Of a DNA stretch of 64,000 nt, positions 1-64,000 are shown piece after piece (the stretch's first letter is position 1; each line of letters opens with the position of its first letter). The notes below the pieces were generated by a model that ran no database searches, was not told where the DNA came from, and worked only from the letters and a program-made list of their open reading frames with translations. The DNA comes from Ancylobacter moscoviensis (GTDB lineage: Bacteria > Pseudomonadota > Alphaproteobacteria > Rhizobiales > Xanthobacteraceae). Both the position numbers and the translations under genes were made by a program. The DNA lies in NCBI RefSeq assembly GCF_007559435.1, contig NZ_VMBP01000006.1, forward strand, positions 248,001-312,000. The letters are read 5' to 3'.

Positions 1-1161
1 GTCCTCGCCGAGATCGAGGAGAAGGGCGGCACCACGCTGGTGACGCGCCGCAAGCTGGCGCAGCTCGCCTATGCCCGCACCGCCACCTATGACGGGGCGA
101 TCGCGAGCTGGTTCGCCGAGGTCGAAGCCAAGGAAGCTGCGGCCAAGGAAGCCGAGGCCAAGGCGGAGGAGGTCGCGGCGCCGCAGAGCCGCGTGTTCGG
201 CGGCCGCCTCGCGGAAGCGCTGCGCTATGGCGAGAACCCGCACCAGCAGGCCGCCTTCTATGTCGGCGGCGCGGCCCGTCCGGGCGTCGCCACGGCGCGC
301 CAGCTTCAGGGCAAGGCGCTCTCCTACAACAACCTCAACGACACCGATGCCGCCTTCGAGGCGGTGGCCGAATTCGACCCGGCCCGCGCCCCGGCGGTGG
401 TGATCGTCAAGCATGCCAATCCGTGCGGCGTGGCGGAGGGCGCGACGCTGGTCGAGGCCTATCGCAAGGCGCTGGCCTGCGACCCGACCTCTGCCTTCGG
501 CGGCATCGTGGCGCTCAACCGCACGCTCGATGCGGATGCCGCCCGCGCCATCGTCGAGATCTTCACCGAGGTGATCGTGGCGCCCGACGCCACCGAGGAA
601 GCCGCGGCGATCGTCGGCGCCAAGAAGAACCTGCGCCTGCTCGTCACCGGCGCGCTGCCGGATCCGCGCGGTCCGGGGCTCGCGGTGAAGTCGCTGGCCG
701 GCGGCTATCTCGTGCAGTCGCGCGACAATGCGGTGGTGGACGACATGGCGCTGAAGGTCGTCACCAAGCGCGCGCCGACGGCCAAGGAACTGGCGGACCT
801 CGCCTTCGCCTTCCGCGTGGTGAAGCACGTGAAGTCGAACGCCATCGTCTATGCGAAGGACCTCGCCACGGTCGGCATCGGCGCGGGGCAGATGAGCCGG
901 GTGGATTCGGCGCGCATCGCCGCCCACAAGGCGCGCGACGCGGCGGCGACGGCCGGCCTCGCCGAGCCGCTGACCAAGGGCAGCGTCGTGGCGTCCGACG
1001 CCTTCTTCCCCTTCTCCGACGGGCTCATCACCGCCATCGAGGCCGGGGCGACCGCCGTGATCCAGCCGGGCGGCTCGATCCGCGACAACGACGTGATCGC
1101 GGCGGCGGACGAGGCGGGCATCGCCATGGTGTTCACCGGCGTGCGCCATTTCCGCCACTGA
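1..1161 (+). CDS. purH: Bifunctional AICAR transformylase/IMP cyclohydrolase, C-terminal part (5'-truncated by window)
   Basis: Catalyses the last two steps of de novo IMP synthesis in the cytosol. The frame is open from base 1, so the N-terminal IMP cyclohydrolase half begins before the window; about 386 codons of mostly transformylase domain remain. Visible signatures are the catalytic Lys-His segment 'KHANPCGVA' at codons 137-145, 'TSAFGGI' shortly after, 'DAFFPFSDG' and the family-typical end 'TGVRHFRH'. A strong hairpin terminator follows at 1189, so purH ends its transcription unit. An Ala/Glu/Lys-rich linker (codons about 40-60) joins the two domains. Function is certain; only the upstream boundary is missing. 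Confidence 0.97.
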
Positions 1162-1188
1162 GTCGCGGCGTTCCGGGCGCGATACGAA

Positions 1189-1219
1189 AAAGGGCCGGCG
1201 GATGCCGGCCCTTTGCTTT
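1189..1219 (+). terminator. Intrinsic terminator after purH
   Basis: Perfect 11-bp stem AAAGGGCCGGC (1189-1199) / GCCGGCCCTTT (1204-1214) with loop GGAT, then a T-rich tail. It sits 27 bases after the purH stop and before the convergent ompW-like stop, so it may serve both strands. Confidence 0.85.
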
Positions 1220-1239
1220 TGTAACGGCTTTCGCGTGGC

Positions 1240-1941
1240 TCAGAAGCGGTAGGTCACGCCGAGACCGACGATCCACGGATCGAGATCGGCCTTGCCGGTG
1301 AGCTTCTGGCCGGCGACGGTGACGTCGAAGTCCGGCTGCAGGAAGAGCTTCTTGAGGTCGACGTTGATGCCCCAGTGCTCGTCGAGCATGTAGTCGAAGC
1401 CGACCTGCAGCGCCCAGCCGAACGTGTCCTTCACGTCCAGCGCGTCGGCGGCGGCGGCCTTCTGGTCGAAGAAGAAGGTGTAGTTGATGCCGGCGCCGAT
1501 ATAGGGCTTGAAGGCGCCGAAATCGGTGAAGTGGTACTGCAGGGTCAGCGTCGGCGGCAGCAGCCAGACTTCGCCGATCTTGCCGAGATTCGAGATCGTG
1601 CCGGCGCCGTCGATGTCGTGGGGCGTCACGCCGAGGATGAGTTCGGCCGCCCAGTTCTTCGTGAAGTAGTAGGTGATGTCGAGCTCGGGCACGACGGAGC
1701 TCGAATAATCGAGATCCGAGCCCTGAACGCCGTGCACCTTGCCCCCGTCATCGGGAATCACCCCGAGCAGGCGGACGCGAATCTGCCACGGGCTCTGCTC
1801 CTCGACCGGCGGCGGCGCCTTGTAGACCGGCGCGGCGGCGACGTCCGCGGCCATGGCCGGCGCACTGGCGAGCGGCGCGGCCAGTGCGAAAAGCGCTGCG
1901 AGCGCAGAGAGTTGATTGATGGCTGATCGATGCATCGGCAT
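1240..1941 (-). CDS. OmpW/AlkL-family outer membrane protein
   Basis: Predicted eight-stranded outer-membrane beta-barrel of the OmpW family, whose members pass small hydrophobic molecules. The 233-residue precursor has a signal peptide (hydrophobic run, cleavage near 'APAMA-AD', residue about 30) and ends in 'YRF', the terminal Phe recognised by the BAM machinery. The start at 1941 has AAGGGG just upstream; an in-frame ATG at 1983 would only add residues in front of the signal peptide. The divergent neighbour is the giant glutamate dehydrogenase; a perfect FNR-type box lies between them and is well placed to activate this gene. OmpW is a known FNR target in enterobacteria; control here is inferred. 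Confidence 0.88.
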
Positions 1942-1985
1942 GCCCAAACCCCTTGAATCCCCAAGCCCCCGTGAGCGGGACATGG

Positions 1986-1992
1986 GTTATCA
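1986..1992 (-). promoter_or_regulatory. Candidate -10 element of the ompW-like gene
   Basis: Reading leftward the sequence is TGATAAC. It predicts a transcript start near 1980, about 40 bases before the start codon, and puts the FNR-type box centre about 44 bases upstream of that start, close to the -41.5 activator position. Weak -10 match; no consensus -35, as expected for an activator-dependent promoter. Confidence 0.4.
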
Positions 1993-2017
1993 GTGGGGCG
2001 CGGGGGCATCGACGAGC

Positions 2018-2031
2018 TTGATCGAAATCAA
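2018..2031. promoter_or_regulatory. Perfect FNR/FixK/Anr-type box
   Basis: TTGATcgaaATCAA matches the consensus TTGAT-N4-ATCAA of the oxygen-responsive CRP/FNR family with no mismatch. It lies between the divergent ompW-like gene and the large glutamate dehydrogenase gene. It also overlaps a possible plus-strand -35 (TTGATC, 2018-2023) with TAGTCT at 2040-2045, so a bound regulator could activate leftward and block rightward transcription. Confidence 0.75.
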
Positions 2032-2166
2032 GGGCCGGCTAGTCTTCAGCGGCTGTGACATGACAGCAACAGACAGGTGGTAGAGAAACCACCGCTTGAA
2101 AAGCCGCGCAGGAGAACGATGCGCAGGTGCATCGCGGACCATGCGGCAGGGTGACGGAAATCGGGG

Positions 2167-5100
2167 ATGGCTATGGGTGTCGAAGGGTTCTTCGCCAGCG
2201 AAGACGAGCGCGTCGCGCGCAAGCTGGTCGAACAGGCCGATCTTGTCCTTGGGGCGACGGACGCTCACGCGCCGCCTCATTTCGCCAGCTTGCTGTTCGG
2301 CCGGGCGGTGGCCGAGGACGCCCGGGTCTACACCGCCCACGAGCTCGCCAGCCTGGCCGGGCTCGCCTATGGCCATCTCGCGGCCCGGCAGCCGGGCCGT
2401 TTCGACATCCGCATCGTGCAGCCCCACGCGGTGGAGGGCGGCGAGCGGTTGGGACGGGTGTCGGTCGTCGAGATCGTCAATGACGACATGCCGTTCCTGC
2501 TCGATTCCGTCATGGCGACGCTGACCGCGCAGGGGCTCACGGCGAGTTTTGTCGTGCACCCGATTCTCGCCGTGGAGCGCGACGGGGCAGGGGCCCTGCT
2601 GGCGGTCGCGGCAAGCGAGGCGCGGGGGACGATGACCGGCGAGGCGGCGGCCGGTATCCGCCCGCACCGGGAAAGCTTCATCCATATCCACGTGCCGCGC
2701 ATCGAGGACGAGGGTCGGCGTGCGGCGCTCGTCGACGAGCTCACCCTCGTGCTCGATCAGGTGCGTACGGCCGTCCATGACTGGCAGCCGATGATGGGGC
2801 AACTGCGCGATGCCGTCGCCAATCTGTCGCGCGCGCCGGTGCCGCAGGAGGACCGCGACGAAGCGGTCGCTTTCCTGGAATGGCTCCTCGACGGGCGTTT
2901 CACCTTCCTCGGCTGCCGTCACTATCAGGCGGCCGGTGGCCCGGCGGGGATGCCGCAGTTCGAGCGGCGTATGGAGAATGCCTTCGGCCTGCTGGCGGAC
3001 GAGGATTTCCGCCTGTTCCGTCGCACCGACGACACGCGCAGCGTGAGCGCCGACCTGCGCGAGGTGCTCGCCGATCCCAGCCCGTTGCTCGTCACCAAGT
3101 CGCGCATGGTCTCCAGGGTGCACCGGCGCGTGTGGATCGATGTGGTGCTGATCAAGCGCTATGACGAGCAGGGGCAGGTCATCGGCGGCCTGTGCATCGC
3201 CGGCCTGTTCACCGCCACCGCCTATACGAGCTCCGTGCACACCATTCCGATGCTGCGCCGGAAGGCGGCGGGCGTGCTGGCGCGCGCCGGCTTCGCGCCC
3301 GACAGCCATTCCGGCCGGGCGCTGGTGAAGGTGCTGGAGACCTATCCGCGCGACGACCTGTTCCAGATCGACACCAACCTGCTCTTCCAGTTCGCGCTGG
3401 CCATCCTCCAGCTCGACGAGCATCCGCGCGTGCGCGTCCTGGCGCTCAACGAGCGTTTCGACCGCTTCGTCTCCGTGCTCGTCTTCGTGCCGCGCGACCG
3501 CTACGGGTCGGAGGTGCGCGAGCGCATCGGCGACCTGCTGGCGGAGAGCTTCGGCGGCCAGGTCGCGACCTTCCGGCCGCTGTTCATGGACGGGCCGCTG
3601 ACGCGCGTTCACTTCATCATCGAGCGCGATCCGGGCGCGATGCCGAAGGTCGACCGCGCCACGCTCGAGGCGGGTATCTCCGACATCATCCGCACCTGGG
3701 GCGACGGTTTCAGCGAAGCCGTCGCCGCCGCCTTCCCGGCGAACGTCGCGAGCGGTCTGCTCCAGCGCTACGGCGAGGCGTTCCCGGCCGGCTTCCAGTC
3801 GAGCTACACGCCGGAAGAAGCGGCGGCCGATGTGCGGCTCATCGAGCGTCTGGGGCCGGAAAGCCCGGTGGCGGCGGATTTCCGCGCGCCCGCGCTGCGC
3901 GAGCCCGACCGCGTGGGGCTGAAGGTGCTCAGCTACGAGGTGCCGCGCCTGCTCTCCGAGCGCGTGCCGCTGCTGGAGGCCATGGGCTTCATCGTCATCG
4001 ACGAGCGCACCTTCACGGTGCGGCCGGAAGACGGCGCGCCGGTCTATGTGCACGACATGGTGCTGGCGCGGCGGGGCGGCGGTCCCATCGCCCTCGACAC
4101 GCTGGAGGCGCGCCTGCACGCGACGCTGATGGCGGTGCTGCGCGGCCATGGCGAGAGCGACGGCTTCAACGCGCTGGTGCTGAGCGCCCAGCTCGGCTGG
4201 CGCGACATCGTGCTGCTGCGCACGCTCGCCCGCTATCTGCGCCAGGTCGGCATCCCGTTCAGCCAGGACTATCTGTGGGCGACGCTTAACGCCCATCCGG
4301 CCATCGTGCAGAAGCTGGTGGCGCTGTTCCACGCCCGCTTCGATCCCGCCCATGCCGAGCATCGCGACGAGCGGCAGGCGGCGATCCGCGAGGAAATCGA
4401 GACGGCGCTGGTCGATGTGCAGAGCCTCGACGAGGACCGCATCCTGCGCCGCTTCGCCAATCTCGTCGAAGCGGCCGTGCGCACCAATTTCTACCAGCAG
4501 GGCAGTGAGGGCGGGCACCGGCCGACGGTCGCCATCAAGTTCCTCAGCCACAAGGTGGAGGGTCTGCCGCTGCCGCGTCCGCTGTTCGAGATCTTCGTCC
4601 ATTCGCCGCGCGTGGAGGGCATCCACCTGCGCTTCGGCCGGGTGGCGCGCGGCGGCCTGCGCTGGTCCGACCGACCGCAGGATTTCCGCACGGAGGTGCT
4701 GGGTCTCGTCAAGGCGCAGCAGGTGAAGAACGCGGTCATCGTGCCGGTGGGCGCCAAGGGCGGCTTCGTGCCCGCGCAGCTTCCCGCCGGCCCGCGCGAG
4801 GCGATCCAGGCGGAAGGCGTGGCGGCCTACAAGCTCTTCGTCTCCAGCCTGCTCGACGTCACCGACGATATCGAGGGCGGCGAGACGGTGCATCCGGCGC
4901 TGACCGTGCGCCATGACGAGGACGACCCCTATCTCGTCGTCGCCGCCGACAAGGGCACGGCGACCTTCTCCGACACCGCCAACGCGCTGTCGCAGGAGCG
5001 CGGCTTCTGGCTGGACGACGCCTTCGCCTCGGGCGGCTCGGTCGGCTACGACCACAAGGCGATGGGCATTACCGCGCGCGGCGCCTGGGAGGCGGTGCGC

Positions 5101-7041
5101 CGGCACTTCCGCGAGCTGGACACCGACATCCGCGTGACGCCTTTCGCCGTGGTCGGCGTCGGCGATATGTCGGGCGACGTGTTCGGCAACGGCATGCTGC
5201 TGGAGAACACGATCAGGCTGGTCGCCGCCTTCGACCACCGCGACGTCTTCCTCGATCCGAACCCGGATCCGGAGCTGTCGTTCCGCGAGCGGCAGCGGCT
5301 GTTCTCCCTGCCGCGTTCGAGCTGGCAGGATTACGACAAGTCGCTAATCTCGGCCGGCGGCGGGGTGTTCCCGCGCTCGGCCAAGAGCATTCCGCTCAGC
5401 CCGGAGGTGCGCGCGGCCCTCGGCTTCGACAAGAACGCCGCTTCGCCGGCGGAAGTGATCAGCGCCATCCTGCGCGCGCCGGTGGACCTGCTCTGGTTCG
5501 GCGGCATCGGCACCTATGTGCGCGCCTCGGGCGAGACCGACGCGCAGGTGGGCGACCGCGCCAATGATGCCATCCGCATCACCGGCGGCGAGGTGCGGGC
5601 CAAGGTGATCGGCGAGGGCGCCAATCTCGGCGTTACCCAGCGCGGGCGCATCGAGGCGGCGCGCCGTGGCGTGCGGCTCAATACCGACGCCATCGACAAC
5701 TCGGCCGGCGTGAACACCTCCGACGTCGAGGTGAACATCAAGATCGCCATGGGCCCGGCGCTGCGCGAGGGACGGCTCGACCCGCAGAGCCGCGCGCAGC
5801 TTCTCGCCGGCATGACCGACGAGGTGGCCGGGCTGGTGCTGCGCAACAACTACCTGCAGACGCTCGCGCTGTCGCTGGCCGAGCGGCACAGCCTGGACGA
5901 ACTGGGCTTCCTGCAGCGGCTGATGCAGCGGCTGGAGGCGCGCGGGCTGCTCGACCGGGTGGTCGAGTTCCTGCCTGCCGACGCCGAGATCAACGAGCGG
6001 CGCGGGCGCGGGGAGGGGCTCACGCGGCCGGAACTCGCGGTGCTGCTGGCCTATGCCAAGCTCACCGCCCATGCCGACCTGCTCGACACCGGCGTGCCGG
6101 ACGACCCCTATCTCGCGCGCGAACTCGCGGCCTATTTCCCGGCGGAACTGCGCGAGCGCTTCCCCGAGGGCATCGAGGGGCACCGGCTGCGGCGCGACAT
6201 CATCGCCACGCGGCTGTCCAACGCCATGATCAACCATGGCGGCCCCGCCTTCGTCGCGCGGCTGGCGGACGAGACCGGGGCGGGCATCGAGTCGATCGCC
6301 AAGGCCTTCGCGGTGGTGCGCGACGGTTTCGGCCTCACCGCCCTCAACGGCGAGATCGATGCGCTGGATGGGCGCGTGCCCGGCGCGGTACAGCTCGACC
6401 TCTACGGCGCGGTGCAGGAGATGCTGCTCGACCGCGCCGTCTGGTTCCTGCGCAATGTCGATCTCCGGCGCAGCCTGGACGAGCTGGTGGCGCATTACGC
6501 GGCCGGCATCGCGCCGGTGGAGCAGGTGCTGAGCGGTCCGGTGCGCGAACTGCTGCCCGAGGAGGCGCGTGCCCTCTACGATGCCCGCGTCGTGCAGTGG
6601 ACGCAGGCGGGCGTGCCCGAGGTGCTGGCCCGCAAGATCGCCCGCCTCTCGGCGGTGGAGAGCGCCACCGACATCGTGCTCATCGCCGACCGCACGAAGG
6701 CGCCGCTGACGGAAGTGGCGGTGACTTTCTTCGCCGTCGCGCTGCTGTTCCGGCTCGACCGCGTGCTCGGCGCGGCACGCACCCTCTCGGTGGCGGACTA
6801 TTACGACCGGCTCGCCATGGAGCGGGCGCTCGCCGCCTTCGAGATCGCGGTGCGCCGCCTCACCGCCGAGGTGATCGAGGCGCACGGCACCGGCGCGGAG
6901 GGTGTCGCCGCCTGGGCGGCCGCGCGCGGCGAGGTTGTGGAGCGTGCGCGCAACGGCGTGCACGAGATCGCCGGGTCCGGGCTCAGCGTCTCCAAGCTGT
7001 CGGTGGCGGCGAGCCTGATCGGCGATCTGGTACGCGGGTGA
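2167..7041 (+). CDS. Large NAD-specific glutamate dehydrogenase (GDH180 class)
   Basis: A 1624-residue enzyme of the bacterial large-GDH family (Bac_GDH), which deaminates glutamate to 2-oxoglutarate with NAD and mainly serves amino-acid catabolism. The long N-terminal half carries the ACT-like regulatory modules of the family; the catalytic core is central, with the 'GAKGGF' lysine near residue 864 and the dinucleotide-domain segment 'DMSGDVFGNGM' near residue 1000, followed by a helical C-terminal domain. Length agrees with the usual ~1600. The start is ATG 2167 or ATG 2173. The gene stands alone, ends at a hairpin terminator and has a possible promoter at 2018-2045. Identity is very secure. 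Confidence 0.96.
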   Translation: MAMGVEGFFASEDERVARKLVEQADLVLGATDAHAPPHFASLLFGRAVAEDARVYTAHELASLAGLAYGHLAARQPGRFDIRIVQPHAVEGGERLGRVSVVEIVNDDMPFLLDSVMATLTAQGLTASFVVHPILAVERDGAGALLAVAASEARGTMTGEAAAGIRPHRESFIHIHVPRIEDEGRRAALVDELTLVLDQVRTAVHDWQPMMGQLRDAVANLSRAPVPQEDRDEAVAFLEWLLDGRFTFLGCRHYQAAGGPAGMPQFERRMENAFGLLADEDFRLFRRTDDTRSVSADLREVLADPSPLLVTKSRMVSRVHRRVWIDVVLIKRYDEQGQVIGGLCIAGLFTATAYTSSVHTIPMLRRKAAGVLARAGFAPDSHSGRALVKVLETYPRDDLFQIDTNLLFQFALAILQLDEHPRVRVLALNERFDRFVSVLVFVPRDRYGSEVRERIGDLLAESFGGQVATFRPLFMDGPLTRVHFIIERDPGAMPKVDRATLEAGISDIIRTWGDGFSEAVAAAFPANVASGLLQRYGEAFPAGFQSSYTPEEAAADVRLIERLGPESPVAADFRAPALREPDRVGLKVLSYEVPRLLSERVPLLEAMGFIVIDERTFTVRPEDGAPVYVHDMVLARRGGGPIALDTLEARLHATLMAVLRGHGESDGFNALVLSAQLGWRDIVLLRTLARYLRQVGIPFSQDYLWATLNAHPAIVQKLVALFHARFDPAHAEHRDERQAAIREEIETALVDVQSLDEDRILRRFANLVEAAVRTNFYQQGSEGGHRPTVAIKFLSHKVEGLPLPRPLFEIFVHSPRVEGIHLRFGRVARGGLRWSDRPQDFRTEVLGLVKAQQVKNAVIVPVGAKGGFVPAQLPAGPREAIQAEGVAAYKLFVSSLLDVTDDIEGGETVHPALTVRHDEDDPYLVVAADKGTATFSDTANALSQERGFWLDDAFASGGSVGYDHKAMGITARGAWEAVRRHFRELDTDIRVTPFAVVGVGDMSGDVFGNGMLLENTIRLVAAFDHRDVFLDPNPDPELSFRERQRLFSLPRSSWQDYDKSLISAGGGVFPRSAKSIPLSPEVRAALGFDKNAASPAEVISAILRAPVDLLWFGGIGTYVRASGETDAQVGDRANDAIRITGGEVRAKVIGEGANLGVTQRGRIEAARRGVRLNTDAIDNSAGVNTSDVEVNIKIAMGPALREGRLDPQSRAQLLAGMTDEVAGLVLRNNYLQTLALSLAERHSLDELGFLQRLMQRLEARGLLDRVVEFLPADAEINERRGRGEGLTRPELAVLLAYAKLTAHADLLDTGVPDDPYLARELAAYFPAELRERFPEGIEGHRLRRDIIATRLSNAMINHGGPAFVARLADETGAGIESIAKAFAVVRDGFGLTALNGEIDALDGRVPGAVQLDLYGAVQEMLLDRAVWFLRNVDLRRSLDELVAHYAAGIAPVEQVLSGPVRELLPEEARALYDARVVQWTQAGVPEVLARKIARLSAVESATDIVLIADRTKAPLTEVAVTFFAVALLFRLDRVLGAARTLSVADYYDRLAMERALAAFEIAVRRLTAEVIEAHGTGAEGVAAWAAARGEVVERARNGVHEIAGSGLSVSKLSVAASLIGDLVRG

Positions 7042-7046
7042 GGCCG

Positions 7047-7077
7047 ACCGGGCGGGCTGAGGCTCGCCCGGTTCTTT
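7047..7077. terminator. Terminator between convergent glutamate dehydrogenase and arginase-family genes
   Basis: 11-bp stem (one G-U) from ACCGGGCGGGC at 7047-7057 to GCTCGCCCGGT at 7062-7072, loop TGAG, followed by TCTTT on the plus strand. It occupies the 51-base gap between the two convergent stops. Confidence 0.75.
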
Positions 7078-7092
7078 CCCCGTATGCAGGCT

Positions 7093-8049
7093 TCACGCCT
7101 GCCGGGCGATGGTGCCGATCACGTTGACCAGAACCCGCGAGGCAGTGAGGGCCGACAGGCCGTCCCTATCGGCGGGCGGGTAAAGCTCGACGAGATCGAA
7201 CCCCGCGATCCGGGCGCGCCGGCCGAGGCCCGCGATCAGGTCGATCACTTGCGTGTAGGTGAGGCCGCCGGGCGTGCGCGCCGCCACGCCCGGCATGATG
7301 CCGGGATCGAGGCCGTCGCAGTCGAGGGTGACGACGACCCGCGCGTCTTCCGGGATATGCCGCAGGGCGGCTTCGACGCCCTGCGCGTGAATCTCGCGGG
7401 CCGTCACGAAGCGGCTGCCGTAGCGCCGCGCCGCCTCGATCTCCGGGCGTCGCGCGCTGCCGACGCTGCGCAGCCCGACCTGCACGATGCCGGCGACATG
7501 GGCCATTTCGCTCGCCCGCCGCATCGGGCTCGAATAGCCGTGGCGTTCGCCATGAACCTCGTCGCGCCAGTCGATATGGGCGTCGATCTGCAGGATCCAG
7601 ACCGGCCCGTGTTCCGCAAAGGCGGCGAGGAAGGGAATGGGCACGGAATCGTCGCCGCCGAGCAGGATCGGAACGGCCGGCAGGGCCAGGATCTCGCGCG
7701 TCTTCACCTCGATCCGGGCTCGATTGCCGGCATTGTCGCGCGGCGTGGTCGGGACGTTGCCGGCGTCGATGCAGCAGACCGGCTCGCCGTCGAACAGCGG
7801 GCCGCCGAGATCGAAGTCCCAGTGTTCCACAAGCCCGGCGTCTTCCTGGCTCGCCGCGCGGACGGCAGCGGCGGCCAACGCGTAGCCGCCGCTGTCCTGT
7901 CCGGGATAGGTGCTGCCGTGACCGGCGCCGAAGATCACCGCACGAGGCATGCGACCATCGGAGAGGCGATCAGGAAAGCCGAGAAAGGAAGGCGAGGCGA
8001 TCACTCCCGATGGTCTGGCCGTGGGGTCGACGGGCGCAGGGGGCGGCAC
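7093..8049 (-). CDS. Arginase/agmatinase-family (ureohydrolase) enzyme with an altered metal ligand
   Basis: Ureohydrolase fold, 318 residues from a GTG start at 8049 (GTG 8004 is an alternative). Family metal motifs are 'DAHID' (residues 156-160) and 'DCDGLDP' (243-249), which bind two Mn ions in arginases and agmatinases that release urea from guanidino compounds. The first motif, usually GGDHS, reads 'GGDDS' (131-135), so Asp134 replaces the canonical His ligand. The N-terminal 'SFLGFP' block supports a long start. It follows acs by 13 bases on the same strand and is probably co-transcribed. The substrate (agmatine, guanidinopropionate, guanidine or other) cannot be told from sequence. Confidence 0.82.
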   Translation of the reverse strand: MPPPAPVDPTARPSGVIASPSFLGFPDRLSDGRMPRAVIFGAGHGSTYPGQDSGGYALAAAAVRAASQEDAGLVEHWDFDLGGPLFDGEPVCCIDAGNVPTTPRDNAGNRARIEVKTREILALPAVPILLGGDDSVPIPFLAAFAEHGPVWILQIDAHIDWRDEVHGERHGYSSPMRRASEMAHVAGIVQVGLRSVGSARRPEIEAARRYGSRFVTAREIHAQGVEAALRHIPEDARVVVTLDCDGLDPGIMPGVAARTPGGLTYTQVIDLIAGLGRRARIAGFDLVELYPPADRDGLSALTASRVLVNVIGTIARQA

Positions 8050-8062
8050 GGCCCCCTGTCCG

Positions 8063-10021
<1,959 letters not shown>

Positions 10022-10074
10022 GGCGTTTCTTCCCCTTCAGGCAGGCGCTGACGCGCCTCTCTTGCTTCGCCCGG

Positions 10075-10103
10075 ATTATGGTGACCCGGCACAGGGCCGA
10101 CAA
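10075..10103 (-). promoter_or_regulatory. Candidate sigma-70-type promoter of acs
   Basis: Reading leftward: -35 TTGTCG (10103-10098), 17-base spacer, -10 CATAAT (10080-10075). The predicted start near 10068 gives a leader of about 47 bases before the acs ATG. Confidence 0.6.
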
Positions 10104-10145
10104 GCGCGTGGGCGCGCGACTTTGGTCGGTATGTAATCGTGCGGA

Positions 10146-10856
10146 TCAGCCGCCGGTCCGCCCGCGCGGGCGCCAGACGCTGGTACGCTTGATCTCCGTG
10201 TCCTCCAGATCGCGCGAGACCGGCACGCCGTATTCGGCGATTTTCTCCAGCCTCTCGCGCGGCAGATAGGAGCGGCCGGGATCGCCGATCCACACATCGG
10301 CCCCGCGCGCCGCAAGGCTTTCCAGCCAGGCGAAGACACGTTCGGCGAGGTCCCGCTCATAGGCGATGTCGCCCGCCAGCACCACGTCCCAGCCGCCGTC
10401 GATCCCCACGATATCGGTGGCGAGGACGGTAATCCCGCAGGTTGTGCCGGGAGTCGCATCGACAGTAGCGTTTCGCGTAGCGTTCTCAGTCGCATTGAGT
10501 GCTATCGCGGCGTGCGCGAAGCGATCGATGTCCGCCGCCTCGACCGCCCGCGCGCCCGCCCTGCCGGCGGCGATGCCGACGAGGCCGGAGCCGGCGGCGA
10601 AATCGAGGATGCGCTTGCCGCGCACGATCTCGGGATGGTCAAGAACATGCCGGGCGAGAGCCTGCCCGCCGGCCCAGGCGAAGGCCCAGTAGGGCGGAGG
10701 CAGGCCGATCTCGCCCAGTTCCTCCTCGGTGCGCTGCCAGATGGGCAGCGATTCCTCGGCGAGATGGAGGAGGATCTCCGGCACCAGCGGCGGCGCGATG
10801 AGGCGCGTCTGCTCGCGAATGAAGGCGTGCGGGTCGGCGGCGGTGCGCGGCGTCAC
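10146..10856 (-). CDS. Class I SAM-dependent protein methyltransferase, ETF-beta lysine methyltransferase-like
   Basis: A 236-residue Rossmann methyltransferase; the SAM-binding motif is 'ILDFAAGSGLVGIAA' after the conserved block 'PPPYWAFAWAGGQALA'. This arrangement resembles the PrmA-related family that includes the lysine methyltransferase of electron-transfer flavoprotein beta; that substrate is inference. I chose GTG 10856 because it overlaps the EVE-gene stop as GTGA; an upstream ATG at 10892 would overlap that gene by 40 bases. Residues about 135-155 are an Asn/Ala/Thr repeat ('NATENATRNATVDAT') that looks like a local insertion. It sits between the EVE gene and acs on the same strand. 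Confidence 0.72.
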   Translation of the reverse strand: MTPRTAADPHAFIREQTRLIAPPLVPEILLHLAEESLPIWQRTEEELGEIGLPPPYWAFAWAGGQALARHVLDHPEIVRGKRILDFAAGSGLVGIAAGRAGARAVEAADIDRFAHAAIALNATENATRNATVDATPGTTCGITVLATDIVGIDGGWDVVLAGDIAYERDLAERVFAWLESLAARGADVWIGDPGRSYLPRERLEKIAEYGVPVSRDLEDTEIKRTSVWRPRGRTGG

Positions 10857-11272
10857 CGCGTGCCGCCGGCCATTTCCAGCACGATCTCCCATTCCCGGTC
10901 GGTGACCGGCTGGACCGACAGGCGGGAATATTTGAGAAGCGCCATCTCGGCGAGGCGGGGCTCGGTCTTGATGTCGGCGAGCGAGACCGGATTCTTCAGC
11001 GGCTGGACCGCCTTGAGGTCGACCATGACGAACTTTCCGGTCGGGTCGGAGGGATCAGGATAGGCTTCCTTGATCACCTCGACGATGCCGACGATCTCCT
11101 TGCCCTCGTTCGAATGGTAGAAGAAACCACGGTCGCCGGTCTTCATGGCGAGAAGCTGCTGCTTGGCGAGATGGTTGCGCACGCCGTCCCAGTGGGTGCC
11201 CTTCGCCCCGGCGGCGACCTGCTGGTCCCAGGACCATTTGAAGGGTTCGGACTTATAGAGCCAGTGCGCCAT
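10853..11272 (-). CDS. EVE-domain protein (PUA-like, modified-base reader fold)
   Basis: 139-residue single-domain protein of the EVE family (related to THYN1), small PUA/YTH-like modules that bind modified bases in nucleic acids. Typical features are 'WLYKSEP' at the N-terminus, 'WDGVRNHLAK', the 'GDRGFFYHS' strand and the C-terminal 'LSVQPVTDREWEIV'. I prefer ATG 11272; ATG 11278 adds two residues. The stop overlaps the start of the methyltransferase gene by four bases, implying translational coupling. Family is clear; the ligand in this organism is unknown. Confidence 0.88.
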   Translation of the reverse strand: MAHWLYKSEPFKWSWDQQVAAGAKGTHWDGVRNHLAKQQLLAMKTGDRGFFYHSNEGKEIVGIVEVIKEAYPDPSDPTGKFVMVDLKAVQPLKNPVSLADIKTEPRLAEMALLKYSRLSVQPVTDREWEIVLEMAGGTR

Positions 11273-11337
11273 TTCCAATCCTCGTGAACCTCATCGTGAG
11301 GAGCCGACTCGCATTCCTATTTTACCCCGGCATCGCC

Positions 11338-11429
11338 GTCATCCCCGGGCGCGGGTCGGGAAACCGCGACTTGCCGCGTGCCCGGCTGAACCGAAGGCGT
11401 GGATGGCCGGGACAAGCCCGGCCATGATG
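11338..11429. repeat. Two-armed dispersed palindromic repeat, copy 1
   Basis: Right arm at 11398-11429 is the palindrome GGATGGCCGGG-aca-AGCCCGGCCAT; left arm near 11338-11370 starts GTCATCCCCGGG and is degenerate. The same two arms recur at 18675, 37191, 45030, 48533 and 55645. It fills the gap between the EVE gene and gpsA. Confidence 0.7.
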
Positions 11430-11492
11430 AACTTCCAAGCATCCCGGTCGTGAATTACGGGTCAGGCACTCAGGACGAGGCTGATCTTGATC

Positions 11493-12482
11493 TCACGCTT
11501 CCGCTTTCTGGGGGCGGGCCAGCAGCGACCCGATCGCCTGTTCGATATCGCTGCGCCCGGCCAGCACCGCCTCGACGGCGCGGGCGATGGGCATGTCGAC
11601 GCCCCGCGCCTGCGCCATCGCCACCAGCACGGCGGCGGTCAGCGCCCCCTCGGCCAGCTTGCCGGTGGGGTGGAGCCCTTCGTTGCGGCCGAGGCTGAGG
11701 CCGAGCGCGTAGTTGCGCGACTGCGCGGTCGAGCAGGTGAGGATGAGGTCGCCGAGGCCGGAGAGGCCGGTCAGCGTTTCCGTGCGGGCGCCGAACGCCT
11801 TGCCGAAGCGCATCAGCTCGGCGAAGCCGCGCGCGATGAGCGCCGCGCCCGCCGAGGCGCCGAGCTGCCGCCCGCCGACGATGCCGGCGGCGATGGCGAG
11901 CACGTTCTTGGCCGCGCCGCCGATCTCGACGCCGCGCACATCGTCGCTGTGGTAGAGCCGGAACGAGGACGAGCCGAGGGCGGTGGCCAGACCTTCCGCC
12001 ACGCCGAGGTCCCGCGCCGCCAGGGTGACGGCGGTCGGCAGGCCGGCGGCGACGTCCGCCGCGAAGCTCGGGCCGGAGAGGATGGCGGGCGTCGCGCCGG
12101 GGCACGCCTCGGCCAGCACCTGCGTCATGAACAGCGAGGTGCCGCGCTCGATGCCCTTGGCGCAGGTGACGACCGGGGTACCGGCCGCCAGATGCGGGGC
12201 CAGCGCGTGGGCGACCTCGCGGCTCGCCTGAGCCGGCACGACCAGCAGCACCGCGTCGCAGCCCGACAGGGCGGCGAGCGAGGCGGAGAGGGTGATGGAA
12301 TCGGCCAGCCGGACGCCGGGAAGATGCGCCGGGTTGGTGCGGCTGCGGGCCATGGCCTCGACGGCTTCGGCGTCGCGGCCCCACAGCACGACCTCGCGCC
12401 CGGCGCGGGCGGCGGCGTTGGCGAGCGCCGTGCCCCAGGCGCCGGCGCCGACCACGCCGATGGTGGAGAAGCGTGCCGGCAT
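11493..12482 (-). CDS. gpsA: NAD(P)-dependent glycerol-3-phosphate dehydrogenase
   Basis: Reduces dihydroxyacetone phosphate to sn-glycerol 3-phosphate for phospholipid synthesis; cytosolic. 329 residues. The N-terminal Rossmann motif is '[13 protein letters not shown]', and '[10 protein letters not shown]' and '[16 protein letters not shown]' carry the substrate-site lysines. The ATG at 12482 overlaps the tsaD stop (TGATG), so the longer open frame to 13916 is only antisense and upstream read-through. It pairs with tsaD as a coupled two-gene unit, an arrangement common in Rhizobiales. Identity secure. Confidence 0.96.
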
Positions 12483-13588
12483 CAGTCGGCCGGCCCCGTG
12501 GTGCCGGGTCCCGTGGCACCGCGCTCCGTGGCGCCGCGTTCCGCGCTCTCGATCTCGCCCAGCGGCCAGCGGGCGCGGGGGGAGACGTCGAGCCCGTCGA
12601 CGAGGCCGCGCGCCATGCGCTCGGCGCCCGCCCAGGCGATCATGGCGCCGTTGTCGGTGCACAGCTCCGGCGGAGGCACGGCGAGGCGCGTGCCGCCATC
12701 GGCCGCCACCTTGTGCAGCACGCGGCGCACCGCCTGATTGGCGCCGACGCCGCCGGCGAGCACGAGGGCGTGGGGCTTCAGCCCGCGCTCGCGCATCACC
12801 CGCAGGGCGCAGCGCACGCGGTCGGCGAGGATGTCGACGACGGCGGCCTGGAAGGAGGCGCACAGGTCGTTCACATCCTCCTCGCCCAGCGGCGCGATCT
12901 TCAGCGCCTCCAGCCGCACGGCGGTCTTGAGGCCGGACAGCGAGAAATCCGGCACCGGCTTGCCGTGCAGCGGGCGCGGCAGGGCGAAGCGGCTGGCATC
13001 GCCCTTGAGCGCCGCGCGCTCCACCGCCGGCCCGCCGGGATAGGGCAGGCCGAGCATCTTCGCGGTCTTGTCGAAGGCCTCGCCGATGGCGTCGTCGATG
13101 GTGCCGCCGAGCTTGGTGTATTCGCCGACCCCGGTGACGGCGACGAGCTGGGTGTGCCCGCCCGAGACGAGCAGCAGCAGGAAGGGGAAGGGCACCTTGT
13201 CGGTCAGCCGGGCGGTCAGCGCGTGCGCTTCCAGATGGTTGACGGCGACCAGCGGCTTGTGGGCGGCGAGCGCCAGCGCCTTGGCCGTGGTGAGGCCGAC
13301 GATGACCCCGCCGATGAGCCCCGGGCCGGCGGCGGCGGCGATGCCGCTGAGCTCCGGCAGGCCGAGGCCGGCCGCGCGCAGCGCCCGCTCGATCACATGA
13401 TCGAGAATTTCGACATGGGCGCGGGCGGCGATCTCCGGCACCACGCCGCCATACTCGGCATGGTCCTGGGTCTGCGAATGCACCACGTTGGACAGGATGG
13501 TGCCCGTGCCGTCCCCACGCCGGCGCACGACCGCGGCGGCGGTTTCGTCGCAGGTGGTCTCGATGCCGAGGAGGAGAAGATCGCTCAT
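12482..13588 (-). CDS. tsaD: tRNA N6-threonylcarbamoyladenosine transferase subunit TsaD
   Basis: Kae1/Gcp-family subunit that transfers the threonylcarbamoyl group to A37 of ANN-decoding tRNAs. 368 residues with the ASKHA N-terminus '[14 protein letters not shown]', the metal-binding HxxxH 'HLEAH' near residue 114, and '[11 protein letters not shown]'. Start chosen at ATG 13588 ('MSDLLLLG') because upstream residues to 13639 do not match the family and a -10-like TATAAA lies only five bases before this ATG, suggesting a leaderless transcript. Divergent from hemC; the stop overlaps the gpsA start. Confidence 0.96.
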
Positions 13589-13592
13589 TGAC

Positions 13593-13598
13593 TTTATA
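13593..13598 (-). promoter_or_regulatory. Candidate -10 element immediately before tsaD
   Basis: Leftward TATAAA ends five bases before the tsaD ATG, placing the predicted transcript start on or next to the start codon. No good -35 match (AGGTTC at a 17-base spacing). Confidence 0.4.
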
Positions 13599-13650
13599 TG
13601 GTTGGACGGTGATCTGAACCTGCACCGAACCGCTAGCACCGCAGGACCGC

Positions 13651-14586
13651 ATGACGCAATCGCTTCCCAAACTCCGGCTCGGCACGCGCGGCAGCCCGCT
13701 GGCGCTCTGGCAGGCCCATGCGGTGCGCGATGCCCTCGTGAAGGCGCATGGCTGGCCGCAGGAGGCGGTCGAGGTGCAGGTGATCCGCACCACCGGCGAC
13801 GCCATCACCGATCGCGCGCTGGCGCAGGCCGGCGGCAAGGGGCTTTTCACCAAGGAGCTGGAAGAGGCGCTGCTGGACCGGCGAATCGATCTCGCCGTGC
13901 ATTCGGCCAAGGACATGGCGACGCGCCTGCCCGACGGGCTGCACCTCGTCGGCTACCTGCCGCGCGCGGATGTGCGCGACGCGCTGATCCTGCGCGAGGG
14001 CTCCTCGCTGCGCGACCTGCCGCCGGGCGCGAAGATCGGCACCGCCTCGCTGCGCCGGGAAGCGCAGCTGCGCCGGGTGCGGCCGGACCTCCAGGTCTCG
14101 CTGCTGCGCGGCAATGTGCACACGCGGCTCGGCAAGGTGGAGAGCGGCGAATTCGACGGCACGCTGCTGGCGCTCGCCGGGCTGACCCGGCTGGGCCTCG
14201 CGGACAAGGCGAGCGCGGTGCTGGACGTGACCGACTTCCTGCCGGCGGTGGGGCAGGGGGCGGTCGCCATCGAGACCCGCTTCGGCGACATCGCCGTCGA
14301 CGCGCTGATCGTGCCCGTGGTGTGCCCGGCGACCGGGCTCGCGGTGCGGGTGGAGCGCGCCTATCTGGGCGAGCTGGACGGCTCCTGCCGCACGCCGATC
14401 GGCGGGCTGGCGGAGGTGATCGGCGACGAGATCCGCTTCCGCGGCGCGGTGCTGTCGCCGGACGGCACGCGCTATTACGAGATCGTGCGCTACGGCTCGA
14501 CCTCGCGGGCGCTGGAGCTCGGCATCGCCGCCGGGCAGGAGATGCGCGCCATGGTGCCGCCCGAGCTGATCCCGAGCGGGACGTGA
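13651..14586 (+). CDS. hemC: Hydroxymethylbilane synthase (porphobilinogen deaminase)
   Basis: Condenses four porphobilinogens into hydroxymethylbilane in tetrapyrrole synthesis. 311 residues. Visible: '[14 protein letters not shown]' at the N-terminus, '[10 protein letters not shown]', '[10 protein letters not shown]', and 'GSCRTPIGG' with Cys246, which holds the dipyrromethane cofactor. AGGA lies before the ATG. First gene of hemC-hemD-mitofilin-HemY, divergent from tsaD across 62 bases. Identity secure. Confidence 0.97.
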
Positions 14587-14596
14587 TGCGGGTGCG

Positions 14597-15319
14597 ATGA
14601 TGCGGGTTCTGGTGACGCGGCCGCGGCCGGACGCCGAGGCCACCGCCGCGCGGCTCGCCGCCGCGGGGCATCAGGCGATCGTCGATCCGATGCTGGCCGT
14701 CGAGCCGATCCCTGACGCCCGCCTGCCGGAGGGGCGTTTCGACGCGGTGGCGCTGACCAGCGTGAACGGCGCGCGGCTGCTGGGGGCTCGGTTGCTGGAG
14801 GCTCGGCCGGAGCGGACGGCGCTCGCCGGCCTGCCGCTCTACGCGGTCGGGCGGCGCACGGCGGCGGCGGCGCCGGGAGGCTTCGCCGATGTGCATGTGG
14901 CCGGCGGGGACGGCGTGTCGCTGGCGGCGCTGCTGCGGGCCGAGCTGCCACGCGGGGCACGCCTGCTCTATGTGGCCGGCGAGGACCGGGCCATCGATCT
15001 CGGCGCGGCGCTGGCGGGCGACGGCATTTCCACCGAACTCTTCGTGATCTACCGCGCGGTACCGGCGGCGGGACTGGCGGCGGACACGCTCGCGGCGGCG
15101 GCGGCGGGGCGGATCGACGCCGCCTTCCATTTCTCCCCGCGCACCGCCGCGACGCTCGCCGCGCGGGCGAACGAGGCCGGGGCGGCGGCGCATTTCCGCC
15201 ATATCGAGCATCTGTGCTTCTCGGCCAATGTGGCGGCGCCGCTGAAGGCGGCCGGCTGGCCGACCCGGGTCGCCGCCGAGCCGACCGAAGAGGGCTTGTT
15301 CGCGCTGCTTGGCCGGTAA
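14597..15319 (+). CDS. hemD: Uroporphyrinogen-III synthase
   Basis: Cyclises hydroxymethylbilane with D-ring inversion to uroporphyrinogen III, the branch point to heme and cobalamin. 240 residues. Sequence conservation in HemD is low, but the opening 'VLVTRPRPDAEATAARL', the 'ALTSVNGARLL' segment and the hemC-adjacent position are diagnostic. The start is ATG 14597 or ATG 14600, ten bases after hemC. The cobalamin genes cobST lie a few kilobases away. Confidence 0.92.
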   Translation: MMRVLVTRPRPDAEATAARLAAAGHQAIVDPMLAVEPIPDARLPEGRFDAVALTSVNGARLLGARLLEARPERTALAGLPLYAVGRRTAAAAPGGFADVHVAGGDGVSLAALLRAELPRGARLLYVAGEDRAIDLGAALAGDGISTELFVIYRAVPAAGLAADTLAAAAAGRIDAAFHFSPRTAATLAARANEAGAAAHFRHIEHLCFSANVAAPLKAAGWPTRVAAEPTEEGLFALLGR

Positions 15320-15414
15320 AACATGGGGGCTCTCCCGAGGTTGCGGGCGGGGGACAGGCGGTCTATCCGGGAACCAGGGGCGGCCCGGCGCTTTATGACG
15401 GCAGAGGTAAGCAC

Positions 15415-16770
15415 GTGGCGAAAGACGATCCGACCAGCGGCGCGAAGGACAAGGCGGGAACCGGCGGCAAGCCCTCGCGCCGCGCGCCGCCGACCCTCGA
15501 CCTTTCCGCCAAGGATGTGACGCCGGTCTCCGACGACGCGGCCACCGCCGAGCCGCTGCCCGGCGAGAACGCGAAGCCGGCCGATGATGGCGGTGTGCCC
15601 GCTGAAAGCGCCTCCGCCGAAAGCACCCCGGGTGACGCGGCTTCCGCCGCCGGGGACGTGCCGGTGCTGGATGTGGAAGCCGAGCCGGAGACGCAGAATG
15701 GCCGACCTGGCGACGCCGCGCCGGAACCCCGGCCGGAGCGCCGGCTCGGGCTGATCGGCGGCATCGTCGCCGGGCTGGTTTCGGGCGTGATCGGCGGGGC
15801 GGTGGCCTTCGCCCTCGTCTCCGCCTTTTACGGCGCCGATCAGAATGTCGATGCCATCACCGAGCTGGAGGCGCGCGCGCTCGATCTGCGCCAGCGCGTC
15901 GAGGTGCTGGAGTCCCGTGCCGGGGAGGCCTCGGCGCTGGACGCTTCCGCCCCGCAGGAACTGGCGACGCGGCTCGATGCGCTGGAGAGCGGGCTCGACG
16001 CGCTCGGCCGCAAGGTCGAGACGCTGCCCGCCCCGGCGCCCGCCGAGGGCGCGGCGCCGACCGCCGCCGTCTCGGTGGAGGATGTCGCGGGGCTGGCGAA
16101 CCGTGTCGGCGCGCTGGAAGGCCGGGTGACGGCGATCCCCGCGCCGGTCGTGCCGCCGCCGGCCGCGTCTCCGGCCGATCTCGACGCCGCCCGTTCGCGC
16201 ATCGCCGCGTTGGAGGAGAGGCTCGACGCCGTCGCCACCGCCCAGAAGGCGAGCGGGCAGGGAGCGGCCCAGCTCGTGGCCCTGCGCGCGCTGCGCGACG
16301 CGGTGGCGAGTGGGCGGCCCTTCGCCATGGAACTCAAGGCCTCGCGGGCGCTGCTCGGCGCCGAGGGGGCGCCACTCGCGACGCTTGAGCCGGCGGCGGC
16401 GGAAGGCTTTCCGTCCGCGTCGGCTCTGGCCGCGCGGCTGAAGACGGCGACCGCTCCGGCCGAGACCGCTCCCGCTCCCGCCACGGCGGAGGGCGGCGTG
16501 GTCGAGCGGCTGATGCGCAGCGCGCAGGGCCTCGTCAGCGTGCGGCGCTCGGACGACGCGGCGGCCTCGCCCGGCCTCGCCCGGGCGGAAGCCGCGCTGG
16601 CGCGGGGCGATTTCGCCGGTGCCAAGGCGGCGCTCGCGGCGCTGCCGGAGACGGAGCGCGCGGCGGCCCAGCCGGTTATCGCCGTTCTCGACGCCCGGCA
16701 GGCGGCGCTCGACGCCATCGCCGGGATCGACCAGCATGTGCTCGCCACGCTCGGGGGAGGCGCCCAGTGA
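15415..16770 (+). CDS. Mitofilin/Mic60-domain inner membrane protein
   Basis: 451 residues with an acidic, Ala/Pro-rich N-terminus (1-110), one transmembrane helix at about 112-140, a central coiled-coil-prone region with heptad-like Leu/Ala ('ALESGLDALGRKVE'), and a C-terminal mitofilin-like domain (about 360-440) containing 'ARAEAALARGDFAGAKAAL'. Alphaproteobacterial Mic60 homologues bend membranes and can form contacts with the outer envelope; they are typically encoded beside hem genes. Start chosen at GTG 15415 with AGAGG upstream; the open frame extends back into hemD but that part is not family-like. The stop overlaps the next start as GTGA. Confidence 0.83.
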   Translation: MAKDDPTSGAKDKAGTGGKPSRRAPPTLDLSAKDVTPVSDDAATAEPLPGENAKPADDGGVPAESASAESTPGDAASAAGDVPVLDVEAEPETQNGRPGDAAPEPRPERRLGLIGGIVAGLVSGVIGGAVAFALVSAFYGADQNVDAITELEARALDLRQRVEVLESRAGEASALDASAPQELATRLDALESGLDALGRKVETLPAPAPAEGAAPTAAVSVEDVAGLANRVGALEGRVTAIPAPVVPPPAASPADLDAARSRIAALEERLDAVATAQKASGQGAAQLVALRALRDAVASGRPFAMELKASRALLGAEGAPLATLEPAAAEGFPSASALAARLKTATAPAETAPAPATAEGGVVERLMRSAQGLVSVRRSDDAAASPGLARAEAALARGDFAGAKAALAALPETERAAAQPVIAVLDARQAALDAIAGIDQHVLATLGGGAQ

Positions 16771-18389
16771 TACGGCTCGTCGTCTATCTGCTCGTCCTTT
16801 CCCTCATCGCCTTCGGCGTCGCCTGGCTGGCGGACCGTCCCGGCTCGGTGACGATCGACTGGCAGGGCTGGCAGATCGAGACCAGCATCCTCGTCGCGGC
16901 GAGCGCGCTGCTGGCGCTGCTGGCGGCAACCATCCTGATCTGGACGGCGCTGCGCATGATCGTCCGCTCGCCCGACCTGATCGCCTTTTCCTGGCGCGCC
17001 CGGCGCCGCAACCGGGGCTGGACGGCGGTGTCGCGCGGCCTCGTGGCGGTCGGCTCCGGCGACGCGGTGGGCGCCCGCCGGGCGGCCAACGACGCCGAGC
17101 GGCTGCTCGGCCGCGAGCCGCTGACCCAGCTTCTCGCCGCGCAGGCGGCGCAGCTTTCCGGCGATGCGGTGGGCGCGGAAGCGGCCTTCCGCTCGATGAC
17201 CGAGGCGCCCGGCACGCGCCTGCTGGGCCTGCGCGGCCTGCATGTGGAGGCGCGCCGGCGCGGCGATGCCGGCGCCGCCCTGCTGGCGGCGGAGGAAGCC
17301 GCGCGCCACGAGCCCGGCCTTGCCTGGGCGGCGGACGCGGTGATCGAGGCGCGCTGCCTCAATGGCGATTTCGCCGGGGCGCTGGCCATGCTGGAGCGCG
17401 AGGCCGCGCATGGCGGGCTCGACCGGGCGGCGCATCGCCGCCGGCGGGCGGTGCTGCTCGCCGCGCAGGCGCAGGCGGTGGAACTTTCCGACCCTGTGAC
17501 CGCACGCGAGAAGGCGGTGGAGGCGACCCGCCTCGCGCCGACGCTGGTGCCGGCCGCCGAGGTCGCCGGCCGGCTGCTCGGCGCGGCGGGCGACGCGCGC
17601 AAGGCCGCCAAGATCATCGAGGCGGCCTATGCCGCCACCCCGCATCCCGACCTTGCCGACGCCTATCTGCACCTGCGGCCCGGCGATGCCTCGCGCGAGC
17701 GGCTGAAGCGCATCCGCACCCTGACCGCGCGCATGCCGGGCCACCCGGAAAGCGCCATGGCGCTCGCCCGCGCGGCGATCGACGCGCAGGATTTCGACGT
17801 GGCGCGCACGGCGCTGGCGCCGCTGCTGGGCGACCCGACGCAGCGTGCCTGCCTGCTGATGGCGGAGCTGGAAGCCGCCGAGAACGGTGATGTGGGCAAG
17901 GCGCGCGAATGGACCGCCCGCGCGGTGCGGGCGCAGCGCGACCCGGCCTGGGTGGCGGACGGCGTGGTCGCCGACCGCTGGGCGCCGGTCTCGCCGGTGA
18001 CGGGCCGTCTCGACGCCTTCGAATGGAAGCTGCCGCCCGGCGTCGCGACGACGCCGATGCTGGAGAACGAGGCCGAGCGGGTGAAGGCGGCGATCGCCGC
18101 CGCCATCGAGAGCCGCCCGGCGGTGGAGCCGGCCTCCGGGCCGGTGGTCGACCTGACCGAGCCGGAGCATGCCCCGAGCCTCGCGCCGGAAGCCGAGAAG
18201 GGCGAGCCCCCCAAGGCCGATCTTCCGAAGGCTGACTTCGTGAAGCCGGAGCCGGTGCGGCCGAGGCCCGCGACGGCGGCCATCGTGACGCCGGTGGTGG
18301 CGATGCCGCATCTGCCGGACGATCCCGGCCCCGAGGATGCCTATCCGGACGAGACCATCGGCCGCTCGCGCCCGCCCTTCGGCATCTGA
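16767..18389 (+). CDS. HemY N-terminal-domain/TPR inner membrane protein
   Basis: 540 residues. Two closely spaced N-terminal transmembrane helices (about 1-20 and 40-65) form the HemY_N domain, followed by TPR-like helical repeats and a Pro/Glu/Lys-rich tail (about 460-540). Despite the name, this family is not protoporphyrinogen oxidase; its role in heme synthesis is inferred from gene order and it may scaffold late pathway steps. The GTG start overlaps the mitofilin stop by four bases, so the two are translationally coupled, which suggests a shared envelope role. Confidence 0.87.
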   Translation: MIRLVVYLLVLSLIAFGVAWLADRPGSVTIDWQGWQIETSILVAASALLALLAATILIWTALRMIVRSPDLIAFSWRARRRNRGWTAVSRGLVAVGSGDAVGARRAANDAERLLGREPLTQLLAAQAAQLSGDAVGAEAAFRSMTEAPGTRLLGLRGLHVEARRRGDAGAALLAAEEAARHEPGLAWAADAVIEARCLNGDFAGALAMLEREAAHGGLDRAAHRRRRAVLLAAQAQAVELSDPVTAREKAVEATRLAPTLVPAAEVAGRLLGAAGDARKAAKIIEAAYAATPHPDLADAYLHLRPGDASRERLKRIRTLTARMPGHPESAMALARAAIDAQDFDVARTALAPLLGDPTQRACLLMAELEAAENGDVGKAREWTARAVRAQRDPAWVADGVVADRWAPVSPVTGRLDAFEWKLPPGVATTPMLENEAERVKAAIAAAIESRPAVEPASGPVVDLTEPEHAPSLAPEAEKGEPPKADLPKADFVKPEPVRPRPATAAIVTPVVAMPHLPDDPGPEDAYPDETIGRSRPPFGI

Positions 18390-18430
18390 AGGGCGACCGC
18401 GCGCGGCGTTGAGGCGCGCGGCGGCGGGCG

Positions 18431-18611
18431 CAAAAAAAAAGCGCGCCGTGACGGCGCGCTGCTTCCAGGTTCGGGTCCCCGCCAGAGGCCGGCCGCTCGT
18501 CAGGCGGCCGGAGGGAAAGAACACGGTCGGAGTACATCCGTCCTGACCGTGTTCCGTCCGGCGAGGCGCTGACGAAGCGCCAACATACCGGAAGCCCTGT
18601 TCTGGCTGGGT
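18431..18611 (-). ncRNA. Structured small RNA with own promoter and terminator; 6S RNA candidate
   Basis: Predicted transcript of about 180 bases from near 18611 to the T-run at 18432. By-eye folding gives one long rod: closing stem GGCUUCC/GGAAGC (18596-18590 with 18466-18461), then UCGUCAG/CUGACGA (18575-18569 with 18503-18497), CCGGA/UCCGG (18561-18557 with 18512-18508) and a perfect 10-bp apical stem GAACACGGUC/GACCGUGUUC (18554-18545 with 18528-18519). Between the closing and next stem is a large asymmetric internal loop whose left strand includes AUGUUGGCGC. Rod, central bubble and length fit 6S RNA, which sequesters sigma-70 RNA polymerase. 6S is my best guess; the transcription unit itself is more certain than the identity. 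Confidence 0.6.
18432..18460 (-). terminator. Intrinsic terminator of the structured small RNA
   Basis: Reading leftward: a GC stem GCGCGCC/GGCGCGC with loop GUCAC (18459-18441), then nine uninterrupted T residues. The orientation is clearly minus strand; on the plus strand the run is poly-A, so it does not terminate the HemY operon. Confidence 0.85.
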
Positions 18612-18617
18612 TGAAGC

Positions 18618-18646
18618 ATATCTAGGCAGCCGGAACGGCATTTCAA
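18618..18646 (-). promoter_or_regulatory. Candidate sigma-70-type promoter of the structured small RNA
   Basis: Reading leftward: -35 TTGAAA (18646-18641), exactly 17 bases, -10 AGATAT (18623-18618). No open reading frame starts downstream before the terminator, supporting a non-coding transcript. Confidence 0.65.
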
Positions 18647-18674
18647 GGGGCGGGTGCGGATTTTGCCGCCGCGA

Positions 18675-18755
18675 CGTCATTCCGGGCGCGCGGTGGCATC
18701 GTGTTCACGGCCGGGGTGGAAGACGTGGATGGCCGGGACGAACCCGGCCATGACG
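18675..18755. repeat. Two-armed dispersed palindromic repeat, copy 2
   Basis: Left arm begins GTCATTCCGGGCGCGCGG (18676); right arm GTGGATGGCCGGG-acga-ACCCGGCCATGACGG spans about 18724-18754. Same family as the copies at 11338, 37191, 45030, 48533 and 55645. Confidence 0.7.
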
Positions 18756-18820
18756 GCGGTGCCGTTCGGATGGCGATTTCGGGACGGTCGGCGGATCCGG
18801 GATGACGGAGGCGGCCCTTC

Positions 18821-18966
18821 GACCTCTCCCTGTGGGGGAGAGGTCGCTGCGCAGCGGCGGGAGAGGGGCGCATGCTGCGGAGCGGCGAAGGCTCCTCATG
18901 GGGCGACGCAGGCTTCTCACGAGGCGTCGAAGGCCCCACACCCCCAGCCCTTTCCCCGATGGGGAG
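18821..18966. repeat. CTCTCCC/GGGAGAG hairpin repeat cluster
   Basis: Two related hairpins: GACCTCTCCC/GGGAGAGGTC (18821-18845) and a CCCCGATGGGG core followed by AGAGGGAGCGAGG near 18955. A similar TCTCCCC-gt-GGGGAGA hairpin occurs at 58527-58542, so this is a second dispersed repeat family. Confidence 0.5.
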
Positions 18967-18985
18967 AGGGAGCGAGGTCGTTCCC

Positions 18986-20932
18986 TCAATGCACCTGCCG
19001 GGTTGGCAGGGCGACGGGGGCGGGGCGGGAGGCGGCGCGGGTGCGGGCGCCGGGATGACCGGCGGGCGCCCGCGGGGGGCGCTCGTCGAACAGCTCGGCC
19101 AGCTTCTCGGTCATGGCGCCGCCCAGCTCCTCGGCGTCCACGATGGTGACGGCGCGCTTGTAGTAGCGGGTCACGTCGTGGCCGATGCCGATGGCGATCA
19201 GCTCGACCGGGGACTTGTCCTCGATCTGCTGGATTACCCAGCGCAGATGGCGTTCCAGATAGTTGCCGGGGTTCACCGACAGGGTGGAATCGTCCACCGG
19301 CGCGCCGTCGGAGATCATCATCAGGATGCGGCGCGATTCATTGCGCGCCAGCAGCCGGTTGTGCGCCCAGTCGAGCGCCTCGCCATCGATGTTCTCCTTC
19401 AGCAGGCCCTCGCGCATCATCAGGCCGAGATTGCGCCGGGCGCGCCGCCACGGCGCGTCGGCGGCCTTGTAGATGATGTGTCGGAGGTCGTTCAGCCGGC
19501 CGGGCGCGCCCGGCTTGCCGGCGGAGAGCCACGCCTCGCGTGCCTGCCCGCCCTTCCACGCCTTGGTGGTGAAGCCGAGGATCTCGACCTTCACGCCGCA
19601 GCGCTCCAGCGTCCGGGCGAGGATGTCGGCGCAGGCGGCGGCGACGGTGATGGGCCGGCCGCGCATGGAGCCGGAATTGTCCAGCAGCAGCGTCACCACC
19701 GTGTCGCGGAAGTCGGTGTCGCGCTCACGCTTGAAGGAGAGCGGCTGCATCGGGTCGGTGATGATGCGGTGCAGGCGCGCGGGATCGAGCATGCCCTCCT
19801 CGAGGTCGAACTCCCAGCCGCGGTTCTGCTGCGCCATCAGGCGGCGCTGCAGCCGGTTGGCGAGGCGCGCGACGACGCCGGACAGATGCACGAGCTGCTT
19901 GTCGAGATAGGCGCGCAGCCGCGCCAGCTCCTCCGGGTCGCACAATTCGTCGGCGTTCACCGTCTCGTCGAAGCGCGGGGTGAAGGGGTGGTACTCCGGC
20001 GGGCGCGGCTCGGCGGGAACGGCGTTCTGCGGGCGCCAGGGCTCGGAGCTGTCGTCGGATTCGCCCAGCTCCGCATCATCGGAGAGCTCGGAGTTGGGCT
20101 GCTCCTGCTGCTCCTCGGACTCCTCCGGATTCTGGTCGGAGGAGAGGTCGGTGTCGACCTCGGTCTGGCCCTCGGCGTTCTCCTCCTCCTCGGCGTCGCT
20201 GCCCTTGCCGGAATCGTCGTCGCGGGTGTCGTCGGCCTCGGTGGAGGGGTCGTTGTTCTCGTCGAAGGGGGCGATGTCCTCGCCCATGCCGAGCGAGGAG
20301 AGCAGGTCGCGCATGGCTTCTGCGAAGCGCGACTGGTCGTCGGCGGAATGGGAGAGCTCGTCCAGCGCCGAGGAGCCGTGCTCCTCGATGAAGCCGCGCC
20401 AGAGATTGACCATCTCGCGGGCGGCGGCGGGCGGGGCCATACCGGTCATGCGCTCGCGCAGGATGAGCGAGAGCGCGTGCTCCAGCGGGGCGTCCGAGCG
20501 GTCGGCGAGATTGGCGAAATTGGCCTTCTGGTAGCGGTCCTCCAGCATGGCCGACAGGTTGAGCGCCACGCCGTCCATGCGCAGCGCGCCGAGCGACTCG
20601 CAGCGGGTCTGCTCGGCGGCGTCGAAGGCGGCGCGGGCCTGCTGGCCCATGGGCACGAGGCGCTGGTGCACCTTGGGGTCGTGGCAGGCCATGCGCAGCG
20701 CCATGGAATCGGCGTGGCCGCGCATGATGGCGGCATCCTGCTTCGACATGCGGCGCGAGGGCTCGGGCAGGCGCGCGCGCCCGTCCGCATAGCCGGGCTT
20801 CTCGGCACCGAAGGTCACGTCGATCTCGCGATTGCCCGCGATGGCGCGCAGGCAGCCGGTGACGGCGCGCTTGAGCGGCTCGGTCGGGGCTTCCTTCGGC
20901 GGGGTGCGGGTGGTGCGGTTCGAGGTGGACAT
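18986..20932 (-). CDS. cobT: Cobaltochelatase subunit CobT
   Basis: VWA-type subunit of the ATP-dependent aerobic cobaltochelatase CobNST, which inserts Co into hydrogenobyrinic acid a,c-diamide. 648 residues: an N-terminal helical domain, a strongly acidic Asp/Glu/Ser stretch (about 215-290), and a C-terminal VWA domain with the MIDAS motif '[10 protein letters not shown]' near residue 417. Lies 76 bases downstream of cobS on the same strand; the large CobN subunit is not in this window. Length and acidic linker are typical. Identity secure. Confidence 0.96.
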
Positions 20933-20961
20933 GGCAAGCCTTGAATGTTGGCATCGCTCCC

Positions 20962-20991
20962 CCGCCCGATCCGGCGCGGCCGGTCGGGCGG
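20962..20991. other. Hairpin between cobS and cobT
   Basis: Perfect 8-bp stem CCGCCCGA (20962-20969) / TCGGGCGG (20984-20991) with a GC-rich 14-base loop, in the 76-base cobS-cobT gap. No T-run follows in either direction, so it looks like an mRNA-stability or processing hairpin rather than a terminator. Confidence 0.4.
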
Positions 20992-21008
20992 AGAGAGGGG
21001 GACGTCGC

Positions 21009-21995
21009 TCAGGAAAGCACGACGTTGACGGCCGACTCGGTCAGCTCCTTGCCGAAGCAGCGCTGGTAGAACTCGGCCACCAGCGGGCGCTCCAGCTCGT
21101 CGCACTTGTTGAGGAAGGTCACGCGGAAGGAGAAGGCGAGGTCCTGGAAGATCTCGGCGTTCTCCGCCCAGGTGATCACCGTGCGCGGGCTCATGACCGT
21201 CGACAGGTCGCCGTTGATGAACGCCTGGCGGGTGAGGTCGGCGAGGCGCACCATGCGGGCGACGGTGTCGCGGCCGCCCTCGGTCTGGAAGTGCTTCGCC
21301 TTGGAGAGGACGATGTCGACTTCCTTGTCGTGGGCCAGATAGTTCAGCGTGGTGACGATGGACCAGCGGTCCATCTGCGCCTGGTTGATCTGCTGGGTGC
21401 CGTGATAGAGGCCCGTCGTGTCGCCGAGGCCGATGGTGTTGGCGGTGGCGAACAGGCGGAAGGCGCCGTGCGGGCGGATGACGCGGTTCTGGTCGAGCAG
21501 CGTCAGGCGGCCGGCGCTCTCCAGCACGCGCTGGATCACGAACATCACGTCCGGGCGGCCGGCGTCGTACTCGTCGAACACCAGCGCGACGTTGTTCTGG
21601 TAGGCCCAGGGCAGGATGCCGTCGCGGAACTCGGTGACCTGCAGGCCCTCCTTCACCACGATGGCGTCCTTGCCGATCAGGTCGATGCGGCTGATGTGGC
21701 TGTCGAGGTTGACGCGCACGCAGGGCCAGTTGAGGCGGGCCGCGACCTGCTCGATGTGGCTCGACTTGCCGGTGCCATGATAGCCGGTGACCATCACGCG
21801 GCGGTTATGGGCGAAGCCGGCGAGGATGGCGAGGGTGGTCGGACGGTCGAACAGATAGTCCGGATCGACCTCCGGCACGTACTCGTCCGGTTCGGCATAG
21901 GCCGGAACCTCGAGATCCACATCGATGCCGAACACCTGACGGACGGAGACCTTCATGTCCGGCAGAGCGGGCGCTTGCGTGAGCGGGGCAGTCAT
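21009..21995 (-). CDS. cobS: Cobaltochelatase subunit CobS (AAA+ ATPase)
   Basis: MoxR-like AAA+ motor of the aerobic cobaltochelatase; forms rings with CobT and drives metal insertion by CobN. 328 residues with Walker A 'GYHGTGKSS' at about 70-78, Walker B '[10 protein letters not shown]' and sensor '[12 protein letters not shown]'. Encoded between the J-domain protein (53-base gap) and cobT, all on the minus strand, in the order conserved across Rhizobiales. Identity secure. Confidence 0.97.
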
Positions 21996-22048
21996 TCTTC
22001 CTCCGTTGCCGCACTGATCGTCGCGGACTGGTCTGGCACACGCGCTTC

Positions 22049-22669
22049 CTAGCAGAAGCCCGCGCTCTTGAGGTGATTATAGGCCTGGATGACGTCGCGC
22101 AGACGGTCCTCGGTCGAATTGTCGCCGCCATTGGCGTCCGGGTGGTACTTCTTCACCAGCACCTTGAAGCGGGCCTTGATCTCTTCCGCCGTGGCGGAGA
22201 CCTCGACGCCCAGCGACTCGAAGGCGCGGCGCTCCGCGTTGCGGATCATCCGGCTCTCGCGTGCCGGCTCCGGCTCGGGACGGGCGCGGCCCCCCACCTC
22301 GCCGAACATGCCGAACGGATCGCCGAAGCCGTCCGCCGAGTGCTGGCTGGCCTGCGCCGAGGCCTGGGCGCCGCCGCCGCGCGAGCCCATCTTCCAGGTG
22401 GGGCGATGGCCGGTCAGCGCGTCCTTCTGGTAGGCGGCGACGGCATCGTCCGCCATGCCGGAGAAATAATTGTAGGACTGGTTGTACTCGCGCACATGGT
22501 CGAAGCAGAAGCGCCAGAACTGCCCCTCCTGCTGCCGGCCCTTCGGCGCGCGATGAGTCGCGGCGTTGCAGCAGCCCGCCCATTCGCAGGCCGGGCCTTC
22601 CGCCTTCACGCGGCGATCACGGTCCGGCTTGACGCGGATGCGATCGAATATCGGGGAGTCGAGCTTCAT
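22049..22669 (-). CDS. J-domain (DnaJ-like) co-chaperone with C-terminal J domain
   Basis: 206 residues with the J domain at the C-terminus (about 140-206) and the HPD motif in '[11 protein letters not shown]' near residue 175, which stimulates DnaK ATPase. The N-terminal part has '[17 protein letters not shown]', a Cys/His arrangement seen in this alphaproteobacterial family and possibly metal-binding. Upstream of cobS on the same strand and divergent from the BolA gene. A promoter with -10 CATAAT at 22684-22679 puts the transcript start about three bases before the ATG, so the mRNA may be leaderless. Confidence 0.9.
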
Positions 22670-22678
22670 GATCCGGCG

Positions 22679-22707
22679 ATTATGCTAGGGCTGGCACAGG
22701 TATACAA
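22679..22707 (-). promoter_or_regulatory. Candidate promoter of the J-domain/cobS/cobT operon
   Basis: Leftward -35 TTGTAT (22707-22702), 17-base spacer, -10 CATAAT (22684-22679). The predicted start (about 22672) is nearly on the ATG at 22669. Confidence 0.5.
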
Positions 22708-22755
22708 GAAACCAGAGACCCGTCACCGTCCTCCCGGACGATATTGACGGGGGTG

Positions 22756-23079
22756 ATGCGTCGGCGTACCGCATCGCTCATGAACGCGAACGCCGCCCCC
22801 TCCGACGACGCCGTGGCGCAGGCTCTCGCCCGCGTGCGCGTCGCGCTGGCCGAACTCTCCCCCACGGTGCTGGAGCTGGAGGACGAAAGTCATCGGCATG
22901 AAGGCCATGGCGGGCACCGTGCGGGTCAGCTCACGCATCTGCGCGTGCGCATCGTGTCGGAGGCGTTCCGCGGACAGGGCCGGCTGGCCCGCCATCGCGC
23001 GGTGAACGGCCTGCTCGCGGACGAGATCGCCCGCGGCCTGCACGCTCTGGCGATCGAGGCCAAGGCACCGGGGGAATAG
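22756..23079 (+). CDS. BolA-family protein
   Basis: 107 residues from ATG 22756 (ATG 22780 also possible). BolA proteins are small class-II-KH-fold partners of monothiol glutaredoxins in Fe-S and iron regulation. Signatures: 'LELEDESHRHEGH' with the conserved His cluster, and the C-terminal helix 'LARHRAVNGLLADE' ending 'GLHALAIEAKAP'. Divergent from the J-domain gene, a conserved pairing in Rhizobiales. Family secure; which BolA paralogue is uncertain. Confidence 0.9.
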   Translation: MRRRTASLMNANAAPSDDAVAQALARVRVALAELSPTVLELEDESHRHEGHGGHRAGQLTHLRVRIVSEAFRGQGRLARHRAVNGLLADEIARGLHALAIEAKAPGE

Positions 23080-23154
23080 CCGTCCGGGGAAGCCTCCCCA
23101 ATATGGGAGCGGACGGCCGGAATTCCAGAGAGGGAGACGCGGGTGCGGGCCGCC

Positions 23155-24024
23155 TCACACCCCGGCGCGGCGCAGGGGCGCCACCCGCAGCAGGGTGACG
23201 CGGTTGCGCTGCTTGCGCATCACCTGGAAGCGGAAGCCGTGGAACAGGAAGGCCTGCCCCGGCTCGGGGATGATGCGGGCCTCGTGGATGACGAGGCCGG
23301 CGATGGTCGTCGCCTCCTCGTCCGGCAGGTCCCAGCCCATGGCGCGGTTGAGATCGCGGATCGCCACAGAGCCCTCGACGCTGACCGAGCCGTCGGGATG
23401 GCGGCGGGCGCCGGTGAACGCCTTGTCGTGCTCGTCGGTGATGTCGCCGACGATCTCTTCGAGAATATCCTCCAGCGTCACCAGACCCATCACCTCGCCA
23501 TACTCGTCGACGACGAGGGCGAAGTGCTGCTTGCGGCGGCGGAAGGCCTTGAGCTGGTCGGTGAGCAGGGTGACGTCGGGCACGAACCAGGGCGGGCGGG
23601 CGATCTTCTCGACATCGAGCCTGGCGATGTCGTTGCCGAGCGTCTGCAGCTCGCGCAGCAGGTCCTTGGCGTGCAGCACGCCGACGATGTTGTCCGGCGT
23701 GTCGCGCCACAGCGGCAGGCGGGTGTAGGGCGAGGCGAGCACCTCGCGCACGAGGTCCACGGGTGGCTCGCCGGCGTCGAGCGTCGCCATCTTGGTGCGG
23801 TGGACCATGACGTCGCTGACTTCCAGCTCGCGCAGGTTCAGCAGGCCTTCCACCATGGCGAGGTCGTCGCCCACGATGCCGGCGGCGCGGCGCAGCGCGT
23901 CGAGCGCCTGCTTCAGTTCATCGTTCTCCGGCGGCTCCGCGGGCGGCGGCTGCTGCGCCGGCCGAGCGGGTGGACGGCCCTTGAGCCAGTGCTTCAGGCC
24001 GTTGAGCGCCGGGGCCCGGCTCAT
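23155..24024 (-). CDS. CBS-pair/CorC_HlyC-domain protein lacking the DUF21 membrane domain
   Basis: 289 residues: a short Pro-rich N-terminus, two CBS domains (about 65-185; 'EVSDVMVHRTKM' and 'FALVVDEYGEVMGLVTLEDILEEIVGD'), and a C-terminal CorC_HlyC transporter-associated domain. Full-length relatives (TlyC/CorB) carry an N-terminal DUF21 membrane domain and take part in Mg/Co handling; this form, like E. coli CorC, is soluble. The ATG at 24024 overlaps the aroB stop (ATGA); the open frame continuing to 24525 is antisense read-through inside aroB. 'Hemolysin' annotations of relatives are historical. Confidence 0.87.
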   Translation of the reverse strand: MSRAPALNGLKHWLKGRPPARPAQQPPPAEPPENDELKQALDALRRAAGIVGDDLAMVEGLLNLRELEVSDVMVHRTKMATLDAGEPPVDLVREVLASPYTRLPLWRDTPDNIVGVLHAKDLLRELQTLGNDIARLDVEKIARPPWFVPDVTLLTDQLKAFRRRKQHFALVVDEYGEVMGLVTLEDILEEIVGDITDEHDKAFTGARRHPDGSVSVEGSVAIRDLNRAMGWDLPDEEATTIAGLVIHEARIIPEPGQAFLFHGFRFQVMRKQRNRVTLLRVAPLRRAGV

Positions 24025-25187
24025 GGATGGGCGCCCCCGGCGCGCTCCGCCTCCAGGAAGCTGCGCACCGCGGCCGGGTCGACGTCGCGGGCGATGAAGC
24101 TCTGGCCGATGCCGCGGGCGAGGATGAAGGTGAGGGCGCCGCGCGAGACCTTCTTGTCCTGCGCGATGAGGTCCATCAGCCCGTCCGTGTCGGGCAGCTC
24201 GCCGGGAATGTCGGCGATGCGGGTCGGCAGGCCGACCGCCTTGAGGTGCGCCGCCACCCGCTCGGCGTCGGCCGGCGCGCACAGGCCCTGCGCGGCCGAG
24301 AAGCGGAAGGCCTGCGCCATGCCGATGGCGACCGCCTCGCCGTGCAGCAGGCGCTGGGAGAAGCCGGCGCCGGCTTCCAGCGCATGGCCGAAGGTGTGGC
24401 CGAGATTGAGCAAGGCGCGGTCGCCGGTTTCCTTCTCGTCGCGGCTGACCACGGCGGCCTTGGAGGCGCAGCTGGTGGCGATGGCCTCGATGCGCGCCGG
24501 CCCGCCGCCGAACACGTCCTGCCACTTGCGTTCCAGCCAGGTGAAGAAGGGGGCGTTGTCGATGAGCCCGTATTTCGCCACCTCGGCATAGCCGGAGCGG
24601 AACTCGCGCAGCGGCAGCGTGTCGAGCACCCCGGTGTCGGCCAGCACGAGGATGGGCTGGTGGAAGGCGCCGATGAGGTTCTTGCCGTGGCGCGAATTGA
24701 TGCCGGTCTTGCCGCCGACCGAGGAATCGACCTGCGCCAGCAGGCTGGTGGGAACCTGCACGAAATCGACGCCGCGCCGCAGCGCCGCCGCCGCGAAGCC
24801 GGCGAGATCGCCGACCACGCCGCCGCCCAGCGCCAGCACGAGGTCGCGCCGCTCGATGCGGGCGGCCAGCAGGCCGTCGAGCACCTGCTCCAGCACCGCG
24901 AAGCTCTTCGATTTCTCGCCGGGCTCGACGATGACCGGGGTGGGAACGAGGCCGGCGGCGCGCAGGGATTCCTCGACCGTGCCGAGATGGCGTTCGGCGA
25001 CGTTGCGGTCGGTGACGATGCCGACCCGCGCGCCCGGACGCAGCGCGGCGATGCGCGCGCCCGCCTGCGCCAGCAGGCCCGGCCCGATGACGATGTCGTA
25101 GGAACGATCGCCGAGGCCGACGCGCAGCTGCGTCACGTCGCTGGGAAGGGTCGTCGCTGCGGGAAGGGGCATGGCGGCCTCGGTCAC
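24021..25187 (-). CDS. aroB: 3-dehydroquinate synthase
   Basis: Second shikimate-pathway step, DAHP to 3-dehydroquinate, NAD- and metal-dependent. 388 residues from GTG 25187, which overlaps the aroK stop as GTGA; ATG 25172 is an alternative. Motifs: 'LALGGGVVGDLAGFAAA', 'VPTSLLAQVDSSVGGKTGIN', 'NLGHTFGHALE' and 'LHGEAVAIGM' with the Zn-binding histidines. Middle gene of the overlapped aroK-aroB-CBS unit. Identity secure. Confidence 0.96.
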   Translation of the reverse strand: MTEAAMPLPAATTLPSDVTQLRVGLGDRSYDIVIGPGLLAQAGARIAALRPGARVGIVTDRNVAERHLGTVEESLRAAGLVPTPVIVEPGEKSKSFAVLEQVLDGLLAARIERRDLVLALGGGVVGDLAGFAAAALRRGVDFVQVPTSLLAQVDSSVGGKTGINSRHGKNLIGAFHQPILVLADTGVLDTLPLREFRSGYAEVAKYGLIDNAPFFTWLERKWQDVFGGGPARIEAIATSCASKAAVVSRDEKETGDRALLNLGHTFGHALEAGAGFSQRLLHGEAVAIGMAQAFRFSAAQGLCAPADAERVAAHLKAVGLPTRIADIPGELPDTDGLMDLIAQDKKVSRGALTFILARGIGQSFIARDVDPAAVRSFLEAERAGGAHP

Positions 25188-25792
25188 GTCTCGTCTCCTG
25201 AACGCGGCGGGGCGAGATGGCACGCGAGCGCCTCGATCACCTCGTCGACCATGGTTTCCTGCGGAACGTCGCGCGACGTCACGGTGACGTCGGCCAGGGC
25301 ATAGACCGGATAGCGCTGGTCGATCAGCCGCGCCAGCGTGGCTTCCGGGTCGGCGGTCTTCAGCAGCGGCCGGTCGTCGCGCCGGCGCACCCGGCGCAGC
25401 AGCACGTCGAGCTCGGCCTTCAGCCACACGGCGACGCCGTGGCGGGCGACCGCCGAGCGGGTGTCCTCGCTCATGAAGGCGCCGCCGCCGGTGGCGAGCA
25501 CCATCGGGCCGCTCTCGATGAGCCGGGCGATGACCTTCTTCTCGCCGTCGCGGAAGGCGGGCTCGCCGTGATGCTCGAAGATCTCCGGGATCGTCATGCC
25601 CGCCGCCTGCTCGATTTCGGTGTCGGCATCGGCGAAGGGCAAGGCGAGGCGCCGGGCGAGGCGCTTGCCGACCGAGGACTTGCCGGCGCCCATCATGCCG
25701 ACGAGCACGATGGAGCGCGTGCCCAGAAGCTCACGCAGCGCCGACGCCCTCTCGTCCTGCTCGATCTCGGCCGTCATGGTCTCCGCCGTCAT
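25184..25792 (-). CDS. aroK: Shikimate kinase
   Basis: Phosphorylates shikimate at the 3-hydroxyl. 202 residues from ATG 25792, preceded by GGGGGAAA; the open frame runs back to 25888 but that part is not family-like. Walker A is 'GMMGAGKSSVGKRLA', followed by the shikimate-binding 'FADADTEIE', 'EPAFRDGE' and 'LATGGGAFM'. First gene of aroK-aroB-CBS, divergent from the small membrane gene before xerD. Identity secure. Confidence 0.96.
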   Translation of the reverse strand: MTAETMTAEIEQDERASALRELLGTRSIVLVGMMGAGKSSVGKRLARRLALPFADADTEIEQAAGMTIPEIFEHHGEPAFRDGEKKVIARLIESGPMVLATGGGAFMSEDTRSAVARHGVAVWLKAELDVLLRRVRRRDDRPLLKTADPEATLARLIDQRYPVYALADVTVTSRDVPQETMVDEVIEALACHLAPPRSGDET

Positions 25793-25972
25793 GATTTCCC
25801 CCGCCGGGGCACATGCTCGCTCATCGCAGGGCGGACTATCATCCGCGACGTGGAGACGCAATGTAATGCCGCTCCGGCCGTCCGGCACGGCGGGCTTGCT
25901 TCCGCCCGGACGGCGAAAGGCGGTAAGATCGCAACAATTCCGACGTTCGAATCGCGCAGGGCCTGCCTCTCC

Positions 25973-26116
25973 ATGCCGAGCCTCATCCGTCTTCTCATCG
26001 TTCTCGGCGTGCTCGGCGGCATCGGCTACGGCACGCTGTGGGCCTTCGCCAATCTCGTGCAGCCGCAGACGCGCGAGATGAGCATCGCCGTGCCGCCCGA
26101 CCGGTTCGCCAAATGA
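25973..26116 (+). CDS. Small single-span membrane protein preceding xerD
   Basis: 47 residues: an N-terminal hydrophobic helix (about 5-27, 'LLIVLGVLGGIGYGTLWAF') and the short tail 'VQPQTREMSIAVPPDRF'. Very similar small proteins sit just before xerD in many Rhizobiales and are often mis-called histidine kinase, though no kinase domain can fit in this length. Its ATG-containing end overlaps the xerD start as ATGA, arguing that it is really translated and coupled to xerD. Function unknown. Confidence 0.75.
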   Translation: MPSLIRLLIVLGVLGGIGYGTLWAFANLVQPQTREMSIAVPPDRFAK

Positions 26117-27099
26117 GCGCGGGGAACGCGGCGCGGCTGTTCCTCGACATGATGGCCGCCGAGCGCGGGGCGAGCGCCAACACGCTCGGCGCCTATGGGC
26201 GCGACCTCGACGACTATGAGGGCTTTCTCCTAACCCAGGGGGTCGGCGCCGGCGAGGCGCAGACCTCCCATATCCGCGCCTATCTCGCGGAATTGTCGGG
26301 CCGGGGGCTCGCCAGCGCCAGCGTGGCGCGCCGGCTGTCGGCGGTGCGGCAGTTCCACCGCTTCCTCTATGTCGAGAATTATCGCGGCGACGATCCGGCG
26401 GCGGTGCTGGAAGGCCCGCGCCGGGGCCGGCCGCTGCCCAAGGTGCTGACGCTCGACGAGGTGACGCGGCTGATCGAGACCGCCCATGCCCGCGCGGCCG
26501 AGCCGTTGCCGGGCCTCGGCGAACAGGCGCGGCGGGCGCGCACCGCCTGCTTCGTCGAGCTGCTCTACGCGACGGGGCTGCGCGTGTCCGAGCTGGCGGC
26601 GCTGCCGGCCTCGGCGGCGAATGCGAAGGGCGACGCCATCATCGTGCGCGGCAAGGGCAACAAGGAGCGCCTCGTGCCGCTCGGCGAGGCGGCGAAGGGG
26701 GCGATGCGCGTCTGGCGCGCCGCGCTGGAGCGGCTCGCGGCGGAGCGGGCGGCCAAGGCGGGCGCGAAGGCGAAGGGCGCGGCGAAGGAGGAGGCGGCGG
26801 GGCGCTGGCTGTTTCCCTCGGGCGCGGCAAGCGGCCACATCACCCGCCAGCAGGTGGCGCTCGACCTGAAGGAGCTCGCGCTCGCCGCCGGGCTCGACCC
26901 CGGCAAGCTGTCGCCGCACGTGCTGCGCCATGCCTTCGCCAGCCATCTGCTGGCGCACGGGGCGGACCTGCGCATCGTGCAGACGCTGCTCGGCCACAGC
27001 GACATCTCGACCACGCAGATCTACACCCATGTGCTCGACGAGCGGCTGAAAAGCCTCGTGCGCGACCTTCATCCCCTGAGCGATGCGGGCGGCGACTGA
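26113..27099 (+). CDS. xerD: Site-specific tyrosine recombinase XerD
   Basis: Resolves chromosome dimers at dif together with XerC at the division septum. 328 residues with an N-terminal SAM-like core-binding domain and a C-terminal catalytic domain. Catalytic residues visible: Arg157 ('ATGLRVSEL'), Lys182 ('KGNKER'), His269 and Arg272 ('HVLRHAF'), His295 ('LLGHSD') and nucleophile Tyr304 ('QIYTHV'). A Lys/Ala-rich insertion lies near 215-235. Start chosen at ATG 26113, overlapping the small membrane gene. Chromosomal context argues against a phage integrase. Confidence 0.94.
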
Positions 27100-27214
27100 A
27101 CCTATTCGCCAGCTTGCCTTGACGTCGCCACCCTGTCGGGGCAGCTTCCGCGCGTCCTCGCGGGCCGCCCGTCCGGGTCGGCCTTCCCTCCTGAGAGCCG
27201 GTTCACCGTTTCCG

Positions 27215-28168
27215 ATGCGCAGCTACCTCGACTTTGAAAAGCCCGTGGCCGAACTCGAGGCCAAGCTGGAAGAATTGCGTGCCATGGCCGCGCAGGGCGA
27301 CGCGGTTGCCATCGGCGACGACATCACGCGCCTGGAAGGCAAGGCGCGGGAGGCGCTGGTCCAGCTCTATTCCAACCTCTCGCCCTGGCAGAAGACGCAG
27401 GTGGCGCGCCATCCGCTGCGCCCGCACTTCACCGATTACGCCCGCACGCTGTTCGAGGAATTCGACCCGCTGGCGGGCGACCGCAAGTTCGGCGACGACC
27501 ACGCCATCCTCGGCGGCTTCGCGCGCTTTCGCGGGCGTCCCGTCTGCCTGATCGGGCAGGAGAAGGGCTCGACCACCGAGACCCGCATCAAGCACAATTT
27601 CGGCATGGCCCGCCCCGAGGGCTACCGCAAGGCGGCGCGGCTGATGGAGCTGGCCGACCGCTTCGCGCTGCCGGTGATCTCGCTTGTCGACACCGCCGGC
27701 GCCTTTCCCGGCCTCGACGCGGAGGAGCGCGGGCAGGCCGAGGCGATCGCCCGCTCGACCGATGCGTGCCTCTCGCTCGGCGCCCCGAACGTCGCCGTGG
27801 TCATCGGCGAGGGCGGTTCCGGCGGCGCCATCGCCATCGCCACGGCGAACCGGGTGCTGATGCTCGAGCACTCCATCTACAGCGTGATCTCGCCGGAAGG
27901 CGCGGCCTCGATCCTGTGGCGCGACACCGCCAAGGCGCAGGAAGCGGCGGTCAACATGAAGATCACCGCGCAGGACCTGCTGCGCTTCCACATCATCGAT
28001 TCGGTGATTCCCGAGCCGGCGGGCGGCGCGCATCGCGACCCGCAGGCGGCGATCACCGCAACCGGCGACGCCATCGAGGCGGCGCTGGGCGAGCTGGAGG
28101 GGCTGGACGCGGCGGCGCTGCGTCGGGCGCGCCGGGAAAAGTTCCTCGCCATCGGGCGGAACCTGTAA
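27215..28168 (+). CDS. accA: Acetyl-CoA carboxylase carboxyltransferase subunit alpha
   Basis: Alpha subunit of the carboxyltransferase that, with AccD, makes malonyl-CoA for fatty-acid synthesis. 317 residues starting '[20 protein letters not shown]' as in family members; the earlier ATG at 27083 lies in non-conserved sequence just after xerD. Contains 'IGQEKG', 'RPEGYRKA', 'DTAGAFPG' and '[11 protein letters not shown]', the CoA/biotin crotonase-fold core. Downstream of xerD as in many Rhizobiales. Identity secure. Confidence 0.97.
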
Positions 28169-28216
28169 GGGCGCCGTTTACGACGCCGGCGGTAATTCCG
28201 GTATCGGGGGGCGGGA

Positions 28217-28244
28217 TTGCGATCCGTCCCGGTCGGCGTATAAC
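28217..28244 (+). promoter_or_regulatory. Candidate promoter of the L,D-transpeptidase lipoprotein gene
   Basis: -35 TTGCGA (28217-28222), 16-base spacer, -10 TATAAC (28239-28244); predicted start about 28251. Confidence 0.5.
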
Positions 28245-28294
28245 GCTTTAGCATCGGAACCGCCTTCGGGCGGGTGCTGTTGGGGAGTCTCGGG

Positions 28295-30097
28295 GTGAGG
28301 GTTCCAGTGTTTTCGAGCCTCCTGCGCCACGGGCGCAACCGGAGGCCCGGCACCGGGTGGCGCGCTGCCCTGCTCGCGGGAAGCGCGGCGCTGATCCTTG
28401 CCGGCTGCAACGCCAATGACGGCCCCTCGCCGATGTCCAAGGCGAGCAGGACTCTCTCGCCGCAGACGCTCGCCCTTCTCCAGGAGAAGGGCATGGCGAA
28501 GACCAGCCCCATCGTGGTGCGTATCTTCAAGGAAGAATCCGAGCTGGAGGTCTGGAAGCAGACGACCAGCGGTGGCTACGCGCTGCTGAAGACCTATCCG
28601 ATCTGCCGCTGGTCCGGTGAATTGGGGCCGAAGGTGAAGGAAGGCGACCGGCAGGCGCCGGAAGGCTTCTACACCGTCACCCCCGGCCAGATGAATCCGA
28701 ACTCGCAGTATTATCTGTCCTTCGATCTCGGCTATCCCAACGCCTTCGACCGCTCGCTCGGCCGTACCGGCGCCAATCTGATGGTGCATGGCGACTGCAC
28801 CTCGCGCGGCTGCTACGCCATGACCGACGAGCAGGTGCAGGAGGTCTTCGCGCTCGGCCGCGAGAGCTTCATGGGAGGACAGCGCTCCTTCCAGGTGCAG
28901 GCCTATCCGTTCCGCATGACCACCGCGAATCTGGTGCGCCACCGCAACAACCCGAACCTCGCCTTCTGGAAGATGCTGAAGGAAGGCAGCGACGTGTTCG
29001 AGCTGACCAAGGCGCCGCCGAAGGTCGATTTCTGCGGCAAGCGCTACGTCTTCAACGCGACCCCCGCCGACCCGAGCCAGCGCTTCCAGGCCGCGGCCGC
29101 GTGCCCCGAATACACCCAGCCGGGCGGGCTGGGCGAAGCGGTCGCCATGCGCCAGCGCGAGGTCAGCACCCGCATCGCCAGCGCCGGCGCGCAGCCTTCC
29201 GCGCCGGTCAAGACCGGCAAGGACGGCGGGATGCACAAGGTGTTCCTCGCCAAGCTGGAAAACCCCGAGCTTTCCGCGCCAGGTTCGCTGCCGGCGGTGG
29301 TGAAGCCGCCGGGAAGCGACTACGGCGTCGCCACCAACGAGCCGGCGCCGGCCGAGAGCATCGCGCTCGCCAATGCCGACGCGGTGCCGCAGGCGGCCAA
29401 CGTGCCGCTGCCGACGCCGCGTCCCACCGATGCGCCGGGCGCGGCGGCCACGCAGGTGGCGGCGGCGCCGCCAGCCGCGAGTGGCGGTCTGTTCAGCTTC
29501 TTCTCGCCCTCATCCCCGGCCGCCGCACCCGCGCCGGCCGCCACCAGCACTGAGGCAGCCACGGCTGCGACGACGGGGGCCGCCGCCACGTCCGCACCCG
29601 CAAGCGCTCCCGCTCCCGCGCCGACGCGTGTCGCCTCGGTCGATTCCGGCAGCATGGGATTCCTCAGCGGGCTCAAGAACTGGTTCGGCGGCAGCCCAGA
29701 GCCGGCGCCCGCTCCGGCGACGGAAGCGGCCGCGGCTCCGGCCGATGTTCCGGTGCCGCCGGCCAAGCCTTCCGCGCAGCGCCAGACGGCGGGCGGGCCG
29801 CAGGCGTCGTCCGCGACGTCCACCGGCCGCCGGACCAATTCGGCTTCGTCGGCTCCTGCCGCGCCGCCGCAGGCTGCCTCGACGTCGGTCGTGCCGCGCC
29901 CGACCCATCCGGGCTATGGCGACACCTCCAGCACTGCCGCCGCGACCTCGGCCACGGCGCCGGCCCAGACGGGTTCGACGGGCGCCCCGGCGCTGCGCCC
30001 CTCGGTGGCGGCATCCAGCAGCGAGGCGCTCTACGGGACGCAGGCGCTGCCCGGCGCCAACATTCTGACGCCCGGCAGCTTCTCGTCGGTGCAGTAG
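28295..30097 (+). CDS. Lipoprotein L,D-transpeptidase (YkuD/YafK type) with long Ala/Pro tail
   Basis: 600 residues from GTG 28295 (GGGGAG upstream; GTG 28274 is an alternative). Signal peptide with lipobox 'LAGC' (Cys38) implies lipid anchoring in the envelope. The YkuD domain spans about 80-210 with catalytic His165 and Cys173 in 'VHGDCTSRGC', as in murein L,D-transpeptidases that cross-link or release peptidoglycan and may attach proteins. Residues about 300-600 are a low-complexity Ala/Pro/Thr/Ser tail, perhaps a flexible spacer across periplasm and wall. Follows accA, but behind its own promoter. Confidence 0.87.
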   Translation: MRVPVFSSLLRHGRNRRPGTGWRAALLAGSAALILAGCNANDGPSPMSKASRTLSPQTLALLQEKGMAKTSPIVVRIFKEESELEVWKQTTSGGYALLKTYPICRWSGELGPKVKEGDRQAPEGFYTVTPGQMNPNSQYYLSFDLGYPNAFDRSLGRTGANLMVHGDCTSRGCYAMTDEQVQEVFALGRESFMGGQRSFQVQAYPFRMTTANLVRHRNNPNLAFWKMLKEGSDVFELTKAPPKVDFCGKRYVFNATPADPSQRFQAAAACPEYTQPGGLGEAVAMRQREVSTRIASAGAQPSAPVKTGKDGGMHKVFLAKLENPELSAPGSLPAVVKPPGSDYGVATNEPAPAESIALANADAVPQAANVPLPTPRPTDAPGAAATQVAAAPPAASGGLFSFFSPSSPAAAPAPAATSTEAATAATTGAAATSAPASAPAPAPTRVASVDSGSMGFLSGLKNWFGGSPEPAPAPATEAAAAPADVPVPPAKPSAQRQTAGGPQASSATSTGRRTNSASSAPAAPPQAASTSVVPRPTHPGYGDTSSTAAATSATAPAQTGSTGAPALRPSVAASSSEALYGTQALPGANILTPGSFSSVQ

Positions 30098-30122
30098 GCG
30101 CGTTCGCGGAGCGCGCGGTTTT

Positions 30123-30527
30123 CTAGGAAATGGCGGTCGAATGGGCGCTGGCGACCCGCCAGCCCGTCGGCTCGCGCCGCCACAGGCGCGAGAAGCGCAG
30201 CGCGACGGTGAAGGCCTCCCCGGCCGCGCGGCCGGCGGCATCGGCCCTGAGCACCGCCAGCACCAGCCCGGGCGCCAGCGCGCGCAGCCGGTAGTCGGAA
30301 AAGCGCAGCGTGTCGAGCGTGAGGGCGCCGCTGCGGTGCAGCTCCAGATCGTCCGCCTTGGAGAGGAAGCGCCCGGTCTGGTCGACGAAGATCAGATCGT
30401 CGGCCAGCAGGGCGTCGAGCGCCGCCACGTCGCCATGAAGGGCGGCATCCCGCAGGCGCCGCTCGGCCGCCTCGACGCCGGCGAGATCACCCGCCGGGTC
30501 TTCGGCCGCCGAGGCGGCCTCGCTCAT
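30123..30527 (-). CDS. DUF4440/SnoaL-like (NTF2-fold) protein
   Basis: 134 residues with the NTF2-like cone fold; recognised by '[25 protein letters not shown]', '[19 protein letters not shown]' and the C-terminal '[16 protein letters not shown]'. Such proteins are small binding proteins or enzymes of varied role; no catalytic set can be assigned. The ATG overlaps the secA stop (ATGA), so it is the coupled last gene of the secA transcript. Role next to SecA unknown. Confidence 0.8.
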
Positions 30528-33319
30528 ACGAACTTGCCGTGGCAGTGCTTGTATTTGAGGCCCGAGCCGCAGGGACAGGGCTCGTTGCGCCCGACCCGGC
30601 CCCAGGTCGCCGGATCGTTGGGATCACGGTTGGGCGCGCCGGCATCGGCGTCCGGCGCCAGCGTCGCCTCGGCGGCGATCTCGGCGTCGGCATAGGCGAA
30701 CTCGTCGTCGCCGGTGAGGGCGTCGACGTGGTGGGCGCTCATCTCCGGCAGCGGTTCGGTCGGCGGGGCGGTCATCACCTCGACGCGCATGAGCTGGGCG
30801 GTCACCGCCTCGCGCAGGTTCGAGAGCATGGCCTCGAAGAGCTGGAACGCCTCGGACTTGTACTCGTTCAGCGGGTCGCGCTGGGCATAGCCGCGCAGGC
30901 CGATGACCTGGCGCAGGTGATCCAGCGTGACGAGGTGCTCGCGCCAGAGATGATCGAGCGTCTGCAGCAGGATCGACTTCTCGACATAGCGCATGATCTC
31001 CGGGCCGTATTTGGCGACCTTGGAGGCCATGAACTCATCGGCGCGCTGCTGGACGCGCTCGCGCATCTCCTCGTCGGCGATGCCCTCCTCGGCCGCCCAT
31101 TCCTTGACCGGCAGGTCGAGGCCGAGAGCGCGGTTCAGCTCCTCGCCGAGCCCTTCCGTATCCCACTGCTCAGGATAGGCGTTCGGCGGAACGTGCTTGG
31201 TCACGATGTCCTCAATGACGCCGTGGCGCATCTCGACGACCGTGTCGGCGACGTCCTCGTCCTGCATCAGCTCGACGCGCTGCTCGAACACGACCTTGCG
31301 CTGGTCGTTCATCACGTCGTCGTATTTCAGCAGGTTCTTGCGGATGTCGTAGTTGCGGGCCTCGACCTTCTGCTGCGCCTTCTCCAGCGCGCGGTTGATC
31401 CAGGGATGGACGATCGCCTCGCCCTCCTTGAGGCCGAGCTTCTGCAGCATGCCGTCGAGCCGGTCCGACCCGAAGATGCGCATCAGGTCGTCTTCCAGCG
31501 ACAGGAAGAACTTGGAGTGGCCGGGGTCGCCCTGACGGCCGGAGCGGCCGCGCAGCTGGTTGTCGATGCGCCGGCTCTCGTGGCGCTCGGTGCCGAGCAC
31601 GAACAGGCCGCCGGCGGCGAGCGCCTTCTGCTTGAGGGCGGCGACCTCCTCGCGGATGCGGGCCTCGGCGGCGGCGCGCTGCTCGCCCTCGGGCATGTCG
31701 GCGAGCTCGTGCTGGATGCGCATCTCGGCGTTGCCGCCGAGCTGGATGTCGGTGCCTCGGCCGGCCATGTTGGTGGCGATGGTAATGGCGCCGGGAACGC
31801 CGGCCTGCGCCACGATGTAGGATTCCTGCTCGTGGTGGCGGGCGTTGAGCACCGCGAAGACCTTCTCGTCGGCCTTGCCCTGGTCGCCGTCATAGAGGGC
31901 GCGGAAGGCGTCCGGGTCGGAGAAGTCCTTCTGCTTGAAGCCGCGCTTCTTCAACAGCTCGGCGAGCAGCTCGGACTTCTCGATCGAGGTGGTGCCGACG
32001 AGGACCGGCTGGCCGCTCGTCTTGCACTCGGCGATGAGGTCGATGATGGCGTCGTACTTCTCGCCGGCGGTGCGGTAGACCTCGTCGTCGTCGTCGATGC
32101 GCTGGACGGGCAGGTTGGTCGGGATCTCGACCACCTCGAGATTGTAGATGTCCTGGAACTCGGCCGCCTCGGTGTTCGCCGTGCCGGTCATGCCGGCCAG
32201 CTTCTCGTACATGCGGAAATAGTTCTGGAAGGTGATGGAGGCCAGTGTCTGGTTTTCCGGCTGGACCTGCACCCGCTCCTTCGCCTCCAGCGCCTGATGG
32301 AGGCCTTCCGAGTAACGGCGGCCCGGCATCATGCGGCCGGTGAACTCATCGATGATGACGACCTCGCCGTTGCGCACGATGTAGTCCTTGTCGCGCTGGA
32401 ACAGCGTGTGGGCGCGCAGGGCCTGGTTGACGTGGTGGACGACCGAGACGTTCTCGACGTCGTAGAGGCTGTCGCCCTTCAGCAGGCCGGCGTCGCGCAG
32501 CAGGGTCTCGATCTTCTCCATGCCGGCTTCGGTCATGGCGACGGAGCGCTGCTTCTCGTCGACCTCGTAATCTTCCTTCGACAGCTTGGGGATGTAGGTG
32601 TCGATGGTGTTGTAGAAGTCCGAGCGGTCGTCGAGCGGGCCGGAGATGATGAGCGGGGTGCGCGCCTCGTCGACCAGAATCGAGTCGACCTCGTCGACCA
32701 CGGCGTAGAAGTGCGGGCGCTGGACCATCTGGTTCAGCTCGTACTTCATGTTGTCGCGCAGATAGTCGAAGCCGAGCTCGTTGTTGGTGGCGTAGGTGAC
32801 GTCGCAGGCATAGGCGGCGCGGCGCTCGTCGTCGTCCATGCCGTGATGGATGATGCCGACCGTCAGGCCGAGGAAGCGGTAGACGCGGCCCATCCACTCG
32901 GCGTCGCGCTTGGCGAGGTAGTCGTTCACGGTGACGACGTGCACGCCCTTGCCGGTCAGCGCGTTGAGATAGACGGGGGAGGTCGCCACCAGCGTCTTGC
33001 CTTCGCCGGTGCGCATCTCGGCGATGCCGCGCTCGTGCAGCACCATGCCGCCGATGAGCTGGACGTCGAAATGGCGCTGGCCGAGGGCGCGCCGGGAGGC
33101 CTCGCGCACGGTGGCGAAGGCCGGGACGAGCAGGTCGTCGAGGGTGGCGCCGTTGGCGAGCTGCTCGCGGAAGGCGAGCGTGCGCGCACGCAGCTCCTCG
33201 TCGGAGAGCGCCCTCAGCTCCGGTTCGAGCGCGTTGATGGCCGCCACCTTGGGCTGGTAGCCGCGCACGCGGCGATCATTGGCCGATCCGAAGAGCTTTC
33301 GCGCGAGAGCGCCGAACAT
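30524..33319 (-). CDS. secA: Preprotein translocase ATPase SecA
   Basis: Motor of Sec-dependent protein export at the inner membrane. 931 residues with DEAD-like motor domains: '[11 protein letters not shown]' (Walker A), '[20 protein letters not shown]', the preprotein cross-linking domain, '[10 protein letters not shown]', '[13 protein letters not shown]' and '[13 protein letters not shown]', then wing and scaffold domains. The C-terminal Zn/SecB-binding motif '[14 protein letters not shown]' is intact. Expressed leftward after a leader of about 215 bases and followed by a coupled DUF4440 gene. Identity secure. Confidence 0.98.
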
Positions 33320-33744
33320 GAGACTTCCAATCCGTGTCCGCCAGGATCAGTTGTCGGACGGGCGGTGACGGGCCGCCGCGTCCTCCTGTGCAAGCCGCTG
33401 ACGCGAGCGCGCGGGCCGAAAGCCTCATCGAGACGCCATTTGCGGCCGAAATGGGTCTTCAGGGCCGGACGGCCGCGAACGGCTTGCGGGTTCTTGCGTC
33501 ACATAAATGCGAGCGCCGGGGAGGGCTCGCACCGCGTGCCACACTTATGAACGGGTTTGGGGGTTGTCAATCGCGGGCCGGACGACAGTTTTGCCCGCAG
33601 GCAAGGCGTCGCGCCGGTTGTCGCCATCGCCGCCGCCGCGCCGAATTATGTGGCGTCGGTGTTCATACCCGCTTGCAACCCGGCCCCGGCTGGGCCAGCT
33701 TTCGCCGCCTATTCGCGGACAACCGCAACTTGAGGAACGCTCCC
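33320..33744. other. 425-base region between divergent secA and peptidyl-prolyl isomerase genes
   Basis: Holds the secA promoter (33542-33570) and a long secA leader. The leader contains a start-stop ATGTGA, a four-codon frame, and a 50-codon frame (33428 down to 33276) that overlaps the secA start in another phase. The isomerase side (33571-33744) is GC-rich with no promoter I would defend. Longer open frames crossing it are extensions of antisense frames. Confidence 0.5.
33542..33570 (-). promoter_or_regulatory. Candidate secA promoter
   Basis: Leftward -35 TTGACA (33570-33565, perfect), 17-base spacer, -10 TAAGTG (33547-33542). The predicted start near 33535 leaves a leader of about 215 bases before the secA ATG. 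Confidence 0.6.
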
Positions 33745-34731
33745 ATGACCCGTCATCGCCCGCACGCCGCGCTCAAGGCGTCTCTTCGCCCCGCCGCCGG
33801 CATCGTGCGCGCCGGACTTCTCGCCGCCCTCCTCGGCACGGCTCTCGTTCCCGCCCTGCCGGCGCTGGCGCAGGACGCCCCGGCGGCCAAGACGGCGCAG
33901 GGCGACGACCCGGTGCTGGCCACCGTCAACGGCGCGGAAATCCGCCGCAGCGACGTCGCCGCGGCCGCCGAGGAGCTGGGGCCGAACCTGCCGCCGCAGC
34001 TGCAGGGCCCGGCCCGCGAGGAATATGTGCTCGGCTTCCTGATCGACCTCACCGCGATGGCGCAGGCCGCCGAGGCCGACAAGCTCGACCAGACGCCCGC
34101 CTTCAAGCGCGAGCTGGACTTCATCCGCAAGCGCGTGCTGATGCAGGCGGCGCTGGAGAAGGCGACCAAGGCCGCGATGACCGACGCGGCGCTGATGCAG
34201 ACCTATGAGGAGGCGGTGAAGCAGCAGAAGCCGGAGGAGGAGGTGCGCGCCCGCCACATCCTGTTCCGCGCCGACCCGGACAACAAGGAAGCCGCCGCCG
34301 CGGCCGAGAAGAAGGCCAAGGACGTCGAGGCGCGGCTGAAGAAGGGCGAGGACTTCGCCAAGCTCGCCAGCGAGCTGACCGAGGACCCCTCGGGCAAGCA
34401 GGACGGCGGCGATCTCGGCTTCTTCACCAAGGAGCAGATGGTGCCGGAATTCGCCACGGCCGCCTTCGCGATGAAGCCGGGCGAGGTGTCGCAGCCGGTG
34501 AAGACGCAGTTCGGCTGGCACGTCATCAAGCTGGAGGAGAAGCGCGAGAAGCCCGTGCCGACCTTCGACGAGGTGAAGCCGCAGATCGAGCAGTTCCTCG
34601 CCCAGAAGGCGCAGGCCGACACGGTGCAGAAGATCCGCGAGGCCGCCAAGGTCGAGAAGACCGACGCCGCGCCGAAGGTTCCCGCCGCCGACGCTCCCGC
34701 CGCCCCGGACGCTGCCAAGCCCGCGCAGTGA
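33745..34731 (+). CDS. Periplasmic parvulin-type peptidyl-prolyl cis-trans isomerase
   Basis: 328 residues with a signal peptide (cleavage near 'LPALAQD', residue about 45), an N-terminal SurA/PpiD-like helical region (about 55-170), and a parvulin PPIase domain (about 175-270; 'RARHILFRAD', 'DGGDLGFFTKEQMVPEF', 'TQFGWHVIKLEE'). It would assist folding of exported and outer-membrane proteins. The Ala/Pro/Lys-rich tail is low complexity. Start at ATG 33745 with GAGGAA upstream; the longer frame from 33334 has no signal-like start. Divergent from secA and functionally linked as an export-folding factor. Confidence 0.92.
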   Translation: MTRHRPHAALKASLRPAAGIVRAGLLAALLGTALVPALPALAQDAPAAKTAQGDDPVLATVNGAEIRRSDVAAAAEELGPNLPPQLQGPAREEYVLGFLIDLTAMAQAAEADKLDQTPAFKRELDFIRKRVLMQAALEKATKAAMTDAALMQTYEEAVKQQKPEEEVRARHILFRADPDNKEAAAAAEKKAKDVEARLKKGEDFAKLASELTEDPSGKQDGGDLGFFTKEQMVPEFATAAFAMKPGEVSQPVKTQFGWHVIKLEEKREKPVPTFDEVKPQIEQFLAQKAQADTVQKIREAAKVEKTDAAPKVPAADAPAAPDAAKPAQ

Positions 34732-34760
34732 TTGCGCGGGTTCCGTACCTATCAGATGGC

Positions 34761-34790
34761 AATGGCCGGGTTCGTCCCGGCCATTTTCAT
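34761..34790. terminator. Bidirectional hairpin terminator, isomerase gene/TetR gene
   Basis: Perfect 10-bp stem AATGGCCGGG/CCCGGCCATT (34761-34785) with loop TTCGT, then TTCAT. It overlaps the end of the convergent tetR stop codon (34787-34789). The stem core is the same GGCCGGG palindrome as in the dispersed repeats. Confidence 0.7.
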
Positions 34791-35434
34791 GTGAGGGCCC
34801 AGCCGGGGCGCACCACGCCCCGCGCGATCTGCCGGGCGGCGTGGGCGATGGCGGCGGGATCGTCGTCGATGCGGCCGGTGAGCAGCCGGCTCCAGGCATA
34901 GCCCGAGATGATGTCGATCACGGCATCGAGATCGATGTCGTCCGCCAGCTCCCCGCGCCGCGCCGCGCGCTCGAAGGCGCCGGCGATATGGTGCCGCCGC
35001 TCGGCCATGAAGCCGTTCAGCGCCGCCATGGCGGCGGGATCGGACTGCGCCTCGGCGATGATCGAGCGGAAGGCGCCGCCGGCCGCCGTCTCGCGCCAGA
35101 ACCGCCACAGGCCTCCGATCAGCGCGGCGAGGTCGGTCTCCAGCGCGCCGGTGTCGTCTTGATCGAGTTGGAGCTTCTGCCGGGCATAGACGTCCAGAAG
35201 CAGCGCCGCCTTGCTCGGCCACCAGCGATAGATGGTCGGCTTGCCCGCGCCCGCGCGCCGGGCGACCTGCTCGATGGAAAATCCGCCATAGCCGGCCTCC
35301 GCCAGCAGCGCCTCGGCGGCATCGAGGATCGCCTCGGACGAGGCCTTGCTGCGATGGGGCCCCGCCGATGCGCGGCGGGGCGGGGAGGCGCCGTCTGCGG
35401 GCGAGACGTCGGGAGGCGGGGTTTCGGCGGACAT
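34787..35434 (-). CDS. TetR/AcrR-family transcriptional repressor (TetR-1)
   Basis: 215 residues: a disordered N-terminus (1-28), a TetR HTH at about 32-78 ('ILDAAEALLAEAGYGGFSIEQVARRAGAGKPTIYRWW', split here between 'GGFS' and 'IEQV' helices), and a ligand-binding C-terminal domain. Divergent from a small membrane protein gene across 127 bases that contain two inverted repeats and two overlapping promoters. It most likely represses itself and the neighbour; the inducer is unknown. Confidence 0.9.
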   Translation of the reverse strand: MSAETPPPDVSPADGASPPRRASAGPHRSKASSEAILDAAEALLAEAGYGGFSIEQVARRAGAGKPTIYRWWPSKAALLLDVYARQKLQLDQDDTGALETDLAALIGGLWRFWRETAAGGAFRSIIAEAQSDPAAMAALNGFMAERRHHIAGAFERAARRGELADDIDLDAVIDIISGYAWSRLLTGRIDDDPAAIAHAARQIARGVVRPGWALT

Positions 35435-35473
35435 CGGACGGTTCCTTGGCCCGGGGCGGGCGCGTGGTTGCGC

Positions 35474-35502
35474 AGACTAGCGCCACCGATCCTGCTTGAC
35501 AA
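35474..35502 (-). promoter_or_regulatory. Candidate promoter of TetR-1
   Basis: Leftward -35 TTGTCA (35502-35497), 17-base spacer, -10 TAGTCT (35479-35474). Its -35 shares bases with the -35 of the divergent promoter (TTGACA, 35496-35501). Confidence 0.55.
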
Positions 35503-35525
35503 AACGAAACGGGTCGTTTTATTTA
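35496..35525 (+). promoter_or_regulatory. Candidate promoter of the small membrane protein gene
   Basis: Perfect -35 TTGACA (35496-35501) and -10 TTATTT/TATTTA at 35519-35525 (spacing 17-18). Both inverted repeats of the presumed TetR operator overlap or flank its -10. Confidence 0.6.
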
Positions 35526-35540
35526 ACGGAACGTTCCGTT
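35501..35540. promoter_or_regulatory. Paired TetR-type operator
   Basis: Two inverted repeats in tandem: AAAACGA-N6-TCGTTTT (35501-35520) and the perfect 16-base palindrome AACGGAACGTTCCGTT (35525-35540). Both share the half-site AACG(G)A, and their AT-richness stands out. They cover the spacer and -10 of the rightward promoter and abut the shared -35. Confidence 0.7.
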
Positions 35541-35561
35541 TCATTTTGTGAGGCAATCCCG

Positions 35562-35852
35562 ATGTCCGCCACCCCGACAGCATCCGCTCAGGACAAACCT
35601 GCCGGCCGCTTCTCGCGTCATCGCTTCTGCATGGCGGTGATGCTCGGCGTCTATCCGCTCGTCACCGCGCTGCTCTATCTGGTGTTTCCGCTCACCGCCG
35701 GCTGGCCGCTGTTCCTCAAGACCGCGCTCATCGTGCCGCCGGTGGCGGCGACCATGGTGTGGGGACTGATCCCGGCCATCCATTCCCGGCTGCACCATTG
35801 GCTGCACCCGGTGCCGCGCGGCGGCGACGCTGGCGTTCACGACACAGTGTGA
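35562..35852 (+). CDS. Small two-helix membrane protein under TetR-1
   Basis: 96 residues from ATG 35562 (GAGG upstream; ATG 35496 would start inside the promoter). Two transmembrane helices at about 22-45 and 50-72 ('[19 protein letters not shown]', '[18 protein letters not shown]') and a basic C-terminal 'RLHHWLHPV'. The pattern recalls the C-terminal membrane segment of COG3224-type antibiotic-biosynthesis-monooxygenase-like proteins, here without the enzyme domain. Function unknown; the TetR operator suggests an inducible envelope role. Confidence 0.7.
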
Positions 35853-35938
35853 CAGTCCTCGCTCGTGTATCCGCCTTGCGCTGCGGCCTGCCTTCGGGCA
35901 CATCCGTTCGGCCCTTTCCCGCCGCAGAGTCCCCGCCG

Positions 35939-37177
35939 ATGGCACACGCTTCTCCCGTCTCCCCCCTCGCGCCCAAGACCGTGCCGGATGTCGGCCCCGT
36001 CGCCGGGGTGCGCTTCGCCACCGCCGAGGCGGGCATCCGCTACAAGGGCCGCACCGACGTGCTGCTGCTGGCGCTCGACAAGGGCACCACGGTGGCCGGC
36101 GTGTTCACCAAGTCCAAGTGCCCTTCCGCGCCGGTGGAGTGGTGCCGCGACATCCTTTCCAAGGGCTCGGCGCGCGGGCTGGTGGTGAACTCCGGCAACG
36201 CCAATGCCTTTACCGGCGCCAAGGGCCGCGCGGCGACCGCGCTGACCGCGAAGATCGCCGCCAGGGCGCTGGATTGCCGCGAGGACGAGATCTACCTCGC
36301 CTCCACCGGCGTGATCGGCGAGCCGCTGGACGCGACGAAATATGAGGGCGTGCTGGACGCCACCGCCAAGCGCCTCGGCTCCCTGCCCTGGATCGACCCG
36401 GCGCGGGCGATCATGACCACCGACACCTTTCCCAAGCTGGCCACCGCCAAGGTAAAGATCGATGGCGTGACGGTGACCATCGCCGGCATCGCCAAGGGCG
36501 CGGGCATGATCGCGCCGGACATGGCGACCATGCTCTCCTTCGTCTTCACCGACGCCGCCATCGAGGCGCCGGCGCTGCAGGCGCTGCTCTCCAGGGGCGT
36601 CACCGACAGCTTCAACGCCGTGACCATCGACGGCGATACCTCGACCTCCGACACGCTGCTGCTGTTCGCGACCGGCGCCTCGGGCGCGCCGCGCATCGCC
36701 GACGCGAAGGACCCGCGCCTCATGCGCTTCCGCCGCGCCTTGCAGGGCGTGCTGGCGGATCTTGCCGAGCAGGTGGCGCGGGACGGCGAGGGCGCGCGCA
36801 AGCTGGTGCGCATCCACGTCTCCGGCGCGGTCTCCAAGCGCTCGGCGCGCAAGATCGCCATGGCGATCGCCAATTCGCCGCTGGTGAAGACGGCGGTGGC
36901 GGGCGAGGACGCCAACTGGGGTCGCGTGGTGATGGCGGTCGGCAAGGCGGGCGAGCCGGCCGAGCGCGACAAGCTCTCCATCGCCTTCGGGGCGATCCGC
37001 GTGGCGCATGAAGGCGCGCGCGACCCCTCCTATGACGAGGCGGAGGTCTCTGCCTACATGAAGAACGACGTGATCGACCTTTCCGTCGATCTCGGCCTCG
37101 GGCGCGGTGCCGACCGGGTGATGACCTGCGACCTCACCAAGGAATATGTCGCCATCAACGGCGACTACCGGTCCTGA
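35939..37177 (+). CDS. argJ: Bifunctional glutamate N-acetyltransferase/amino-acid N-acetyltransferase
   Basis: Transfers acetyl from N-acetylornithine to glutamate (cyclic arginine pathway) and may use acetyl-CoA. 412 residues from ATG 35939. Self-cleaving precursor: the nucleophilic Thr is in '[14 protein letters not shown]'. Other signatures: '[13 protein letters not shown]', '[12 protein letters not shown]', '[14 protein letters not shown]' and '[14 protein letters not shown]'. The usual mutT neighbour follows after a repeat. Identity secure. Confidence 0.96.
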
Positions 37178-37190
37178 GAACCGGAGTACC

Positions 37191-37241
37191 GTCATCCCCG
37201 GGCGCGGCCCGGGGATCCACGCCCTCATCGGCCATGACGGG
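37191..37241. repeat. Dispersed palindromic repeat, copy 3
   Basis: GTCATCCCCGGGCGCG followed by CCCGGGGATCCACG (37191-37221), then a residual GGCCATGACGG arm to 37241. It lies between argJ and mutT. Confidence 0.7.
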
Positions 37242-37268
37242 TAGCGGGCCGGTTCTGGAGAGATATCG

Positions 37269-37679
37269 ATGAAGCTCGTTCTCGTCGCCGCCTGCGCGCT
37301 CGTCGATGCGGACGGGCGGGTGCTGCTGACCGAGCGGCCCGCCGGCAAGTCGCTGGCCGGCCTGTGGGAATTTCCCGGCGGCAAGGTGGAGCCCGGCGAG
37401 CGGCCGGAGGAATGCCTGATCCGCGAGCTTTCCGAGGAGCTGGGCATCACGGTGAAGGAGCCCTGCCTCGCCCCACTCACCTTCGCCAGCCACACCTACG
37501 AGACCTTCCAGCTGCTGATGCCGCTGTGGATCTGCCGGCGCTGGGAAGGCCACGCCCATGGCCGCGAGGGCCAGCGCCTCGCCTGGGTGAAGGCGGGCGC
37601 GCTGCGCGACTACCCGATGCCGCCCGCCGACGAGCCGCTGATCCCGGTGCTGCTCGACCTGCTCGGGCCGGGGCGGTAG
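37269..37679 (+). CDS. mutT: MutT-type Nudix (8-oxo-dGTP) diphosphatase
   Basis: 136-residue single Nudix domain that removes oxidised nucleoside triphosphates. The Nudix box is complete: '[15 protein letters not shown]' followed by 'RELSEELGI' (GX5EX7REUXEEXGU). 'LWEFPGGK' and '[15 protein letters not shown]' match the MutT subgroup rather than other Nudix enzymes. AGAGA ribosome site before ATG 37269. Downstream of argJ, a common Rhizobiales order. Confidence 0.93.
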
Positions 37680-37743
37680 CCGCCTCGGAAGGTTGCTTGG
37701 AGGGCGCGGCCGGCGGCGCGGGAACATGTGGGAATCTCCCGGC

Positions 37744-37773
37744 TTGACGTATCTACCTACTAGAAGGTAGGTT
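37744..37773 (+). promoter_or_regulatory. Candidate promoter of TetR-2
   Basis: -35 TTGACG (37744-37749), spacing 17-18, -10 at 37767-37773 (GTAGGTT, weak). The predicted start is about 37780, the A of the tetR ATG, so the message may be leaderless. Confidence 0.45.
37753..37771. promoter_or_regulatory. TetR-2 operator, site 1 (self)
   Basis: CTACCTACTAGAAGGTAGG, containing the perfect inverted repeat ACCTAC-N6-GTAGGT. It matches site 2 (38402-38420) at 15 of 19 positions, sits between -35 and -10 and ends nine bases before the tetR ATG. Confidence 0.75.
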
Positions 37774-37779
37774 CACGTC

Positions 37780-38358
37780 ATGAGCCATGCTTCGACCACC
37801 GCCGATGAAATCCTGCTGTGCGCGCGCTCGCTGATCGTCGAGGGCGGGTATAACGGCTTCAGCTATGCCGACATCTCCAAGGTGGTCGGCATCCGCAACG
37901 CCAGCATTCACCATCATTTCCCCGGCAAGGCGGATCTGGTGCGCACGCTGGTGGCGCGCTATCGGCAGGAGGCCGAGACGGGGCTGGCGGAGCTGGACCG
38001 GCAGATCGCCGATCCGGCGGAGCGGCTGCGCGCCTATATCGGCTATTGGGAAGCCTGCATCGCCGATGCGAGCGCGCCCTTCTGCATCTGCGCCCTGCTG
38101 GCGAGCCAGCTTCCCGTCCTGCCCGAGCCGGTCGCCGTGGAGGTGCGTGCGCATTTCCGCATGCTGTCGGCGTGGCTGAGGGCGGTTCTGGAAGACGGAG
38201 CCGGGCAGGGCCGCTTGCGCCTTTCCGGCGCCGCCGACGCCGAGGCCGAACTGTTCATGGCGACGGTCCATGGCGCCATGCTGTCGGCCCGCGCCTATGG
38301 CGAGCCCGGCATGTTCGGCGCCGTCACCCGCCCCCTGCTGGAACGCCTGCTCGCCTGA
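37780..38358 (+). CDS. TetR/AcrR-family transcriptional regulator (TetR-2)
   Basis: 192 residues: a TetR HTH at about 8-52 ('YADISKVVGIRNASIHHHF' is the recognition region) and an all-helical ligand domain with two adjacent cysteines in 'APFCICALLA' that could form a redox or metal sensor. Preceded by an operator-like palindrome and followed by a membrane protein gene with the same palindrome, so it probably represses both. Resembles regulators of the YcdC/AcrR group that respond to electrophiles; inducer unknown. Confidence 0.9.
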   Translation: MSHASTTADEILLCARSLIVEGGYNGFSYADISKVVGIRNASIHHHFPGKADLVRTLVARYRQEAETGLAELDRQIADPAERLRAYIGYWEACIADASAPFCICALLASQLPVLPEPVAVEVRAHFRMLSAWLRAVLEDGAGQGRLRLSGAADAEAELFMATVHGAMLSARAYGEPGMFGAVTRPLLERLLA

Positions 38359-38401
38359 CCCGCCCATGATCCGGGCGAGGGCCGTCCTGCGTCCATCATG
38401 C

Positions 38402-38420
38402 CTACCAACTAGTAGATAGC
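38402..38420. promoter_or_regulatory. TetR-2 operator, site 2 (target gene)
   Basis: CTACCAACTAGTAGATAGC, 15 of 19 identical to the palindrome before tetR-2; 35 bases upstream of the membrane-protein start. Confidence 0.7.
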
Positions 38421-38455
38421 TTCCCATTTCCTCCCTCCACCCAAAGGACAGACCC

Positions 38456-38944
38456 ATGTTCGGAATCTCCCCCCTAGGCTGGGTGCACACGCTCGGCAGC
38501 CTGCCGGCCATCCCCGTCGCCTTCTACATGTTCGCCCGCTACGGCCGGATCGTGCCCCGTTCCACCGCCGGGGCGATCTATCTGGTGTCGATGCTGATCG
38601 GCGCCCTCACGGTGTTTCTGGTCACGCACGTGCCGGTCGGCAACGTCATCGGCGCGGTGACGATCGTGCTGCTGGTCGCCGGCTACGCGGTGGGGTGGGT
38701 GCCCGGCCTCGGGCGGGCGGGTCGCTATATCGAGACCGTCTGCCCGAGCCTGACGGCGTTCCTGCTGATGCTGCCCACCGTCACCGAGATCCTGCGGCGC
38801 GTGCCGGACGGCCATCCGCTGGTGACGGAACTCGACGCGCCGCTGCTTCTGGGCGCGCAGGGGAGCCTGCTGGCCGCGCTCGTCATCGGCCTCGGCGCGC
38901 AGATCGTCCATCTGCGCCGGTCGGCGGCGCGCATCCCGCTCTGA
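38456..38944 (+). CDS. Four-helix integral membrane protein, target of TetR-2
   Basis: 162 residues, four predicted transmembrane helices (about 5-25, 42-62, 68-85, 125-150) with short loops; no catalytic or transport motif recognised. AAGGA lies before ATG 38456. The shared 19-base operator and the same orientation make it a TetR-2 target. Possibly a DoxX/DUF2306-like membrane protein, but I cannot place it with confidence. Confidence 0.75.
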   Translation: MFGISPLGWVHTLGSLPAIPVAFYMFARYGRIVPRSTAGAIYLVSMLIGALTVFLVTHVPVGNVIGAVTIVLLVAGYAVGWVPGLGRAGRYIETVCPSLTAFLLMLPTVTEILRRVPDGHPLVTELDAPLLLGAQGSLLAALVIGLGAQIVHLRRSAARIPL

Positions 38945-38955
38945 CGGGCGGGGCT

Positions 38956-39849
38956 CTACTGCGCCTCGCCGTCGCCGCCCGGCAGGCGTCCCTCGGGCAC
39001 CTTCAGCGCCTCGGCCAGCCGCATCTTGGCAGAGCCGGGGCGCAGCGGCTTCTGCTGGCTCTCATGCGGCGCCCAGCCGGACACCCAGGCGATCTCGAAA
39101 GTGGCGCGCAGGCGGCCGTCCGGGTCCGAGAACCGCTCGGCATAGACTTCGAACAGGCGCGCCAGCGTCCGGCGTAGCAGCGGCGCGCGTCGCCGGTCGG
39201 TGAGTGGGTTGGCGGCGCCCATGCGGCGCAGGTCGTTCAGCAGCGCGAGCGGGTTGCCATAGCGCACCACGACGCGGTCGACATCGGTGACCGGCAGGGC
39301 AAAGCCGGCGCGTTGCAGCAGGCCGCCGAGATCGCGCAGATCGGCGAAGGGGGCGACGCGCGGCGAGATGCCGCCCAGCGTGTCGCTCTCCGCGATGGCG
39401 AAGGCCTCGCGCAGCTCCTGGAGGGTACCGGAGCCGAGGAAGCCGGCGAGCAGCAGCCCGTCCGGCCGCAGCGCGCGGCGGATTTGCGCCAGCGCGCCGG
39501 GCAGATCGTTGACGGTCTGGAGGGCGAGGGCGGAGACCACGAGATCGAGGGATTGCGGGGCGAAGGGCAGGATCTCCGGGTCGACGACCGCGTCGACGTC
39601 GGCCCGTTCCGCCGGGCCGAAGGCGAAATAGCGGTCCACCATGCCCGCGCCGTCCAGAGCCGCGCGCAGCGCGTCGGTCGGCGTGCCAAGATCAGCCACG
39701 GTACCGAAACGGCGCTTCACCGCGCCGAGGCGGTCGAGAAGATCCTCCACCGCCCGGTCGAGCAGGAAGGTCTCCGGTCCCAGCGCGAGGGCGCGGCGGC
39801 GGCGGGCGGCCAGCGCGCGCGGATCGAAGACGTCGACGGGACCGGACAT
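38956..39849 (-). CDS. NDUFAF5-like SAM-dependent methyltransferase-fold protein
   Basis: 297 residues from ATG 39849 (GAGGAG upstream); the long upstream open frame to 40161 is antisense to comF. Methyltransferase 11 fold ('VVSALALQTVNDLPGALAQI', 'LLLAGFLGSGTL'), with the N-terminal 'VFDPRALAARRRRAL' and C-terminal 'WVSGWAPHESQQKP' blocks typical of mitochondrial NDUFAF5, an arginine hydroxylase needed for complex I assembly. The SAM site is degenerate, as in NDUFAF5. Divergent from comF; function in bacterial complex I is inferred. Confidence 0.78.
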   Translation of the reverse strand: MSGPVDVFDPRALAARRRRALALGPETFLLDRAVEDLLDRLGAVKRRFGTVADLGTPTDALRAALDGAGMVDRYFAFGPAERADVDAVVDPEILPFAPQSLDLVVSALALQTVNDLPGALAQIRRALRPDGLLLAGFLGSGTLQELREAFAIAESDTLGGISPRVAPFADLRDLGGLLQRAGFALPVTDVDRVVVRYGNPLALLNDLRRMGAANPLTDRRRAPLLRRTLARLFEVYAERFSDPDGRLRATFEIAWVSGWAPHESQQKPLRPGSAKMRLAEALKVPEGRLPGGDGEAQ

Positions 39850-39946
39850 CGGGGCATGCTCCTCGGGGCGGGAAGGCATAGGACGCCCGCCGCGCGGGGT
39901 CAAAGGCGCGAGGCGCGGGCCCGGCACACATGGTAGGCTCCGCCCG

Positions 39947-40783
39947 ATGGACAAGCCTTCCGAGCCTCCCTTCGAGCTGCCGCATGATTCCGTCCGGGAG
40001 GCGCCGCGCCCGGCCTTGCTGGCGCGGGCGTATGGCGCCGGGCGCCGGCTGGCGCGCGGGCTGGTGGATGTCGCGCTGCCGCCGGCCTGCATGGCCTGCC
40101 GCACGGCGGTGAACGAGCCGGGCTGCCTGTGCGCGGGTTGCTGGAGCCGGATGGGCTTCATCGAGCGGCCCTTCTGCGACCGGCTCGGGACGCCGCTGCC
40201 GCATGACGCGGGCGAGGGCGCGCCGCTCTCGCCGGCGGCGCTGGCCGATCCCCCGGCCTATGGCCGGGCACGCGCGGTGGCGGTGTTCGGCGATGTGGCG
40301 CGCGACCTGATCCACGCGCTGAAATATGCCGACCGGCTCGACGTCGCCGAGCCGATGGCGCGGATGATGGCGCGCGCCGGGGCGGACATCCTCGCGGAGG
40401 CCGACGCGCTGGTGCCGGTGCCGCTGCACGGATTCCGGCTCTGGCGGCGGCGCTTCAACCAGTCGGCGGCGCTGGCCCGGTTCGTCGGGAAGCGGACGGG
40501 GGTGCCGCTGCGCACCGGCTGGCTGGAGCGGCGGCGGGCGACCACGCCGCAGGTCGGGCTCGACCGGACGGCGCGGCTGCGGAACGTCGCCGGCGCCTTC
40601 GCCGTGCCGGAGGCGGCGCGGGCGGAGCTGCGGGGACGGCGCGTGGTGCTGGTGGACGACGTGTTCACCACCGGGGCGACCATCGACGCCTGCGTGAAGG
40701 CGCTCACCCGCGCGGGGGCGAAACGGGTGGACGTGCTGGTGTTCGCGCGGGTTGTTGACGGGCAGGGGGCGCCCATATCATAG
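39947..40783 (+). CDS. comF: ComF-family phosphoribosyltransferase-like protein
   Basis: 278 residues: a four-Cys Zn-finger region ('CMACRTAVNEPGCLCAGCW', about 49-68) and a type I phosphoribosyltransferase domain with the PRPP loop 'VVLVDDVFTTGATIDA' near 225-240. ComF proteins act in DNA uptake (ssDNA import) or double-strand-break handling; the enzymatic substrate is unknown. ATG 39947; the open frame from 39641 is shadow. First gene of comF-grxC-nit-DUF1178. Confidence 0.92.
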   Translation: MDKPSEPPFELPHDSVREAPRPALLARAYGAGRRLARGLVDVALPPACMACRTAVNEPGCLCAGCWSRMGFIERPFCDRLGTPLPHDAGEGAPLSPAALADPPAYGRARAVAVFGDVARDLIHALKYADRLDVAEPMARMMARAGADILAEADALVPVPLHGFRLWRRRFNQSAALARFVGKRTGVPLRTGWLERRRATTPQVGLDRTARLRNVAGAFAVPEAARAELRGRRVVLVDDVFTTGATIDACVKALTRAGAKRVDVLVFARVVDGQGAPIS

Positions 40784-40844
40784 GAGACCCCGGCGCCGGG
40801 GCCCGTCGAGCCTTGTGGCGGCCGGTTCGGAGAGGTCGGAAACG

Positions 40845-41102
40845 ATGTCGCAGATCGAGATCTACACCACCTATACCTGCCCCTACTGCCATGCCGCCAA
40901 GGACCTGCTGGAGCGCAAGGGCGTCGAATTCTCCGAGATCAACGTGACCGGCGACCCCGTTGCCCGCTCGACCATGTCGAGCCGCGCCAACGGGCGCACC
41001 AGCGTGCCGCAGATCTTCATCGACGGCCGGCATATCGGCGGCTGCGACGACCTCTACGCGCTGGAGGAGGCCGGCGAGCTCGACACGCTGCTGAAGAGCT
41101 GA
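40845..41102 (+). CDS. grxC: Glutaredoxin 3 (dithiol)
   Basis: 85-residue dithiol glutaredoxin, thioredoxin fold, with active site 'CPYC' at residues 12-15 and 'TSVPQIFIDGRHIGGCDDL', which holds the cis-Pro and GSH-binding GG. Reduces mixed disulfides with glutathione. AGAGG is upstream of ATG 40845. Cytosolic. Part of the comF-grxC-nit-DUF1178 run. Confidence 0.96.
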   Translation: MSQIEIYTTYTCPYCHAAKDLLERKGVEFSEINVTGDPVARSTMSSRANGRTSVPQIFIDGRHIGGCDDLYALEEAGELDTLLKS

Positions 41103-41115
41103 ACGGACATTGCCG

Positions 41116-42042
41116 ATGACCACCGCCGACACCGCCTCGCCGCACACGCCCGCGCTTCCCTCGGCTTCCGGCGCGCCGTTCCGCGCCGCGCTGGTGCAGA
41201 TGCGCACCGCCAAGAGCGTCGATGCCAATGTCGAGGCCGCGTCCGCCTTCATCCGCGAGGCGGCGGCGCAGGGGGCGACCTACATCCAGACGCCGGAAAT
41301 GACCGGCACGATGGAGGAGAACCGGCAGGCGCTGTTCGCCGTGCTCCACGCGGAGGAGACCGACCCGGCGCTGGCGGCGTTCCGCGCGCTGGCGGCGGAG
41401 CTGAAGGTGCATCTGCACATCGGCTCGCTGGCGGTGAAGGCGAGCGAGCATCGCGCCGCCAACCGCTCCTTCCTGCTGGCGCCGGACGGCTCCATCGCCG
41501 CGCGCTACGACAAGATCCACATGTTCGACGTCGACCTGCCGAACGGCGACGTCTACCGCGAATCGGCCGCCTACCGGCCGGGCGAGCTTGCCGTGGCGGC
41601 GGACCTGCCGTCGATCCGGCTGGGCTTCGCCATCTGCTACGACCTGCGCTTCCCGGCGCTGTTCCGCGCGCTCGCCGAGGCGGGGGCGGGGATGATCGCC
41701 GTGCCGGCGGCCTTCACCCAGTCGACCGGCGAGGCGCACTGGCACGTGCTGCTGCGCGCCCGGGCGATCGAAACCGGCTGCTTCGTGCTGGCGGCGGCAC
41801 AGGGCGGCACGCATGAGAACGGGCGCAAGACCTTCGGCCACAGCCTGATCATCGATCCGTGGGGCGGCATCCTCGCCGAGGGCGGCACCGAGCCCGGCGT
41901 GATCATCGCCGAGATCGATCCGGCGAAGGTGGCGGCGGTGCGTGCGCGCATTCCCTCGCTGACCAACGGGCGGCGCTTCGAGATGGTGACGCCGGGCGAG
42001 GAGGGGCGGCTGCACCTGGTCTCCCCGGGAGGCGCGCCATGA
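41116..42042 (+). CDS. Carbon-nitrogen hydrolase, Nit1/Nit2-type amidase
   Basis: 308-residue nitrilase-superfamily amidase. Catalytic triad visible: Glu in 'IQTPEMTG', Lys in 'YDKIHMFD' and Cys in 'FAICYDLRFP'. The 'KIHMFDVDLPNG' and 'LTNGRRFEM' segments suit the Nit1/Nit2 branch, which repairs deaminated glutathione or hydrolyses alpha-ketoglutaramate. Adjacency to grxC makes the deaminated-glutathione amidase role attractive but unproven. ATG 41116; the stop overlaps the DUF1178 start. Confidence 0.9.
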   Translation: MTTADTASPHTPALPSASGAPFRAALVQMRTAKSVDANVEAASAFIREAAAQGATYIQTPEMTGTMEENRQALFAVLHAEETDPALAAFRALAAELKVHLHIGSLAVKASEHRAANRSFLLAPDGSIAARYDKIHMFDVDLPNGDVYRESAAYRPGELAVAADLPSIRLGFAICYDLRFPALFRALAEAGAGMIAVPAAFTQSTGEAHWHVLLRARAIETGCFVLAAAQGGTHENGRKTFGHSLIIDPWGGILAEGGTEPGVIIAEIDPAKVAAVRARIPSLTNGRRFEMVTPGEEGRLHLVSPGGAP

Positions 42043-42506
42043 TCCTCTATCGCCTGCACTGCCCGAAGGACCACGAATTCGAGAGCTGGTTCCGCGATTC
42101 CGCCGCCTATGACGCGCAGCGCGAGCGGGGGCTGGTGACCTGCCCGGTCTGTGGCTCGCCGGATGTCGACAAGGCGATCATGGCTCCGGCGCTGGGGCGC
42201 GGCGCCCGCAAGGACGCGGTGGAGGTGGCCGAAGCGCCGCCGCCCGCCGCCGCGCCACAGCCGGTGGCGCTGATGTCCGACAAGGAGCAGCAGGTCCGCG
42301 CCATGCTGCGCGCCGTGCGCGAGCATGTGGAGGCCAATTCCGACTATGTAGGCGACGAATTCGCCAGCCTCGCCCGCCGGATGCACGAGGGCGAGGAGGA
42401 AAAGCGCGCCATTCGCGGCGAGGCCAGCCCCGACGAGGTGCGGGCGCTGATCGAGGACGAGATCGAGGTGCTGCCGCTGCCGGTGCTGCCGGACGAGCGA
42501 AACTGA
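42039..42506 (+). CDS. DUF1178 protein with N-terminal zinc-ribbon
   Basis: 155 residues. The N-terminal 'MILYRLHCPKDHEFESWF' and 'VTCPVCGSPDVDKAIMAP' form a probable zinc ribbon, followed by a Pro/Ala linker and an acidic C-terminal helix region. Universally paired with the Nit-type amidase in Rhizobiales and overlapped here by ATGA. Function unknown. Confidence 0.9.
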   Translation: MILYRLHCPKDHEFESWFRDSAAYDAQRERGLVTCPVCGSPDVDKAIMAPALGRGARKDAVEVAEAPPPAAAPQPVALMSDKEQQVRAMLRAVREHVEANSDYVGDEFASLARRMHEGEEEKRAIRGEASPDEVRALIEDEIEVLPLPVLPDERN

Positions 42507-42523
42507 AGCGGAGGGGGACTGCG

Positions 42524-42916
42524 ATGCGCGCCGGTCTCCCCTTCTCCGTTGCGGCCGCCCTCGGCCTGCTCGCGATGCCGGCCTTGTCGGAAGGCCGCTA
42601 CATCTTCGACGTGGTGAAGCAGCCGCCGTTCGGCGCGGCGTGGAACCGGCTCGTCGAGCCGCTGAAGAAGTCCCAGCCCTGGATGATCGACGCGCGGGGC
42701 GTCGCCGGACCGTCCGTGACCATCCATGTCGACGGGCAGAGCTTCGAGGTGTTCTCGCTGTGCAAGCCGCACGACTGTGCGGACAACCAGATGCAGGTGC
42801 TGTTTTCCGACGGCGGCCAGAAGGCCCACGGAGCGTTGCGCACCCGGGACGGCGTCCAGATGCTGGGACATGTCAGCGCCACGCAGGGCAAGGCGCTGCT
42901 TCAGGCCTTCGACTGA
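42524..42916 (+). CDS. Ivy-family periplasmic C-type lysozyme inhibitor
   Basis: 130 residues with a signal peptide (cleavage about residue 22, 'MPALSEG'). The hallmark loop 'CKPHDC' (Cys80-Cys85) is the disulfide-closed CKPHxC motif of Ivy, which inserts into the lysozyme active site; 'NQMQVLF' downstream is also family-typical. It protects peptidoglycan from host or autogenous lysozyme. 17 bases after DUF1178 but without overlap. Convergent with ccmG. Confidence 0.85.
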   Translation: MRAGLPFSVAAALGLLAMPALSEGRYIFDVVKQPPFGAAWNRLVEPLKKSQPWMIDARGVAGPSVTIHVDGQSFEVFSLCKPHDCADNQMQVLFSDGGQKAHGALRTRDGVQMLGHVSATQGKALLQAFD

Positions 42917-42919
42917 TCC

Positions 42920-43522
42920 TCAGCCACCGCCCGGCGCGGGTGCCGCGATGGCCTTTTCGATCTCCGGCAGCAGGCGTTCCTTCAGGCCCTGAGCGTCGAT
43001 GGGGCCGATGAACTTGTAGGCGATGCGCCCGTCCTTGCCGACGACGAAGGTCTCCGGCACGCCGTAGACGCCCCAGTCGATGGCGGTGCGCCCGTTCGCG
43101 TCCACCCCCACCGCCGCATAGGGATTGCCGAAGCGCCCGAGGAAGCGGCGGGCATTGCCGGCGTCGTCCTTGTAGTTGAGGCCGACGAGCCGGAAGCCCG
43201 GCATTTTCGAAAGCTCCACGAGATAGGGGTGCTCGTCGCGGCAGGGCACGCACCAGGAGGCGAAGATGTTCAGCACGGTGACGCCGCCCTTGAGATCGGC
43301 CGAGGTGAGGCCGGCGACCGGCTGGCCCTCGCGCGCCAGCCCTTCCAGCGGCGGCAGGTCGAGCGCCGGGGCGGGGCGGCCGATCAGCGCCGAGGGCACG
43401 CGGGAGGGATCGCCGGTGAACAGCCGCCCGTAGAACAGCGCCGCCAGCGCCAGGAAGGCGATCAGCGGCAGCAGGACGAGCAGCCGGCGGCGGCCGGGGC
43501 TGGAAGGAGCCGTCTCGCTCAT
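42920..43522 (-). CDS. ccmG: Cytochrome c maturation thiol:disulfide oxidoreductase CcmG/DsbE
   Basis: 200 residues with an N-terminal membrane anchor (about 12-34) and a periplasmic thioredoxin fold whose active site is 'WCVPC' (Cys91 and Cys94). It keeps apocytochrome c CXXCH cysteines reduced for heme ligation. 'YKDDAGNARRFL' and 'YGVPETFVV' (cis-Pro) are typical. Last gene of ccmC-ccmD-ccmG. Confidence 0.94.
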   Translation of the reverse strand: MSETAPSSPGRRRLLVLLPLIAFLALAALFYGRLFTGDPSRVPSALIGRPAPALDLPPLEGLAREGQPVAGLTSADLKGGVTVLNIFASWCVPCRDEHPYLVELSKMPGFRLVGLNYKDDAGNARRFLGRFGNPYAAVGVDANGRTAIDWGVYGVPETFVVGKDGRIAYKFIGPIDAQGLKERLLPEIEKAIAAPAPGGG

Positions 43523-43532
43523 GCGCTCTCGC

Positions 43533-43703
43533 TCACCCGTTCTCTCGGCTGGCCGAGCGGCGGCGCACGCCGCGCGCTTCCAGTTCGTCGAGGCGCCGGC
43601 GCACGGCCCGCCCGTCCAGCACGATCCACAGCGCCAGCGCGCCGAGGACGAGGGCGCTCACGCCGTAGCAGGCGAGGATGAAGAAGCCGTGCTCGCCGAA
43701 CAT
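43533..43703 (-). CDS. ccmD: Heme exporter protein CcmD
   Basis: 56 residues read from the sequence: a short N-terminus 'MFGEHGFFI', one transmembrane helix (about 8-30) and a basic tail ('VRRRLDELEARGVRRR'). CcmD links the CcmABC heme-release complex to CcmE. Position and 10-base spacings between ccmC and ccmG confirm it although it is too short for many gene callers. Confidence 0.9.
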   Translation of the reverse strand: MFGEHGFFILACYGVSALVLGALALWIVLDGRAVRRRLDELEARGVRRRSASRENG

Positions 43704-43713
43704 TCAGGGGGCC

Positions 43714-44448
43714 TCACGCATAGGCCGCTTCGGCGGCGGCGCGCGCTTCCAGCACGCGCAGGCGACGGCGGAAGATCTCGGTGCGCATCGCCGCCATGTG
43801 CAGGGCCAGCATGAGCAAAGTGAAGCCGATCGCGCAGACCAGCAGCGGCCAGAGCAGGCTGGAATGGATGGTCGGCCCGTCCATGCGGAACACCGAGGCG
43901 GGCTGGTGCAGCGTGTTCCACCAGTCGACCGAGAACTTCACGATCGGCACGTTGACGAAACCGACCAGCGAGAGCACCGCGGCGGCGCGGCCGGCCTGGT
44001 TCGGATCCTCGATCGCCGAGCGCAGCGCCAGCAGGCCGAGATAGAGCAGCAGCAGCACCAGCATGGAGGTGAGGCGCGCGTCCCAGACCCAGTAGGTGCC
44101 CCACATGGGCCGGCCCCACAGCGAGCCGGTGACGAGGCACAGAAAGGCAAACACGGCCCCGATGGGGGCCATGGCCTTGTGCGCGACATCGGCGAGGGGA
44201 TGGCGCCAGACGAGGATGCCGAGCGCCGACAGCGCTATCATCGAATAGCCGAACATGGCGAGCCAGGCGAAGGGCACGTGGATGTACATGATCCGCACCG
44301 TCTCGCCCTGCTGGTAGTCGGCGGGCGCGCGGAAGGCGAGGAAGAAGCCGAAGGCCAGCGTCGCCAGCGCGAGGCCCGCCAGCCATGGCAGAACGCGCCC
44401 GGAGAGGGCGAGAAAACGGGTGGGGTTGGCAAGATCCATCAGCGCCAT
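43714..44448 (-). CDS. ccmC: Heme exporter permease CcmC
   Basis: 244 residues, six transmembrane helices. The periplasmic heme-handling tryptophan-rich motif 'WGTYWVWDARLTS' (about 115-127) and flanking conserved His residues mark it. CcmC loads heme onto CcmE. First gene of the local ccm run; ccmA and ccmB are not adjacent (the region upstream is a DUF930 gene on the other strand), so the full ccm system is split. Confidence 0.95.
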   Translation of the reverse strand: MALMDLANPTRFLALSGRVLPWLAGLALATLAFGFFLAFRAPADYQQGETVRIMYIHVPFAWLAMFGYSMIALSALGILVWRHPLADVAHKAMAPIGAVFAFLCLVTGSLWGRPMWGTYWVWDARLTSMLVLLLLYLGLLALRSAIEDPNQAGRAAAVLSLVGFVNVPIVKFSVDWWNTLHQPASVFRMDGPTIHSSLLWPLLVCAIGFTLLMLALHMAAMRTEIFRRRLRVLEARAAAEAAYA

Positions 44449-44580
44449 GGCGCGGTTCTAATCTGCCCCGGTCGCAGCGGCAACATGGGCGGCCTGCGGC
44501 ACAACGCGGATGTGAAGCCACAGGAAGGACAAAACTCCGCTATTCAAGCGGGTGAAGTCGAAAGAGGGATTCGAGCGTCC

Positions 44581-45000
44581 ATGCCCGCATTGCCGCGTAC
44601 CATGCCCGCCGCGCGCCCCGCGCTTGCCGTCGTCCTGCTCGTCCAGATCGCTGGCGTCCTGCCGGCGGCGGCGCGCTCGCCGGACCAGCAGATGCTGCTG
44701 CTGGAGCCTTCCGAGCGGATCGAGCAGCGCTGCAACGCCCGCGCCATGGGCGAGGTGGGGCGCGGCAACAAGGGCATGAAGCCGGACGAACTGGTCGCCT
44801 ATGCCTATCGCGATCCCGTCATCAAGGGCGCGAAGATCAAGGTGCCGGGCGGCGCCATCCGCAGCGGCAGCACCTGGTACCACATCGCCTATGAGTGCGA
44901 GACGGCCAATGACGGGCTGGAGGTGACGGCCTTCTCCTACAAGCTCGGCGCGGCGATCCCGACCTCGGAATGGTCGGCGCATTATCTCGTCGCGCCGTAG
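44581..45000 (+). CDS. DUF930-family secreted protein
   Basis: 139 residues with a signal peptide (hydrophobic to about residue 32, 'AAARS'). Core: 'LEPSERIEQRCNARAMGEV', 'KPDELVAYAYRDPVIKGAKI', 'WYHIAYECET' and 'FSYKLGAAIPTSEW', matching DUF930 proteins of Rhizobiales. Two cysteines may form a disulfide. GAGGG lies 13 bases before ATG 44581; ATG 44602 is possible. Function unknown. Divergent from ccmC. Confidence 0.82.
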   Translation: MPALPRTMPAARPALAVVLLVQIAGVLPAAARSPDQQMLLLEPSERIEQRCNARAMGEVGRGNKGMKPDELVAYAYRDPVIKGAKIKVPGGAIRSGSTWYHIAYECETANDGLEVTAFSYKLGAAIPTSEWSAHYLVAP

Positions 45001-45029
45001 GCACTTCGGTGTCACGCCTTCGGGGCGGG

Positions 45030-45127
45030 GTCATGGCCGGGCTTGGCCCGGCCATCGACGTCTTCGGCACCCCCCGGTGCGCCCGGCCCACGTCGTGGAT
45101 CCCCGGGGTCAAGCCCAGGGATGACGG
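45030..45127. repeat. Two-armed dispersed palindromic repeat, copy 4
   Basis: Left arm TCATGGCCGGG-cttg-GCCCGGCCAT (45031-45055), spacer of about 40 bases, right arm GTGGATCCCCGGGG-tca-AGCCCAGGGATGACGG (45095-45126). It lies between the convergent DUF930 and pyruvate-kinase genes. Confidence 0.8.
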
Positions 45128-45175
45128 TGTACCGAGTGGGGGCTTCGGCCGGAACGGCGGCGCGGGTGACGCTCC

Positions 45176-46684
45176 CTACCAGGAGCGGAGCGCGCGCAGG
45201 GTCGGCGTCTTCTTGTCGAGGTGATCGGACATGCGCCCGAGCAGCCGGTCGAGCAGCTCGACCGCCTCGCGCACCGCCGGGCCCTTGTTGAGCATGACGC
45301 ATTCGGCGCGGGCGGCCATGGCGGCGTCGGTCATCTCGCCGCGCGAGGGGATGCCGTCGCGCACGAGGTCCTCCAGCACCTGCGTCGCCCAGATGGCCGG
45401 CACGGCGGCGGCCTCGCAGATCCACAGCAACTCCTCCTGCATCTCGGCGAGGCGCTCGAAGCCGATCTCGGCGGCGAGGTCGCCGCGCGCGATCATCACG
45501 CTGAACGGCCCGCGGCGGGCGGCGCGGGCGATGAGGTCCGGCAGGTTCTTCACCGCCTCGGGGCGCTCGATCTTGGCCATGAGGCCGAGCGGGCGCTCGC
45601 GCGCGGCGCCGTGGCGGGCGATGGCGTCGTCGAGAAGGTCGAGGTCCTCGGGCCGGCTGACGAAGGAATAGCCGATGAGATCAGCGCATTCGATGACGGT
45701 GGCGAGGTCCGCGTCGTCCTTGGCGGTGAGCGGGGAGAGGCCGAGCGCGGTGTCGGGCAGGTTGATGCCCTTCTCCGGCTTCAGCTTGGTGCCGTCCGGG
45801 CGGGTGTGGAGGATGCGCAGGATTGCCTCGCCCTCGCGCACGCTCTCGACCACCGCCTCGACCTTGCCGTCGTCGTAGCGGATGCGGTGGCCGACGGCGA
45901 GGCGGGTGACGATCTCGGGCAGCGAGACGGCGGCGCTGAAGGGCGCGGCCTCGTCGACATGCGGCTCGCCATCGGCGACGAGGCGCAGCGTGTCGCCCGG
46001 CAGCAGGCGGCCGGCGGGCTTGCCCTTGCGCATCGGCAGCACGGCGCCGGTGCGGATCTTCGGGCCGGCAATGTCCATCAGCACGGCGATGGGGCGGCCG
46101 ACCGCCTCGCCCGCCGCGCGCACGTGCTGCGTCATGGCGCGCCAGGCGCCGGCGTCGTCATGGGCGCAGTTGATGCGGGCGATGTCCATGCCGCTCTTCG
46201 CCAGCGCCAGGATGAAGTCGGCGTCGCCGGCGGCCTCGCTGGGCAGCGTGACCATGATGCGGGTGTAGCGCCCCTCCGGCTCCGGGCCGAGGCTGGCGGC
46301 GGTGGCGGCGTCGAGCCGTTCCTCGCCGGCGAAGAAGGCGTCCTGCTCCGGCGCCGGGAAGGGCAGGGGGCGGCCGGAGAGGGCCGCCAGCGCGGCGATC
46401 ACCGCGTCGAGCGTGGGCAGCACGCGGCTCTCCAGCCGGCCGAGCGAGGACAGGCCGCGCCACATGAGCTGGCGCTGCAGCGGCCGCAATTCGTGGCGGC
46501 GCAGGGCCAGATAGTGGGCGAGATTGTCGAGCGCGGCGTCCTCGCGGCCGGCCTCGCGGGTGAAGCGCGCCCGGATCGGGGCGGCCTCCTCGACGATGGC
46601 GCTGCGCAGGGAGAGAAGGGTCTCGAACAGCGCGTCGTCGTCGCTGCTGGCCGGCGGGTGAGGGATAGCCTTCGACGTGTTCAT
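45176..46684 (-). CDS. Atypical pyruvate kinase-family protein (N-terminal extension, no C domain)
   Basis: 502 residues. The first ~135 are a helical extension not found in classical enzymes ('LRPLQRQLMWRGLSSLGRLE'); then comes the pyruvate kinase barrel with recognisable but altered motifs: 'MVTLPSEA' for the first strand, 'ARINCAHD' for the RINFSHG motif, 'MDIAGPKIRTG', 'MAKIERPEAVKN' with catalytic Lys-Glu, and 'MIARGDLAAEI'. The chain stops just after the barrel, so the allosteric C domain is absent. It may be a true non-allosteric isoenzyme or a paralogue with another phosphoenol substrate. Confidence 0.83.
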   Translation of the reverse strand: MNTSKAIPHPPASSDDDALFETLLSLRSAIVEEAAPIRARFTREAGREDAALDNLAHYLALRRHELRPLQRQLMWRGLSSLGRLESRVLPTLDAVIAALAALSGRPLPFPAPEQDAFFAGEERLDAATAASLGPEPEGRYTRIMVTLPSEAAGDADFILALAKSGMDIARINCAHDDAGAWRAMTQHVRAAGEAVGRPIAVLMDIAGPKIRTGAVLPMRKGKPAGRLLPGDTLRLVADGEPHVDEAAPFSAAVSLPEIVTRLAVGHRIRYDDGKVEAVVESVREGEAILRILHTRPDGTKLKPEKGINLPDTALGLSPLTAKDDADLATVIECADLIGYSFVSRPEDLDLLDDAIARHGAARERPLGLMAKIERPEAVKNLPDLIARAARRGPFSVMIARGDLAAEIGFERLAEMQEELLWICEAAAVPAIWATQVLEDLVRDGIPSRGEMTDAAMAARAECVMLNKGPAVREAVELLDRLLGRMSDHLDKKTPTLRALRSW

Positions 46685-46774
46685 TGCCCGGTTTCCTCGT
46701 TACGCTGACGGAGGCTAGGGCGGCGCTGTTACGCCGCTGTGACCTTCGCCGGCGGGACGAAAGGCGCGTAAAAC

Positions 46775-46803
46775 TTGACTTTGCGGTGGGCGGCGCTTAC
46801 TAG
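46775..46803 (+). promoter_or_regulatory. Candidate ffh promoter
   Basis: -35 TTGACT (46775-46780), 17-base spacer, -10 TACTAG (46798-46803). The predicted start near 46810 gives a leader of about 135 bases before the ffh ATG. Confidence 0.55.
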
Positions 46804-46944
46804 CGGCGCATCCTCGCATATCTCGCGAGCCGACCCACCGCCCGGGCCATGAGCCCGGAGGTCAACGCCCGACAGCGCGATGCGCCCTCGGGCGCCAAAC
46901 GGCTTTGCGGATACATCCGTGCGAGAAGGGAGCCGAGCGAACGC

Positions 46945-48510
46945 ATGTTCGATTCATTGACCGACCGCCTTGGCGGCATACTCGACCGGCTTAAGCGACG
47001 CGGCGCCCTCACCGAGGCGGACGTGAACGAGGCCATGCGCGAGGTGCGCCGGGCGCTGATCGAGGCCGACGTCGCCCTCGACGTGGTGCGCTCCTTCACC
47101 GACCGGGTGCGCACGCGCGCCGTCGGCGCGGAGGTCATCAAGTCGGTGACGCCCGGGCAGATGGTGGTGAAGATCGTCAATGACGAACTCGTCGCCATGC
47201 TCGGCTCCGACGCCAAGCCGATCGACCTCGAGGCCGCCCCGCCGGTGCCGGTGCTGATGGTCGGCCTGCAGGGCTCGGGCAAGACCACTTCCACCGCCAA
47301 GATCGCCAAGCGCCTCACCGAGCGGTCGAACCGCAAGGTGCTGATGGCCTCGCTCGATACCCGCCGCCCGGCGGCGATGGAGCAGCTGGCTACGCTCGGC
47401 AAGCAAGTGGGGGTGGAGACGCTGCCCATCGTCGCCGGGCAGTCCGCGGTCCAAATCGCCCGCCGCGCCATGGAAGCCGCCCGTCTCGGCGGCTACGACG
47501 TGGTGATGCTCGACACCGCCGGCCGCGTCACGCTCGACGAGGCGCTGATGGCCGAGGTCGCCGAGGTGAAGGCGGCGACGCGCCCGCACGAGGTGCTGCT
47601 CGTCGCCGACAGCCTCACCGGCCAGGACGCGGTGAACACCGCCAAGGCCTTCGACGAGCGCGTCGGCCTGACCGGCATCGTGCTGACCCGCGCCGATGGC
47701 GACGGGCGCGGCGGCGCCGCGCTTTCCATGCGCGCCGTCACCGGCAAGCCGATCAAGCTGCTCGGCACCGGCGAGAAGATGGACGCGCTGGAGGATTTCG
47801 ATCCCCGCCGCGTCGCCGGACGCATCCTCGGCATGGGCGACGTGGTGTCGCTGGTCGAGAAGGCGGTCGAGAACATCGACGCCGAGAAGGCGATGGCCGC
47901 CGCCGAGCGCATGCGCAAGGGGCAGTTCGATCTCGACGACCTGCGCATGCAGCTCGACCAGATGGAGAAGCTTGGCGGCCTCGGCGGGCTGATGGGCATG
48001 CTTCCCGGCGTCGGCAAGATGAAGAACCAGCTCGCCGCCTCCGGCATGAATGACGGCGTGCTCAAGCGCCAGAAGGCGATCATCGACTCGATGACGAAGA
48101 AGGAGCGGCGCAATCCCAAGCTGCTCGACGGCTCGCGCCGCAAGCGCATCGCGAGCGGCTCCGGCACCAAGGTCGAGGACGTCAACCGGCTGATGAAGAT
48201 GCACCGCCAGATGGCCGACATGATGAAGGCCATGGGCGCTTCCGCCAGCGGCAAGCGCGGCCCGATGGCCGGTCTCGCCAGCATGTTCGGCCTCGGCGGT
48301 GGCGGGATGGGCGGCATGCCTTCGCCCGAGCAGCTCAAGCAGATGGCCGAGAAGATGCCGGGCGGGCTCGGCGGCGGCGGTCTGCCCCCGAACTTCCCCG
48401 GCAACATGCCCGGAGGTTTCCCCGGTAATTTGCCGGGCGGCCTGACGGGACTGGGAAACAAGCCGGGCGGGCTTCCGGGCCTGCCGGGTTTCCCGCCGAA
48501 GAAGAAATGA
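46945..48510 (+). CDS. ffh: Signal recognition particle protein
   Basis: SRP54 homologue that brings ribosome-nascent chains to FtsY at the membrane. 521 residues: N domain (1-90), G domain with 'GLQGSGKTTS' near 106-115, 'DTRRPAAMEQL' and 'DTAGR', and a Met-rich M domain (about 300-440) that binds 4.5S RNA. The tail (about 445-521) is unusually Gly/Pro/Met-rich. ATG 46945 begins the family-typical 'MFDSLTDRL'; the longer frame from 46849 is not family-like. Heads ffh-rpsP-rimM-trmD-rplS. Confidence 0.97.
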   Translation: MFDSLTDRLGGILDRLKRRGALTEADVNEAMREVRRALIEADVALDVVRSFTDRVRTRAVGAEVIKSVTPGQMVVKIVNDELVAMLGSDAKPIDLEAAPPVPVLMVGLQGSGKTTSTAKIAKRLTERSNRKVLMASLDTRRPAAMEQLATLGKQVGVETLPIVAGQSAVQIARRAMEAARLGGYDVVMLDTAGRVTLDEALMAEVAEVKAATRPHEVLLVADSLTGQDAVNTAKAFDERVGLTGIVLTRADGDGRGGAALSMRAVTGKPIKLLGTGEKMDALEDFDPRRVAGRILGMGDVVSLVEKAVENIDAEKAMAAAERMRKGQFDLDDLRMQLDQMEKLGGLGGLMGMLPGVGKMKNQLAASGMNDGVLKRQKAIIDSMTKKERRNPKLLDGSRRKRIASGSGTKVEDVNRLMKMHRQMADMMKAMGASASGKRGPMAGLASMFGLGGGGMGGMPSPEQLKQMAEKMPGGLGGGGLPPNFPGNMPGGFPGNLPGGLTGLGNKPGGLPGLPGFPPKKK

Positions 48511-48532
48511 CGGCCCGATGAAACCTCACGCC

Positions 48533-48629
48533 GTCACGGCCGGGCTTGGCCCGGCCATCCACGACTGCCTCGGCGCACTGCCGCCGCGCGCAAGACGTGG
48601 ATCCCCGGGCCAAGCCCGGGGATGACGGA
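48533..48629. repeat. Two-armed dispersed palindromic repeat, copy 5
   Basis: Left arm GTCACGGCCGGG-cttg-GCCCGGCCATCCACG (48533-48563), right arm GTGGATCCCCGGG-cca-AGCCCGGGGATGACGG (48597-48628). It sits inside the ffh-rpsP gap, 45 bases before rpsP. Confidence 0.8.
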
Positions 48630-48673
48630 AGGAACTAGACGACCACACATAAGTACCTGAAAGGAAGACCTGA

Positions 48674-49051
48674 ATGTCCCTCAAGATCCGTCTCGCCCGT
48701 GGTGGCGCCAAGAAGCGTCCCTACTACCGCATCGTCGTCGCCGACTCGCGCTCCCCGCGCGATGGCCGCTTCATCGAGAAGATCGGCACCTTCGATCCGC
48801 TGAAGGCCAAGGACGCCGCCGACCGCTTCGTCCTCGACGTCGAGAAGGCCAAGGCCTGGCTCGCCAAGGGCGCCCAGCCGACCGACCGCGTCGCCCGCTT
48901 CCTCGACAGCCTCGAGCTGGTGAAGCGCGCCCCGCGCAACAACCCGGAGAAGGCCGTGCCCGGCAAGAAGGCCCAGGAGCGCGCCGCCGCTGCCGCCAAG
49001 GCCGCCGAGGCCGAGGCTGCCCCGGCCGAGGCCGCTGCGCCGACCGAGTGA
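48674..49051 (+). CDS. rpsP: 30S ribosomal protein S16
   Basis: 125 residues; the opening '[19 protein letters not shown]' and '[17 protein letters not shown]' are definitive. Binds 16S rRNA in 30S assembly. The C-terminal 45 residues are an Ala/Lys/Glu extension common in Alphaproteobacteria. AAGGAAGA ribosome site. Between ffh and rimM. Confidence 0.98.
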
Positions 49052-49430
49052 GGCTGAGGCCCTTCGCGGCCGAGGATCACAGATGAACCTGCGACCCCTC
49101 CCGTGTGAAGGGAGTGCTCTTCCGGTGAGGGGCGGGGGCCATTGAACACTCGATCTCTCCCTTACCAAGGGAGTGCTCTAGTTCTGGGCAGCAGGTCCTG
49201 TGTCGAACCTGCAAGCAGGCCATTATGAGCGGTCTGCTTGCATCTTCCGTATGAAGCGCCTGTGGCGGAGTCTTGCGCTGGGTTCCGGCGCTGCGCTCCG
49301 CCTGCGGCGTCGCTAGACGCGCGGACCATCATCGTTTCCCGGACAAGCTGTGCGCAGCACCGCGCTGATCCGGGATTAAGGGGCGACACGCGCCTTGAGG
49401 CGCACCGCCCCCTCTCTCTGTGAGAACTGA
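49052..49430. other. 379-base hairpin-rich gap between rpsP and rimM
   Basis: The direct repeat AAGGGAGTGCTCT occurs at 49108-49120 and 49167-49179, each forming a small hairpin with a preceding CTCCC. GCAGGT/ACCTGC (about 49191-49212) and AAGCAG/CTGCTT (about 49212-49239) are further inverted repeats. A 75-codon minus-strand frame (49162-49389) shows no recognisable protein and is probably chance. No gene called. Confidence 0.55.
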
Positions 49431-49985
49431 ATGTCGAACGACCGCATCCTCCTCGCCCGCATCGGCGCGCCGCATGGCGTGAGGGGGGACGTGCGGCTGT
49501 TCGTCTTCGCCGACGATCCCGACTCGCTCAAACGCTACAAGCCGCTGACCGACGAGACGGGCAAGCGCGTGTTCAAGGTGAAGACGCTGCGGCCGGCGAA
49601 AGACCATTTCGTCGCCCGGATCGAGGGCGTCGACACGCGCGAGGCGGCCGAGGCGCTGACCAATACTGGCCTTTATGTCACCCGCGACCTCCTGCCCGAG
49701 CCGGAGGACGAGGACGATTTCTACCACGCCGACCTGATCGGCCTTGCCGCCGTGACCACCGAGGGCGCGGCCTTCGGCAAGGTCGTGGCGGTGCATGATT
49801 TCGGCGCCGGGGACATCATCGAGGTGGCGCCCGAGGACGGTGGCAAAGGGGGCGCAAAGACGCTGATGCTGCCCTTCACCAGAGCGGTGGTGCCGACCGT
49901 CGACATCAAGGGCGGGCGTATCGTGGTCGATCCGGCGGAATGGGCGCGCGAGGAAGCCCCGCCGCCGGAAGCCGACCGGGGCTAG
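49431..49985 (+). CDS. rimM: 16S rRNA maturation factor RimM
   Basis: 184 residues: N-terminal RimM domain ('[21 protein letters not shown]') and C-terminal PRC-barrel-like domain ('[16 protein letters not shown]', '[15 protein letters not shown]'). Assists 30S head maturation and binds S19. ATG 49431 follows 'GTGAGAACTGA' with only a weak ribosome site. Trails rpsP by an unusual gap and precedes trmD by 11 bases. Confidence 0.96.
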
Positions 49986-49996
49986 GAGCGCGGCTC

Positions 49997-50713
49997 ATGT
50001 GGCGCGCCTCCGTTCTCACCATCTTCCCGGACATGTTCCCCGGTCCGCTCGGCCTGTCGCTCGCCGGCCGGGCGCTGGGGCAGGCGTGGAACGTCGAGAC
50101 CGTCGATCCCCGCGACCACGCGACCGACCGGCATCGCTCGGTCGACGACACGCCGGCCGGTGGCGGGCCGGGCATGGTGATGCGCGTCGACGTGCTGGCC
50201 CGCGCCATCGACGCGGCGGCGCCGGAAGGCGACACCCGCCCGCGCCTGCTGATGACGCCGCGCGGCGCGCCGCTGACGCAGAAGCGCGTGCGCGAGCTGG
50301 CGGCGGGCGAGGGGGCCGTCATCGTGTGCGGGCGCTTCGAGGGTGTGGACGACCGGCTGGTGGCGGCGCGCGGGCTGGAGGAGGTCTCGGTCGGCGACGT
50401 CGTGCTCTCCGGCGGCGAGATCGGCGCGCTGGTGCTGCTCGACGCCTGCGTGCGGCTGCTGCCGGGCGTGATGGGGCATCCCGAATCCGGCACCGAGGAG
50501 AGCTTTTCCGCCGGGCTGCTGGAATATCCGCAATATACTCGCCCGCAGGAATTCGAGGGACGGGAGATCCCGGCCGTCCTCACCGGCGGCGACCACGCCA
50601 AGGTGGCGCGCTGGCGCCGCGAGCAGGCGGAGGCGGCCACGAAGGCCCGCCGGCCGGACCTCTGGGCCGCCTATGTCGGCCTGCATGACGGTTCTGCGAC
50701 GAAGGGGGAATGA
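49997..50713 (+). CDS. trmD: tRNA (guanine-N1)-methyltransferase TrmD
   Basis: SPOUT-class enzyme making m1G37 to prevent frameshifts. 238 residues beginning '[18 protein letters not shown]'; trefoil-knot SAM site '[14 protein letters not shown]' and '[19 protein letters not shown]', tRNA-binding '[12 protein letters not shown]' and '[16 protein letters not shown]'. Start at ATG 49997 (GGAG upstream). Operon partner of rimM and rplS. Identity secure. Confidence 0.97.
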
Positions 50714-50714
50714 C

Positions 50715-50752
50715 AAGTGGCGCGACTTCGCGTATACGGCGCGCCGTCACTT
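50715..50752 (+). promoter_or_regulatory. Inverted repeat in the rplS leader
   Basis: AAGTG-GCGCG at 50715-50724 pairs with CGCGC-cgt-CACTT ending at 50752 (10 bp with a three-base bulge). Located between trmD and rplS; might allow separate control of L19 from TrmD, which differ strongly in required amount in E. coli. Confidence 0.35.
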
Positions 50753-50807
50753 GAACTGACAACAGCAAGATGCGGACGGCGCTGGCCGCTCCGCCTGAGG
50801 TGATAAC

Positions 50808-51215
50808 ATGGTCGATATCATTAAAGAGCTCGATGCCGAGCAGGCTGCCAAGCTCGCCGAAATCCGCGCGATCCCCGATTTCCAGCCGGGCGATACCGTC
50901 ATCGTCAACGTGAAGGTGAAGGAAGGCGAGCGCTCCCGCGTTCAGGCCTATGAAGGCGTGGTGATCGCCCGCAACGGCGGCGGCATCAACGAGAGCTTCA
51001 CCGTTCGCAAGATTTCCTACGGCGAAGGTGTCGAGCGCGTGTTCCCGCTCTACTCGCCGAACATCGACAGCCTGAAGGTTGTCCGTCGCGGCAAGGTGCG
51101 CCGCGCCAAGCTCTATTACCTGCGCGACCGTCGCGGCAAGTCGGCCCGTATCGCCGAGCGCCAGGACAAGAACGCCGGCAAGGGCAAGAAGGACGCCCCC
51201 GTCGCCGCTGAGTGA
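50808..51215 (+). CDS. rplS: 50S ribosomal protein L19
   Basis: 135 residues with the family core '[22 protein letters not shown]', '[23 protein letters not shown]' and '[21 protein letters not shown]'. Lies at the 30S-50S interface. GAGGTGATAAC precedes the ATG. Last gene of the ffh-rpsP-rimM-trmD-rplS set, followed by a strong terminator. Confidence 0.98.
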
Positions 51216-51240
51216 TCGGCAGCGCAGGCTTCACGGATGC

Positions 51241-51273
51241 AAGGCCGGGGTTCTCCCCGGCCTTTCTGCTTTT
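51241..51273 (+). terminator. Intrinsic terminator after rplS
   Basis: 10-bp perfect stem AAGGCCGGGG/CCCCGGCCTT (51241-51264), loop TTCT, then TCTGCTTTT. Confidence 0.85.
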
Positions 51274-51308
51274 GGGAATGCCTTTTCGCGGATGAGCCGC
51301 GCCCGGCG

Positions 51309-51554
51309 TCAGCAATCCTTGATGTGGTGCACGCGGGTGTTGGTCTGCTGCTCGACCAGCAGCGTGCCGTCGCCGAGCATGGCGGCCTGCATCACCGTGG
51401 CGAAGTCGGGCTTGCGCAGCGGACAGGTGATGAGCTGGGCGTGCTGGACCGGAGCGGCCGTCTCGTGCGGCGTCACCTCGACGCGATTGCCCGCCTCCAC
51501 CACGGCCAGCCAGCCGAGGCCGGCGACGATCAGGGCAATGTCGGTCACGCGCAT
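51309..51554 (-). CDS. Small exported or membrane-anchored hypothetical protein
   Basis: 81 residues from ATG 51554, chosen because GGAG lies six bases upstream; the open frame to 51674 has no ribosome site. An N-terminal hydrophobic segment (about 4-22, 'DIALIVAGLGWLAVV') acts as signal or anchor; the rest is soluble with a conserved-looking 'LITCPLRKPDFATVMQ' and a C-terminal 'HHIKDC'. I do not recognise the family. Convergent with rplS and upstream-divergent of the leu cluster. Confidence 0.55.
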   Translation of the reverse strand: MRVTDIALIVAGLGWLAVVEAGNRVEVTPHETAAPVQHAQLITCPLRKPDFATVMQAAMLGDGTLLVEQQTNTRVHHIKDC

Positions 51555-51655
51555 CGATCGCTCCATTTGCGCGTGTAGCCTAACGCAGCGTTTTCCATTA
51601 CGCCATAGCAAGATGACGCAGCGGAAAACGTGAATTGTCGCAGTTGGTGGGTCAG

Positions 51656-51672
51656 GTATTACTTTGTAATAC
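51656..51672. promoter_or_regulatory. AT-rich perfect palindrome upstream of the small exported protein
   Basis: GTATTAC-ttt-GTAATAC: a 7-3-7 perfect inverted repeat in AT-rich sequence amid very GC-rich DNA, about 100 bases upstream of the minus-strand small gene and about 80 bases before a possible leuC promoter. Looks like a regulator site. Confidence 0.45.
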
Positions 51673-51748
51673 ATTATTCCAGCGAGGGCGCGACGTGATG
51701 GCTCACGCGCTCGTGCGGCGGGTGCCGGGACGCGGTGGCCGCGGGCGA

Positions 51749-51777
51749 TTGTTCGCCGGGCCGAGACTTGCTAGAAG
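51749..51777 (+). promoter_or_regulatory. Candidate leuC promoter
   Basis: -35 TTGTTC (51749-51754), 17-base spacer, -10 TAGAAG (51772-51777). The start near 51784 would give a leader of about 270 bases to leuC, and a 63-codon frame begins at that point (51784-51975). Confidence 0.4.
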
Positions 51778-52053
51778 GGTTCCATGATGAAGGCGGGAAC
51801 CATGAGGACGGTTCGTCGTGGCGCGGCAGCACCTGTCGCGCCCGATGTCGCGCGTCCGGAGGCCCGCGTACGCCTGCCGACGACGATCGGCTTCGCCGCC
51901 GTGCCGGACCATGTCCGCCTGCCGGCGCGCTTCTTCGGCCGTTTCACCGCCTGCGCGGTCGCAGGGCTTAGCTGAGCGCCGCCCGGAGCCTCCCCGCTCC
52001 CGGCCGGGCATCGCGAACCCCTGTTTTCCTTTCCTGATCAGTGAGACGCCAGA

Positions 52054-53475
52054 ATGAGCACGTCCGCTCCCCGTACCCTGTACGACAAGATTTTCGACGA
52101 CCACATCATCGACCGGCAGGAGGACGGCACCTGCCTGCTCTACATCGACCGCCATCTGGTGCATGAGGTGACGAGCCCGCAGGCCTTCGAGGGCCTGCGC
52201 GTGGCCGGCCGCAAGGTGCATGCGCCGACGAAGACGCTCGCCGTGGTCGATCACAACGTGCCGACCTCCGACCGCCGCTTCGGCATCGACGACCCCGAGA
52301 GCCGCACGCAGGTGGAGACGCTGGCCGAGAACGCCCGCGACTTCGGCATCGAGTACTTCAACGAGCTCGACAAGCGGCAGGGCATCGTCCACGTCATCGG
52401 TCCGGAGCAGGGCTTCACCCTGCCGGGCACGACCATCGTATGCGGCGACAGCCACACCTCGACGCACGGCGCCTTCGGCGCGCTCGCCCACGGTATCGGC
52501 ACCTCGGAGGTGGAGCACGTGCTCGCCACCCAGACGCTGATCCAGAAGAAGAGCAAGAACATGCGCGTCAGCGTCGACGGGAAGCTGCCCGAAGGCGTGA
52601 CCGCCAAGGACGTGACGCTCGCCATCATCGGCGCCACCGGCACCGCCGGGGGCACCGGCTACGTCATCGAATATGCCGGCGAGGTGTTTCGCAACCTGAC
52701 GATGGAAGGCCGCATGACGGTCTGCAACATGTCCATCGAGGGCGGCGCGCGCGCCGGCATGGTGGCGCCGGACGAGACCACCTTCGCCTATGTGAAGGAC
52801 CGCCCGCGCGCCCCGAAGGGCGCGGCGTGGGACGCGGCGCTGCGCTACTGGGACACGCTGCGCACAGACGAGGGCGCGTTCTTCGACAAGGAGATCCGCC
52901 TCGACGGCGCCTCGCTGCCGCCGATCGTCTCCTGGGGCACGAGCCCGGAGGACGTGATCTCGGTCGAGGGGCTGGTGCCCGATCCCGAGCTGATCGAGGA
53001 CGAGGCCAAGCGCGAGGCCAAGAAGCGGGCGCTCGCCTATATGGGCCTCGTCGCCGGCACGAGGATCACCGACATCGCCATCGACAAGGTGTTCATCGGC
53101 TCCTGCACCAATGCCCGCATCGAGGACCTGCGCGCGGCGGCGAAGATCGTCGCCGGCCACACGGTCCGCGAGGGCGTGTCCGGCATGATCGTGCCGGGTT
53201 CCGGGCTGGTGAAGCTGCAGGCCGAGGCCGAGGGGCTGGACGCGATCTTCAAGGCCGCCGGCTTCGACTGGCGCGAGCCGGGCTGCTCCATGTGCCTCGC
53301 CATGAACGCCGACAAGCTCGGCCCGGAGGAGCGCTGCGCTTCCACCTCGAACCGCAACTTCGAGGGGCGGCAGGGCTACAAGGGCCGCACGCATCTCGTC
53401 TCCCCCGCCATGGCGGCGGCGGCGGCCATCGCCGGCCGCTTCGTCGACGTGCGCAAGTGGCCGCACGCGGCATGA
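52054..53475 (+). CDS. leuC: 3-isopropylmalate dehydratase large subunit
   Basis: Fe-S aconitase-family subunit that, with LeuD, isomerises 2- to 3-isopropylmalate. 473 residues. The 4Fe-4S ligands are Cys351 ('GSCTNAR'), Cys411 and Cys414 ('CSMC'). '[24 protein letters not shown]' (in two blocks) and 'NRNFEGRQG' are diagnostic. Ends seven bases before intergenic sequence leading to the small membrane gene; leuD follows two small genes later. Identity secure. Confidence 0.97.
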
Positions 53476-53546
53476 GGCGCTGACGACCGGCGCGCCGGCC
53501 CGTTCCGGCGGGCTGGCGTCCGGCGCAGCCACCGGAGGTGATCCCC

Positions 53547-53687
53547 GTGCCCTCGCCGCATTCTCCCTTCACCGACCCGCCGGAGGACGACCCGATGGAG
53601 GTCTGGGGCCGGCGCATCGGGCGCGGGCTTGCCGTTGCGGTGGCGCTGGTGCTCGTCTGGTACCTGTTCGCGACCTATCTCAGGTGA
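53547..53687 (+). CDS. Small single-span membrane protein after leuC
   Basis: 46 residues read from GTG 53547, which has a perfect GGAGG eight bases upstream. Pro/Asp-rich N-terminus ('PHSPFTDPPEDDP') and a C-terminal transmembrane helix ('GLAVAVALVLVWYLFATYL'). Four bases separate its stop from the metallopeptidase start, so it looks like a real member of the leuC-leuD operon, missed by callers because of length. Function unknown. Confidence 0.65.
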   Translation: MPSPHSPFTDPPEDDPMEVWGRRIGRGLAVAVALVLVWYLFATYLR

Positions 53688-53691
53688 GGCG

Positions 53692-54111
53692 ATGAGCGGC
53701 GAAACCGATGCGTCCTGGCTCCGGCGGAGCGCCCCTAGCCTCGCGCAGATGGAGGTGATGGCGGAGGAGGCCTATGCCCGGCTGCCGGAGGAATTCCGCG
53801 CCCTGTGCGGCAATCTCGTCATCCGGGTCGAGGATTTCCCGACCGACGAGGTGCAGGAGGAGATGGAGGCGGAGAGCCCGTTCGACCTGCTCGGCCTGTT
53901 CCAGGGCATCGGGCTGGCGCAGGGCTACGAGACCGTGACCGGCGTGCTGCCGAACATGATCTTCCTCTACCGCCGCCCGATCCTCGACTACTGGGCGGAG
54001 CACGAGGACACGCTGGGCGATATCGTGACCCATGTGCTGGTGCACGAGATCGGGCATCATTTCGGCCTGTCCGACGAGGACATGGAGCGGATCGAGGAAG
54101 AAGCGGGCTAG
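53692..54111 (+). CDS. Zincin-like metallopeptidase family protein (PF06262 type)
   Basis: 139 residues from ATG 53692. Metal-binding motif 'HEIGHHFGL' with His118, Glu119 and His122 in HEXXH, preceded by 'DIVTHVLV' and followed by 'DEDMERIE', the signature of the minimal zincin family found throughout Alphaproteobacteria. Substrate unknown; no signal peptide, so cytosolic. Lies between leuC and leuD, a frequent order in Rhizobiales without obvious metabolic logic. Confidence 0.88.
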   Translation: MSGETDASWLRRSAPSLAQMEVMAEEAYARLPEEFRALCGNLVIRVEDFPTDEVQEEMEAESPFDLLGLFQGIGLAQGYETVTGVLPNMIFLYRRPILDYWAEHEDTLGDIVTHVLVHEIGHHFGLSDEDMERIEEEAG

Positions 54112-54168
54112 GCGGGTTCCCGCTGCGGGATATGAAGGTTTCGGGCGCTGGCGGCGTCCTGGAGATGG

Positions 54169-54783
54169 ATGGAAGAGATGGACAAGTTCACCACGCTGAC
54201 GGGCGTCGCCGCGCCGCTGCACCTGGTCAATGTCGACACCGACATGATCATTCCCAAGCAGTACCTGAAGACGATCAAGCGCACCGGCCTCGGCAAGGGC
54301 CTGTTCTCGGAGCTGCGCTACAAGGAGGACGGTTCGGACAATCCCGACTTCGTGCTCAACAAGCCGGCCTACAAGGGCGCCCCGATCCTCGTCGCGGGCG
54401 ACAATTTCGGCTGCGGATCGAGCCGCGAGCACGCGCCCTGGGCGCTGCTCGACTTCGGCATTCGCTGCGTGATCTCCACGTCCTTCGCCGACATCTTCTA
54501 CAATAACTGCTTCAAGAACGGCATCCTGCCGATCAAGGTGACGCCGGAACAGCTCGCCGCGCTGTTCGACGACGCCGAGCGCGGCGCCAATGCGAGGCTC
54601 ACCGTCGATCTGGAGAGCCAGACCATCACCGGCCCGGACGGCGGCAGCATCAGCTTCGAGATCGACCCGTTCCGCAAGCACTGCCTGCTCAACGGGCTGG
54701 ACGACATCGGCCTCACTCAGGAGAAGGCGGACGCGATCAAGTCCTTCGAATCGAAGCTCGCCGAAGAACGCCCCTGGGCATGA
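54169..54783 (+). CDS. leuD: 3-isopropylmalate dehydratase small subunit
   Basis: 204 residues (ATG 54169, GGAG upstream; ATG 54178 also fits). Swivelling domain of the isomerase with '[15 protein letters not shown]', '[16 protein letters not shown]' and '[13 protein letters not shown]'. Partners LeuC encoded 0.7 kb upstream. The stop overlaps the RidA-family start (ATGA). Confidence 0.97.
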
Positions 54784-55166
54784 GCGGGCGCCGACGGATT
54801 TCCTCCGGCTCCGATTTCGAGGCGGAGGCCGGCTATTCGCGCGCGGTGGTCGACGGCAACGACATCTTCGTTTCCGGCACCACCGGCTACGACTACGAGG
54901 CCATGGTGCTGCCCGACGATCTGGTCGAGCAGACCCATGCCTGCTTCCGCAACATCTCCGCCGCGCTGGCGCAGGCCGATGCCAGCCTCGATGACGTGGT
55001 GCGGGTGCGCTACATCGTGGCCCGCGCCGAATATGCCGAGGTGGTGTTCCCGATCTTCGGCCGCTACTTCGCCGCCGCGCGGCCGGCCGCGACGCTGATC
55101 GTCGCCGGCCTGCTGCAGCCGGAGATGAAGATCGAGATCGAGGTTACGGCCCGCCGCCGGGGCTAG
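54780..55166 (+). CDS. RidA/YjgF/Rut-family protein
   Basis: 128 residues of the Rid trimeric fold. Classical RidA deaminates reactive enamine/imine intermediates such as 2-aminoacrylate. The active-site Arg is expected in '[15 protein letters not shown]'; the C-terminal '[15 protein letters not shown]' matches the family but the usual 'RxxxxVxxLP' segment is altered to '[15 protein letters not shown]', suggesting a Rid subgroup other than archetypal RidA. Translationally coupled to leuD, consistent with quality control near branched-chain amino-acid synthesis. Confidence 0.85.
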
Positions 55167-55256
55167 CGGCCGCCGCGCCGCGCATTTTGCGCTTTACAGC
55201 GTCCCGTTCCCGGGATGGAATCGTTCAAAACGAGAATATGCCGGGAGACGCTCCTC

Positions 55257-55598
55257 ATGTGCCACATCTTCGCGGGCCAGGCGCCCGAGACCTATGAGAG
55301 CCAGACGCGCTCGGTGCGGATCGGCGGCCATTCGACCTCGATCCGCCTGGAAGCCGCCTTCTGGACCGTTCTCGAGGAGGTCGCCGCCCATCAGGGCATG
55401 AGCCTGGGCAAGTTCGTCACCAAGCTGCACGACGAGGTGCTCAACCTGCATGGCGAGGTGCGCAACTTCGCCTCGCTGCTGCGCTGCTCCTGCCTGATCT
55501 ACCTCGCCGAGGTCCGCCCGGCCGGCACGGCGCCTGCGGTCGCCCGCGAGCGCTATCTGTGCGAGAGCTCCCGCCTGCATCTGGAAGCGGCGGAGTAG
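55257..55598 (+). CDS. Ribbon-helix-helix domain protein (RHH_4)
   Basis: 113 residues from ATG 55257 (GGGAG upstream). The family opening 'MCHIFAGQAPETYESQTRSV' leads into an RHH-like 'IGGHSTSIRLEAAFWTVLEEVA' and 'GMSLGKFVTKLHDEVL'. Widely conserved in Rhizobiales as a presumed DNA-binding protein; targets unknown. About 90 bases after the RidA gene; may be monocistronic. Confidence 0.83.
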   Translation: MCHIFAGQAPETYESQTRSVRIGGHSTSIRLEAAFWTVLEEVAAHQGMSLGKFVTKLHDEVLNLHGEVRNFASLLRCSCLIYLAEVRPAGTAPAVARERYLCESSRLHLEAAE

Positions 55599-55934
55599 GC
55601 TGCGCACGCCTTGCCTTGGCTCCTCCGGGGTGCCGAATTGAGTGCGTCATGGCCGGGCTTGTCCCGGCCATCCACGTTTGGGGACGTGCGGTTCAAGACA
55701 TGGATTCCCGGGGCCGGGCCCGGGGATGACGGTGGGGCAAGCAGAGACGGCCGGATAAAGATCGGCTCGACGAGAGGGGCGGTCGATGCGCGCCCGTTCC
55801 CACGCTCCCGCCGGGGCCTAAAGCACATCCGGGTGATGTGCTAGCTGCCTACCACCTACCGTTCGCCAAGCGGCCTAGCATCCTCGTTATCGGCGGGATT
55901 CCCGCCATGACGAGGTTCAAGGCCGGAGGAACAG
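55599..55934. other. 336-base intergenic region with repeat copy 6
   Basis: Dominated by the two-armed palindromic repeat (55645-55732); the remainder (55735-55934) has no gene or clear promoter, though 'GGAGGAACAG' just before 55935 is a good ribosome site for the next gene. Confidence 0.6.
55645..55732. repeat. Two-armed dispersed palindromic repeat, copy 6
   Basis: Left arm CGTCATGGCCGGG-cttgt-CCCGGCCATCCACG (55645-55676); right arm ATGGATTCCCGGGG-ccgggc-CCGGGGATGACGG (about 55700-55732). Confidence 0.8.
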
Positions 55935-56330
55935 GTGGCGAAGGCCATACATTCGATGATCCGCGTGCTCGACGAGGCGCGCTCGGTTGATTTCTACAAG
56001 CGCGCCTTCGGGCTGGACGTTGCGCAGCGGCTGCCGTTCGACGGCTTCACGCTGGTCTATCTGCGCAACCCCGAGGCCGATTTCGAGGTCGAACTCACCG
56101 TCAATCACGGCCGGACCGAGCCTTATGCGCTCGGCGACGGCTACGGGCACATCGCCTTCGTGGTGGACGATCTCGACGCGGAGCATGCGCGCTTCACCGA
56201 TGCGGGCCTCAATCCGAATCCCGTCAAGGAATTCTTCCACGACGGCGCGCTGCTCGCGAAGTTCTTCTTCGTAACCGATCCTGACGGCTACAAGATCGAG
56301 GTCCTGCAAAAGCACGGGCGCTATCGATGA
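55935..56330 (+). CDS. VOC-superfamily (glyoxalase I-like) protein
   Basis: 131 residues from GTG 55935 (GGAGGAACAG upstream). Vicinal-oxygen-chelate fold as in lactoylglutathione lyase: 'MIRVLDEARSVDFYKRAFGL', 'FEVELTVNHG', 'GHIAFVVDDLDAEHARF' and 'FFVTDPDGYKIEVLQK' with the metal-ligand His and Glu positions. True GloA has closely similar motifs, so methylglyoxal detoxification is plausible. It is upstream of a sugar-dehydrogenase module that could generate reactive aldehydes. Confidence 0.85.
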   Translation: MAKAIHSMIRVLDEARSVDFYKRAFGLDVAQRLPFDGFTLVYLRNPEADFEVELTVNHGRTEPYALGDGYGHIAFVVDDLDAEHARFTDAGLNPNPVKEFFHDGALLAKFFFVTDPDGYKIEVLQKHGRYR

Positions 56331-56387
56331 CGTGACTAGTAGGCGCGTAGACTTAAAAACAACATAAAAATACCCCGGGAGGTAACG

Positions 56388-56924
56388 ATGACAACACTGA
56401 TCGACAGGCGCGGTCCGTCACGCCGCGCCCTGCTCGCCGGCATTGGAGCGGCCGGCGCACTCATGGTGAGCGGCGCCGCCGTGCTCAATCCGCGCGAGGC
56501 ATGGGGGCTGGAAGTCTCGGCCCTCAAGCCCGAGACCATGCGCACGCTGATCGTCATGGCGCGCGACGTCTACCCCCACGACCGTGTCCCCGACCGCTTC
56601 TACGCCGTCGCCATGAAGCCCTACGAGGCCGACGCGGCGAAGGACCCGGCGCTGAAGGCGCTGGTGGAGGAGGGGGTCATCACCCTCGATACGCTCGCCA
56701 AGGCCCGCTACGGCGTGCCCTACGCCGATGTCGGCTGGGAGGACCAGCGCGTCGCGCTGCTGCGCGAGATCGAGGGCGGGGCCTTCTTCGAGAAGGTGCG
56801 CTCGGGCCTGGTGGTGGGCCTCTACAACCAGGAGGATGTCTGGCCGATCTTCGGCTACGAGGGCTCCTCGGCCGACAAGGGCGGTTACATCGACCGCGGC
56901 TTCGACGACATCGCCTGGCTGTGA
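56388..56924 (+). CDS. Gluconate 2-dehydrogenase subunit 3-family protein (Tat-exported)
   Basis: 178 residues with a twin-arginine signal ('GPSRRALLAGIGAAGALMVS', about 10-30) that exports the folded complex. Resembles the small gamma subunit of membrane gluconate/sorbitol dehydrogenases; it has no cofactor motif of its own. GGGAGGTAAC precedes ATG 56388. Paired with the GMC oxidoreductase 15 bases downstream, which it would carry across the membrane. Confidence 0.85.
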   Translation: MTTLIDRRGPSRRALLAGIGAAGALMVSGAAVLNPREAWGLEVSALKPETMRTLIVMARDVYPHDRVPDRFYAVAMKPYEADAAKDPALKALVEEGVITLDTLAKARYGVPYADVGWEDQRVALLREIEGGAFFEKVRSGLVVGLYNQEDVWPIFGYEGSSADKGGYIDRGFDDIAWL

Positions 56925-56939
56925 GGGGAGGACGGAAAC

Positions 56940-58511
56940 ATGGCTGCACCCTTCGATCTCAATGACGATTCCGTCGTCGTCATCGTCGGCTCGGGCGCCG
57001 GCGGCGGCACGCTCGGCACGGACCTCGCGCTCAAGGGCGTGAAGGTGGTGATGCTGGAAGCCGGCGCGCGCCACAACATGGAAGACTTCGTCAACAACGA
57101 GTGGGAAAGCTTCGCCCAGCTCGCCTGGACCGACATGCGCACGACGTCGGGCTCCTGGCGCGTGCACAAGAACTTTCCCAACCTGCCGGCCTGGATCGTC
57201 AAGTCGGTCGGCGGCTCCTCCGTGCACTGGGCCGGCGCCTCGCTGCGCTTCCAGGAGCACGAGTTCAAGACCCGCACCACCTATGGCGACCTCGACGGCG
57301 CCAACCTGCTGGACTGGCCGATCACCCTGAAGGAGCTGGAGCCCTATTACGCCCGCGCCGAGGACCGCATGGGCGTGACCCGGACCAACGGCATTCCGGG
57401 GCTGCCGGGCAACAACAACTTCAAGGTGTTCGAGGCCGGGGCCAAGAAGATCGGCTACAAGGAGGTCTCGACCGGGCGCATGGCGATCAACAGCGAGGCG
57501 CGCAACGACCGTGGCTCCTGCCAGCAGATCGGCTTCTGCTTCCAGGGCTGCAAGTCCGGCGCCAAATGGTCGACGCTGATCGCCGAGATCCCGCGCGGCG
57601 AGGAGACCGGCAATCTCGAGGTGCGGCCGCAGTGCATGGTGGTCAAGATCGAGCATGACGCCTCCGGCAAGGCGAGCGGCGTCGTCTATGTCGACAAGGA
57701 CGGCAAGATGCAGCGCCAGAAGGCGCGCATCGTCGCGGTCGCCGGCAACTCCATCGAGAGCCCGCGCCTCCTGCTGAACTCCGCCAGCAACATGTTCCCG
57801 GACGGCCTCGCCAACTCCTCCGGCCAGGTGGGCCGCAACTACATGCGCCACATGACCGGCTCGGTGTACGGCGTGTTCGAGAAGCCGGTGCACATGTATC
57901 GCGGCACCACCATGGCCGGCATCGTCCGCGACGAGGCGGGCTTCGACACCAAGCGCGGCTTTGTCGGCGGCTATGAGATGGAAACGCTGTCGCTCGGCGT
58001 GCCCTTCATGGCCGCCTTCCTCGATCCCGGCGGCTGGGGACGCTCCTTCACCTCGGCGATGGACGGCTACGTCAACATGGCCGGCATGTGGCTGGTGGGC
58101 GAGGACATGGCGCAGGAGACCAACCGCGTCACCCTCAACACCGAGGTCAAGGACAAGCACGGCATGCCGGTGGCCAACGTGCATTTCGATGATCACCCCA
58201 ACGACGTCGCCATGCGCAACCACGCCTATGCGCAGGGTGCGGCGATCTACGAGGCGGTGGGCGCGACGCGGACCCTGCCGACGCCGCCCTATCCCTCCAC
58301 GCACAATCTCGGCACCAACCGGATGAGCGAGAAGCCGCGCGACGGCGTGGTGAACAAGCATGGGCAGACGCACGACATTCCCAACCTGTTCGTCTCCGAC
58401 GGCAGCCAGTTCACCAGCGGCGGCGCGGAGAATCCGACGCTGACCATCGTGGCGCTGGCCATCCGTCAGGCGGAGTTCATCGCCGCCGAGATGGGCAAGG
58501 GGACGATCTGA
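56940..58511 (+). CDS. GMC-family flavoprotein dehydrogenase (gluconate 2-dehydrogenase-like large subunit)
   Basis: 523 residues. FAD dinucleotide-binding motif 'VVIVGSGAGGGTLGTDLALKG' split after 'GGG' (about 15-36), the GMC segment 'GGSSVHWAGASLRF', 'GFCFQGCKSGAKW', and the C-terminal 'GTNRMSEKPRDGVVN' and 'GAENPTLTIVALAIRQA' active-site region. Probably oxidises a sugar or sugar acid in the periplasm. The usual third, cytochrome c, subunit is not adjacent: the next gene is leuB. Substrate cannot be assigned. Confidence 0.88.
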   Translation: MAAPFDLNDDSVVVIVGSGAGGGTLGTDLALKGVKVVMLEAGARHNMEDFVNNEWESFAQLAWTDMRTTSGSWRVHKNFPNLPAWIVKSVGGSSVHWAGASLRFQEHEFKTRTTYGDLDGANLLDWPITLKELEPYYARAEDRMGVTRTNGIPGLPGNNNFKVFEAGAKKIGYKEVSTGRMAINSEARNDRGSCQQIGFCFQGCKSGAKWSTLIAEIPRGEETGNLEVRPQCMVVKIEHDASGKASGVVYVDKDGKMQRQKARIVAVAGNSIESPRLLLNSASNMFPDGLANSSGQVGRNYMRHMTGSVYGVFEKPVHMYRGTTMAGIVRDEAGFDTKRGFVGGYEMETLSLGVPFMAAFLDPGGWGRSFTSAMDGYVNMAGMWLVGEDMAQETNRVTLNTEVKDKHGMPVANVHFDDHPNDVAMRNHAYAQGAAIYEAVGATRTLPTPPYPSTHNLGTNRMSEKPRDGVVNKHGQTHDIPNLFVSDGSQFTSGGAENPTLTIVALAIRQAEFIAAEMGKGTI

Positions 58512-58526
58512 CGGTCCTTCCGGCTT

Positions 58527-58542
58527 TCTCCCCGTGGGGAGA
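58527..58542. repeat. TCTCCCC/GGGGAGA hairpin
   Basis: 7-bp stem with loop GT, related to the repeat cluster at 18821-18966; 16 bases after the GMC gene stop. Confidence 0.45.
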
Positions 58543-58567
58543 GAGAAGCGCCCTGCCGCTCCCTCCC

Positions 58568-58600
58568 GCCGCCGGCCTCGCGTGCCGGCGGCTTTTCTTT
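58568..58600 (+). terminator. Intrinsic terminator after the GMC dehydrogenase gene
   Basis: 9-bp stem GCCGCCGGC/GCCGGCGGC (58568-58592), loop CTCGCGT, then TTTTCTTT. It separates the dehydrogenase module from leuB. Confidence 0.85.
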
Positions 58601-58729
58601 GCCGCCGGCTCTCCCGGGCCCGGCGCCGCCTGAAGGCTTGCCAGCCCGCGCGCCAGCCTTTAGGGACACGCTCGCCGGGCCGGAGGCTCGGCAAAGACGC
58701 TTTTCGAACAGGCGCACGCGAGGAATCCC

Positions 58730-59839
58730 ATGGCCACCCACAAGCTTCTCCTCCTTCCCGGCGACGGCATCGGCACCGAAGTGATGGCCGAGGTGAAGCG
58801 AGTGGTCGATTGGCTCGACCGGCGCGGCCTCGCTTCCTTCGCCATCGAGGAGGACCTCGTCGGCGGCGCGGCCTATGATTCCTGCGGCCAGCCGATCTCC
58901 GAGGAGGCGATGGCCAAGGCGTTCGCCGCCGACGCCATCCTGCTCGGCGCGGTGGGCGGCCCGAAATGGGCCAACGTGCCCTATGAGGCGCGCCCGGAAG
59001 CCGGCCTGCTGCGTCTGCGCAAGGATCTGCAGCTCTTCGCCAATCTGCGCCCCGCCGTGTGCTATCCGGCGCTCGCCGACGCCTCCAGCCTGAAGCGCGA
59101 GCTGGTCGAGGGGCTCGACGTGCTGATCGTGCGCGAGCTGACCGGCGGCGTCTATTTCGGCGAGCCGAAGACCATCACCAATCTGCTCGACGGGCAGAAG
59201 CGCGCCGTCGACACGCAGGTCTATGAATCCTACGAGATCGAGCGCATCGCCCGTGTCGCCTTCGAACTCGCCCGCACCCGCCGCAACAAGGTGGTCTCCA
59301 CCGAGAAGCACAACGTCATGAAGACCGGCGTGCTGTGGAAGGAGGTCGTGAGTACCGTCCACGGCGCCGACTACGCCGACGTGACGCTGGAGCACCAGCT
59401 CGCCGATTCCTGCGGCATGCAGCTGGTGCGCGCGCCCAAGCAGTTCGACGTCATCGTCACCGACAATCTGTTCGGCGACATCCTGTCGGACGTGGCCGCC
59501 ATGCTCACCGGCTCGCTGGGCATGCTGCCCTCCGCCTCGCTCGGCGCGGTGGAGGAGATTTCCGGCAAGCGCCGCGCGCTCTACGAGCCGGTGCATGGCG
59601 CGGCGCCGGACATTGCCGGCAAGGGCCTCGCCAACCCGATCGCCATGGTCGGCTCGCTCGCCATGGCGCTGCGCTATTCCTTCGGCCAGATCGAGGCGGC
59701 CGATCGCGTCGAGGCGGCGATCGCGGCGGTGCTGGCGGCGGGCTTCCGCACCAACGACATCTACTCGGAAGGCATGACGCGCGTCGGCACCTCCGGCATG
59801 GGCGACGCCCTGCTCGCGGAGCTGGAGCGGGCGGCCTGA
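58730..59839 (+). CDS. leuB: 3-isopropylmalate dehydrogenase
   Basis: NAD-dependent oxidative decarboxylation in leucine synthesis. 369 residues. '[19 protein letters not shown]', '[20 protein letters not shown]', '[13 protein letters not shown]' and '[30 protein letters not shown]' (in two blocks) are diagnostic and separate it from isocitrate dehydrogenase. Separated from leuD by about 4 kb of other genes and a terminator, so independently transcribed. Confidence 0.97.
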
Positions 59840-59870
59840 GGGGGCGGCCTGCCAATCCCCCTGCGATGGA

Positions 59871-59979
59871 TGTTATCCTGAGGTGCCCGGCGTTGTGCCG
59901 GGCCTCGAAGGATGCCCGTCCTGGCGTGCCGTAGCGACCATCCTTCGTGGCTCGCTGCGCGAGCACCTCAGGATGACGG
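59871..59979. repeat. Second-family two-armed repeat (ATCCTGAGGTGC type)
   Basis: Left arm ATCCTGAGGTGCCCGGCG...GCCGGGCCTCGAAGGATG (59874-59912) and right arm CATCCTTCG...CTCGCTGCGCGAGCACCTCAGGATGACGG (59938-59978). The outer ends ATCCTGAGGTGC/GCACCTCAGGAT pair across the whole element. Sequence unrelated to the GGCCGGG family but with the same two-arm design. Confidence 0.75.
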
Positions 59980-60022
59980 CGCTTTCTGAACAAGCTTGGA
60001 GCGGGAGCTTCCGGCCAAAAAC

Positions 60023-60049
60023 AAAAGCCCGGCGCGAGCCGGGCTTTTT
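60023..60049. terminator. Bidirectional terminator between leuB and the convergent small secreted-protein gene
   Basis: 11-bp stem AAAAGCCCGGC/GCCGGGCTTTT with loop GCGA, T-run on both strands. Confidence 0.9.
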
Positions 60050-60076
60050 CATGCGGTGCGACGCTGAGCCGGCGAA

Positions 60077-60352
60077 TCAGTAGCCCGGCAGCTCGAAGCG
60101 GCTCGGCAGCGGCCAGCGCGAGCCGGTGATGCCACCCTGACCGCCATACTGCGGATAGAAGGGCTGCGCGGCGTAAATGTAGTTCAGGTCGCGCGCGGTG
60201 CCGGGCTTCACCACCGGACCGGGATCCAGGAACGAACGCGGCGGCAGCTTGCGGATGATGATGCGGGTGCTCTCCTGCGCTTCGGCCGGAGCCGTGGCGA
60301 TCATGGCAGTACCGGCGATCAGCGCGGCGAGGGCGAACAGGGCGACACGCAT
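60077..60352 (-). CDS. Small secreted hypothetical protein
   Basis: 91 residues with a clear signal peptide (cleavage near 'APAEAQE', residue 25). The mature ~65 residues include 'IIIRKLPPRSFLDPGPVVKPG' split after 'SFLDPG', and 'LNYIYAAQPFYPQYGG'; Pro, Tyr and Gly-rich with no cysteine. Similar short periplasmic proteins occur in Rhizobiales; function unknown. AGGT precedes the ATG at 60352; the upstream neighbour is ispA on the same strand. Confidence 0.75.
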   Translation of the reverse strand: MRVALFALAALIAGTAMIATAPAEAQESTRIIIRKLPPRSFLDPGPVVKPGTARDLNYIYAAQPFYPQYGGQGGITGSRWPLPSRFELPGY

Positions 60353-60451
60353 CTAAACCTCCCAGCGACGATCACGTCGCACGACGGTGCAGACGATTAC
60401 GTCACGATAAGCATGCGCGCAACTTATCGTGCCGTCGAGATGAGGAAAGTC

Positions 60452-61384
60452 CTAATTCCGCCGTTCGGCGACGAAATGCGCTGCTTCCACAAGGAGTGTT
60501 GCAGCCTTGCCGAACCTCTCGAGCGCCGATTCGGCCTCGGCTACGAGACACGCGAGCTCTGCACGGGCGCCTTCCACCCCGAGCTTGCCGACCAATGTCG
60601 CCTTGCCGGCGGCGGCATCCTTGCCGACGGCCTTGCCGACGGTGCCGGCCTCGCCCTCGACGTCGAGCAGGTCGTCGGCGATCTGGAAGGCACGCCCGAC
60701 GGCGCGGGCGTAGCGGTCGAGGCTCTCGCGCTCGTCCGGCGTCGCCCCGCCGAGCAGGGCGCCGGCCTCGCAGGCCTGGCGCAGCAGGGCGCCGGTCTTC
60801 ATCGCCTGCAGGCGGATGATCTCATCAGCCGGCAGGTCCAGCGGAGCGCCGCCGCCGAAGCGGCCCTCGGCGGCGAGGTCCAGCATCTGGCCGCCGATCA
60901 TGCCCGCCACGCCGGCGGCGCGCGCGAGGCTGGCGACGAGGGCGATGCGCACGCCGGCATCGGGGCCGGCCTCCTCGCGGGCGAGAATCTCGAAGGCGAG
61001 CGTGAGCAGCCCGTCGCCGGCAAGGATCGCGGTGGCCTCGTCATAGGCGCGGTGGACGGTCGGCTGGCCGCGCCGCAGGTCGTCGTCGTCCATGGCCGGC
61101 AGGTCGTCATGCACGAGCGAATAGCAGTGGATGCATTCGAGCGCCGCCGCCGCCGGCATCGCCCGGTTCGCCGGCACGCCGAAGAGGGCAGCGGTCTCGA
61201 CGACGAGGAAGGGACGCAGCCGCTTGCCGCCGGCGAGGGTGGCGTGGCGCATGGCCGCGGCAAGGCGCTCGCCCGGCGCTCCGCTGGCCGCGATCGCTCC
61301 ATCGATATAGGCGGCGACGGCCTCCGCGGTGCGGGCGAGGGCGTCGGGCAGCGGGAGGAGGGGGCGGGCGTCGGCGGCGGGCAT
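60452..61384 (-). CDS. ispA: Polyprenyl (farnesyl/geranylgeranyl) diphosphate synthase
   Basis: 310 residues from ATG 61384; residues upstream to 61510 are not family-like. Both Asp-rich motifs are present: first 'DDLPAMDDDDLRRG' near 92-105 and second 'DDLLDVEG' near 225. 'GGKRLRPFLVVE' and 'MKTGALLRQACEAGA' fit the FPP/GGPP group. Two large residues before the first motif ('HCYSLVHDD', His-Tyr) suggest a C15 farnesyl product, but chain length is inference. Supplies undecaprenyl, quinone and hopanoid synthesis. Divergent from mtgA. Confidence 0.93.
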   Translation of the reverse strand: MPAADARPLLPLPDALARTAEAVAAYIDGAIAASGAPGERLAAAMRHATLAGGKRLRPFLVVETAALFGVPANRAMPAAAALECIHCYSLVHDDLPAMDDDDLRRGQPTVHRAYDEATAILAGDGLLTLAFEILAREEAGPDAGVRIALVASLARAAGVAGMIGGQMLDLAAEGRFGGGAPLDLPADEIIRLQAMKTGALLRQACEAGALLGGATPDERESLDRYARAVGRAFQIADDLLDVEGEAGTVGKAVGKDAAAGKATLVGKLGVEGARAELACLVAEAESALERFGKAATLLVEAAHFVAERRN

Positions 61385-61556
61385 GGCACGGACCTGGCGC
61401 GGAGCGTGGGAAGATGACGAGGCTTCCGTGCCCGAGGCGGCGGGCGGGGTCAAGCGAGGGGAAGCCCGCAGATGGGCGACCGCATGCCGCTCGGTCGACC
61501 CGCGCCGCACCGCCCGCTAATGTAGCCGGGTCGGGGGAGCGCGGGTTGTCGTCGGA

Positions 61557-62225
61557 ATGGGCATAGTGTGGGGCTGGCTGTGGAAGGCGGCGCTGATCGT
61601 GGTGCTGGCGCCGTTCGCGCTCGGCCTTCTCTATAACGTCATTCCGGCGCCTTCGACGCTGATGCTGGCGCGCTGGGCGAGCAACCAGCCGGTGGTGCGC
61701 GACTGGGTGCCGCTGACCGCCATCTCGCCGAATCTCGTGCGCTCGGTGCTGGCCTCGGAGGATGCGCGCTTCTGCACCCATTCCGGCATCGACCTCGTCG
61801 AGCTGCAGGGGGTGATCGACGAATCGGACGGCCTGAGCGCACCGCGCGGCGCCTCGACCATCACCATGCAGATCGTGAAGAACCTGTTCCTGTGGAACGG
61901 GCGCAGCGTCATCCGCAAGGGGCTGGAGCTGCCGCTGGCGCTCTATCTCAACGCGGTGATGCCGAAGCACCGGCAGCTGGAGATCTATCTCAACATCGCC
62001 GAGTGGGGGCCGACCGGGGAGTTCGGCGTGGAGGCCGGCGCGCGCCGGTCCTTCGGGCGCGGGGCGGGCGACCTGTCGCCGAGGCAGGCGGCGCTGCTCG
62101 CGGTGATGCTGCCCAATCCGCACAAGCGCGATGCCGCCAAGCCGGGGCGCGGGCTGAACCGGCTCGCCAGCAACCTGCAGGCCCGGCTGCCGCGCGAGGG
62201 GGCCGAGCTGACTTCCTGCCTCTGA
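61557..62225 (+). CDS. mtgA: Monofunctional biosynthetic peptidoglycan transglycosylase
   Basis: GT51 enzyme polymerising lipid II. 222 residues: an N-terminal transmembrane helix (about 8-28) and the GT51 domain with catalytic Glu68 in 'SEDARFCTHSG', 'GASTITMQIVKNLFLW', 'RKGLELPLALYL' and 'EIYLNIAEWGP'. No transpeptidase domain. Short relative to bifunctional PBPs but normal for MtgA. Divergent from ispA. Confidence 0.95.
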   Translation: MGIVWGWLWKAALIVVLAPFALGLLYNVIPAPSTLMLARWASNQPVVRDWVPLTAISPNLVRSVLASEDARFCTHSGIDLVELQGVIDESDGLSAPRGASTITMQIVKNLFLWNGRSVIRKGLELPLALYLNAVMPKHRQLEIYLNIAEWGPTGEFGVEAGARRSFGRGAGDLSPRQAALLAVMLPNPHKRDAAKPGRGLNRLASNLQARLPREGAELTSCL

Positions 62226-62269
62226 GGATAAGGTTTGGAGCAGGATCCGAGGGGAGGGCCGAGGATCGG

Positions 62270-62290
62270 GCGCCGGGGGCTCCGGCGCCT
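62270..62290 (+). terminator. Possible hairpin after mtgA
   Basis: Stem GGCGCCGG/CCGGCGCC with loop GGGCT; followed by TTACG, not a T-run, so weak. A second small inverted repeat ACGCAA/TTGCGT follows at 62292-62308. Confidence 0.4.
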
Positions 62291-62420
62291 TACGCAACAG
62301 AATTGCGTCAGCCCCTTTCGCTCGCGCGCATGAGTCTGTATAAGCCGCCACTCGAAATACGCACGATCCGGCGCCGGCCCCTCCGACTGGGCGTGAGCCA
62401 TGCCGGTACAGGAGAAGACT

Positions 62421-62606
62421 ATGGCCGTTCCGAAGAAGAAAACCAGCCCGTCGCGTCGCGGCATGCGCCGTTCCGCCGATGCCCTCGCCAAGCCGACCTA
62501 TGTCGAGGACAAGGATTCCGGCGAGCTGCGCCGCCCGCACCACCTCGACCTGAAGACCGGCATGTACAAGGGTCGTCAGGTTCTCAAGGTGAAGGCCGAG
62601 GCCTGA
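62421..62606 (+). CDS. rpmF: 50S ribosomal protein L32
   Basis: 61 residues starting '[20 protein letters not shown]' from ATG 62421 with AGGAG upstream; seven earlier residues from 62400 are not part of the protein. Lacks the Zn-binding cysteine pairs found in some L32 forms (C- type). A TATAAG near 62339-62344 may be its -10. Followed by a strong terminator, so monocistronic, unlike the rpmF-plsX pairing of many bacteria. Confidence 0.97.
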
Positions 62607-62648
62607 TCGGGTCTCGACGCGCGGCGGAGCCTTCCGCCGCCTGCGGGA

Positions 62649-62672
62649 GCCGGCCCACGGGCCGGCTTTTTT
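62649..62672 (+). terminator. Intrinsic terminator after rpmF
   Basis: 8-bp stem GCCGGCCC/GGGCCGGC (62649-62666), loop AC, then TTTTTT. Confidence 0.9.
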
Positions 62673-62820
62673 GCGTCTGCGCGCCGCTTCTGCCGGCGGG
62701 CTGTCATGTGCCGGTAACCGTAACGACGGTATCGGGTGGAGCGAGGTGCCGGCAGCGTTCCGGCCGCTTATCAGTGCGCGGGAATGATGCTACATCTCTC
62801 GCGTGTGAGACTGGGGATCC

Positions 62821-64000
62821 GTGGTGTTGCGTAACGCGAACGGTCGAGTGCGCCGGGCCACGACATGGCTCTTTCTGGCGGTTTTGGCGGGTCCGGTGCT
62901 CGCCGGTTGCGCCTCGCGTCCGGGGCCGGATGCGCTGGCCGCCGTGCAGGACGAGGCGCCCGACACGACGAAGCACGTCATCCTCGTGGCCTCCTCGCGG
63001 GCCCGCGACGAGCGCCCCGGCGTCTTCTTCAGCGGCGAGCGGACCTCGGCGCTGAACTTCGCGCGGGTCGAGATGACGGTGCCGCCGACGCACAAGGCGG
63101 GCATGGTCGAGTGGCCGAAGGCGCAGCCCAACCCGGCGACGGACATGGTGGTGCGCGAGGCCGTCTATCGCGACACGAAGCAGGAATTCACCCGTGATCT
63201 GAAGGCCGAGCTCGCCCGGCGTCCGGCCGGCAAGCGGCAGGCCGTGATCTTCGTGCACGGCTACAACACGCTTTATTCCGAAGCGCTCTACCGCCTGACG
63301 CAGCTGGCGGAGGACTCGAAGTCGCCCGCCGTCCCGGTCCTGTTCACCTGGGCCTCGCGCGGTAATCTCAGCGACTACGTCTACGACAACAACAGCGCCA
63401 CCGCGGCCCGCGACCGGCTGGAGGACACCATCCGCCTCGTCTTCGACAGCGGCGCGGACCAGGTGACCATTCTCGCCCACTCGATGGGGAACTGGGTGAC
63501 GGTGGAGGCGCTGCGGCAGATCCAGATTTCCGGCAAGCGCCTGCCGTCCAGCAAGATCGGCAACATCATCCTCGCCGCGCCCGACATCGACGTCGACGTG
63601 TTCAAGACCCAGCTCAAGCGTTTCGGCAAGCCCGAGAAGCCGTTCCTGATCGTGGTGTCGCGGGACGACAAGGCGCTGGCCTTCTCCGACTTCATCGCCG
63701 GTGACAAGCCGCGGCTCGGCGCCTACACCAACGACAAGGAACTGGTGGAGCTCGGCGCGGTCGTCGTCGATATGAGCGACGTGAAGTCGCCCGACGAAAT
63801 GAACCACAGCAAGTTCGCCCAGCTTGCCGAGTTGGCGCCGGAGCTGAACGGCATGATCGCCCATGCGCGGGGCAAGGGCACGGCCAACGCCGCCGTCGAG
63901 GTCGCCGGAGTTCATTTCTTCGGTCTCGACAGGCTGTTCCCCATCGGGCGCGGCAGCGCGCCGACCGCTGTCGCGTCTTCGCGGCGCGACGGGGCAGCGC
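62821..64000 (+). CDS. DUF900-type alpha/beta hydrolase lipoprotein (3'-truncated by window)
   Basis: Frame read from GTG 62821 and open to the last base, so the C-terminus lies outside the window; at least 393 residues. Lipoprotein signal with lipobox 'LAGC' (Cys30). Alpha/beta-hydrolase landmarks: 'VIFVHGYNTLY' (oxyanion HG near residue 146), nucleophile elbow 'LAHSMGNW' with Ser221, and Asp in 'PDIDVDVF'; 'KHVILVASSRARDERPGVFF' at the start is typical of DUF900 esterases in Rhizobiales. Substrate unknown. Missed by an ATG-only caller because the start is GTG. Confidence 0.85.
   Translation, partial: MVLRNANGRVRRATTWLFLAVLAGPVLAGCASRPGPDALAAVQDEAPDTTKHVILVASSRARDERPGVFFSGERTSALNFARVEMTVPPTHKAGMVEWPKAQPNPATDMVVREAVYRDTKQEFTRDLKAELARRPAGKRQAVIFVHGYNTLYSEALYRLTQLAEDSKSPAVPVLFTWASRGNLSDYVYDNNSATAARDRLEDTIRLVFDSGADQVTILAHSMGNWVTVEALRQIQISGKRLPSSKIGNIILAAPDIDVDVFKTQLKRFGKPEKPFLIVVSRDDKALAFSDFIAGDKPRLGAYTNDKELVELGAVVVDMSDVKSPDEMNHSKFAQLAELAPELNGMIAHARGKGTANAAVEVAGVHFFGLDRLFPIGRGSAPTAVASSRRDGAA

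Follow-up and report, generated by a model that had tools for sequence, protein, structure and literature searches.

Among described RNAs, ar35 (RF02346), which we take to be the family of SmrB35/SmelB053 of Sinorhizobium meliloti with SmrB35, reportedly described in 2007, as its founder, shares a hairpin module with the RNA analyzed here. According to the available portions of the published reports, SmrB35 is likewise a separate small RNA gene of 139 nt, with a predicted sigma-70 promoter and a terminator of its own, and is moderately stimulated by luteolin (PMC2780559). Three copies in the genome, with RpoD and RpoH promoters, are listed for it (PMC7143759), a second copy lies 3 kb away (PMC2573895), and it was undetected in Hfq coimmunoprecipitates (PMC2848018). 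In those portions, none of the four papers states a target, a function, or a link to cold-shock-protein (csp) genes for SmrB35. The two RNAs differ in build: the 144 positions of the ar35 model form successive hairpins, without the four-way junction or kissing loops described below, and ar35 was not listed among the matches of our RNA at E ≤ 10 (gathering cutoff, 45 bits).

Two other systems invite comparison. 6S RNA (RF00013), which the first-pass annotation had proposed for this locus, is similar in size and is likewise a free-standing gene. The cspA leader, or cspA thermoregulator (RF01766), is comparable in that copies of our RNA in Kaistia and in genome G022 sit in csp 5′ leaders; it differs in that the copy studied here is free-standing and RF01766 was not listed for it at E ≤ 10. 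A likeness to the E. coli "cold box" is possible. A full-text literature search with the motif string returned no paper, and further searches listed no paper describing the RNA; in the portions of two genome-wide noncoding RNA surveys that were available, six taxon names were absent from the main text (PMC11109978, PMC8632094).

A predicted RNA gene between cobT and hemY

The window is a 64,000-nucleotide stretch of the Ancylobacter moscoviensis genome (here G000), in which the predicted RNA corresponds to C10:266432-266612. Its boundaries in window coordinates are set by a promoter and a terminator:

18642 to 18647, minus strand: −35 element CTTGAA (CTTGAA, CTTGCA, or CTTGCG in 29 of 30 orthologs)
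18619 to 18624, minus strand: −10 element TAGATA (commonest form in relatives, CATATA)
about 18612 to 18432, minus strand: whole predicted RNA, about 180 nt, bounded by promoter and terminator, with a conservation plateau over the first ~135 nt
18432 to 18460, minus strand: intrinsic terminator, a 9-bp hairpin (18460-18440) followed by nine T residues

The minus-strand promoter with a 17-base spacer that the first-pass annotation had read here is present as CTTGAA-N17-TAGATA at 18647-18619, as are the hairpin and the run of nine T residues. A pattern scan found a gap of exactly 17 nt in 29 of 30 orthologs; in the 30th (L031) an insertion moves the −35 element beyond the scanned stretch, and the element is legible in the sequence. 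A promoter scan of the locus found none, its model being of the E. coli type. From the promoter spacing we infer a 5′ end near 18612. Conservation across the 30 orthologs is 0.79 to 0.89 in the core and 0.61 to 0.67 in the terminator part; outside the RNA it is 0.35 to 0.59 upstream of the promoter and 0.43 to 0.48 downstream.

In all 30 Ancylobacter loci the neighbors, identified by their proteins, are cobT upstream and a convergent hemY downstream. The setting beside heme and cobalamin genes to which the first-pass annotation drew attention is thus genuine in Ancylobacter, but copies in other genera sit elsewhere; a crude clustering of the longest open reading frames (ORFs) at 36 loci gave no conserved neighbor gene across genera beyond Kaistia-like records. 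The statement that the region holds "no usable open frame" is correct insofar as there is no conserved coding sequence, although frames do cross the RNA: one of 307 amino acids (aa) starting at an ATG in the P3 loop (see below) and an ORF of 946 aa. Because the frame from this ATG ranges from 12 to 539 codons among the 30 orthologs, it is not a conserved coding sequence, and we rejected a peptide encoded from it. As far as sequence can tell, a self-contained structured RNA gene and, failing 6S, an undescribed regulatory RNA remain apt descriptions.

Elsewhere in the window, G/C-rich inverted segments (GGGGGAGAGGTCG...) between the promoter and cobT (18800-18980) resemble dispersed intergenic repeats by eye. 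The sole Rfam match above gathering in the whole window is an "ffh" small RNA (RF01793; 46851-46902, plus strand; 62.2 bits), with none on the RNA studied here, and no tRNA was called in the window.

Occurrence in Ancylobacter and other soil bacteria

A DNA search of 61 genomes (our own, 29 others of Ancylobacter, and 31 from outside the genus) matched the RNA in 30/30 Ancylobacter genomes, whose loci all hold AGGACGGATGTACTCCG; among the 31 outside genomes, short matches to the terminator side in G030 and G050 were all that appeared. A second, tandem copy in four of the 30 genomes (L022 in G008, L027 in G004, L029 in G024, and L030 in G027) brings the number of copies to 34. The tandem copies lie 256 to 285 nt apart, with complementary segments resembling CCCGACAGGG/CCCTGTCGGG between them; the second has, by eye, no promoter of its own and was also found by the model.

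Scanning GTDB contigs by pattern gave 59 stretches, a count that includes several contigs of one genome for some Microvirga species. They come from Ancylobacter, Kaistia, Microvirga, Prosthecomicrobium, and Chthonobacter, together with three records that resemble Kaistia but are named otherwise (L048, L057, and L071) and two coincidences within coding sequence (L049 and L093). Model R1, built on Ancylobacter alone, scored 36 RNAs (35 stretches plus L043) at 31.8 to 74.1 bits and the two coincidences, which share only the motif, at 28.6 bits. Across the family outside Ancylobacter, R1 matched 0 of 266 genomes, which is weak evidence of absence because only 11 candidates per genome were scored, under strict filters. 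Within the order, with 8 candidates scored per genome, model R2 matched 23 of 397 genomes at E ≤ 0.01, and these belong to 9 of 141 genera; one R2 match, G536, was dropped because it lacks the tip. The exact 15-mer GGACGGATGTACTCC occurs at 26 sites in 22 of the 397 order genomes, against 0 sites for its reversed control, and in 3 of 327 genomes of a class sample, namely our own and two in which the site is not part of such an RNA. All 14 Kaistia genomes were matched. By these searches, the predicted RNA is present in several groups of soil bacteria, including scattered other genera beyond Kaistia and Microvirga.

An extra 3′ domain, GCCCAGG-CCCGUAG...CCGGAG-CCUGGGC, precedes the U run in type-1 Kaistia RNAs and in Microvirga, Prosthecomicrobium, and Chthonobacter (35 distinct sequences by pattern, 28 of them aligned; L075 departs from it); Ancylobacter RNAs lack it. 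The expected length in Kaistia and Microvirga is roughly 230 nt. L049, L093, and L145 were discarded since their tip sequence lies within a coding frame, presumably that of polyphosphate kinase judging by motif, and L147 since its sequence lacks the element. In the three coding frames the 17-mer sits on a perfect, longer stem, probably forced by the protein sequence. Microvirga copies are found on plasmids (L100 and the records NZ_CP069357.1, NZ_CP069358.1, and NZ_CP141049.1), and one Microvirga copy matches three plasmid records, all from that genus; PLSDB shows no annotated feature beneath the RNA, one record having two annotated features in total. The window sequence itself matched no plasmid. 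A phage origin was dismissed, with 0 viral contigs containing the 17-mer and 0 phage matches.

Covariation supports a cloverleaf rather than a rod

Folded as a single sequence, the RNA reaches −94.3 kcal/mol (z = −4.89), which none of 200 shuffles equaled. For this one sequence the rod-like fold of the first-pass annotation is thermodynamically the best, yet in an alignment of the 34 copies from 30 Ancylobacter genomes (A1) its covariation was no better than that of shuffled columns: 4 of 30 pairs and 6 cells were double-changed, and 474 and 433 of 500 shuffles, respectively, scored as high. This test left out P3, which rod and cloverleaf have in common. The cloverleaf without P3 and without the contact between P2 and P4 had double changes at 13 of 29 pairs and in 50 cells, values reached by 0 of 500 shuffles. 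With both included, 93.1% of cells were paired and 19 of 48 pairs were double-changed, a level that none of 500 shuffles reached; in slid controls, no more than 44.3% of cells were paired. The comparison supports a four-way-junction cloverleaf with stems P1 to P4, and not a rod, as the probable fold:

18601 to 18609, minus strand: P1 closing stem, 5′ side; 86.3% of cells paired, one pair changing from C-G to U-A in 8 sequences
18478 to 18486, minus strand: P1 closing stem, 3′ side, pairing with 18601-18609
18555 to 18594, minus strand: P2 arm; outer stem 18594-18588/18561-18555, inner stem 18581-18577/18569-18565
18570 to 18576, minus strand: P2 apical loop UUCGUCA, whose UCGUCA could kiss the P4 loop
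18519 to 18554, minus strand: P3 arm; 18554-18545 with 18528-18519, bulged A at 18544, 18543-18541 with 18531-18529
18532 to 18540, minus strand: P3 loop CGGAUGUAC, 9 nt, an ar35/csp-type hairpin loop, the only copy in the window
18489 to 18511, minus strand: P4 arm CCGGCCGC...GCGGCCGG; 99.6% of cells paired, double changes at 4 of 8 pairs
18497 to 18503, minus strand: P4 apical loop CUGACGA, whose UGACGA could kiss the P2 loop

Double changes also occur at 4 of 5 pairs of the P2 inner stem (100% of cells paired), 3 of 7 pairs of the P2 outer stem (85.7%), and 6 of 13 pairs of P3. The perfect 10-bp apical stem noted earlier (GAACACGGTC/GACCGTGTTC) is real and belongs to P3. A family-wide alignment of 44 rows (A2) had double changes at 36 of 42 pairs, a figure that leans toward the model to which the rows were fitted; its rows from outside Ancylobacter were picked by the 17-mer. 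Four arms appeared in the single-sequence folds of five of six core homologs (Microvirga, Chthonobacter, Kaistia, G391, and L003); the sixth, L089, gave no four-arm fold. Relatives thus do show the compensatory changes to which the first-pass annotation had looked for support, and these favor the cloverleaf instead of the rod. The central bubble of 6S type is therefore unsupported as well, the rod pairs covarying no better than shuffled columns.

Loops of P2 and P4 can kiss

Within Ancylobacter 97.1% of the cells of this loop contact are paired, with no double changes; compensatory changes appear between lineages. The P2/P4 loops read UCGUCA/UGACGA in Ancylobacter, CGUCA/UGACG in Microvirga, GCAUCA/UGAUGC in Chthonobacter, UUGUC/GACAA in two Kaistia second copies, and ACGUCA(C)/(G)UGACGU in Prosthecomicrobium, L110, and G391. 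Matched loops beat permuted ones across seven lineages: 12 of 5,040 permutations did equally well when Watson-Crick pairs were counted, and 18 of 5,040 when G-U was allowed; the lineages were hand-chosen, the 22 loop pairs were read by hand, and lineages of GNRA type were left out. Hand-read loops were used because automatic extraction from single folds (88 rows) closed many loops too tightly. This comparison shows that the P2 and P4 loops would be able to kiss, with compensatory changes between lineages. Some pairs are weak: 3 bp in L051 and L074, 4 bp in L023 and L137, and 2 bp in L100 (5 with G-U). Type-1 Kaistia RNAs have no kiss; P2 is capped by a GNRA tetraloop in 11 of 14 distinct ones, the others being L057, L120, and L124. 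By analogy only, the arrangement recalls tRNA, also a cloverleaf in which the arms on either side of the third touch each other, but our RNA has longer arms and Watson-Crick kissing loops.

The P3 tip recurs at csp genes and in ar35

From the stem outward, P3 consists of a stem, usually a bulged A, three base pairs, and the CGGAUGUAC loop, which is identical in 34 of 34 Ancylobacter copies. Outside the genus its constancy is partly due to selection, because most such copies were found via the loop. The loop is also kept in G391 and G512, which the model detected; there the three pairs beneath it are GCA/UGC and not GGA/UCC, a compensatory swap of G-C to C-G that leaves the loop intact. Kaistia second copies and the L131-L134 group lack the bulged A or have it altered.

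We found CGGATGTAC at 11 sites in our own genome, one of them the RNA itself. Among the ten others, the two located 23 and 65 nt past csp stop codons have the three base pairs, the bulged A, and at least six outer pairs, a form that the remaining eight lack. The chance of two or more such csp-flank sites is about 1e-7 (Poisson; six csp genes and 70-nt windows, the width having been set post hoc). In a csp census of five genomes (35 domain matches at 30 loci, 28 examined and 27 parsed, with two second domains skipped), 6 of the 27 parsed genes carry the hairpin, four downstream and two as leaders, and 21 do not. By genome the counts are 2/6 in G000, 2/6 in G022, 2/6 in G531, 0/4 in G562, and 0/5 in G391; the last two carry the RNA, yet none of their parsed csp genes has the hairpin.

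Full-length copies also lie ahead of csp genes. Of the six Kaistia second copies, five (L141-L144 and L161) are followed by a csp gene on the same strand, and L187, a divergent second copy of the Ancylobacter genome G022, likewise precedes a csp gene on its strand. Where measured, the tip is about 185 to 190 nt from the csp start codon, and PF00313 was confirmed for both leader-linked cold-shock-domain proteins. In the sixth Kaistia second copy (L160:1063 region, G578), no csp frame lies between the RNA and the terminator-like hairpin downstream of it. The G578 locus suggests that a csp gene was lost there while its leader survived, and that free RNA copies can arise from csp leaders. The copy in the window has no csp neighbor. 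We regard a csp linkage of the hairpin, as predicted from these contexts, as supported.

The core hairpin (CGGAUGUAC loop, three base pairs, and bulged A) is found both at 18519-18554 and in the ar35 consensus GACCaCGGAUGUACuGGC. The csp 3′ flank of G022 contains an ar35 match of 64.8 bits (L166:1675-1794; cutoff, 45), and matches below the cutoff lie in csp 3′ flanks of G531 (L170:1665-1798, 44.6 bits) and of our own genome (L186:1673-1788, 34.7 bits); no ar35 match was listed for the other own-genome flank, L182. The matches in L166, L170, and L186 run into a terminator-like hairpin after the csp gene. In these three genomes the ar35-type RNA may be a product of the csp 3′ untranslated region (UTR). 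Loop, bulge, and context lead us to infer a common origin for the tips in ar35, the csp flanks, and our RNA; since our RNA is unmatched by ar35 at E ≤ 10, the shared hairpin could be convergent.

Possible functions

A near-invariant loop on a freely varying stem, occurring in two builds of free RNA and on both sides of csp genes, has the look of a site recognized by a single protein. The RNA may well act in trans by presenting the csp-linked hairpin and titrating its reader protein, so as to tune csp expression, a proposal we favor tentatively. The CGGAUGUAC hairpin on csp mRNAs would be recognized by an RNA-binding protein, for which a cold-shock-domain protein is the simplest candidate, and the free RNA would compete for that protein in trans. 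The kiss between P2 and P4 would lock two arms and leave P3 exposed, making the cloverleaf a stable decoy scaffold that holds the hairpin clear. The csp products are the best candidates for the reader because cold-shock proteins bind single-stranded RNA and can autoregulate. Against titration, these proteins are known as loose single-strand binders and are not known to read one fixed hairpin. The proposed decoy action on an RNA-binding protein resembles that of CsrB/RsmZ-type titrating RNAs, which carry many GGA loops versus one P3-type hairpin per unit here; unlike in those systems, no CsrA was found in our own genome (PF02599, 0 matches; control positive in 3 of 14).

The main rival to protein titration is base pairing by the loop. 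The RNA would then be a trans-acting small RNA whose P3 loop seeds on mRNAs containing GUACAUCCG, and the csp-linked copies would be relatives in the same circuit. Nine unpaired, near-invariant bases would make a good seed, and one site, L153, is a 12-nt perfect complement; it lies inside an open frame that we take, by motif, to be trpE. There is also a precedent in S. meliloti, where GspR represses the cold-shock gene cspA5 by base pairing, according to the available part of the report (PMC5928217). However, the complement GTACATCCG occurs at only 11 sites in our own genome against 31 for a reversed control, which has equal base content but not equal dinucleotide content. Of ten such sites examined, most fall within open frames and none is convincingly at a start codon, and csp genes bear the same hairpin rather than its complement. 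We consider base pairing unlikely.

An RNA that responds to temperature seems to us quite unlikely. The element would then be fundamentally a thermosensor of csp leaders, with the free copy as a relic or a cold-stabilized RNA lacking a specific partner. Full-length elements upstream of csp genes in Kaistia and G022 speak for such an origin. The cspA 5′ UTR of A. tumefaciens has, in the portion of the report available, been described as a thermosensor candidate (PMC3738593). The window copy does not occupy a csp 5′ leader, lying as it does between cobT and convergent hemY, and at E ≤ 5 RF01766 was not among the matches listed for the L141 leader; where csp loci do match that model, every score is below the 78-bit cutoff and the match extends into coding sequence. 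A constant loop on stems that change freely suggests recognition rather than melting.

The kiss might instead join molecules, making the RNA a homo-oligomer that displays many P3 hairpins. Kissing covariation fits contacts within or between molecules alike, tandem double copies exist in 4 of 30 Ancylobacter genomes, and several P4 loops of the kissless type-1 Kaistia group look palindromic by eye. The palindromes may be due to chance, and both loops are part of one junction and able to meet in one molecule; we judge oligomerization very unlikely.

6S RNA and other described families

6S identity is extremely improbable: size, promoter, and terminator are all 6S-like, but RF00013 is absent from the 13 Rfam matches at E ≤ 10 for 18300-18800, the rod is unsupported by covariation, and the genome has a genuine 6S locus elsewhere. 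That locus, G000:C10:105454-105610, is the single RF00013 match at E ≤ 0.001 (88.5 bits; cutoff, 46.4) and lies about 161 kb from our RNA, which differs from 6S RNA in being a probable cloverleaf and in matching no model. The first-pass annotation had itself named a missing Rfam match and a better 6S locus as grounds for giving up the identity, and both were found.

No Rfam family reached gathering on the RNA. The best low-scoring match, ncS025 (26.8 bits; cutoff, 46), spans 18432-18511, including the terminator, and was rejected. Among relatives, Rfam searches of nine loci returned only tRNAs away from the RNA and those of twelve loci returned nothing; the low-score lists (E ≤ 10 or 5) for our RNA and its relatives held low scores only. 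The RNA is thus a predicted stand-alone noncoding RNA of a family that no Rfam model matches.

Three further candidates were rejected. The GGAUGU of the RNA presumably resembles the CsrA consensus, but a CsrA-titrating RNA was discarded since CsrA was not found in our own genome. A Y RNA (YrlA) was discarded on the same kind of grounds (Ro/TROVE, PF05731, 0 matches in our own genome; control positive in 1 of 14). A Shine-Dalgarno mimic would be destroyed in G391 and G512 by their GCA/UGC stem.

Implications

A wider reading, which we consider doubtful, is that CGGAUGUAC hairpins tag an unrecognized, csp-centered posttranscriptional regulon in Hyphomicrobiales. The hairpin would be carried 5′ or 3′ on some csp mRNAs, in ar35-type chains, and on a kissing scaffold that is possibly oligomeric; the free copies would descend from csp leaders that lost their gene and would now be dedicated titrators of cold-shock-domain proteins.

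The RNA offers a compact model for four-way junctions with kissing loops, and its natural compensatory variants and GNRA replacements suit structural work. The csp linkage offers a testable partner for SmrB35/ar35 and for a second, differently built RNA. If the titration proposal is true, these bacteria would have a protein-titrating circuit for cold-shock proteins, with a logic like that of Csr/CsrB, in a genome without a detected CsrA.
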